A stretch of DNA of 34,568 nt from Phycisphaerales bacterium (GTDB lineage: Bacteria > Planctomycetota > Phycisphaerae > Phycisphaerales > SM1A02). The stretch lies in NCBI GenBank assembly GCA_029260575.1, contig JAJDDB010000010.1, positions 1-34,568 on the forward strand. The letters run 5' to 3'. Numbering within the stretch: position 1 is the stretch's first letter; the number at the start of each line of letters is the position of its first letter. Shown piece after piece: positions 1-34,568 of this stretch. The notes under the pieces were generated by a model that was not told the DNA's origin, did no database searches, and worked only from the letters and a program-made list of their open reading frames with translations. The position numbers were made by a program, and so were the translations under genes.

Positions 1-341
1 GTGCTTCATTGCACGATTACGCACTTTCACGCCAAACCCCAGCGTCTGGCGCGCGCAACGTCCAAAACGGCCGTCCGGATTGTCGTTTTTCAACAGCAGA
101 TTGTTCTCGATTGTGGTTGTGCGCAGAACGTTTCCACAGCAAAAGTCTTCGGTTTGTCTCGGATTCTCACTGCAAGAGCGCAAAATGTTGCATGTGGCGC
201 GCGCTGCGATGTTGCATGCGTCGATTGCAACGCGCCAGCGAGGTTGACCCACTGAAAACATGACTCCTGAGAGACGTGCGCGCGCCGCAGCGCTGTGTTT
301 TTTCGTTGCGTCAGGCGCGCATAAACGCGTTGTGTTCTGAT
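1..341. other. Left-edge region without a supported gene
   Basis: This stretch lies downstream of the minus-strand fliM and runs to the window edge. Two short overlapping plus-strand reading frames of 84 codons exist, but their translations are rich in Cys, Arg and His, show no recognisable domain and have no ribosome-binding site. I treat them as chance. The only visible structure is a 10-bp direct repeat at 185-218, listed separately. Confidence 0.5.
185..218. repeat. Two copies of ATGTTGCATG, 24 bp apart
   Basis: Perfect copies of the 10-mer ATGTTGCATG lie at 185-194 and 209-218. Their starts are 24 bp apart, a little over two helical turns. Each copy contains the palindromic core TGCA. 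This could be a protein-binding pair upstream of a gene beyond the left edge, or chance. No promoter was recognised next to it. Confidence 0.3.
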
Positions 342-1358
342 TTACTGCCGATCGCTGTCCTGCCGGGGGCGAAGCACCCGCACAGCCCGTTGACCCTTGT
401 GCTGGCCGATGTGCGCAAGGAACTTCGGCTGATTGTCAATGGCAAGCGTGATCGGTTCCGTAGCCGGCCTGTCTGTTGTGATCACATCACCGACTTCAAG
501 GTTCTGCAGCTCGCGCATTGTGATCGTCGTCCGAGCAAGAACCGCATGTGCAGACAACGATGCCCGCGCCAGATCAGATGCAATCATCGTCTTCCAGCCT
601 TTGCCATCGCGCTCGCGCCCGGGGGCAAACCAGCTTTGCGCACTCAGATCCGGGATCAGCGGTTCAATCGCATTGAACGGAATGCATAGCGACATCGTGC
701 CTGCACGACTGCCCATCTTGATTTCGAAACTCACAACTACGACGACTTCGTTTGGCGGAACGATCTGCACGATGTGCGGGTTCGATTCCATCTCACCCAG
801 CGCGAACTCCAACTCGCGAATGCTCTCCCACGCTTCGGTCATGCCCGCCAAAGCACGCGACAGAATCTGTTTTACCAACCGTTGCTCAATCACAGTCATC
901 GCACGCTGTGGAATGAACAGTTCCTGATTGGAACCACCAAGCAAACGATCAATAATCGGATAGATGATCAGCGGACTGACTTCCAGACACAGCCGACCAT
1001 CGAGTTGCTCGGATTCGATCAGGTTGAAACTGGTCGGGTTCGGCAGACTGCTGATGAATTCGGCATAGGTCATCTGCTCAGCGCTTGCGACCCGCACCTC
1101 CACGATCGTCCGCAGGAAACCCGACACCGAAGCGCCGAAGTTCCGCGCGAATGTCTCATGCAGCGTATGCAGCGCCCGCATCTGGTCCTTGCTGATGCGC
1201 TCCGGACGCTTGAAGTCGTAGTCCTTGATCTCCACATGCTCGTTCTCGTTGCGGAACCGGCTGAAGATCTGCTGCGTCTGTGCGTCAAGGACCTCATCGT
1301 CTGCCGAAGCAGCGTTCAGCAGGGCATCAATGTCAGATTGGTCAAGTGTTTCGGTCAT
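342..1358 (-). CDS. fliM: Flagellar motor switch protein FliM
   Basis: FliM forms the middle of the flagellar C-ring (FliG-FliM-FliN) and binds phospho-CheY to switch rotation. The protein is 338 aa, normal for FliM. The N-terminal CheY-binding motif is visible as LDQSDIDALLNA (about residues 5-16). It is followed by a middle domain with RPERISKDQMRALHTLHE and a GGS motif in RLLGGSNQELF. The C-terminal SpoA-type FliN-like domain includes LEVGDVI and runs to the end. The start at 1358 is chosen because it puts MTETLDQSDIDALL at the N-terminus as in the family; an upstream in-frame ATG would add 19 unrelated residues. No other flagellar gene lies in the window, so this copy is separated from a flagellar operon unless one lies to the left. 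Confidence 0.93.
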   Translation of the reverse strand: MTETLDQSDIDALLNAASADDEVLDAQTQQIFSRFRNENEHVEIKDYDFKRPERISKDQMRALHTLHETFARNFGASVSGFLRTIVEVRVASAEQMTYAEFISSLPNPTSFNLIESEQLDGRLCLEVSPLIIYPIIDRLLGGSNQELFIPQRAMTVIEQRLVKQILSRALAGMTEAWESIRELEFALGEMESNPHIVQIVPPNEVVVVVSFEIKMGSRAGTMSLCIPFNAIEPLIPDLSAQSWFAPGRERDGKGWKTMIASDLARASLSAHAVLARTTITMRELQNLEVGDVITTDRPATEPITLAIDNQPKFLAHIGQHKGQRAVRVLRPRQDSDRQ

Positions 1359-1579
1359 TATGCACTCGCAACCAGCGATTTGCGGCCCCTGCCTGGGCAT
1401 TGCGGGAATGAACAACGCGCCCGCAGCGTTCTGTTGACGGCAATCGAGGCATGGCTGGCGGCGTTATGCTTACCTGCCCGACCCGGCCTTGCCCCGTCGT
1501 TTATCGGAACGTCGGCTGGGCCTGCTTGAGGCCGTCTGCCCAACACCCGTTTCTTGTAGCTGGATAAAGGCTGTCCTGC

Positions 1580-4051
1580 ATGTTCAATCGACCGATCCTC
1601 GCCCTGACTGTGCTGATGCTGAGCATCCTGGCTGTCTCGACTGCCATGGCTGCACCCCCGGCCGGCCCCGGCGCAACCGCTGCCCCCCCTGTCGCCCGCC
1701 CGGGACTGCCCAATTTCGGTGCTCCCAACCAACAGGAACAAACCTACGGCGACTCCCGTGACAAAGTCACGATCTCTGCCCGAGTTGCCCACGAACACGT
1801 CCCCGCTGGGTCCGAACAGGTCGTTGCGGTCATCATGGACATCGCAGACGGCTGGCACATATGGACCAACGAGCGCGAGATTCCGGACACCCTCGACCGA
1901 TTTGACAGCGCTGTATTCACGACCATCAACGTGTCGGCCAAGCCCGAATCTGCGCTCGATGCGGACACCACCGCTGTCCAGTGGCCGCCCTACCACGGCG
2001 TCACCGTGAACTACGGAGCCGGGCCTGAGACTTATGCGTTCTTTGAAGATCGCACCATTACATACGTCGTTGTGCGCGTGCCTGAAAACGCACCGCCTGG
2101 CAAAGCAACCATCACCGTCGATGTGGGAATTCAATCCTGTGATGCGTCGACATGCCTGCGGCCGGCCAACGCAATCGCGACCGCATCATTTGAAGTCACT
2201 GCACCCGTAACCAATGTGCAGCCGTTCGACTTCGGCACCGATCCGGACTTTACAGACTTCGATGCTTCACAACTCACTGCAGTCGCTTCGCCACAAGGCG
2301 ATCCGGAAACTGGTCCAGAGCAGCCCGCACCGACGGTAACAGCGCCTCCGCCGAGTTTCTTTGGTTTCCAACTGCCGCGCGCAGAAGGTTTCCTCGGCAT
2401 CCTTCTTATCGCGCTGATGTCGATTCTCGGCGGGTTCATCCTCAACCTCACGCCATGCGTTCTTCCGATCATTCCGATCAAGATCATGACGATCAGCTCG
2501 CACGCCAATTCGCCGCACCGCACACTGATGCTCGGCTGGTGGATGGCGATCGGCGTCGTTGCGTTCTGGGTGGCGATCGGCCTGCCGGTCATTATGTTCC
2601 GGACCTTCAGCGATCCATCGCGCATCTTCGGCATCTGGTGGCTCACCGCCGGTATTGGTGCGCTCATCGGCCTTATGGGCATCGGCATCATGGGGTTGTT
2701 CACGATCAACCTGCCACAGGCTGTGTATTCGGTGAACCCCAAAGCAGAAACCGCATGGGGGTCGTTCCTGTTCGGCGTGATGACCGGCGTGCTCGGCCTG
2801 CCATGTTTTGGCTTCGTCGCAGGCGCGCTGCTTGCAGGAACCGCAACGCTTCCGGCGTTTACGATCATGACGATCTTTACGTGCCTGGGCATCGGAATGG
2901 CAGCGCCGTATCTCGTGCTGTCCGCCAAGCCGGGTCTCGTTGACAAGATTCCCCGCACCGGCCCCGGCAGCGAACTTGTCAAGCAGGTGATGGGCCTGTT
3001 GCTGCTGGCGGCGGCAGCATATTTCATCGGGTCGGGTTTGATTGCGCTTACAAATGACTATCCGTATGTAGCCGAACAGTTGCCGTGGTGGGCTGTCGCG
3101 CTGTTTGCGGTGCTTGCCGGGGTGTGGCTGATGTACCGAACGATCCAGATCACGTCGAAGTTCGTGCCCCGCGCAATATTTGCTGTCATGGGTCTGACGA
3201 TTGCCGGCATCGCAACGTTGTATGCCATCGATACCACCAGCAAGGCTCGCGACACCTATGAAACAAAACAGGCAGCAATTGACGCAGCGGACACGCAGGC
3301 CGTCTATATCCCCGGCATCTGGAACGAGTACTCTCCGGCTGCGTTCGAGAAAGCCCGCGCCGACGGCAAAATCGTCGTGCTCGATTTCACAGCTGTCTGG
3401 TGTTTGACGTGCAAAGCGCTCAAAGCCACCGTGCTCACTCGCAATCCAGTCAAGGATGCACTCACTGCAGATGATGTCATCACATTTACGGTCGATCTGA
3501 CAAGCACCAAAGCGCCTGGCTGGGATTACCTCTACAGCCTCGGCCAGACGGGCATTCCGCTGCTTGTGATCTATACGCCGGGCGAAGAACAGCCGTGGCT
3601 GCAGAATGGATACACCTCCGAGCAGGTAATGAGGGCATTGGCGGAAGCGCGAGAGGTGCGGAGCATTGCGAAGACGGATGAAAGCCTCTGTCAGGAGTAT
3701 TCGCAGCAAACGTTTGCAGCGGCGCGGGAGGCGGGACAACTCATCGTCGTCGACTTTGGTGCAGCGTGGGAGTTGCAGAGCAAAGCGGTTCGGAGCAATG
3801 CGCTGGAGCGGGAAGCCGTTCAGCAAGTTCTAACCGAGGACAACGTGATTTCGATGCGAGCTGACCTTACGAGTACGGCAGCACCAGGATGGAAACTGTT
3901 CCAGAAGCTGGGCAAGACTACTCTGCCTGTACTTGCTGTGTTTACCCCGAATGCAGAAGAACCTCGGACCCTTACGAATCTGTATTCGGAAAATGAAGTC
4001 GTCGATGCGATCAACGCTGCCGAAAAGAACGTGGTTGTCGCAGGCCGGTAA
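1580..4051 (+). CDS. dsbD: DsbD-like thiol:disulfide interchange protein with two C-terminal thioredoxin domains
   Basis: DsbD passes electrons from cytoplasmic thioredoxin across the inner membrane to periplasmic proteins. The 823-aa protein starts with a signal peptide (about residues 1-24) and a Pro/Ala-rich stretch. Next comes a DsbD-alpha-like periplasmic domain with cysteines C187 and C192. A CcdA-like multi-helix membrane domain (about 270-550) has C293 in LTPCVLPIIPIK and C409 in GLPCFGF. Thioredoxin domain 1 (about 580-690) has WCLTCK with C608 and C611. A second, clearly duplicated thioredoxin domain (about 700-820) keeps the W and K, but the site reads WELQSK (W730-K735) and has no cysteine. 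The two domains share the DLTST-APGW and Lys-rich features. An AAAGG-like site lies 9 nt before ATG. It is divergent from fliM, so it probably has its own promoter. E. coli DsbD is about 565 aa with one thioredoxin domain, so this is a long form. Confidence 0.88.
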   Translation: MFNRPILALTVLMLSILAVSTAMAAPPAGPGATAAPPVARPGLPNFGAPNQQEQTYGDSRDKVTISARVAHEHVPAGSEQVVAVIMDIADGWHIWTNEREIPDTLDRFDSAVFTTINVSAKPESALDADTTAVQWPPYHGVTVNYGAGPETYAFFEDRTITYVVVRVPENAPPGKATITVDVGIQSCDASTCLRPANAIATASFEVTAPVTNVQPFDFGTDPDFTDFDASQLTAVASPQGDPETGPEQPAPTVTAPPPSFFGFQLPRAEGFLGILLIALMSILGGFILNLTPCVLPIIPIKIMTISSHANSPHRTLMLGWWMAIGVVAFWVAIGLPVIMFRTFSDPSRIFGIWWLTAGIGALIGLMGIGIMGLFTINLPQAVYSVNPKAETAWGSFLFGVMTGVLGLPCFGFVAGALLAGTATLPAFTIMTIFTCLGIGMAAPYLVLSAKPGLVDKIPRTGPGSELVKQVMGLLLLAAAAYFIGSGLIALTNDYPYVAEQLPWWAVALFAVLAGVWLMYRTIQITSKFVPRAIFAVMGLTIAGIATLYAIDTTSKARDTYETKQAAIDAADTQAVYIPGIWNEYSPAAFEKARADGKIVVLDFTAVWCLTCKALKATVLTRNPVKDALTADDVITFTVDLTSTKAPGWDYLYSLGQTGIPLLVIYTPGEEQPWLQNGYTSEQVMRALAEAREVRSIAKTDESLCQEYSQQTFAAAREAGQLIVVDFGAAWELQSKAVRSNALEREAVQQVLTEDNVISMRADLTSTAAPGWKLFQKLGKTTLPVLAVFTPNAEEPRTLTNLYSENEVVDAINAAEKNVVVAGR

Positions 4052-4059
4052 TGATCTCT

Positions 4060-4377
4060 TCACACCCGTCCGCGTACATCACCGGTGAAGCGTTCGTAGT
4101 GCAGGCCGCGTTCGAGCGGGAACTTCTGCAATCCCTCTTCGCGCAGGCGCGGGGCATGATCGCGCTCATATTTCTCGAATGCTGCGCGGTCGGCGAAGTG
4201 GTACCGCGCTTCGCAGATCACCTTACTCGACCCACCACCCGCATCAAACTGCACAATTTCGGCATCCACAGCCCCGGCATCGCAGACATCGCGCAGATGC
4301 TCCTCCCCCAGCCACTGCACCCAGCGCTCCGCAACCGCGGGATCATCAAACGTGCAACGGACGGTATATGAAAACAT
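4060..4377 (-). CDS. DUF4286-like small protein
   Basis: This 105-aa protein resembles the DUF4286 family: a short ferredoxin-like fold beginning MFSYTVRCTFDDP, then a VQWLGEEHLRDV segment and an RYHFADRAAFEKYERDHA segment. The family's biochemical function is not known to me. The ATG at 4377 is preferred because GGAGA lies 6 nt upstream. A GTG at 4383 forms a GTGA overlap with the preceding stop codon but would leave no spacer to that site. The gene starts 2 nt after the O-antigen ligase stop, so it is probably the last gene of that operon and translationally coupled. It converges with the dsbD-like gene, with only 8 bp between the stop codons. Confidence 0.75.
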   Translation of the reverse strand: MFSYTVRCTFDDPAVAERWVQWLGEEHLRDVCDAGAVDAEIVQFDAGGGSSKVICEARYHFADRAAFEKYERDHAPRLREEGLQKFPLERGLHYERFTGDVRGRV

Positions 4378-4379
4378 GA

Positions 4380-6767
4380 TCACTCTCCGCTGACTGCTTC
4401 AGCGATACGTGACGTGAGTAATGCACGATCGTCAACATCAAGCTGCTTGAGCGGATCCAGTTCGAAATTATCGCTGTGCTGCAGGGCATTGCGATATGCA
4501 TCTGCGGCCCGAACGCGCGCACCGGCTTCCCAGAGGACATTGCCCAGCGACACCCAGGCTCGAATGCCCTTCGGATCGCGTGTCGTCAGGTACTTCGCCA
4601 GGTCGATGGCAACTGCAATGTGTTGCTCATCGCCGGTGAGTTCGTGCAGCTTCAACCGCATGAGAATCGCAAGCGCTGCAGACGCCACGTCGTTATGCGC
4701 AGCAGCCGACTGCTCCGCAAGCGTTGTCGAACGCAACAAGACATCAATGCGCTGCGGCAGCGAAATATCCCGCGAGGCCAGACCGAGCTGGCGCGATGCA
4801 AGTGACAGCCCATCTTCGGACACCGGCCACTGGAGATACGCATCTTCCAGAATTTCCGCAGCCTGCAAACGTCGCTGCACCAATACCGGCTTCAGCAACA
4901 CTTCCAATGCCGGCCAGCGCAGCGATTCTGCTTGCGCTTCGATGCCGAGCTTTTCAAGTGCAACATTGCGCTGCTGCACATACATCTGTGTGTCACCGGG
5001 TGCCGGCTGTTGCCGCTGCGATTCAATCACAAGCTGCGCCTGTCGCGCTTCCGCTGCCGGCCAGAGCAGCTGCGCTGCATCGACCAGGCGATGCTGCAGA
5101 CGCATGGCGGGAATCGCCCCGGTATTCGCCAGCCAGACTGCTGCGCACAACACGACAATCGGCAGCACCACCTCGAATCGGCGCGCGGTTCGCCCGATCT
5201 GTGCAGATGCAGCACCGAGCATCACCCACGCCATGACAACGGAACCCGGCTGCATCCATGTCATTTCGATCTGGCCATGCACGACAAGCACAATTGCTGC
5301 AGCGAGAACTGCAATATCCACAATGCGCTTCGATGTGTGTGTTGCGATATGCCCGGCAACCATTGCCATCACAACAAACCCCATGACACCAAACACGCGC
5401 ACGGTTCCGCCGAGCGCATCGAGAATGTGGCGCTCCCACAGCATTGCAATCGCGATGCCGAACACCGCAACGCACAACGTTGCGCCAAGTGCCGCAACGA
5501 GGCCGACGCGTTGCGCATCGCTGTCGCCACGCTCCATGTCGTGTGGATCACAATGCCGTCCCGCGCGCCATAACATTGCCAGCACCAGGCCGATCCATGC
5601 AACACTGACAATGCCCAGTGTCGCCAGCCAGTCGAAGAATATACTGTGAGCACTGGCGACTTCTTCGGGATTGCGGGCAACGCGGTGCATCATGTACTCG
5701 GCCTGGAATTCATCCGGCCCGACGCCAAGCAGCGCGTTCTCCATGAAAATTTGCACTGCAGAAACCATGTAATGCCAGCGGTACAGCAGGCTTACTTCGC
5801 CAGCAAACGATTCGGGCAGAATCGCGCCGCGCACAACGATGCCGACGATCGCTGCTACAACCAGACCCACAACCATCAATGGCGCGAGTTTCACGATCAG
5901 CTTTGGAATCGCGCCGTGGCGAACAGCGCTCACATACAGGACCGCAAGCGCCCCAAGCCCCGCCAGACACGACAAGAGTGCGCCTTTGGATGTCGTCATC
6001 CACAATCCGCCAGCACATGCGCCAGCGAACAAGACGCATAGTCCGGTCCATCCGCTGGTCAGCTTCGCGCGCAGTGATGCAAGACCCAGTCCGAGCCACA
6101 ACGCAACGCCGGCCCCCATGAACGAACCGAAAATATTCGTTGTCGTGAACCAGCCGGTTGGCTGGCGCTGTTCCAGCCGCCTGCGATAGATACGCGCACT
6201 TGATGAATCTTCGGTCCAACCCTTGTCCGCAAGAATCATGTTTTTGTGCTGCTCGTAATGCGCGAGAGTGTCTTCGTATTCGTACGTGACATTCGCAGCA
6301 CCGCGCAACAGCAACGGCCCGAGCACGCCAACGACGACCATAATGATGACAACCCGCATTGCAGGGTCATTTCGCAGATGCGCGATCGTTATGCCTGCAA
6401 TTGCTGCGGCGGACCATGTCGCGCCCTTACGCAAATCTCCAAGATCCTCAAACCCATGCACGAAGACCACAATCATCGGCGCAAGTGCCGCAACAAGCAG
6501 CATCCAATGCAAACCGCGACCGGCAAGACAGTACCCGAGCAGCGCGAGCCCAGCCCCGCCAAGCAACAGCGCATCCAGCCACAGTGATTCATTGGCCAAT
6601 CCCGCAAAGAGAGTGGGATCAAACGCAGGATCAATATCAAAAACGCGGGTATGACTGAATGCAGTCACCATGCGCAGGGCTGCAATGCACAAGATGATCA
6701 ATAACCCCACCCACCGCAGTACATTCGGCAGGTGACGGGCAACCGCGCTTTGGTGCGCGGCGCTCAC
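4380..6767 (-). CDS. O-antigen ligase/polymerase-family membrane protein with helical C-terminal region
   Basis: A 795-aa integral membrane protein of the Wzy_C/WaaL superfamily. These proteins join or polymerise undecaprenyl-linked glycans on the periplasmic face of the inner membrane. About 10-13 hydrophobic segments fill residues 15-560. Family features include GWFTTTNIFGSFMGAG (about 205-220), TTSKGALLSCLAG (258-270), RWHYMVSAVQIFMENALLGV (330-349) and AHSIFFDWLATLG (373-385). Residues 570-795 are soluble and alpha-helical and look TPR-like, with a VSLGNVLWEAGARVRAADAY repeat near the end. The start is GTG at 6767, overlapping the WecA-like stop as GTGA, which implies translational coupling. 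Whether it is a ligase or a polymerase cannot be told from sequence alone. Confidence 0.8.
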   Translation of the reverse strand: MSAAHQSAVARHLPNVLRWVGLLIILCIAALRMVTAFSHTRVFDIDPAFDPTLFAGLANESLWLDALLLGGAGLALLGYCLAGRGLHWMLLVAALAPMIVVFVHGFEDLGDLRKGATWSAAAIAGITIAHLRNDPAMRVVIIMVVVGVLGPLLLRGAANVTYEYEDTLAHYEQHKNMILADKGWTEDSSSARIYRRRLEQRQPTGWFTTTNIFGSFMGAGVALWLGLGLASLRAKLTSGWTGLCVLFAGACAGGLWMTTSKGALLSCLAGLGALAVLYVSAVRHGAIPKLIVKLAPLMVVGLVVAAIVGIVVRGAILPESFAGEVSLLYRWHYMVSAVQIFMENALLGVGPDEFQAEYMMHRVARNPEEVASAHSIFFDWLATLGIVSVAWIGLVLAMLWRAGRHCDPHDMERGDSDAQRVGLVAALGATLCVAVFGIAIAMLWERHILDALGGTVRVFGVMGFVVMAMVAGHIATHTSKRIVDIAVLAAAIVLVVHGQIEMTWMQPGSVVMAWVMLGAASAQIGRTARRFEVVLPIVVLCAAVWLANTGAIPAMRLQHRLVDAAQLLWPAAEARQAQLVIESQRQQPAPGDTQMYVQQRNVALEKLGIEAQAESLRWPALEVLLKPVLVQRRLQAAEILEDAYLQWPVSEDGLSLASRQLGLASRDISLPQRIDVLLRSTTLAEQSAAAHNDVASAALAILMRLKLHELTGDEQHIAVAIDLAKYLTTRDPKGIRAWVSLGNVLWEAGARVRAADAYRNALQHSDNFELDPLKQLDVDDRALLTSRIAEAVSGE

Positions 6768-7894
6768 GACTGCGCCTCGCCTGCATTTCGAGTGCGCGTC
6801 GCATGTTCCAGCAGTGCAACCACCAGAAGCATGAATACCGTCTGCACGCCGACGAGAACAGCTTGCCAGCTTTCAAGTCTGCCAAGGGAAATTCCGCCGA
6901 TGCCGGTGACTGCGGTCATTGCCCAGATGACAAGCACCGCTGCCCGTTTGCTGAGTCCTCGTTGCACAAGCCTGTGTGAAAAATGCTGTTGATCGCCTAC
7001 GAACGGACTGTGCCCCTGGCTGATACGAATCATCGTCACCGTCACGAAGTCATATAAAGGAATGGCGAGCACGACGACCGGCATAAACACCGCGTACCAC
7101 CCACCGCCCAGCCCGGGGTGGTAATACGTCGTGCGCGCCGTCAACACGCCGAGCAGAAAGCCGACCACCAGTGAGCCCCCATCGCCAAGAAAGATCTTGG
7201 CCGGCGGAAAGTTGAAAATGAGGAATCCGAGCATTGATCCGATTATCAATGCAAGTGTTGAAGCGATAAACCACTGCGCGTTGACAAGTGCAGCGATCAT
7301 GAACAGTGTCGCTGCGACGACAGTCACGCCGCCGCACAGGCCGTCCATGTTGTCGATGAAGTTGATCGCGTTGGTGACGCCGACGATCCAGAGGATTGTG
7401 ATGACGATGCTGGGGATCGGCCCGAGCAGCGTGAACAGGCGCACGTCGAACCAGAGAACGAGCGTTGCTGCGGCAGCAAGTTGCACGAGTATTTTGATTG
7501 CTGGCCCGAGCGGTCTGCGGTCGTCGATCACGCCGATGACGTGCAGTGCAGTGATGCAGGCAAGCAGCGCCGCTGCGGATGCAAGTGATGATCGTGCTTG
7601 ACCATCGCCGTGTAGCAACCGATCGAGATGTGGTTGCAGTTGCGGGATGCGCTCGCTGAGCCATTCCGTGTCGATAATGAGCAGCGCGGCGATGCCAGCC
7701 AGAAGCGGCGCAGCAATGCCGAGGTAGACCGCAATCCCACCGATGTTGGGAATGTTGCGAAGCTGCTTTGCGTGGCCGGCCGTGCCGGGCGTGTCCATCG
7801 CGCCCAGCCGCCGGCCGAGACGAATGAGCACAACAGTGGCAGGCAGGCTGACGGCTAGGGCAAGCGGGATGAGAAGCAGGACAATCTGCGTCAT
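6764..7894 (-). CDS. WecA/TagO-type undecaprenyl-phosphate sugar-1-phosphate transferase
   Basis: This enzyme moves a sugar-1-phosphate, usually GlcNAc-1-P, from a UDP-sugar to undecaprenyl phosphate, the first step of O-antigen or other glycan assembly. The 376-aa protein has about 11 membrane helices. It carries the family motifs IDDR (123-126), NFIDNMDG (178-185), FLGDGG (235-240) and a His-containing DQQHFSHRL (301-309). The last motif and the lack of MraY-specific motifs favour WecA/TagO over MraY. It is the first gene of a three-gene minus-strand operon with the ligase-like gene and the DUF4286-like gene. It diverges from the LOG-family gene over an 87-bp gap. The exact sugar is unknown. 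Confidence 0.87.
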   Translation of the reverse strand: MTQIVLLLIPLALAVSLPATVVLIRLGRRLGAMDTPGTAGHAKQLRNIPNIGGIAVYLGIAAPLLAGIAALLIIDTEWLSERIPQLQPHLDRLLHGDGQARSSLASAAALLACITALHVIGVIDDRRPLGPAIKILVQLAAAATLVLWFDVRLFTLLGPIPSIVITILWIVGVTNAINFIDNMDGLCGGVTVVAATLFMIAALVNAQWFIASTLALIIGSMLGFLIFNFPPAKIFLGDGGSLVVGFLLGVLTARTTYYHPGLGGGWYAVFMPVVVLAIPLYDFVTVTMIRISQGHSPFVGDQQHFSHRLVQRGLSKRAAVLVIWAMTAVTGIGGISLGRLESWQAVLVGVQTVFMLLVVALLEHATRTRNAGEAQS

Positions 7895-7921
7895 GGCGGT
7901 GCTGTGGTATGCGGCCCGAGA

Positions 7922-7949
7922 ATTGCGACAAAAGTGGCTGTGATGATAA
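7922..7949 (+). promoter_or_regulatory. Possible promoter of the LOG-family gene
   Basis: TTGCGA at 7922-7927 is followed after 16 bp by GATAAC at 7944-7949, each matching four of six sigma-70 consensus bases. It lies 32 bp before the ATG at 7982, in the gap between divergent genes. Matches of this strength occur by chance. Confidence 0.25.
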
Positions 7950-7981
7950 CCGCACAGCCATTGTCAGTACGATGGATACAC

Positions 7982-8590
7982 ATGCAGGATCGTGCTCTCA
8001 ACAGTCTGACGGTATATTGCAGTTCCAGCAATTTTCTCGACCCGCAGTTTCACCATGAAGCGGAACTGATCGGGGCTGAGCTTGCCCGCCGCAATATCAC
8101 GCTCGTCTATGGCGGCGGCAGTGTCGGGCTGATGGGCGTCATCGCACGAACAGCCCGGACGAACGGCGGAACCGCCATCGGCGTTATCACGAAACACCTC
8201 ATGGACCGTGAACTCGGCGACCCAAACTGCGATGAACTGATTGTTGTCGACACCATGCGCGAGCGCAAGCGCGTGCTGGCGGAGCGCGGCGACGGCTTTC
8301 TCATGCTGCCCGGCGGCATCGGTACGTATGAAGAATTCTTCGAGATTCTCGTCGGCAGAAAACTGCAGGAACACGCCAAGCCGATCGGCGTCGTCAACGC
8401 GCACGGCTATTTCAATCCGCTGATCGCAATGATCGAACACGGCATCGAACATAACTTCATAAAGCCGGCGATCAATGAATTGTTCATCATCGACCCGGAC
8501 CCGCTGGTGGTGCTGGAGCGCGTAATCAATGCCGACCCGGTGGCCATTGATGATGCGCGCTTCCTGCCGATGGGGACGGAATCAAGTTGA
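7982..8590 (+). CDS. LOG-family protein (nucleoside 5'-monophosphate phosphoribohydrolase)
   Basis: LOG ('Lonely guy', TIGR00730) proteins cleave the N-glycosidic bond of nucleoside or cytokinin monophosphates to give a free base and ribose 5-phosphate. The 202-aa protein has the two hallmark motifs: GGGSVGLMG (about 44-52) for phosphate binding and PGGIGTYEE (110-118) with the catalytic acidic residue, plus MRERK (92-96). The ATG at 7982 is chosen because the LOG fold begins at LTVYCSSS just after it; in-frame upstream starts add only non-conserved residues. Its TGA stop lies 20 nt before the chosen start of the next gene. Cytokinin activity is not implied, since bacterial LOGs also act on ordinary nucleotides. 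Confidence 0.85.
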   Translation: MQDRALNSLTVYCSSSNFLDPQFHHEAELIGAELARRNITLVYGGGSVGLMGVIARTARTNGGTAIGVITKHLMDRELGDPNCDELIVVDTMRERKRVLAERGDGFLMLPGGIGTYEEFFEILVGRKLQEHAKPIGVVNAHGYFNPLIAMIEHGIEHNFIKPAINELFIIDPDPLVVLERVINADPVAIDDARFLPMGTESS

Positions 8591-8610
8591 CTCACAACGA
8601 CGGAGTCAAT

Positions 8611-9261
8611 TTGAGTCGCCTTCGAGATGCGATCAACGATTATCACACCAAATGGCGATTGGCTGATCGTGTATTGTTACAAATGTGTGAGGAAAACCCT
8701 AGGCATACGGATCGGGCTGCAGTCAACTCGAAACTCCTGCTGATTGGCCGAGGATATGCGACAGGACTTGAACGAAAGATCGTTTCTACCGGCGCGCAGG
8801 CCAGTTCGCTTGCTCAGGCAGCAGCACACTTTGCAAAACACGCTCAGCGAATCGATGATCTTATCGAGAGTCTTCCGGCGGACAGAACGCAGCTGTCGGC
8901 GGATCTTCTCGAACCAATTCTGCAAATCCACGGCTCATTCAACTCGATACTCCAAAAAATCACTAGACGCAATCAGTCAGTGAAGTCATTCGTAAGCAAG
9001 TATCTCCACTTCCATCGCCCGATCGTTCCCATATTCGACAGCTTCGTGGAGCGCATATGTACGCGTTTGGTTCGATGGAATCCTCGAATCGCCGTGATTC
9101 CGTATTGCGAATCCTTCGAATGGAACTACTACCGCTACGTTATGCGTTTCTGGCAACTCTACTGCACTGCATTGAATGACGTTGACACTCTGACCGTGAA
9201 GGAGTTTGACTACTACCTCCTATGCGAAGCCGATCATGCCTGGACAACAGTCGGGTCGTGA
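8611..9261 (+). CDS. Unrecognised protein, possibly DNA-glycosylase-like fold
   Basis: A 216-aa soluble, mostly helical protein I cannot name. The most distinctive stretch is SKYLHFHRPIVPIFDSFVE (about 135-153), then a Tyr/Trp-rich segment with ESFEWNYYRYVMRFW. The S-K-x-L-H-F...P-I-x-D-S pattern reminds me of conserved hypothetical proteins related to helix-hairpin-helix (OGG-like) glycosylases, but this is a weak impression. The start is uncertain. TTG at 8611 has GGAG five nt upstream. TTG at 8587 would overlap the LOG stop as TTGA and add eight residues. The gene is visibly more AT-rich than its neighbours, with a different codon mix, which suggests later acquisition. Confidence 0.7.
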   Translation: MSRLRDAINDYHTKWRLADRVLLQMCEENPRHTDRAAVNSKLLLIGRGYATGLERKIVSTGAQASSLAQAAAHFAKHAQRIDDLIESLPADRTQLSADLLEPILQIHGSFNSILQKITRRNQSVKSFVSKYLHFHRPIVPIFDSFVERICTRLVRWNPRIAVIPYCESFEWNYYRYVMRFWQLYCTALNDVDTLTVKEFDYYLLCEADHAWTTVGS

Positions 9262-9315
9262 AAGAAATTCGCGGCTCTGCATCGGCGGTCGCGAAGAGGT
9301 CGTTTGTCGCTGAAT

Positions 9316-10728
9316 TCAATGCCCGTTGCCGCTCGACACGCGCATGCGCAGGTCGCCGTGGTCGAGGTCGGCGGCGAGGCGCAGGCCAGCAACATCAGCC
9401 AAACGCTTGGCGACGGACAGACCAAGGCCAACGTGGGTGCGATCGCCACGAGATGCATCTTTGCGCCAGAACGGATCGAACAGCCGGTCGACATCGCTTG
9501 CCGTCAGATCGACCGGGCCGTTGCGGATGATCAATGCTGCGCTGCCGTTGCCGTGCCCGTTGCCATTGGGCGCGGGTTCAGATTCGATCGCAATGCGCCC
9601 CTGCTTCGGCGTGTACTGCACCGCATTCTCAATCAGATTGCGCAGCACAGTTTCAAGCACGATCCGTGAGCCGTGCAGCGCAGCCGATTCATCGAGACAG
9701 ACAGCAGCACTGAGCTGTTTGTCAGCAATTTGTCCAGCAGTATGATCCATACTGCGCTCGACAATGGGGCGAAGCTGCACATCTTCCGCTTCCCCCAGCG
9801 CGCCGTTGACGTTACCCCGGCTCATCTTCAGCAGCAATTCAATCAACGACTGCATTTCGGTGCCGATGGCAAGTAATTCGTGCAGGGCTCGAGTCGTGCG
9901 CTGCGGGTCGGTCCACTTCACTGCGACTTCCGCAATGGAGCGAAGCTCCGCAAGCGGCGTTCGCAACTCGTGGGCGGTGGCATCGGCAAAGACGCGCTCG
10001 CGCTGCAGCGTCTGCTCCATCCGATCGAGCATGGAATTCAATTCACTGTACACCGGCAGCAATTCGCGCGGGGCATCGCGGTCATCAAAACGCGCTTCAC
10101 TTTGGTCGTCATCAACCGAAGCGATCTGCCCGCGGAGGCGATCCAGCGGCGTCAACCCCCAGCGCACACCGCCCAGCAGCAGCGCGATAACGGAAGCAGT
10201 AACCGCAAGGCCGACGATACCCAGCGCTGCTGCGAGCGTCGTCAGCGCCTGATCGACAGGCTTGCGATTGAGCGCAACAGTAAGTTGAATCGGCTGCGAT
10301 GGCGGCATGCCGGTGATATCGAACCTGCCGTCGTCATCATCCGGTTCAAGTTGGAACGTCGTTTGCATTGCTCGGCCGTTCGCGCCGCCGGGCAATTCCA
10401 CACTGACTATCTGCTCATCGGCCATATCGATTTCAAGCAACTGTCCGCTGAGCGATTCGGAACGATACAGCAGTTCACCATCTGCCATTCGGAATTCGAA
10501 ATACGCCCCGCCTGCTACATCTGCCACTTCATCATCGTCGATGTCAATTTCGTCGTCTTCGTATGATGCGGTCGTCAGCAGCGCAGTGTGTCGTTCGCGC
10601 AGTGAATCATCAAACTGATCAAGCAGATCAGCTCGCACTAGCAGAAACACCGCACAGCCGCCTGCAAACAGAACGACAACCAAACCCGGAATCAGCGCAG
10701 CCAGCAATCGTTTGCGGATCGATGTCAC
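9316..10728 (-). CDS. Sensor histidine kinase, partner of the adjacent OmpR-type regulator
   Basis: A 470-aa membrane sensor kinase. TM1 spans about 10-31 and a periplasmic domain covers about 32-160. TM2 is about 165-188 and is followed by a HAMP-like linker. The HisKA domain carries H253 in ATAHELRTPLAELR. The HATPase domain has an N-box (NLIENAVQYTP) and a final GLGLSVAKRLA box. The usual DxGxG motif reads RNGPVDLTASDV, a variant also found in QseC-like kinases. An Asn/Gly/His-rich loop (NGNGHGNG) lies in the ATP-binding domain. The periplasmic part has acidic clusters at residues 57-70 and 128-132. The GTG start at 10728 overlaps the regulator's TGA (GTGA), so the two are one coupled unit. 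The signal is unknown. Confidence 0.88.
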   Translation of the reverse strand: MTSIRKRLLAALIPGLVVVLFAGGCAVFLLVRADLLDQFDDSLRERHTALLTTASYEDDEIDIDDDEVADVAGGAYFEFRMADGELLYRSESLSGQLLEIDMADEQIVSVELPGGANGRAMQTTFQLEPDDDDGRFDITGMPPSQPIQLTVALNRKPVDQALTTLAAALGIVGLAVTASVIALLLGGVRWGLTPLDRLRGQIASVDDDQSEARFDDRDAPRELLPVYSELNSMLDRMEQTLQRERVFADATAHELRTPLAELRSIAEVAVKWTDPQRTTRALHELLAIGTEMQSLIELLLKMSRGNVNGALGEAEDVQLRPIVERSMDHTAGQIADKQLSAAVCLDESAALHGSRIVLETVLRNLIENAVQYTPKQGRIAIESEPAPNGNGHGNGSAALIIRNGPVDLTASDVDRLFDPFWRKDASRGDRTHVGLGLSVAKRLADVAGLRLAADLDHGDLRMRVSSGNGH

Positions 10729-11402
10729 GAGGTCGGCTCCTGCAGCATATACCCAAGGCCGCGTCGCGTTGCGAGGAGTTTCTGGTCGGTCACTGTTTCA
10801 AGTTTACGACGAATAGCGCACACCAGGCGATCGACGGCATTGCTCATCGGAAAATTGTTCTCGCCGTACAAATGATCTTCGATCTGCCTGCGGCTGACAA
10901 TATCGCCGGCCCGAAAAGCCAGGTATTCCAACAGTGCATATTCGCGCCGAGTCATTGTCAATTCATCACCCTGACAGTGTACCAGGCGCGCGCTGGTATC
11001 GATTTCCAGCGGGCCGACGGTGATGCGCGGGTTTTTCTGTCGATAGCTGCGCCGCGTCAACGCTTCCAGACGGGCGACGAGTTCTTCGAACGCGAACGGT
11101 TTGGTGAGGTAATCATCAGCCCCGAGGCGCAATCCTTCGACGCGATCATCCACTGAATCGCGAGCGGTGAGAATCAGAATGTGCGTGGGGTCTTCAGCTG
11201 CGCGCAGTTCCTTGAGCACGGTCAATCCGTCGACCTTGGGCAACATCAGATCGAGAATGATGATGTCGTAATCGTTGTGCCGGGCATAGCGCAGCGCCTG
11301 CTCGCCGTCTGCTGCTGCGTCAATGCCATAACCGCTTCGCTGCAGACCATCGGTCAGCGAATCGCGCAGCCGTACTGAATCTTCAACGAGTAACACATGC
11401 AT
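10725..11402 (-). CDS. OmpR-family two-component response regulator
   Basis: A 225-aa regulator with a receiver domain and a winged-helix DNA-binding domain. The phosphoacceptor is D51 in IIILDLMLPKVDG, with acidic E7/D8, T79 and K101 in LTKPF. The C-terminal Trans_reg_C domain includes LTMTRREYALLEYLA and ends RRGLGYML. The ATG at 11402 is chosen because MHVLLVEDS is the canonical receiver start and AGGA lies 10 nt upstream; upstream in-frame starts would add about 79 unrelated residues. It is the first gene of the pair and is followed by the kinase through a GTGA overlap. The target genes cannot be read from the sequence. Confidence 0.9.
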   Translation of the reverse strand: MHVLLVEDSVRLRDSLTDGLQRSGYGIDAAADGEQALRYARHNDYDIIILDLMLPKVDGLTVLKELRAAEDPTHILILTARDSVDDRVEGLRLGADDYLTKPFAFEELVARLEALTRRSYRQKNPRITVGPLEIDTSARLVHCQGDELTMTRREYALLEYLAFRAGDIVSRRQIEDHLYGENNFPMSNAVDRLVCAIRRKLETVTDQKLLATRRGLGYMLQEPTS

Positions 11403-11767
11403 GTTGGCAATTCCTGCAGACAAAAGCCGCACTTGGGCTGCTTCAGAATATCGCACGCATCGCCCGGAAGCTGCCACAGAATCCGCGAAAGCGGCTGCGG
11501 TCATCCAACGGTCATGTATGGCGGTGTTCTGGGACGTACCTTTCTCGCAATTGCCTGGCTTGCACTGAGCGGGGCCGATCACCACCCTGCACCGGCCCGT
11601 GCGAACACACGGACCAGGCGGACGGCACCGCTCATTCACTGATCCGATCCCGATGCGGAGTGCACTTCCCCGGGGTCGGATTTCTTCATTTGCGACAGTT
11701 GCCGCAATGCGGCTGCCATTGCATCAAACTTGACAAGTTGCGTTGAAGCCGCGCTGCTGTGGTCGGA
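11403..11767. other. Divergent intergenic region between the response regulator and lpxI
   Basis: About 365 bp holding the promoters of two divergent units. A TTGACA hexamer occurs at 11730-11735 on the plus strand, but no convincing -10 follows at normal spacing before lpxI. A 42-codon plus-strand frame at 11514-11642 starts with a hydrophobic stretch but has no clear ribosome site, so I do not call it. No repeat or RNA gene was recognised. Confidence 0.4.
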
Positions 11768-12619
11768 ATGTCGAAACCGCTCGCCACAACCGAATCTTCT
11801 ATTGGTCTTATCGCCGGCCAAGGCATGCTGCCTGTGATCATGGCCAGGGGCATGAAAGCAGCCGGGGCCAACGTCTGCTGCGTTGGTTTGCGCGATCAGG
11901 CAGATCCGGTGCTGCGTGAATTGTGCGATGAATTTTCCGGTGCAGGTATCGTGCAGCTCGGTCGGTGGATTCGATTGCTCAAGCGCTGGGGCGTCACCGA
12001 AGCAGTCATGGTCGGCCGCGTGGATAAGACCCGCATGCATCGGCCGATGGCAAAGTTTCGCCAGCTTCCGGATTGGCGCGCAGGCAGAGTCTGGTACAAA
12101 CGTCTTCGCCACGACAAGCGCAACGCAGCGCTGCTCGCTGCGGTTGCTGATGAACTGGCGGAAAGCGGGATCACGCTTATCGACTCCACAACGTATATAC
12201 CGGATCACCTCGCAGCAATCGGCGTCATGGGGCGCGTTCAACCTGCTCCAGAACAGCAGGCTGACATCGATCTCGGCTGGCCGCTGCTCATGAAGACGGT
12301 GGAATTGCATATCGGCCAATCGATGGCAGTTGCGAACCGTGACATCATCGCTGTGGAAGCGGTGGAAGGTACGGATGGCATGATCGAGCGCGCAGGCATT
12401 CTGTGTCGCGCGAAAGGATGGACCCTGCTCAAGACCGCAGCATCGGATCATGACCGCCGTGCAGATGTGCCGACGATCGGCGTGGAAACGATCGAGAAAC
12501 TTGCAGCCGCCGGCGGGCGGTGCATAGCAGTTGGCGCGGGTCGCGTGATACTGATCGACAAGCCGGCGGTGATTGAAGCAGCAGATCGGGCGAAGATCGC
12601 GCTGGTGGGGATGCGGTAA
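11768..12619 (+). CDS. lpxI: UDP-2,3-diacylglucosamine pyrophosphatase LpxI
   Basis: LpxI hydrolyses UDP-2,3-diacylglucosamine to lipid X and UMP in lipid A synthesis, replacing LpxH in many bacteria. The 283-aa protein (family DUF1009) has the N-terminal IGLIAGQGMLPVIMA (12-26), VMVGRVDKTRM (80-90), the IAVEAVEGTDGMIERAG region (194-210) and KTAASDHDRRADVPTIG (222-238) with its conserved Asp and Lys, followed by the GAGRVILID end. ATG 11768 is chosen over GTG 11759, which adds only three residues; neither has a good ribosome site. lpxI often sits with lpxA, lpxB or fabZ, but here it stands alone and converges with a membrane-protein gene. Confidence 0.9.
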   Translation: MSKPLATTESSIGLIAGQGMLPVIMARGMKAAGANVCCVGLRDQADPVLRELCDEFSGAGIVQLGRWIRLLKRWGVTEAVMVGRVDKTRMHRPMAKFRQLPDWRAGRVWYKRLRHDKRNAALLAAVADELAESGITLIDSTTYIPDHLAAIGVMGRVQPAPEQQADIDLGWPLLMKTVELHIGQSMAVANRDIIAVEAVEGTDGMIERAGILCRAKGWTLLKTAASDHDRRADVPTIGVETIEKLAAAGGRCIAVGAGRVILIDKPAVIEAADRAKIALVGMR

Positions 12620-12626
12620 TGCCTAC

Positions 12627-12652
12627 CCGCACCTTCGCAAACTCAGGTGCGG
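12627..12652. terminator. Hairpin between convergent genes
   Basis: CCGCACCT (12627-12634) pairs perfectly with AGGTGCGG (12645-12652) around a 10-nt loop. It begins 7 nt after the lpxI stop and ends 2 nt before the stop of the convergent gene, so it could end transcription from both sides. There is no long T-run on either side. Confidence 0.5.
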
Positions 12653-12654
12653 CT

Positions 12655-13095
12655 TCAGGTTGCCTGATTCATCGAAGGTGAAACGATCTCGTCATCCGAG
12701 TGAATGTTGTCAACATACCGCCAGGTCTGTGATGCGTATTCCGAAGGCGGGGTTTCGTTACGGCCGAAACTTATTGTTGTCTGGAAGAATCGGTTGCCGG
12801 TCCTGCCGGTGATTGAGACCTGCTGCAGATCGCGTGCGGCTGGATCATCAATGCCCAGTGTCGACCACGGCACGAGAGTCGCGCCTGCGGGAACCATTTC
12901 AATCATGATTGCGGGGCGATCGTTGACGGTGACGAACAGATCGTGCAGCGCGCCGCGTCGGGCATCCAGTTCGATACCCGACAGGGCGCGCTCGACCTCA
13001 ATCGGCGGCGTAATGTAGCGACGAAACAGCACGTAGGCCGCAATCGCCAACACAATCAGCACGAATACGATTCCGGCAATGACGCTGATCATCAT
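12655..13095 (-). CDS. Small single-pass membrane protein of unknown function
   Basis: A 146-aa protein with one N-terminal membrane helix (about residues 4-25, ending FRRYITPP) and a soluble C-terminal domain of about 115 residues rich in beta-strand-forming sequence (LFVTVNDRPAIMIEMVPAG, QVSITGRTGNRFFQTTISF). I do not recognise the family. The ATG at 13095 overlaps the stop of the upstream gene as ATGA, so it is translated together with the secreted EF-hand protein. It may help anchor, export or process that protein, but this rests on context alone. Confidence 0.7.
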   Translation of the reverse strand: MMISVIAGIVFVLIVLAIAAYVLFRRYITPPIEVERALSGIELDARRGALHDLFVTVNDRPAIMIEMVPAGATLVPWSTLGIDDPAARDLQQVSITGRTGNRFFQTTISFGRNETPPSEYASQTWRYVDNIHSDDEIVSPSMNQAT

Positions 13096-13883
13096 GGAAG
13101 TGTGAGCAGGCACGCGATGAATGATCCCTGTGCGAGAACCCAACAGTCAAGTTTAAAACCGCCAGGCGAACATTCGCACCCGACTGCGGTGGCTTCCTGA
13201 CAGCAGCGATCCGCTTCGAATTGGCTGCCGCAGAATCCGATCATGAAGAGCCGGTACGTCCACTTCACGCCTGTATCTCCGAGGTTACAGCGTGCCTTAC
13301 AACGGGCGTTACCGCACAATTCGGGCTCCGGACATGGCGAATCGGGCGGCAGTTGTGCCGGTAATACGGATTGATCAATGCTGATCAGCGGTTCCAGCAG
13401 CGACACTGCGACATCGATCGGTTCAAGTGTCGGCGGCTGGCCGAGCTTGATTGCCGCTGCGGCAAGGTCAGCACTATCTACGAGATCATCGCCCGTCAGA
13501 TCGCCAGCGGACGCCCCGACGCCGATGGACCCGAGGTTGGCCACAACGAAGCCGAGGTCGAGACCGTCGACCGCATCACTGTCATCAAAATCCGCGGACA
13601 GCCCGGCAAGCTCTGCCGCCAACGCCATTACGCCATCTGCTGCCCCGATGACATCATCGCAGTCGTAATCAGGAATCGGTTTGGCAAAGACGCGGTCTAT
13701 CACCCATATGGAGAAATCCAGATCGGTTATGAAGCCATCATTGTCCAGATCTTCAAGTTCCACACCGGTTGCATACTCCTGGAGAAGCGCTGTGGTGGCT
13801 GGATCAAATGCGCCTGCGATGGCGCTTTGCTGAAGTATGAACAACGAAACAATGATGCTGACCGCAACGTAATGTGTACGCAT
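13092..13883 (-). CDS. Secreted EF-hand/dockerin-like protein with Cys-rich C-terminus
   Basis: A 263-aa protein with a signal peptide (about 1-23, cleavage after AIAG) and four dockerin-like Ca-binding loops: DLDNDGFITDLD (45-56), DYDCDDVIGAADG (72-84), DFDDSDAVDGLDL (98-110) and DLTGDDLVDSADL (128-140). After a Pro-rich linker, the last 80 residues hold 11 of its 12 cysteines, spaced like a compact disulfide-bonded domain (CPEPELCGNARCKARC and CCQE...CEC). Function unknown. It is probably surface or periplasmic and stabilised by Ca and disulfides. The ATG at 13883 is chosen because it begins the signal peptide and has GGGGA about 7 nt upstream. It is the first gene of a two-gene unit with the overlapping membrane protein. 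Confidence 0.75.
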   Translation of the reverse strand: MRTHYVAVSIIVSLFILQQSAIAGAFDPATTALLQEYATGVELEDLDNDGFITDLDFSIWVIDRVFAKPIPDYDCDDVIGAADGVMALAAELAGLSADFDDSDAVDGLDLGFVVANLGSIGVGASAGDLTGDDLVDSADLAAAAIKLGQPPTLEPIDVAVSLLEPLISIDQSVLPAQLPPDSPCPEPELCGNARCKARCNLGDTGVKWTYRLFMIGFCGSQFEADRCCQEATAVGCECSPGGFKLDCWVLAQGSFIACLLTLP

Positions 13884-14044
13884 GACAGGATCCCCATCTC
13901 CCCGGAATGTGTTGAAGGAGTGAGAGACGGCTTCGACCATGACGCGAAGATCGGCTTGCGGTCAATGAAGTGTGGCAGTCGGTGTGACACACAGTTGTCA
14001 CCCTTTCATGAGAATGTCGCCAGACTGCCGATCGAGGCGTGGCA

Positions 14045-14551
14045 ATGGCACACAAACGATCTGCATCGTTGCGGAAGCGGTATCGCAAGCGGGTTGATGT
14101 GCCCGTTTTGCTGCTGGCCAGCGGCGGGCTGATCCTGGCGGGGCTGTTGCTGCCTGCGTTTGAAACGCGCACGTTGCTGTTGTGGCGGGATGAATATTCG
14201 ATCCTGCTGAACGTGCAAGCGCTGAGCCAACAGGACAAACATGTCGCTGCGACGATTCTCGCGCTGTGTTCGGTGGTGTACCCAGCACTGAAATTCGGAA
14301 TGCTGGCGTTTTTCTGGCTGCTCGCATTCCCCTACCGCTGGCGGGCGCGCGTGATCAGCCTGCTGCGCGTATTCGGGCGATGGGCAATGGTCGATGTCTT
14401 CACGATCGTCACTGTCGTGCTGGCCAGCCTGACCGTCGGCCCACTGGAAGCGACACCGCAAATCGGCTTGTATCTCTACGCAGGCGGGATCATCTGCCTG
14501 ATGTTTGTCGCGCTGCAGATGGACCGGCTGGCGCGGTACGGGCGGAAGTGA
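14045..14551 (+). CDS. PqiA-like (paraquat-inducible protein A family) membrane protein
   Basis: A 168-aa protein matching one PqiA membrane domain: four hydrophobic segments (about 20-40, 75-100, 113-135, 140-160) and the family signature FGRWAMVDVFTIVTVV. E. coli PqiA has two such domains plus zinc-ribbon CxxC motifs and works with PqiB and PqiC in lipid transport between membranes. This copy has a single domain and no CxxC motif. ATG 14045 is chosen over GTG 14039 because GAGG lies 7 nt before it. A TlyA-like gene follows 18 nt after the stop, so they are likely co-transcribed. No MlaD/MCE-domain partner is in the window. Confidence 0.75.
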   Translation: MAHKRSASLRKRYRKRVDVPVLLLASGGLILAGLLLPAFETRTLLLWRDEYSILLNVQALSQQDKHVAATILALCSVVYPALKFGMLAFFWLLAFPYRWRARVISLLRVFGRWAMVDVFTIVTVVLASLTVGPLEATPQIGLYLYAGGIICLMFVALQMDRLARYGRK

Positions 14552-14569
14552 GCGCAGTATGATCCAGTA

Positions 14570-15196
14570 GTGGCTGAGCAAAAACAATTCGTCTCTCGCG
14601 CGGGGATCAAACTCGCGCATGCCCTCGATGCATTTGACGTCGATGTCACCGGCCTCGTGTGCGCCGATTTCGGCTGCAACGTCGGCGGGTTTACCGACTG
14701 CATGCTGCAGCGCGGCGCAGCACACATCTTCGCCATCGACACCGGCTACGGCACACTTGCGTGGAAACTCCGACAGGATGAACGCATCACCGTGATGGAG
14801 CGCACCAACGCGCTGCATGTCGAATTCCCAGACGACGGCTTCACCGCAACCGATTCGGGGGGGGTTGATCTTGTCACGATCGATCTTGGATGGACGCCGC
14901 AACGACACGCAATCCCCGCAGCTCTGCGCTGGCTCAAACAAGGCGCATCAGGCCGCGGCAGAATCATCACACTCATCAAACCGCATTATGAGTTGAATGA
15001 TGCCGAGCGCACCAAACTACTGCACAATGGCGCGTTGGATGAAGCGTATGCGGTGCATGTACTGCATCGCGTGCTCGACTCGATGCCTGAATTGGGCGTG
15101 TCAGTCGAACAGCACACGCAATCTCCAATCCGCGGCGGAGCGTCCAAGGGCAAGGTCGGAAACACAGAGTTTCTCGCGGTATGTGTACCCGCCTGA
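14570..15196 (+). CDS. TlyA-like FtsJ-fold rRNA methyltransferase lacking the S4 domain
   Basis: The 208-aa protein matches the methyltransferase half of TlyA, which 2'-O-methylates 16S and 23S rRNA in some bacteria. It opens FVSRAGIKLAHALDAF like the TlyA catalytic domain. The SAM motif is ADFGCNVGGFTDCML (32-46), then DTGYGTLAWKLRQD (57-70), TIDLGW (103-108) and LIKPHYEL (135-142), preserving the Lys/Asp/Lys pattern of FtsJ enzymes. The usual N-terminal S4 RNA-binding domain of about 60 residues is absent. Start is GTG at 14570, 18 nt after the PqiA-like stop, without a good ribosome site. Methyltransferase activity is likely; the target is uncertain without S4. Confidence 0.78.
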   Translation: MAEQKQFVSRAGIKLAHALDAFDVDVTGLVCADFGCNVGGFTDCMLQRGAAHIFAIDTGYGTLAWKLRQDERITVMERTNALHVEFPDDGFTATDSGGVDLVTIDLGWTPQRHAIPAALRWLKQGASGRGRIITLIKPHYELNDAERTKLLHNGALDEAYAVHVLHRVLDSMPELGVSVEQHTQSPIRGGASKGKVGNTEFLAVCVPA

Positions 15197-15245
15197 ACGA
15201 GCCAAACGACTGGTGCGTCAACAGGCAACAGACACGCGAAACCGC

Positions 15246-15251
15246 TACAAT
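15246..15251 (+). promoter_or_regulatory. Probable -10 element (TACAAT) upstream of gyrA
   Basis: TACAAT matches five of six bases of the -10 consensus and lies 78 bp before the gyrA ATG, in a 133-bp gap after the TlyA-like gene. No TTGACA-like -35 is seen at 16-18 bp. A similar TACACT lies before the Lol-like permease gene. Confidence 0.35.
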
Positions 15252-15329
15252 ACGGTCTCCGGAATAACCCCTGCCGCAGCAGCTTGCCGATCGTCTGCCT
15301 GCGGCGTTTGAATCGCTGAAAACACCCCT

Positions 15330-17963
15330 ATGGCTAACCATTCCAACGGAACGAATACGCCGGTAGTTACTCCCCCACCGTCCGGCGGCAGAATTATCGA
15401 TCAGCCGGTCGATCGCGAATTGCACGACAGTTACCTGACGTACGCAATGTCGACGATCATGGACCGCGCGCTGCCTGATGTGCGCGATGGATTGAAGCCC
15501 TCGCAGCGGCGCATTCTGGTCGCGATGAATGACCTCGGCCTGTCGCCGGGCAAGAAGCATCGCAAATGCGCCAAGATCGCAGGCGACACCTCGGGTAACT
15601 ACCACCCGCACGGCGAATCAGTCATCTATCCAACACTGGTGCACATGGGCCAGGACTGGAAGATGCGCTCGATGCTCATCGACAAACAGGGCAACTTCGG
15701 TTCGATCGACGGCGACCCGCCGGCTGCGATGCGTTACACCGAAGCCCGCATGACCGCAGCTACGGTCGCGATGCTCGAGGATATCAAGCTCGACACGGTT
15801 GACTTTCAGGCAAACTATGACGAGACACGTCAGGAACCAACCGTCCTGCCTGCGAAGTTCCCGAATTTGCTTGTCAATGGGTCCAGCGGCATTGCAGTGG
15901 GAATGTCGTGTTCCATTCCGCCGCACAACCCGTCGGAAATTCTCAAAGCGATTATTGCAACTGTTGATAATCCGGAAATTGATCTTGCGGAGTTGATGGA
16001 GATCGTGCCCGGGCCGGACTTCCCCACCGGCGGCACAATCGTCGGCAAACGCGGCATTCTTGAAGCGTATTCCACAGGCCGCGGCCGCATTTACGTTCGT
16101 GGCAAAGTACACAGCGAAACCATCGGCAACCGTGAAGCGCTGATCGTTGATGAAATCCCCTATCAAGTCGTGCAAAACAATCTGATTGAGAAGATTGTTG
16201 ATGCAGCGCGCAATGATCGCATTCCAGATATCTCCGATATCAAGAACTTCTCGGGCAAGACGCACCGCACGCGCATCGTGATTTATCTGAAGCGCGGGGC
16301 TGATCCGGATGTCGTCGAGAAACAGCTGTATCAATACACGCCGTTGCAGTCGACGGTGTCGATCATCAACATCGCGCTGTCGAATCGCCAACCGAAAACG
16401 CTCGGCCTGAAGCAGCTCATCCAGTTGTACATCGCGCATCGCTCGGTGGTGATTCGCAGGCGTACGGAATACCTGCTGCGTGAAGCGAAGAAGTCAGCCC
16501 ACAAACTCGAAGGCCTGATCTATGCAGTGTGTGATATTGATCAGGTGATTCAGCTCATTCGCACAAGCAGAACGCGCGAGCAGGCAATCGAACGGCTGAT
16601 GGAGCGTCACTTCCGCATCCCGGCTGATCATGAATACGCGCCGATGATTCCCAACCTTCTCATCGAACGCGCCAACACAGGCGATGGCGCATCACTGACG
16701 CGCGTCCAGGCTGACGCCATCGGCAGCTTGCGGCTCATTCAACTCGTCGGTCTGGAAATCGAGAAGCTCGCGGGCGAGTACAGTTCGTTGCTCGATGAAA
16801 TTGCCGGCTACGAACAGATTCTCGGCGATGAGCAGGAAATCTTCGCAATCATCCGCCAGGACTGTGAAGGAATGCTCGAACAGTTCGGCAGCGAACGGCT
16901 GACTTCGATCGAAGAAAGCGATGCAGAAGACTTTGACATCGGCGATTTGATTACCGAACACGCGGTGGCAGTGACAATTTCCCATCGCGGCTACGTCAAG
17001 CGCCTGCCAACGGATACCTATCGTGAACAGCAACGCGGCGGCAGAGGCGTCAAGGGTACCGCTTCCAAGGATGATGACTTTGTCGAGCGGTTGTTCGTCG
17101 CATCAACGCACGATGACCTGCTGTGTTTCACAAACACCGGCAGGGTCTTCAAGAAGAAGGTGTACATGATTCCCGAGATGTCGCGCACCAGCCGCGGCAG
17201 GGCAATCGTGAACCTTCTGGAAATGAAACCCGAGGAGCGCGTTGTTGCGTTCCTGACGATCGAAGATTTTGAACGCAGCGAAGATTACCTCTTCTTTGCA
17301 ACCGCATCCGGCAAAGTGAAACGGACCGCGCTCAAGGACTTCCGCAACATCAACCGCTCGGGCATCATCGCAGTCAACCTCAATGAAGGTGATCGCCTGA
17401 TTGATGTTGTGTACACCACCGGCGACAACCACGTCCTGCTGGCAACGGCGACGGGCATGTCAATCCGCTTCGATGAAAATGATGCGCGCGTGATGGGTCG
17501 AAACGCAGCAGGCGTCAAAGGCATTTCGCTTGCAAAAGGCGATGAAGTCGTCGGCTTGATTCGCGTTAATGATGACGAAGCTGATCTGCTTACCGTGACG
17601 GAGAACGGCTACGGCAAGCGGACGAATCTTGCGGAATATCTCGTGCGCAGCGAAGACGGCTCCACACGACCGCAGGGCCGAGGCGGCAAGGGCCGGCTGG
17701 ACATTCGCACAAACGAGCGCAACGGCAAAGTGGCTTGTATTCGATTCGTGCGAGAAGAATACGGCATCGTGTTCGTCTCGGAAAAGGGCATGATCGTCCG
17801 CGTCCCTGCGGATTCGATCAGTCAGATCGGTCGGGCAACTCAGGGTGTGCGGCTTGTCAACCTCAAGGACGGCGATCGCCTCATTGCTGCCGCAACAATC
17901 ACCGATCCTGACCAAGATGATGCCGCTCTCGAAGAGACTGTCGACGAATCTCCTGCTGAATGA
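15330..17963 (+). CDS. gyrA: DNA gyrase subunit A
   Basis: GyrA cuts and rejoins DNA in the A2B2 gyrase that introduces negative supercoils. The 877-aa protein has the breakage-reunion domain with catalytic Tyr136 in [10 protein letters not shown] and [15 protein letters not shown] near residue 50. Six beta-pinwheel blades follow in the C-terminal domain. The GyrA box reads QRGGRG from Q568, which separates gyrase from ParC. In the quinolone region, S97 matches E. coli Ser83, but the position of Asp87 is Pro101. An acidic tail ([12 protein letters not shown]) ends the protein, as in other gyrases. ATG 15330 gives a plausible low-complexity N-terminus; no ribosome site is obvious. gyrB is not adjacent. 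Confidence 0.95.
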
Positions 17964-18038
17964 TCAAATGATCAATATGCATTGCCGCGCGGCCGCTGGT
18001 ATGCTCTTGGTTGTGGTGCAGTAGAGGGAGCTACCGAC

Positions 18039-18383
18039 ATGCCGATCAATGAATGGTCAGATGACATTCTGATTACAGAACTCAGCGACGAGCCAGCGTT
18101 TTCCGAAGACATGGATGCGCTGTTGCGAACGCTCGAAGCCAGAGGCAGCGATCTGCCGGATGTCATTGTGGACATGAAGCGCGTCACGTATCTGAACTCA
18201 ACAAATATCGCGCAGCTGCTTCGCCTGCGGAAGAAACTCGTCGAGGCAGATCAGCGCATGCGTGTATGCACCGTACACAACAGCGTGTGGTCCGTCGTTC
18301 TGATCACCGGCCTGGATCAACTGTTTGAATTCACCGACGATGTCAGCACATCCCTTGCGTCGCTGCAGATCGAACAGCGCTGA
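18039..18383 (+). CDS. STAS-domain protein (anti-sigma factor antagonist-like)
   Basis: A 114-aa single STAS domain like SpoIIAA/RsbV, which relieve sigma-factor inhibition by binding anti-sigma kinases. Strand VIVDMKRVTYLNST leads to the phosphorylatable position: S54 in LNSTNIAQLLRLR, where the usual D-S-S/T-G motif reads N-S-T-N. ATG 18039 has AGGGAG (18025-18030) 8 nt upstream, one of the better ribosome sites in the window. It follows gyrA by 75 bp. No anti-sigma kinase or sigma factor is nearby, so its partner is encoded elsewhere. It may instead act in another STAS-based regulator. Confidence 0.85.
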   Translation: MPINEWSDDILITELSDEPAFSEDMDALLRTLEARGSDLPDVIVDMKRVTYLNSTNIAQLLRLRKKLVEADQRMRVCTVHNSVWSVVLITGLDQLFEFTDDVSTSLASLQIEQR

Positions 18384-18418
18384 ATTCTTTCTTCAGTATT
18401 GATGTGCGATCCACAAAG

Positions 18419-18440
18419 CCCGGCATCTCCCGATGCCGGG
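18419..18440. terminator. Strong intergenic hairpin between convergent genes
   Basis: CCCGGCAT (18419-18426) pairs perfectly with ATGCCGGG (18433-18440) around a 6-nt loop. It lies 35 bp after the STAS-gene stop and 18 bp from the stop of the convergent propeller gene. It is probably a two-way terminator. The T-rich tails are weak. Confidence 0.6.
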
Positions 18441-18457
18441 ACCGCGCGTACTTCTTC

Positions 18458-20773
18458 CTACTCACACGGCCCCCACTGCGCGAGTAGCGACAGCAGATCA
18501 AAGACATCGACAGCGCAGTCGCCGGTGATGTCTGCCGGACACAGCGGCGGACACGGCTCGGCGCAGCCGCCCCACTGACCGAGCAGGGCCATCAGGTCAA
18601 GTTCATTGACTAGTCCGTCCGGCGCACGGCCAATTCCGCCGACGAAGTCGTGTGGACATTCACACCGCTGCGACTGGGACGTCGAAACGTGTATTGCCCA
18701 GTTGCGAATATTCTCAGAATAACCAAGCGGATAGATGAGATTCGTGCCAAGATCGCTCTCGTCAAATCTGAGAATATCATATAAACCAATGACGGCATTT
18801 GTACCGAGCGCACCTGCCTGTCTGGCGGGAAAAAGCTCACCTGTCGATACAGCGCCCGCAAAGAACACCTGCCCGGCTTCACCTACGTACGTAGGTTCGA
18901 CAGGATACACAACGTGCTCGTCGAACTCCGGCGTGCTCATCACATCCATTGCTAAAAGCAACTCGGCATCGATCGGGTCGCCATCGTTGTTCGGATCACG
19001 ATAGAGCAGCAGCGTTGCCGGCCTGGGAACACGGGCCTGCCAGTGCAGACTGATGCCGATGACAATCTCCTCGCCGGGGCGCACAACGAATCGCTGAAGC
19101 GAGAGTAAGTCATCGTTGCCAAAACTCGATACCCAATAAATTCCACCGCTGTTGCTCGCACCGACCTGGTAGCCCTGCGCGCATTCATCAGGCACGCCGT
19201 CGTTGTCGCAGTCCTCGCTGAGACTCTGCGCGATCGCACACGCATCGCCGATCCCATCAGCATCGCAATCGGCCTGACCTGCGTTGGCGATGTCAACACA
19301 ATTGTCGCAGACGTCGATCACGCCGTCGCCATCAATATCATTCTGTAGTTCGCACTCGTCGGGCGTGCCGTTGCCGTTGCAATCTCCGCTCGTCTCACCG
19401 GCAATGTCGTCACGATCGCAGACGCCGTTGCCGTTGCAATCGAATTCGGCCGCAGGTTCACACGCATCGGGCACACCGTTGGAGTTGCAATCTTCGCCGA
19501 TGAGCGCTTCGAACTCGTCATTGAATCCGTTGTCGTTGCAGTCTGCGCCGAGACCATCGACCATCATTGCGGTGTAGTTCTCGGATATAAATGAAAGGCC
19601 GTTGACATTCCACCCAACGCCAAATCGTTCCGTCGTACCCGCGAGCGACATGTTTGGATTCACCGGAGGCACACTCTGAGCACAAGCATTATCACACACA
19701 TACCAAAACTGCTCGTCCCAATTGTCGGCCCGCTGGGAAAACCCAATCAGGTGCGCCCCTCCGTCGAAATCGAGACTGGCGAGTATCGATTGCTCGCCAA
19801 CTATGAGCGACCATTGGCCGAGTTGTCCGCGCCTTTCGCTCAGTGTGGTTTGATCGATGGGCAATGCATGCTGCTGCATCCATTCTCCGGTTCCCGGATC
19901 TCGGGCGAAGACGATCAGCACAATCTGTGTAGAAAACGGATCAAGCTTGGTGATCGTCGCGAAGGTCACGACCCGGTCAGGTCCGATCGCGTTTGCTTGT
20001 TGAAATGCGCTGATGCGATCCTCTGCGGTGGGCCTCAAGAATTGCTCGAACGTCCACGTGCCAGACACCTGACGATAGACGTACGCTTTTCCCTGAGAAT
20101 CGTCTGAAAATGTACGTACCGGCGATGTGATAACGCATGCATCCCCGGATGCATCAATGGTGCGCCCAAAGTCCTCATCGACGCGACCGTTTGGTGGAGT
20201 AAGGGTCTCACGCATTTGCCACTGCCCTTCGAATAGTGAATGCACATACACTGCACCTGTCTCAAGGTCGGTGAACGCACCGATCAGTAGGTCGCCACCG
20301 GCAAATTCAAGTGACTGACCGAACGAGATATCGCTGGCTTCATTACGAAGGAATTGGTTCAGCGACCATGCGCCGGCATCTCTCTTGTAGATGAATACAC
20401 CTCGTTGCAGCACGTCGTCCTGAAGTGCCTTGCCATACACCGCCAGCCAATTCCCCTTCAGGGCAAGCGGACCCAAGAACTCTTCACCATCGATCCACCC
20501 CGGCGGGAGAATAAACTGCGTAAAGGTCCACTTGTCGCCGAGACGGTCATGGACCTGCACTGCGCCGCGGTTGTAATCCGGAGACATACGATTGATAAAA
20601 GTGAACGCCAGCAGTGTGTCCCCATCCAGTTCGAGATCAGGGAACTCGCCGCCCCCCATCCCCGGCGTCGGATTGATCAGCCGAACAACCTGATCAGACT
20701 CGCCGGCCGCAGCAGGTGTTGATGCAACGATGACGGCAAACAGAATTACCGTGATACTCTTCATGACCGACAT
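18458..20773 (-). CDS. Secreted FG-GAP-like beta-propeller protein with DCN repeats and dockerin-like tail (paralogue 1)
   Basis: A 771-aa secreted protein. After a signal peptide (1-23), residues 30-400 hold repeats of the type FGxxLxxxGxxLLIGA...GAVYVxxxxxGxW, typical of FG-GAP/integrin-like propellers. Residues 411-531 carry Ca-binding D-C-N-x-N-G-x-P-D-x-C-E repeats (DCNDNGFNDEF, DCNSNGVPDACE, DCNGNGTPDECE, DCDNDGVPDEC). A beta-sandwich-like region (540-690, DPNNDGDPIDAELL) follows. The tail has two dockerin-like loops, each ending WGGC or WGPC. ATG 20773 has GGGGA 6 nt upstream. It lies 49 bp after the stop of its paralogue, so the two may be co-transcribed. Role unknown; probably a cell-surface or secreted protein, with the tail a possible sorting or anchoring signal. 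Confidence 0.82.
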   Translation of the reverse strand: MSVMKSITVILFAVIVASTPAAAGESDQVVRLINPTPGMGGGEFPDLELDGDTLLAFTFINRMSPDYNRGAVQVHDRLGDKWTFTQFILPPGWIDGEEFLGPLALKGNWLAVYGKALQDDVLQRGVFIYKRDAGAWSLNQFLRNEASDISFGQSLEFAGGDLLIGAFTDLETGAVYVHSLFEGQWQMRETLTPPNGRVDEDFGRTIDASGDACVITSPVRTFSDDSQGKAYVYRQVSGTWTFEQFLRPTAEDRISAFQQANAIGPDRVVTFATITKLDPFSTQIVLIVFARDPGTGEWMQQHALPIDQTTLSERRGQLGQWSLIVGEQSILASLDFDGGAHLIGFSQRADNWDEQFWYVCDNACAQSVPPVNPNMSLAGTTERFGVGWNVNGLSFISENYTAMMVDGLGADCNDNGFNDEFEALIGEDCNSNGVPDACEPAAEFDCNGNGVCDRDDIAGETSGDCNGNGTPDECELQNDIDGDGVIDVCDNCVDIANAGQADCDADGIGDACAIAQSLSEDCDNDGVPDECAQGYQVGASNSGGIYWVSSFGNDDLLSLQRFVVRPGEEIVIGISLHWQARVPRPATLLLYRDPNNDGDPIDAELLLAMDVMSTPEFDEHVVYPVEPTYVGEAGQVFFAGAVSTGELFPARQAGALGTNAVIGLYDILRFDESDLGTNLIYPLGYSENIRNWAIHVSTSQSQRCECPHDFVGGIGRAPDGLVNELDLMALLGQWGGCAEPCPPLCPADITGDCAVDVFDLLSLLAQWGPCE
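18461..18574 (-). repeat. 114-bp identical C-terminal cassette, copy 1
   Basis: These 114 bp encode the last 38 residues of the protein (WGGCAEPCPPLCPADITGD onward) and are identical, including third codon positions, to 20826-20939 in the upstream paralogue. Identity ends sharply at the stop codon (TAG here, TGA there) and just before the WGGC codons on the other side. Confidence 0.95.
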
Positions 20774-20822
20774 GGCGAATCCCCGTACTGAAGTATCTGA
20801 AGTATTGATACAATATAATACG
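20774..20822 (-). promoter_or_regulatory. AT-rich spacer with tandem 9-bp repeat before paralogue 1
   Basis: The gap between the two propeller genes is much more AT-rich than its surroundings. It holds two abutting copies of CTGAAGTAT (20788-20796 and 20797-20805, plus-strand reading). Several -10-like hexamers lie next to it, such as TATTAT and TATATT on the minus strand. This could be an independent promoter with an operator for paralogue 1. No -35 is clear. Confidence 0.3.
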
Positions 20823-23132
20823 TCACTCACACGGCCCCCACTGCGCGAGTAGCGACAGCAGATCAAAGACATCGACAGCGCAGTCGCCGGTGATGTCTGC
20901 CGGACACAGCGGCGGACACGGCTCGGCGCAGCCGCCCCATTGCTCTAGCAACAACATGAGATCGTGTGCATCGACAACACCGTCGCCTGAGAAGCCGCGG
21001 GCGGACACAATGTCGGCGGGACATTCGCAGGCATTGCGCGGCGATGCGGAGGCACGGATCATCCACGGTCCGCCTTCCTGATAGTATGGTGAAGCGATTC
21101 CTAGCGATGACAAGTCTGTCGGATCGAAATCGCCAATTGTATCCGCAGCGATCCACCTTCCGGGAGGTTCGTCGCCGGAGCCGCCTTGTGGCGCGGGAAA
21201 GATGTGACCGGTGGACTCCACGGCCACAAAGAAATATTGGCCGGTATTGCCGACGAAAATATCGTCAACGGGATAGGCGACGTAGCCATCATCGAACGTT
21301 GCGGACATAATGTCCTGCTTCCACAGCAACTGACCGTCATTGGGATCGCCATCATTGTTCGGATCGTTGTACAGCAGCAGCATGGCCGGGCGAGGCGCGC
21401 CAACTGACCAAAATATCTCAACTCCGTTGACGACTTCACCACCGGGCTGTACTCGAAATTGCTGAATCGAGAGGCAATCGTAGTCCGAGTTGTTGCCGAT
21501 CCACTGAACCTGAAAGATGCCGTTATCGACTGCATAGTCGCCTTGGCAGAAATCGGGCACGCCGTCCTTGTTGCAATCTTCAACCAGGCCGTTCGCTATT
21601 GCGCACAGGTCGCCAACGCCGTCGTTGTCGCAATCGCGCTGTTGGGGGTTGTACAGATCGACACAGTTGTCGCATTCATCGAACGCGCCGTCGCCATCAT
21701 CATCGACCAGGAAATCCTCGCAAGCGAAGTCGATCACGCCGTCTTTGTTGCAATCAAACACATCACCGTTTGCGATTTCGAACGCATCACAAATGCCGTT
21801 TCCATCGCAGTCGCCGACGCCGGCGGTTTCACATTCATCGGGGATGTCGTTGCTGTTGCAATCCGGGTTGCCGACGGCAATCTCGAAAGCGTCGTCAAGC
21901 AGGTTACCGTTGCAATCGTGCTCCGGCGTTGTGGCGATCGGGCCAACGATCGCGATGTAGTCTCGACTTGAGCTGTGCGCCTGCGAGACGCCGGCAACGA
22001 TGTACTTGTCACTGACAGCAAAAGTCGTTTCAGGACGTGGCGCCAACTGTTGAGAACAGTCTTCTGTCAGGCACTGCATCGCGTAGCTTTCGCTCCAGCT
22101 CGTACCGTCGAAGCGAAATATGGAAAAAGCCGGATTCGCTCCATGGAATTCATTGCCAGTGACGATCAGGTTCTCTCCAACGGCCAACTTCGTCCGCGCG
22201 GCGACCTGCGCGTCTGACGTCAACCCTGCCTCGAATTGCCAGGACGATGTCGCTGTCTCAAGTCGATAGACGTACGTTGCGCCGTTCGGCTGCACGAGAC
22301 AATCATTGACGACGATGAGATCATCGTACATAGCAACGGCGCAACCGAACTCTGCATTCACAACCGAGTCCGGTGCCGTGATGATTTGATGTAATAGCCA
22401 TTGCCCTGCATCAAATTGATAAATGAAGATAGCCCCGTCTTCGCCCAATCCGAAGTTCGAACTCCCAACGACACACCACTGTCCTGCCGCGGCTAGGGCT
22501 GATCCGAATCGATCGTTGGCCTGTAACCCCATCGTTGGAAGACGACCCGCGTCGATCCACTGGCCGGCTTTCTGTTCGAGTATCGCGACGCCACCGCTGT
22601 CAACCGGTGCGCCAGGCTCGTCCCCTGTCCCGACCAGGATAGTGCCACTCGCTATCGCAACGCTGTTGGCGACAGTTGGGGCCGGCAAATCAATCGAAAC
22701 GAATTCCTTTTCGAGCGACCATTCTTCGCCGGTGCGTTGAAACACAAACAGGCCCATTTCATCATCATTGACAGAATTGCGGAATGCGCGAGCGACAAGC
22801 GTGTTGTTGTGCATCGCGAGGTGATACCCGAAGAAATCCTGCTGCTTCAATGCGGGCGAATGGATCGTATCTTCAAGTACCCACTGTTCGTTCACAAACC
22901 GAAACGTGTGAATGATCCCGCCATATTGGTACTCGGGGAATAAACTGCTGTGATCTGTACTGACGGCAATTCTGTCGCCATCAGCAACGATTCTCACCCA
23001 GTAGATGGCGTTGCTATGAAACGGAGTCGGATTCACCAATCGCTGCACGCCATTCTGCGCCATTGCGAGGCTCGGCAGTCCCAGCACGAGTAACAACAGA
23101 GTGGTCATCAAAGACAGACGTGGCGTGTTCAT
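20823..23132 (-). CDS. Secreted FG-GAP-like beta-propeller protein with DCN repeats and dockerin-like tail (paralogue 2)
   Basis: A 769-aa protein with the same domain order as the downstream gene. A signal peptide (MNTPRLSLMTTLLLLVLG..., cleavage after LAMA) is followed by propeller repeats (DFFGYHLAMHNNTLVARA, DRFGSALAAAGQWCVVGSS, AEFGCAVAMYDDLIVVND). D-C-N repeats come next (DCNGNLLDDAFE, DCNSNDIPDECE, DCDGNGICDAFE, DCNKDGVIDF), then a beta-sandwich region with DPNNDGDPNDGQLL, and a two-loop dockerin-like tail ending WGPCE. ATG 23132 begins the signal peptide and has GGGAG about 9 nt upstream. The leader GGGAGATTCGCCA resembles GGGGATTCGCC before paralogue 1. Outside the last 38 codons the two proteins differ widely, so the duplication is old. 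Function unknown, probably surface-exposed. Confidence 0.82.
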   Translation of the reverse strand: MNTPRLSLMTTLLLLVLGLPSLAMAQNGVQRLVNPTPFHSNAIYWVRIVADGDRIAVSTDHSSLFPEYQYGGIIHTFRFVNEQWVLEDTIHSPALKQQDFFGYHLAMHNNTLVARAFRNSVNDDEMGLFVFQRTGEEWSLEKEFVSIDLPAPTVANSVAIASGTILVGTGDEPGAPVDSGGVAILEQKAGQWIDAGRLPTMGLQANDRFGSALAAAGQWCVVGSSNFGLGEDGAIFIYQFDAGQWLLHQIITAPDSVVNAEFGCAVAMYDDLIVVNDCLVQPNGATYVYRLETATSSWQFEAGLTSDAQVAARTKLAVGENLIVTGNEFHGANPAFSIFRFDGTSWSESYAMQCLTEDCSQQLAPRPETTFAVSDKYIVAGVSQAHSSSRDYIAIVGPIATTPEHDCNGNLLDDAFEIAVGNPDCNSNDIPDECETAGVGDCDGNGICDAFEIANGDVFDCNKDGVIDFACEDFLVDDDGDGAFDECDNCVDLYNPQQRDCDNDGVGDLCAIANGLVEDCNKDGVPDFCQGDYAVDNGIFQVQWIGNNSDYDCLSIQQFRVQPGGEVVNGVEIFWSVGAPRPAMLLLYNDPNNDGDPNDGQLLWKQDIMSATFDDGYVAYPVDDIFVGNTGQYFFVAVESTGHIFPAPQGGSGDEPPGRWIAADTIGDFDPTDLSSLGIASPYYQEGGPWMIRASASPRNACECPADIVSARGFSGDGVVDAHDLMLLLEQWGGCAEPCPPLCPADITGDCAVDVFDLLSLLAQWGPCE
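20826..20939 (-). repeat. 114-bp identical C-terminal cassette, copy 2
   Basis: This is the partner of 18461-18574, identical over all 114 bp. The flanking codons differ at once (LLEQ before WGGC here, LLGQ in paralogue 1). Confidence 0.95.
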
Positions 23133-23255
23133 TGGCGAATCTCCCGGAAAGTGTCCACCCAACCAGTACGGCATGAATTACCCGATCCTGCGCCCGACGC
23201 AAAGAAACTTTCTTGCGCCGACTTGGACCCAGCCGAACCCCTGCATCAGCAGCGA

Positions 23256-23283
23256 TTTACGGTGGATTCCACCGGTGCATAAT
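23256..23283 (+). promoter_or_regulatory. Possible exbD promoter containing a 15-bp palindrome
   Basis: TTTACG (23256-23261) and CATAAT (23278-23283) are 16 bp apart and match four and five bases of the sigma-70 hexamers. The spacer holds the inverted repeat CGGTGGA-T-TCCACCG (23260-23274), a typical operator layout. The predicted start of transcription would be only a few bases before the ATG at 23295, giving an almost leaderless mRNA. Confidence 0.35.
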
Positions 23284-23294
23284 TCCGCCCTCAA

Positions 23295-23768
23295 ATGTCC
23301 CCCTACCATGTCTCCATGCTCAGCCTGCGCCGCACCAACTACGAACCGCGCATTGAGATCATGCCGCTGATCGACGTGATCTTTTTGCTGCTGACGTTCT
23401 TCATCTACGCGATGGTGCTGATGGCACCATCAATGCTGATGCCGATGGAATTGGAGCAATACGCCTCCGCGGAACCCGCGCCGCCGCAGCCTGCAGTGAC
23501 CGTCAGCATCATGCTCGACGGCTCGATCTTCGTGAACCGCCAGCCGATTGCCCTTGAAGATGTCCCGCAGCGAATTGCTGAACTCACAACCGAACAGGAC
23601 AGCAAACGCGTTGACCTTGCATTGGCGGACGGCCCGGGCACAACCGACCGTGCGCCGATCATCACAACACTGCTGGATGAACTGCAGGATGCAGGGCTGG
23701 AGATTTATTTTATGGGTCAGCGCACTGCTGCGCCCACCGGTGAGCAGCCCGGAGCGCCGCCGCCGTGA
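23295..23768 (+). CDS. exbD: ExbD/TolR-family biopolymer transport protein
   Basis: ExbD or TolR, with ExbB or TolQ, uses the proton gradient to energise TonB-type proteins. The 157-aa protein has a short cytoplasmic N-terminus with RIEIMPLIDVIF and one membrane helix (about 25-45). The essential Asp, D27 in LIDVIFLLLTFF, is conserved. The periplasmic domain (70-145) has VSIMLDGSIFVNRQPI and ends in a Pro-rich tail. The start is uncertain: ATG 23295 or ATG 23316, neither with a good ribosome site. A TonB-like gene overlaps its stop. No exbB is in the window, so the proton-channel partner is encoded elsewhere. Confidence 0.82.
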   Translation: MSPYHVSMLSLRRTNYEPRIEIMPLIDVIFLLLTFFIYAMVLMAPSMLMPMELEQYASAEPAPPQPAVTVSIMLDGSIFVNRQPIALEDVPQRIAELTTEQDSKRVDLALADGPGTTDRAPIITTLLDELQDAGLEIYFMGQRTAAPTGEQPGAPPP

Positions 23769-24865
23769 TCGAACGCCGGTTCAACCCGCCGCTGTGGTTC
23801 GGGCTTGTGCTCTCGCTTGTGGCGCACGCGTTCGTGCTTTTGCCGTTGCTGCTGCGCATGATGTCAACGTCCGGCGAAGCGCTCGCGCTCAACGCGACAT
23901 TCAACCCGGATGACATTCAGCCGCCAGCCGCAATGACAGAACCGGAGAATCCCCTGGGTATTGACGAGGGTTCGCCTTCAACAATCACCTGGCTGGGCTA
24001 TCGCGAACCTGAGCCGCATCAGGCTCCGCCATCGGATGTTGAACAAGCTGCGTTCACGGACGATCCATCGACGCCCGCGCCAATGACACCGATGACGCCG
24101 TTCGAGCAACCGAATGAAGTCACAAACGAATCGGATGCAACATCACAAGATCTTGAATCAGGAGTAGAACAATCTCAGTCTGAAGACGCTCAAGACGCCG
24201 AACAGGAAGACGCGGAACAATCGCAGGAGCCATCTGACGCAACGGAACCGACCGAAGCTGCCCCGGTGGTGCTGGAAACCGATGCACCCGCGCAGGACAT
24301 TGCGACCAGCCCGCACATCTCCACGACGCGCGCGGTTTTTGCGTTCGCAGAACACTTGCAGCGACTGATGGAAACTGCTGCCCACGCTCAGCAGCAGAAT
24401 CCTGCTTCCAAAAGCGCGCCGGAATCTGCCGAAGCCGATGCTGCACAGCAAGCCAGTGAATCTGCAACCGCTGCTGCGCCCACTACGCCATCCAAACCGT
24501 CTGCACCGCAATCGGACAAGGATGCTGATCCATCGTCAGTCGTGGAAATTCCATTTGAAGAGATCAAACTCGGCAAACCGCTGGCAGCGCACGGCCTGAC
24601 ACTGCGTCCGCAGAAGCCGTCATTCACGACATTGACACTGATGACCGCTGCGCCGTTCAACCCGCTTGCTGAAATTCAATTCAACCGGGCAGGCAACGTA
24701 CACAATGCAGTGATCGTCGAGAGTTCAAAGGACGCCCGTGTCGATCGCGCGATCGAAGCCAGTCTGTTTCGCTGGAAAGCAGAAGGCAAGCAGTTGGAAT
24801 CGCTGACCGGCGAACATACAATCACGATTCGCATCCGCATCATTCTCAATCCCCGCCGGCGCTAA
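23765..24865 (+). CDS. TonB-like energy transducer with acidic linker
   Basis: A 366-aa TonB/TolA-like protein. One N-terminal membrane helix (about 11-31, LWFGLVLSLVAHAFVLLPLL) keeps the S-x-x-x-H pattern (SLVAH) needed by TonB for coupling to ExbB/D. A long disordered linker (about 40-275) is rich in Glu, Gln, Asp, Ser and Ala rather than the Pro-Lys linker of E. coli TonB. The C-terminal 90 residues resemble the TonB C-terminal domain (AEIQFNRAGNVHNAVIVESS, then ARVDRAIEASLFRWKAEG). GTG 23765 overlaps the exbD stop as GTGA. It probably links the ExbB/D motor to outer-membrane receptors, although a TolA-like role is possible. Confidence 0.75.
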   Translation: MIERRFNPPLWFGLVLSLVAHAFVLLPLLLRMMSTSGEALALNATFNPDDIQPPAAMTEPENPLGIDEGSPSTITWLGYREPEPHQAPPSDVEQAAFTDDPSTPAPMTPMTPFEQPNEVTNESDATSQDLESGVEQSQSEDAQDAEQEDAEQSQEPSDATEPTEAAPVVLETDAPAQDIATSPHISTTRAVFAFAEHLQRLMETAAHAQQQNPASKSAPESAEADAAQQASESATAAAPTTPSKPSAPQSDKDADPSSVVEIPFEEIKLGKPLAAHGLTLRPQKPSFTTLTLMTAAPFNPLAEIQFNRAGNVHNAVIVESSKDARVDRAIEASLFRWKAEGKQLESLTGEHTITIRIRIILNPRRR

Positions 24866-24875
24866 GCAGCATGAT

Positions 24876-25688
24876 TCACGCACGCGATGCAGTCGCTGCA
24901 AGGCGCTGTGCCCATGTCTGCATTCGCGCGTGATCAGTCAGATCAAAGCTCAACGGCGTGATCGTTATCGCGCGTTCGAGCAAGGCTTCGACATCGCTTC
25001 CGATTGCCGTGTGCGTAAACTCCATTCCGTTACCACTGGCCCAGTAGTACGTTCTGCCGTAAGGGCTTTGCCTTCGTTCGTACGCATCAGTCCCGGGTGC
25101 TGTATTCATCTCCACCACGCGCAACTGCGGAATGGGCGCATCATCGGTTTCGGTGCGCGGCACATTGACGTTGATGACCGAATGTGGATCCAGCGTGCCG
25201 TTGACCGATTCCAGAATGCGGTCAATTGCGTATCGCGCGAGTTGCGCCGCCCTGCCGTAGCGAACCGTCGAGCGATCACCCAGGTGTAGACTTGTTGCGA
25301 TGGCGGGCACGCCAAGAAACGCGGACTCCACAGCCGCAGCGACGGTGCCGGAATAGATGACGTTGATGCCGACGTTGGCGCCACTGTTGAGCCCGCTGAT
25401 CGTCAAGTCCGGCTGCGAACCTTCGCCATGCACTTCACGCCACAGTGCCCGCAAGCCAACCTTGACACAATCGGCCGGCCGGCCTTCGACGGCATATCCG
25501 GTCATGCGATCATTCACAACTACCTTGTCACACATCAACGGTTCATGAAACGTGATCCCATGACTCGTAGCCGACTGCACGGAAGCAGGCGCGATGACCG
25601 TAATATCGCCAAGTCCCTGCAAGGCGTCGTACATCGCTTCGATCCCGGGCGCGTCAATTCCATCATCGTTTGTAAGCAGAATTTTCAT
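24876..25688 (-). CDS. surE: 5'-nucleotidase SurE
   Basis: SurE is a metal-dependent phosphatase of nucleoside 5'-monophosphates (EC 3.1.3.5), also linked to stationary-phase survival. The 270-aa protein opens with the hallmark MKILLTNDDGIDAPGI carrying metal ligands D8 and D9. S39 in SATSHGIT and N101 in SGLNSGANVG complete the metal site, and GRPADCVKVGL (69-79) is also family-typical. ATG 25688 is fixed by the NDDG motif; in-frame starts upstream would add about 29 unrelated residues. It follows the glycosyltransferase gene by 46 bp on the same strand. No good ribosome site is seen. Confidence 0.93.
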   Translation of the reverse strand: MKILLTNDDGIDAPGIEAMYDALQGLGDITVIAPASVQSATSHGITFHEPLMCDKVVVNDRMTGYAVEGRPADCVKVGLRALWREVHGEGSQPDLTISGLNSGANVGINVIYSGTVAAAVESAFLGVPAIATSLHLGDRSTVRYGRAAQLARYAIDRILESVNGTLDPHSVINVNVPRTETDDAPIPQLRVVEMNTAPGTDAYERRQSPYGRTYYWASGNGMEFTHTAIGSDVEALLERAITITPLSFDLTDHARMQTWAQRLAATASRA

Positions 25689-25734
25689 AATGAGCGTGGT
25701 GTTAGATTCGTCTTGTCTGGGCGCACCGGCGTGT

Positions 25735-26943
25735 TCATCTCGGTTCCAAAATATATTCGCGGCCGCCCCAGACAACCGGCCGGCGATTTTCCAGATCGCT
25801 CGCTGCCTCGAACATGACGCGCATCACCATGAATGCACCTAGAGGATAGAACCACACAGCAGAGCGCGGCGCGCCGCCCATCGGATAAATCCGCCGCAGC
25901 ACGGAAAACTGCATGATCAGCGACAGAAACGTCACCACCGAAACGGGAATGGCAAGAATCGGATGACCTGCTATGAGAAAAAGCACAGCAGTCACCAGCG
26001 CCGCCGCCTGCACAATCTGTAGCGACACACCGATCAGCAGAATGCGCCAGGCATACTTGCGCAGTCGAGCTGGTTTGCGTTTGCAACCTTCGATGAATAT
26101 CCGCTTCCACCCCTGCAGAAATGACCGCATTGAGTCGTACATGGATACCATCAGCATGCCATCGGACAACGCAACGCCGCCGCGGCCGCCTTCGTTGTTG
26201 ATACGCCGGGCAAAAGCGATGTCCTCCAGCAAATCATGCTTGACCGAATGATGCCCGTCGATGCGTTCGTACCAGGTGCGGTCGAAGAGCATGAATTGTC
26301 CATTGGCAAATGCGCGTGCATTCTCGGCTCGATTGACGCGTTCCAGCGGAAACATCTTCATCAGATTCAACGCTGCAACCGGTTGAATGATCCGCTCAAA
26401 CCGTTGATCGTACGACAATGTGCTCAGCAGACTGAGTAGCGCCAAACCCCGCTTCCGCGCCAGCGCCACCGCAGCCCGACACAAGCGCGGGTCAAACATC
26501 GTGTCTGCATCAGTGAACAACAGCCAGTCGCCGGTCGCATGTTCAGCCCCGATGCGGGCTGCGTTGCACTTTCCAGCCCAATCGTCGGGGCATGAATCAT
26601 TTTCCACAATCCGAATCCGCGGGTCGTCCGCAGCTGCGGCACGGAGTTCTGCAAGCGTGTCGTCGGTACACCGATCCAATACGAAGATGAACTCAATATC
26701 AGGATAGTCCTGCGCGCGCAACGATTCTGCGCACCGACGAATTACCCGCTGTTCATTGTGCGCGGGAACTATGATGCTTAACTTCGGCAACGGCTCGGAA
26801 GATTCCTCGACTTCAAGTCCGCGCAGAATGGTCGGCCTATCTTCCATTGCGCGAGACATGCGCAGTGCAATAGCCAACCAGTACACGCCGCCGACTGTGG
26901 AACACAGCCCGAGAACTGTCGCAATGATGATAAGTGCCGTCAT
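25735..26943 (-). CDS. Family 2 glycosyltransferase with C-terminal membrane helices
   Basis: A 402-aa inverting GT2 enzyme. An N-terminal membrane helix (about 5-25) precedes the catalytic domain, which has SIIVPAHNEQ (56-65), the DxD motif DADT (145-148), an acceptor-site ED (240-241, KHDLLEDIAFARR) and a later QGWKRIF in place of the classical QxxRW. Three or four helices follow at the C-terminus (about 300-385). The layout resembles HpnB/CrtQ-like glycosyltransferases that act on lipid or hopanoid-type acceptors, but the acceptor cannot be inferred. ATG 26943 lacks a clear ribosome site. It is divergent from the NAD(P)HX epimerase gene and precedes surE. Confidence 0.82.
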   Translation of the reverse strand: MTALIIIATVLGLCSTVGGVYWLAIALRMSRAMEDRPTILRGLEVEESSEPLPKLSIIVPAHNEQRVIRRCAESLRAQDYPDIEFIFVLDRCTDDTLAELRAAAADDPRIRIVENDSCPDDWAGKCNAARIGAEHATGDWLLFTDADTMFDPRLCRAAVALARKRGLALLSLLSTLSYDQRFERIIQPVAALNLMKMFPLERVNRAENARAFANGQFMLFDRTWYERIDGHHSVKHDLLEDIAFARRINNEGGRGGVALSDGMLMVSMYDSMRSFLQGWKRIFIEGCKRKPARLRKYAWRILLIGVSLQIVQAAALVTAVLFLIAGHPILAIPVSVVTFLSLIMQFSVLRRIYPMGGAPRSAVWFYPLGAFMVMRVMFEAASDLENRRPVVWGGREYILEPR

Positions 26944-27124
26944 GAAGCGTTATGCGCTCTCCGGGCGCGAACAACGTGCGGTGCAAGAGTCCAATTCGAA
27001 TCGAACAACAGCCGTTCAAGGAACCGGCAAGTGTATGCTGAGTCCGTCTGCGGTGCGCTGCAGAGGATTTCGCTCATCATCTGGTCATGGATTTTCGTCT
27101 ATCCTGCACGAGAAGGCAGTTTCA

Positions 27125-27886
27125 ATGACGCACCAGGCCGGCACAGATGATCAATGTTCGTTACGCGTGGTGACTCGTACGCAGGCTCGGGCAATTGATT
27201 CGGAGGCAACAGATCTGTTTGGTATTCCATCAATTGTTCTGATGGAAAACGCATCGCGCGCGCTGGCAGCAGTCACATTGCGCATGCTCGAAACGAACAC
27301 GCAACCGAACCGATCGGTACACATCATCTGTGGTGCGGGGAACAACGGCGGCGATGGATACGCTGCTGGGCGTCACCTGCACAATGCCGGTTGCAACGTC
27401 ACGATTGTCCGGTTGTCCACGCCTCGGCCGGGCTCTGATGCTGCGACCAATGCAAACATCTGCCGAAGGATGGACCTGCCGATCGTAGATGTGTCTGCGC
27501 TGGGCCGAATTGTCTCGACCTCGTCGATCATCATTGATGCGATATTCGGCACCGGTCTGGATCGCGATGTGACCGGTGACGCAGCCCACGTCATTGCGGC
27601 TCTGAACGAATGCACGTGTCCGATCGTGGCTGCGGACGTCCCTTCGGGGCTGGACTGCGAGACCGGGCTGGTGCTCGGCGAAGCTGTGTGGGCTGCTACG
27701 ACGGTGACGTTCGCTGCGCTGAAGCCGGGCTTTTTTGTTGATGCCGCGCAGCCGTACCTCGGCAGAGTTGTTGTAGCCGGGATCGGAGCACCTGTGGAAT
27801 TACTCGAAGCCCATTCGAAGCCTGCTGACCCGGAAATGTGTGCGTTGATGCAAATTGCGCCTACGCACTTCGATTCATATTCGTAG
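27125..27886 (+). CDS. nnrE: NAD(P)H-hydrate epimerase (YjeF N-terminal domain)
   Basis: This enzyme interconverts the R and S forms of hydrated NAD(P)H so that a dehydratase can restore the coenzyme. The 253-aa protein has the YjeF_N landmarks: GIPSIVLMENASRA (33-46), CGAGNNGGDGYAAGRHL (69-85), DAIFGTGL (138-145) and DVPSGLDCETG (171-181). The fused C-terminal dehydratase domain of E. coli YjeF (about 500 aa) is absent, so the dehydratase must be encoded elsewhere. ATG 27125 is chosen because AGAAGG lies 8 nt upstream and the domain begins soon after; the frame is open further upstream, but that part overlaps the divergent glycosyltransferase gene and is not conserved-looking. Confidence 0.9.
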   Translation: MTHQAGTDDQCSLRVVTRTQARAIDSEATDLFGIPSIVLMENASRALAAVTLRMLETNTQPNRSVHIICGAGNNGGDGYAAGRHLHNAGCNVTIVRLSTPRPGSDAATNANICRRMDLPIVDVSALGRIVSTSSIIIDAIFGTGLDRDVTGDAAHVIAALNECTCPIVAADVPSGLDCETGLVLGEAVWAATTVTFAALKPGFFVDAAQPYLGRVVVAGIGAPVELLEAHSKPADPEMCALMQIAPTHFDSYS

Positions 27887-27914
27887 TACCTCGCAACCTG
27901 CTGAAACGCATAGC

Positions 27915-29174
27915 CTATTTCGGCTTGTTGTACGGGAAGAATCGTTTGAGCTTCAGAAACTGCTTCTCGTAGAGATGCCAACTCACCCAGGCTGCAAGCA
28001 AGCAGGCAATCGTTGAAACAATGTAGAACGCGAGTTGAATTGGGATTCGTGTCCCCAGAAAGACAGGCATTTCATTCTTGGCGAAAAATGGAACCACCTC
28101 TCGAAGAACTGCTCGAATCGGGAGGTGAAACAAATACAGCGCGTATGAGAATTTTCCAAAAGTTGACATGAATCGACCGTTCATGAATCGACCGAACGGT
28201 TTCTCCGTGTTCGCACAGATCGACAGTACGAGAAGCCCGCCGAACGTAATCGCTAAAGCGGTGTATCCGAGAGATTGCATCGCGTAACCGCTCCAGCTCA
28301 ATTCACCGACGCGTTTCCATCCCATGGTGGAATCAAGGGCAAGACATGCAAGCACAACTGCAAGACCAGCCAGGAGAAATTTCCGGGCAATGGGCAGAAG
28401 TATTTTGAGATCGCCTGTCCGGCGTGCGAGAATCGCCAGCAGCCCACCCATTGCGAGCGCATCCATCCGACAGAAGGTGATCGTGTACATCGCCATCGGG
28501 TGCGCAAACCACCAATCCATGTCGAAAACTTCCATACTGATCAAAACGGCCCGCAGTAGCAATGCAAGCACAATTATGACACAGCACATCCGGAATATCG
28601 CTCTCGGATTGAGCAGAAATACCAGTGCCGGCCATATCAAATAAAACTGCTCTTCAATCGCAAGCGACCACGACACATCAAGAATTCCGTGTGCAAATTT
28701 ATGATGATATGCGATCGAGAAATTTGAGAGATACAGCCAATACCACTGCTGCCGGTCCATCACTTCGGACCATTCTGCGAGTTGGTTTTCGAGCGCACCT
28801 ATGTTTGTGTACCGCGCAATGAGCGGCAACACGATGAGCGAAAATATTACAACTGCGTAATACAGCGGAAAAATGCGTACAGTTCGGCGCGCATAGAAAT
28901 TCAGGAAGTAGTGTCGTCTGCCTTTGGCATCAACAAGAATGCCCGTGATGAGAAAACCGGAGAGCACAAAAAACAAATCGACCCCGCACCATCCAAAGTC
29001 GGCGATTGACGATATCCATCTACCCACGCCGGAGACCGGCGTAAACACCGTCATATGATGGATCATGACGAGCAAAATGGCAGCGCCGCGGAGCCCGTCA
29101 AGACCGGGAATGTGGCCACGAAGTCGAGAAGCCCTGCCGGATTCGTGCATCATTTGTCCATCGGCATGCGCCAT
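27915..29174 (-). CDS. Acyltransferase 3 (OafA/YrhL-type) membrane protein
   Basis: A 419-aa integral membrane acyltransferase with about 10 helices. Family members add acetyl or other acyl groups to surface glycans. The landmarks are IPGLDGLRGAAILLVMIHH (22-40) with the conserved HH, GVDLFFVLSGFLIT (64-77), ARRTVRIFPLYY (95-106) and a DVSWSLAIEEQFYLIWP segment. There is no fused SGNH domain. ATG 29174 is chosen because AAGGG lies 6 nt upstream. The gene looks more AT-rich than its neighbours, as surface-modification genes often do. It converges with nnrE, with 28 bp between the stops. The substrate is unknown; the O-antigen system in this window is one candidate. Confidence 0.87.
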   Translation of the reverse strand: MAHADGQMMHESGRASRLRGHIPGLDGLRGAAILLVMIHHMTVFTPVSGVGRWISSIADFGWCGVDLFFVLSGFLITGILVDAKGRRHYFLNFYARRTVRIFPLYYAVVIFSLIVLPLIARYTNIGALENQLAEWSEVMDRQQWYWLYLSNFSIAYHHKFAHGILDVSWSLAIEEQFYLIWPALVFLLNPRAIFRMCCVIIVLALLLRAVLISMEVFDMDWWFAHPMAMYTITFCRMDALAMGGLLAILARRTGDLKILLPIARKFLLAGLAVVLACLALDSTMGWKRVGELSWSGYAMQSLGYTALAITFGGLLVLSICANTEKPFGRFMNGRFMSTFGKFSYALYLFHLPIRAVLREVVPFFAKNEMPVFLGTRIPIQLAFYIVSTIACLLAAWVSWHLYEKQFLKLKRFFPYNKPK

Positions 29175-29534
29175 GTTGCGCCCTTCTCGAAAGCAATTCG
29201 CCGGTTTCAATACAGTTCCAGATGCGTTACCCCAGGCGTCATGATGCTGAGCCGCTGCAATCCGTACACGTAAAGTTAGTCTGCTCACGCGTGTTGCACA
29301 AAAGCAAGCCTGCTGCATCACGTTGTTTGCCTGATGGCTAGAGCATTGCCATCATCAACTTTCTAACGACTCCGCACTCGCCTTCCGATCTACCCCTACA
29401 GTGCATTTGCCAGAGTGTGAATCACAAATTTGGAAGCACGGCATCCTCACTGCCGATGACCAGAGCAAAGCCGCATGTGCCATAGAGCCACTGCGGCTAC
29501 ACTGCTCGATTCCCAGGCCGGCTCACTCTCCCGC
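29175..29534. other. Divergent intergenic region between acyltransferase and Lol-like permease
   Basis: About 360 bp without a supported gene. TACACT at 29498-29503 (GGCTACACTGC) could be the -10 of the permease, about 32 bp before its ATG, but no -35 is evident. Short reading frames on both strands show no domain or ribosome site. No RNA gene or repeat was recognised. Confidence 0.4.
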
Positions 29535-31439
29535 ATGTACCACTCCCTGCTGACCAACCGATACCTCACCACGCGAGTGATTCCACTCGTGGCTGTCGGC
29601 GCGGTCGGCCTGTGCGTCGCGCTGGTCATCATTGTCGTCTCAGTTATGACCGGCTTTCTGGATATGGTTCGCAACTCCGGCAGGACGCTGATCGGCGATG
29701 TCGTAGTCAGCTATCCGGTCAGCGGTATTCCGCACTACGACGAATTGATCCAGCGCATCAATGCCTTGCCTGCTGCTTCTGCTGCGACACCAGTCGTCGA
29801 CAGCTTCGGTCTGCTGCGCATGCCGTATCCGGAGGGTGACAACAAGGAATCCGAGACTGTGCAGGTCTGGGGCATTGAGCCGGAGAGCTTCGCTGCGGTC
29901 ACGGGCTACGGTGAATCTTTGTACTGGCGCAACCTGAATCAACGTCAGACAGAATTGCTCAAGGCTGATCTGGTCGATCGCCATCCTGAGACAATTCTTG
30001 AAATGCTCGATACAGATCAGCGCCGCGATGTAATGGATGATGTGTTCGGCGATGGCAAAACCGACTGGCGAGCTGATGTTGACGAGGCGGAATTCACGCG
30101 GCGTGTTGCTGATACGCTGCCCAAGCAATGGCTGCAGATCATCGGGCAGTATTTCTGGGAGCCGGATGAGCTGCGCCACATTTTCACCGAAGCGCAGTGG
30201 CAGGAATTCCTGGCTCTGGATCAACGGCTGGTCAACCCCAATCAACTTCTTGAAGACGGTTTGACGCTGAAACCGAGTACTGCTGATAACACGCGGCCCG
30301 GAATCACCCTGGGTATACATGTTTCCGTCGGCAATATCCGCACAGAAGAGGGTGAATATCGTGTTGCCAACAACTGGCACTGGTGGATGCCGCGGTATTC
30401 GGTTTCGTTGACACTGCTGCCGATTCTGTCCGGCGGCTTTGTCGAACCGGAAACGCGCGAACTGCAGGTGGTCAACGAGTTCAAATCGGGTGTGTTTGTT
30501 ATTGATGAGAGCCGGGTGATGATCCCGCTACACGTGGCGCAGCAGATGTTGCACCTCGATGAAGCGCAGCGCGTCGACCCGGATGATCCCGATACGGTGC
30601 TCGGCGTCGATCCTGCACGGGCTACGCTGATTCTCGTGCGGGCCGCAGAGGGAACTACACCCGAGCAGCTGCGCGATGCGGTCAAGATTGTCTACAACGA
30701 TTTCGCTGAGCAATACTGGGACGATGATCGCATGCTCGTCAAACCACCAGTGCTCCAGAAGAATGGGTTCCCCGGAACAGCAGTGCAGACATGGCTCGAA
30801 CAGCAGGCGCGGTTCATCGGCCCGATCGAAAAAGAACGTGAATTGATGCGCACGCTGTTCTCAATCGTGTATCTCGTCTGCGCAGGACTGGTGCTGGCGA
30901 TCTTCTGGGCAATTGTCTACGAAAAGACCCGCGACATCGGCATCCTGCGTTCGATCGGTGCATCACGACTGGGTATCAGTTGGATTTTCCTGCGCTACGG
31001 ACTCGTTGTCGGCGTGTTCGGCGCGCTGCTGGGGCTGTTGCTCGGCTGGCTGATTGTGCGCAATATCAATTCGATTCATGATGCGCTCGGCAAGCCACCA
31101 ATGTGGTTGGCGATGTCAATATATGTACTCGCATTCGCCGCGCTCATTGCGACCATCGTGCGCAGTCTCTCCGGCAGGTTGATGCCATTGGTGCTCGGTT
31201 CGCTGTGCATAATCACGTTACTCGGGATTGCTTCGCTGATGGTGTTCGTGCGCTTCATCGGCGGGATTCAGGTCTGGACACCGGAGGTGTACTACTTCAC
31301 GGAGATTCCGAATCAGGTGGATTACAACACAGCGGTCACCACGATGATCGGCGCGGTGATCTTTTCATTGATCGGCGCGTTCCTTCCCGCAGCAAAGGCT
31401 GCTGATGTCGATCCTGTGAAGGCGCTGCGGTATGAGTAA
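29535..31439 (+). CDS. LolC/E-MacB-type ABC transporter permease with enlarged periplasmic domain and extra membrane hairpin
   Basis: A 634-aa permease of the type that, with LolD, extracts lipoproteins from the inner membrane. The start MYHSLLTNRYLTTR and TM1 (14-39, ending VVSVMTGFLD) match LolC/E. The periplasmic domain (about 40-435) is far larger than usual; residues 135-255 form a charged helical insert. TM2 is 440-462, followed by the family's EKTRDIGILRSIGAS (463-477), and TM3 is 484-508. Two extra hydrophobic segments (about 523-544 and 550-574) come before the standard WTPEVYYFTEIPNQVD. The final TM (598-620) ends PVKALRYE as in LolC/E. LolC/E are about 400 aa with four TMs, so this is an expanded form. 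The ATPase gene overlaps its end by 8 bp. A single permease suggests a homodimer. Confidence 0.85.
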   Translation: MYHSLLTNRYLTTRVIPLVAVGAVGLCVALVIIVVSVMTGFLDMVRNSGRTLIGDVVVSYPVSGIPHYDELIQRINALPAASAATPVVDSFGLLRMPYPEGDNKESETVQVWGIEPESFAAVTGYGESLYWRNLNQRQTELLKADLVDRHPETILEMLDTDQRRDVMDDVFGDGKTDWRADVDEAEFTRRVADTLPKQWLQIIGQYFWEPDELRHIFTEAQWQEFLALDQRLVNPNQLLEDGLTLKPSTADNTRPGITLGIHVSVGNIRTEEGEYRVANNWHWWMPRYSVSLTLLPILSGGFVEPETRELQVVNEFKSGVFVIDESRVMIPLHVAQQMLHLDEAQRVDPDDPDTVLGVDPARATLILVRAAEGTTPEQLRDAVKIVYNDFAEQYWDDDRMLVKPPVLQKNGFPGTAVQTWLEQQARFIGPIEKERELMRTLFSIVYLVCAGLVLAIFWAIVYEKTRDIGILRSIGASRLGISWIFLRYGLVVGVFGALLGLLLGWLIVRNINSIHDALGKPPMWLAMSIYVLAFAALIATIVRSLSGRLMPLVLGSLCIITLLGIASLMVFVRFIGGIQVWTPEVYYFTEIPNQVDYNTAVTTMIGAVIFSLIGAFLPAAKAADVDPVKALRYE

Positions 31440-32337
31440 ACACCCGCCCACATCGACGCACCTTCTTGAAGCAGTCAACCTCCACAAGACCTATTGCATG
31501 GGTCGCGTGGATGTGCCTGTCTTGAAGGGCGCTTCGCTTGAAGTGCAGCGCGGTGAGTGGGTGGCAATTCTCGGTGCATCGGGGTCGGGCAAGAGTACGC
31601 TGCTTCACCTGCTTGGTGATCTGGATCATCCGGACCGCGATGAGGGTACAGTGAAATTTGCCGGCAAAGATATCACAGCAATGTCGCAGGGCGCGCGCAA
31701 CGTGTACCGCAATCGCAGTATCGGGTTCGTGTTTCAGTTTTATCACCTGCTGCCGGAGTTAAACGTTCTGGAAAACACGATGATCAGCGCGTTGGTAAAA
31801 CATTCGCTGAAACCGCGATTGTATTGGATAGGCATTTCGGTCTTCGCTGCGATGCTTGGTGTACTCGCAATGCTGGCGCTAGTCTGGAGAACCGGCGAGT
31901 GGTCGCCGATGTGGAAACCTGCAGTGATTGCAGGTGTTGGCGCATTAGCCGGACTGTTGGTTCTGCTGCCGCTTTGGATGGAAGCGCGTTCGATGGCGGC
32001 GCGTATCAGCCCCAGCCGGGGCGCACTGCGAAATCGCGCAGAGCAGCTGCTCTGTTCCTTCGGTCTCGGACATCGATTGCGCCATCGGCCGCGCGAACTT
32101 TCCGGCGGTGAGCGCCAACGCGTTGCCATCGCTCGGGCGCTTATGAACGAACCGGAAGTCCTGCTCGCAGATGAACCGACGGGCAATCTCGATGAAGAGA
32201 CAGGTAGCGAGATTCTTGATCTAATAGCAGAGCAGCATCGCAGCGGCTTGACGATCGTAATGGTGACGCACGACATCAACGTCGCACAACGAGCTGATCG
32301 AATCGTGAAGTTACATGCGGGGCGGGTGGAGAAGTAA
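31432..32337 (+). CDS. LolD/MacB-type ABC ATPase with an inserted membrane hairpin
   Basis: A 301-aa ABC ATPase partner of the overlapping permease. Walker A is GASGSGKST (48-56), the Q-loop is at Q102 in FVFQFYHLLPELNVLEN, the signature is LSGGERQRVAIARAL (223-237), Walker B is VLLADE (243-248), and the H-loop is VTHD near the end. LolD is about 230 aa. The extra 70-75 residues lie between the Q-loop and the signature (about 122-196) and contain two strongly hydrophobic segments (130-152 and 163-183). These are predicted to form a membrane hairpin in the helical subdomain, where a soluble ATPase normally has only helices. Flanking sequence on both sides matches LolD and the frame is intact, so this does not look like an error. 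The start ATG overlaps the permease stop by 8 nt. It probably powers lipoprotein or other envelope export. Confidence 0.9.
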   Translation: MSKHPPTSTHLLEAVNLHKTYCMGRVDVPVLKGASLEVQRGEWVAILGASGSGKSTLLHLLGDLDHPDRDEGTVKFAGKDITAMSQGARNVYRNRSIGFVFQFYHLLPELNVLENTMISALVKHSLKPRLYWIGISVFAAMLGVLAMLALVWRTGEWSPMWKPAVIAGVGALAGLLVLLPLWMEARSMAARISPSRGALRNRAEQLLCSFGLGHRLRHRPRELSGGERQRVAIARALMNEPEVLLADEPTGNLDEETGSEILDLIAEQHRSGLTIVMVTHDINVAQRADRIVKLHAGRVEK

Positions 32338-32341
32338 GAAT

Positions 32342-33697
32342 TCAGTTATTCACCCGATACCACTGCACGAAGCGCTTGATGACTGCTGACGCACTTGCGC
32401 CATACACCTGCGATAACGCCTCCGGCCAGTCGGTGCCAATCTTCACCGAACGCACCCAGCGTGCGAACATGCCCGACTTGTCGCGGCTCAGCATTTCCAC
32501 AAGCAGATAGCCAACCGCCGGGCCGACGCGCTCGGGGCCGGGCCACTGTTCATCGGCATAGTCGAGCGCGAGCAGTTTCTTCACACCGCCGGGCTGTTCG
32601 CGGATGAATTTCAATCCGAACGGCCGACGGGACTGCTCGACCGTTGACAAATCAAATGCCTTGTGCGTTGCATACAGTGCGAGCCCATCGGCAGCCCACG
32701 CAGGCAGACGGCGCGGCGAAATATGACGATGCAGGAACGCGTATGTTGTGAGTGTGCACAACAGCTCGCCGAAGACGAAATCATCGGAATCACGATGCAC
32801 ATTGAGAAACACGCGCGGTCCGTCCGGATGCATCAGACCGTGTACCGACCGTGGCGACAAGTGGTTAAACGTGTCTGCTTCCGTCACACGAAATCGGTCG
32901 TAATCGTCATGAATGATGACGACAGCCTTACCCCAGAAGATGTTGCCGATGGAATCGACCCCGACCGCTTTGGCAAGATTATCGTAACAACGATCGAGCA
33001 GACGAGCCCAGCGCAGTGACTCTGCATGCGACATCTGGCTGTAGAACAGAAAACGATTTGTTTCAATGAGCCTTGCATCCACACCGGCGCGATCAAGAAT
33101 TGACGCAGCACGACCGCGCATGACATCAGCGTGCAATTCCTGTTGTTCAGCAGTCAGCATCGGCCAGGGATCTGCGGAATATTCTGCTGCTTCGGGATGT
33201 TGTGTATTCAGCTTCTGTTCTTCGGCGCGTTGTTGTTGCTCGCGCTGCTTTGCAAGTTCAGCAAGTGCTGCTGCGCGTGCTTGTTCAATACGCGGCTTGG
33301 CATTTTCATCGAGCCGCAGCGCACGGCTGAAGGCGCGCTCTGCATTTCGTGCATCATCTTCAACAAGCAGCAGTCTGCCGAGGTTGATCCACTGCGCAGC
33401 GTTGTCCTGATCCATCACAGCGCGATACAGCCGCCAAAGATCGTCGACTGCAAGATCAGACCATGCGCGACGTCCGAATGTTCCATCGAATCCGGTCTGA
33501 TCCCACGAGTTCAAATCGCCTGTGACTGACGCGCCATCGGCGAGCGAAAATCGGACGCGAAGCGGAGAATCAAGTTCATCGGCCGCTATTGGCGTTGCTG
33601 CAAACACAGTGACGACAATGCATACGACAGCCACAACCGCCAATCTGGCAGATTGACGGAACTCAATGTCTGAATGGGCGGACGAGTTTGTGTTCAC
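32342..33697 (-). CDS. Secreted protein with TPR-like region and inactivated peptidase-MA-like domain
   Basis: A 451-aa predicted secreted protein. The start is uncertain: GTG 33697 gives a signal peptide (QSARLAVVAVVCIVVTVFA, cleavage near ATPIAA), but no ribosome site is visible. A small N-terminal domain (FSLADGASVTGDLNSW) is followed by one TPR-like unit (NLGRLLLVEDDARNAERAFS). Next is a Gln/Glu-rich coiled coil (about 135-165). A C-terminal domain (about 235-450) resembles the gluzincin 'peptidase MA-like' or DUF1570 group: VVIIHDDYDRF, then LPAWAADGLALY. The zinc-binding HExxH position reads CTLTT (C314-T318), and the downstream Glu is Asp, so no zinc ligand remains. It is probably a non-catalytic binding protein. 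It converges with the Lol-like ATPase gene. Confidence 0.72.
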   Translation of the reverse strand: MNTNSSAHSDIEFRQSARLAVVAVVCIVVTVFAATPIAADELDSPLRVRFSLADGASVTGDLNSWDQTGFDGTFGRRAWSDLAVDDLWRLYRAVMDQDNAAQWINLGRLLLVEDDARNAERAFSRALRLDENAKPRIEQARAAALAELAKQREQQQRAEEQKLNTQHPEAAEYSADPWPMLTAEQQELHADVMRGRAASILDRAGVDARLIETNRFLFYSQMSHAESLRWARLLDRCYDNLAKAVGVDSIGNIFWGKAVVIIHDDYDRFRVTEADTFNHLSPRSVHGLMHPDGPRVFLNVHRDSDDFVFGELLCTLTTYAFLHRHISPRRLPAWAADGLALYATHKAFDLSTVEQSRRPFGLKFIREQPGGVKKLLALDYADEQWPGPERVGPAVGYLLVEMLSRDKSGMFARWVRSVKIGTDWPEALSQVYGASASAVIKRFVQWYRVNN

Positions 33698-33839
33698 TGG
33701 TGTCAAAACAATGATCTGTTCCGTCTGGGACGTCGAATAAATGGTATGGACCTTGCGATTGCTCTGGGTAGGACGCGACTTGGACCGATGGAGGTCAGGT
33801 TGGAGACAACCTAGAGTTGCATGTCCGAACCGACAACTC

Positions 33840-33865
33840 GATCCAGCGGGGGCTGGATCCGGAGG
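33840..33865 (+). promoter_or_regulatory. Hairpin directly before a consensus ribosome-binding site
   Basis: GATCCAGC (33840-33847) pairs perfectly with GCTGGATC (33852-33859) around a GGGG loop. One base later is GGAGG (33861-33865), 6 nt before the ATG at 33872. GGAGG is the strongest Shine-Dalgarno in the window. The hairpin could modulate access to it or stabilise the mRNA 5' end. Confidence 0.45.
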
Positions 33866-33871
33866 TTTGAA

Positions 33872-34549
33872 ATGTTTGAACGCCTGACAGATCGAGCGCG
33901 GAAAGTTATGGCCCTGGCCAACCAGGAAGCCCAGCGGGTCAAGCACGGGTGCATCGACACTGAGCATATCCTCCTCGGTTTGGTCAAGGAGGGCTCCGGC
34001 GTTGGAGCCAACGTCCTGAAGAACCTCGGCGTGGATCTACGCAGGGTCGTCCTCGCAGTTGAGAAGCTCACCCGGAGCGGTCCCTACAACAACCTCGCCA
34101 CCCTGGGCAAACTGTCTCAGACCGTCGATGCGAAGAAGGTCATCGAATTCGCGATTCGAGAATCCCGGCGTCTTGGGCACAACTATGTCGGAACCGAGCA
34201 CCTTCTTCTGGGCTTGTTGGGGGTGGAGGGCTCGACGGCAGGTCGAATGCTCGTGGACTCGGGCATCGTCTTGGGAGATGCTCGCGAAGAACTGCTGATG
34301 TTGTTGGGAGCGGCGGCGGGTACATCTGAATTCCCCCAGTCCGGAGACAGAATACACAAGACCACATGCTTCGCTTTTCACGGTAACAGCCCTCTGCCCC
34401 CGACGATCGCGGCCATCCTCGGCCAGCTCCACGATAAACCTCACACACCTGGGAGACTGCTCCTGGCTTTGCTGGAGGCCAATCCCGAGTTGAAGAAGCG
34501 CCTTGAGCCGGTCATGGACGAGATCCGCAAGGCCTGTGGGGAGCCCTGA
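33872..34549 (+). CDS. Stand-alone Clp N-terminal domain protein
   Basis: A 225-aa protein made of ClpC-type N-terminal repeats, which bind substrates and adaptors for ClpC/ClpP, with no AAA+ ATPase domain. Repeat 1 covers about 1-70 (MFERLTDRARKVMALANQEA, HGCIDTEHILLGLV). Repeat 2 covers about 80-146 (KKVIEFAIRESRRLGHNYVG, TEHLLLGLLG). After a linker, a third degenerate repeat lies at about 176-211 (HTPGRLLLALLEANPELKKR). The stop at 34549 is followed by the window edge, so a downstream partner cannot be seen. ATG 33872 is fixed by GGAGG 6 nt upstream. It may be a Clp adaptor, competitor or regulator. Codon use (many CTC, AAG and GAG codons) looks different from neighbouring genes. Confidence 0.85.
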   Translation: MFERLTDRARKVMALANQEAQRVKHGCIDTEHILLGLVKEGSGVGANVLKNLGVDLRRVVLAVEKLTRSGPYNNLATLGKLSQTVDAKKVIEFAIRESRRLGHNYVGTEHLLLGLLGVEGSTAGRMLVDSGIVLGDAREELLMLLGAAAGTSEFPQSGDRIHKTTCFAFHGNSPLPPTIAAILGQLHDKPHTPGRLLLALLEANPELKKRLEPVMDEIRKACGEP

Positions 34550-34568
34550 TGCCATAGCAGAGGCAGCA

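Follow-up and report, generated by a model that had tools for sequence, protein, structure and literature searches.

A LolD/MacB-type ABC ATPase with a predicted transmembrane hairpin in its helical subdomain, from a Phycisphaerales bacterium

An overlapping permease-ATPase gene pair

The stretch of DNA analyzed here (the window, 34,568 nucleotides of a Phycisphaerales contig) carries on its forward strand a gene pair that encodes an ABC permease and an ABC ATPase. The ATPase gene (31432-32337, +) is a single open reading frame with no internal stops, and its 301-residue product is a LolD/MacB-type ATPase that matches PF00005 (E 2.4e-33; 116.1 bits against a cut-off of 25). Translation places every ABC motif in frame and in order, namely the Walker A motif GASGSGKST (residues 48-56; 31573-31599), the Q-loop glutamine Q102 (31735-31737), which is invariant in all six aligned sequences, the signature LSGGE (residues 223-227; 32098-32112) and the Walker B motif VLLADE (residues 243-248; 32158-32175), just as an earlier sequence-only reading of this DNA had placed them. 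The protein is presumably catalytically active. Among the 33 ABC domains of its genome, it alone has a PF00005 match as long as 660 bases; the longest of the others covers 513.

The 3' end of the permease gene (29475-31439, +) overlaps the start of the ATPase gene by 8 bases. It encodes a 654-residue permease of the LolC/E/F type with Pfam matches to FtsX and MacB_PCD and a lolCE match below the cut-off. Permeases of the LolC/E, MacB and FtsX types have four transmembrane helices, with a large external domain separating TM1 from TM2, as summarized in a passage of PMC7468199. The window permease departs from this four-helix plan: the long TM1-TM2 stretch is present, but six spans are predicted, the usual four and two more in a segment from TM3 to TM4 (residues ~539-600; 31089-31274, +) that is recognized from span prediction and from the TM3-TM4 spacing. 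A structure model of the permease (mean pLDDT 63.9) lends the extra helices weak backing, drawing them as helical at block values of 43-52. As this is the only LolC/E/F-type permease detected in its genome at E 1e-5, it suggests a homodimer, as in LolDF, for which the relevant section of PMC11784454 describes a homodimeric permease.

Several known systems resemble this pair in part. LolD, of LolCDE and LolDF, provides both the top NCBIfam model and the best sequence matches among PDB chains, and the order of permease then ATPase, with a single permease, is that of the lolF-lolD operon (gene order from the excerpted text of PMC11784454). However, LolD has a loop of 6 residues where the window ATPase has a hairpin of 75, and the permeases of LolCDE and LolDF lack the counterpart of the 63-66 residue TM3-TM4 segment. 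The best NCBIfam match, LolD_lipo_ex (TIGR02211), is reached at 243.7 bits, under the curated 307.75. Insert-less relatives (L010, L011 and L019) also fall under this cut-off, with 235.3-255.8 bits, which shows that the shortfall is not due to the insert. The permease likewise scores 147 bits against lolCE (TIGR02212), under the curated 362.45. Furthermore, no LolA (PF03548) was detected at E 0.01 in the 95.3% complete genome, where a diverged LolA is possible, and just 6 of 181 genomes of the family have one. The ATPase is therefore called LolD-like rather than LolD. MacB shares the ATPase fold (Z 29.4-32.9) and has the MacB_PCD and FtsX domains seen in the window permease, yet it joins ATPase and permease in one chain, in place of two overlapping genes, and its solved ATPase domains align without a hairpin. 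FtsE, of FtsEX, has the same fold but is short at the insert site, and the window ATPase scores 181.1 bits against its model (TIGR02673), under the curated 264.85.

The surroundings of the pair are mixed. The gene convergent with the ATPase (32342-33967, -) has a weak TPR match below the Pfam cut-off. By eye, a similar gene adjoins the ATPase in one related locus with the insert (L006) and in one without (L011), and the locus thus looks orthologous between them. Upstream of the permease lies a YjeF_N gene (26756-27886, +), and the same kind of gene, again by eye, lies ahead of the permease in L011; in the window the two are separated by an acyltransferase gene (27915-29321, -). Farther away are two adjacent genes for large FG-GAP repeat proteins (18458-23174, -) and a gene for a 242-residue protein (33821-34549, +) whose sole Pfam match, Clp_N, makes it look like a stand-alone Clp N-domain protein.

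A hydrophobic hairpin on an ordinary ATPase fold

The unusual part of the ATPase is a 75-residue insert in the helical subdomain (residues 122-196; 31795-32019, +), which stands in place of LolD residues 115-120. In phmmer alignments to PDB chains of LolD, the window ATPase is aligned at residues 11-122 and 198-299, leaving only those six residues of E. coli LolD between the two blocks; by this alignment the insert is residues 123-197. Two transmembrane helices are predicted within it by hydropathy, insertion energy and AlphaFold2. The first covers residues 130-152 (31819-31887, +; AlphaFold2 helix 128-154) and the second residues 164-183 (31921-31980, +; AlphaFold2 helix 161-192). Kyte-Doolittle averages over 19 residues peak at 2.58 (residues 133-151) and 2.29 (165-183), and the predicted insertion energies are -2.7 and -0.59 kcal/mol for the two spans, computed with Hessa-type parameters in a script that also returned the six spans of the window permease. 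The same script found no stretch below 1 in any of 33 insert-less control ATPase domains, the best being 1.72, the controls being the best-matching relatives and not a random choice. The predicted membrane hairpin first noticed from the sequence is thus confirmed as an observation, including its roughly 75 extra residues and two hydrophobic spans.

Comparison with relatives extends these features beyond one protein. All 26 insert-bearing sequences contain two or more hydrophobic stretches (mean ≥1.3 over 19 residues) between Q-loop and signature, and seven insert-less orthologues have none or one each. The insertion energies are weak in some relatives: the first span scores 0.9-1.33 in part of a large clade, and in L158 both spans are weak (1.72 and 1.54). 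Charge is distributed unevenly around the spans. In 25 insert-bearing sequences, lysine and arginine make up 97 of 750 flanking residues versus 12 of 343 in the loop between the spans (p=3e-7, uncorrected for kinship among the 25 related rows), an arrangement that fits ends inside and a loop outside. Searches of Pfam and the PDB with the insert alone returned no convincing relative.

The rest of the protein looks conventional. AlphaFold2 models the window ATPase with a mean pLDDT of 91.2 and a pTM of 0.81 as a standard ATPase fold, in which helices 112-125, 128-154, 161-192 and 196-209 run through the insert region. The two hairpin helices (128-154 and 161-192) have block pLDDT values of 69-86, below those of the core, in a model built on an alignment of 40 homologues that are all too short to contain the insert. 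When the whole model is used as the query, the best 50 PDB matches cover the ATPase fold, and solved structures of LolD, MacB, YbbA and FtsE superpose on 213-223 of its 301 residues with Z scores of 28.8-33.9. The hairpin is therefore surplus on an ordinary fold. No counterpart of it occurs in the aligned LolD, MacB and FtsE structures, consistent with the sequence-only view that LolD and MacB ATPase domains have no such insert, and a search of viral structures with the ATPase model gave no informative match.

A distant parallel is the Arm of ABC-F proteins, which is also a helical hairpin in the helical subdomain of an ABC ATPase domain. Unlike the window insert, the Arm is soluble, belongs to a protein with two ATPase domains, touches the ribosome and has no transmembrane spans.

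The site of the insert can be placed relative to the permease by analogy. In pneumococcal FtsE, one of three regions that shape the cavity for the coupling helix of FtsX is R4 (residues 101-115), and R4 and its companion regions reportedly vary with the nucleotide state, ADP or ATP (part of PMC7468199). The same excerpt gives the FtsE Q-loop glutamine as Q88. If Q88 is equated with Q102, the insert would start near FtsE residue 109, within the flexible region R4. In LolCDE, the coupling helices sit between the two subdomains of LolD, as stated in the consulted section of PMC11671585. It is reasonable, by analogy to FtsE and LolCDE, that the hairpin lies beside the coupling helix of the permease. 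The sequence-only reading had proposed a hairpin that anchors the ATPase in the membrane next to this helix. This is partly supported: two transmembrane helices are predicted within a standard fold, at a position that corresponds to the coupling-helix region of FtsE, and membrane insertion and contact with the permease may follow from these features.

Distribution and history of the insert

The insert is neither unique to the window nor universal among its relatives. A scan of the window's family found it at 25 loci in 24 of 181 genomes and in 10 of 45 genera; among high-quality genomes of the family, 15 of 104 have it. One genome (G523) has two insert-bearing copies, at L152 and L154, which are near-identical permease-ATPase pairs on different contigs and may represent a recent duplication or a strain mixture. 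The other 157 genomes had no match at the scan threshold, some of which may lack the gene or be incomplete; such patchiness suggests that the insert is dispensable. Across 59 sequences the distance from Q-loop to signature is bimodal, 54-61 residues without the insert and 124-141 with it (L179 and L187 count as insert-less under a stricter Q-loop and signature pattern). The search among planctomycete LolD homologues called for by the sequence-only reading thus finds the insert conserved in position, and its in-frame occurrence at the same place in related genomes answers the question of an assembly error that the same reading had raised.

Beyond the family the insert is scarce. Among the matches listed in a scan of 397 genomes of the class (five candidates scored per genome, matches listed down to about E 1e-45), contiguous ones came from 7 genomes, all in the window's family, and the next best were broken in two at the insert. 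Among those listed in a scan of 392 genomes of the phylum (six candidates scored per genome), one further contiguous case appeared, G703, a member of another class (E 1e-55). Both scans drew even samples, and a hairpin of differing sequence in a less LolD-like ATPase could escape them. The G703 protein (locus L161) is a LolD-like ATPase with two strong spans at the position of the window insert. Its insert was compared with 9 others and in 8 cases did not rise above shuffled sequences, and no permease-like open reading frame is seen, by eye, in the 6.5 kb read around it. Relatives of the G703 insert-bearing ATPase were found neither in 294 genomes of the phylum (E 1e-55) nor in the sole other genome of its order (E 1e-50). 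In a wider set of 80 related loci that includes other phyla, 42 of the 43 ATPases measured have 53-61 residues from Q-loop to signature, and the remaining one is L088, for which the Q-loop pattern failed.

The extra permease segment follows a different distribution. TM3 and TM4 are 63-66 residues apart in all 43 family permeases measured (23 next to an ATPase with the insert, 19 next to one without it, and that of L167, whose ATPase was not caught by the pattern), versus 11 residues in all 7 permeases from other families of the order. For individual loci, the segment is present in L010, L011 and L014 (63 residues) and absent from L013 and L019 (11). L012 has two permeases, one measured at 7 residues, and alignment shows both to be short. 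By eye, the best LolC/E-like permease of G703 is without the segment; being encoded on a different contig, it might not belong with the hairpin-bearing ATPase. An obligate pairing of ATPase and permease hairpins is rejected, as the spacing in the family is the same with and without the ATPase insert. The permease hairpin, being present regardless, would have arisen first or independently. A derivation of the ATPase insert from the permease hairpin finds no support in six genomes, where between 52 and 297 of 500 shuffles reach the observed similarity.

Sequence divergence within the insert is rapid. Over 300 pairs, mean identity is 40% for inserts versus 70% for cores, and no residue of the insert is invariant in six aligned sequences. 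Its hydrophobic character is kept despite this drift, which fits a loosely constrained membrane anchor, as judged from sequence. In a tree of ATPase core plus permease (43 rows), the insert was gained or lost at least four times, and its restriction to one clade is rejected by an AU test devised after the tree was seen (p 4e-63). The tree of the ATPase core alone (59 rows, one very long branch) is less decisive, with six changes, two of them forced by starred branches. Among ten representative inserts, those of the window and G009, of the window and G412, of G012 and G451 and all six pairs from the large clade outscore every one of 500 shuffles, with G009-G412 as the within-group exception (168 of 500 as high). 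Most between-group pairs are not above shuffles. A few are higher than most, namely G451-G703 (2 of 500 as high), G012-G006 (11) and G009-G012 (20), and in view of these pairs a common origin of the inserts is possible. The pattern is compatible with one gain followed by losses, with several gains and with recombination or exchange.

A probable membrane-anchored transporter motor

Taken together, it seems that this ATPase is an integral membrane protein in which a transmembrane hairpin replaces a loop of the helical subdomain by the coupling-helix pocket and acts as a tolerant tether, a reading to which a probability of roughly 0.7 is assigned. As an anchor, the hairpin is well supported by prediction and comparison. 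It would replace the short loop between the helix that follows the Q-loop and the helix that precedes the signature, enter the inner membrane from the cytoplasm and return, with its short loop outside and its positive flanks inside. The ATPase would in this way become membrane-integral next to the pocket that receives the coupling helix of the permease. Most likely the hairpin would hold motor and permease together and in position. With a presumed permease homodimer, the number of transmembrane helices in the transporter would rise from 8 to 16, (6+2) x 2.

The hairpin might instead serve specifically in coupling or regulation, by packing on particular permease helices and altering how ATP binding moves the transporter. 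Its site corresponds to FtsE R4, reported in part of PMC7468199 to vary with the ADP or ATP state, the family permeases also have extra membrane helices, and the distant planctomycete G703 uses the same site with an insert that is mostly not above shuffles (8 of 9 comparisons). This is nonetheless unlikely, as the sequence of the insert diverges far more quickly than that of the core, with no invariant residue in six aligned sequences. The insert has also come or gone at least four times in an operon that itself persisted, and the TM3-TM4 spacing of the family permeases is equal whether or not the adjoining ATPase has the hairpin. Rapid divergence and a history of recurrent gain or loss speak for a tolerant tether over a finely tuned coupling part, and an effect of the hairpin on coupling is speculative.

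It is quite improbable that the two helices lie outside the membrane, as a soluble hydrophobic cap or as a cytoplasmic site for lipid or partner binding. The marginal insertion energies of some relatives would be compatible with such a location, and a single-chain structure prediction is blind to the membrane. However, both window spans exceed a 19-residue hydropathy of 2, have negative insertion energies and are flanked by charges that fit an inside-out-inside course; buried soluble helices, the outcome that the sequence-only reading had set against itself, are disfavored by hydrophobicity, charge layout and comparison with the insert-less homologues. An assembly error, frameshift or chimera that fused a membrane gene into an ATPase gene is refuted by the relatives, 25 loci in 24 genomes with an open, in-frame 124-141 residues from Q-loop to signature, including the single-contig genome G009.

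A bolder reading is tentative and rather doubtful: a new class of ABC transporter whose ATPase contributes transmembrane helices of its own, acquired repeatedly beside the coupling-helix pocket. Motor and gate would then share the bilayer, and besides the coupling helix a membrane-embedded lever might transmit ATP-driven movement of the helical subdomain. The sequence-only reading knew of no described ABC ATPase with this layout; likewise, in the passages returned by searches of the open-licence PMC literature, no description of transmembrane spans within an ABC ATPase subunit was found.

In two-gene ABC transporters the ATPase is regarded as a soluble subunit that binds from the cytoplasmic side. 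In this transporter, the motor seems to be fixed in the membrane at the site of force transfer. Since one family provides natural pairs with and without the hairpin, the contribution of docking and tethering to coupling may be tested in close homologues.
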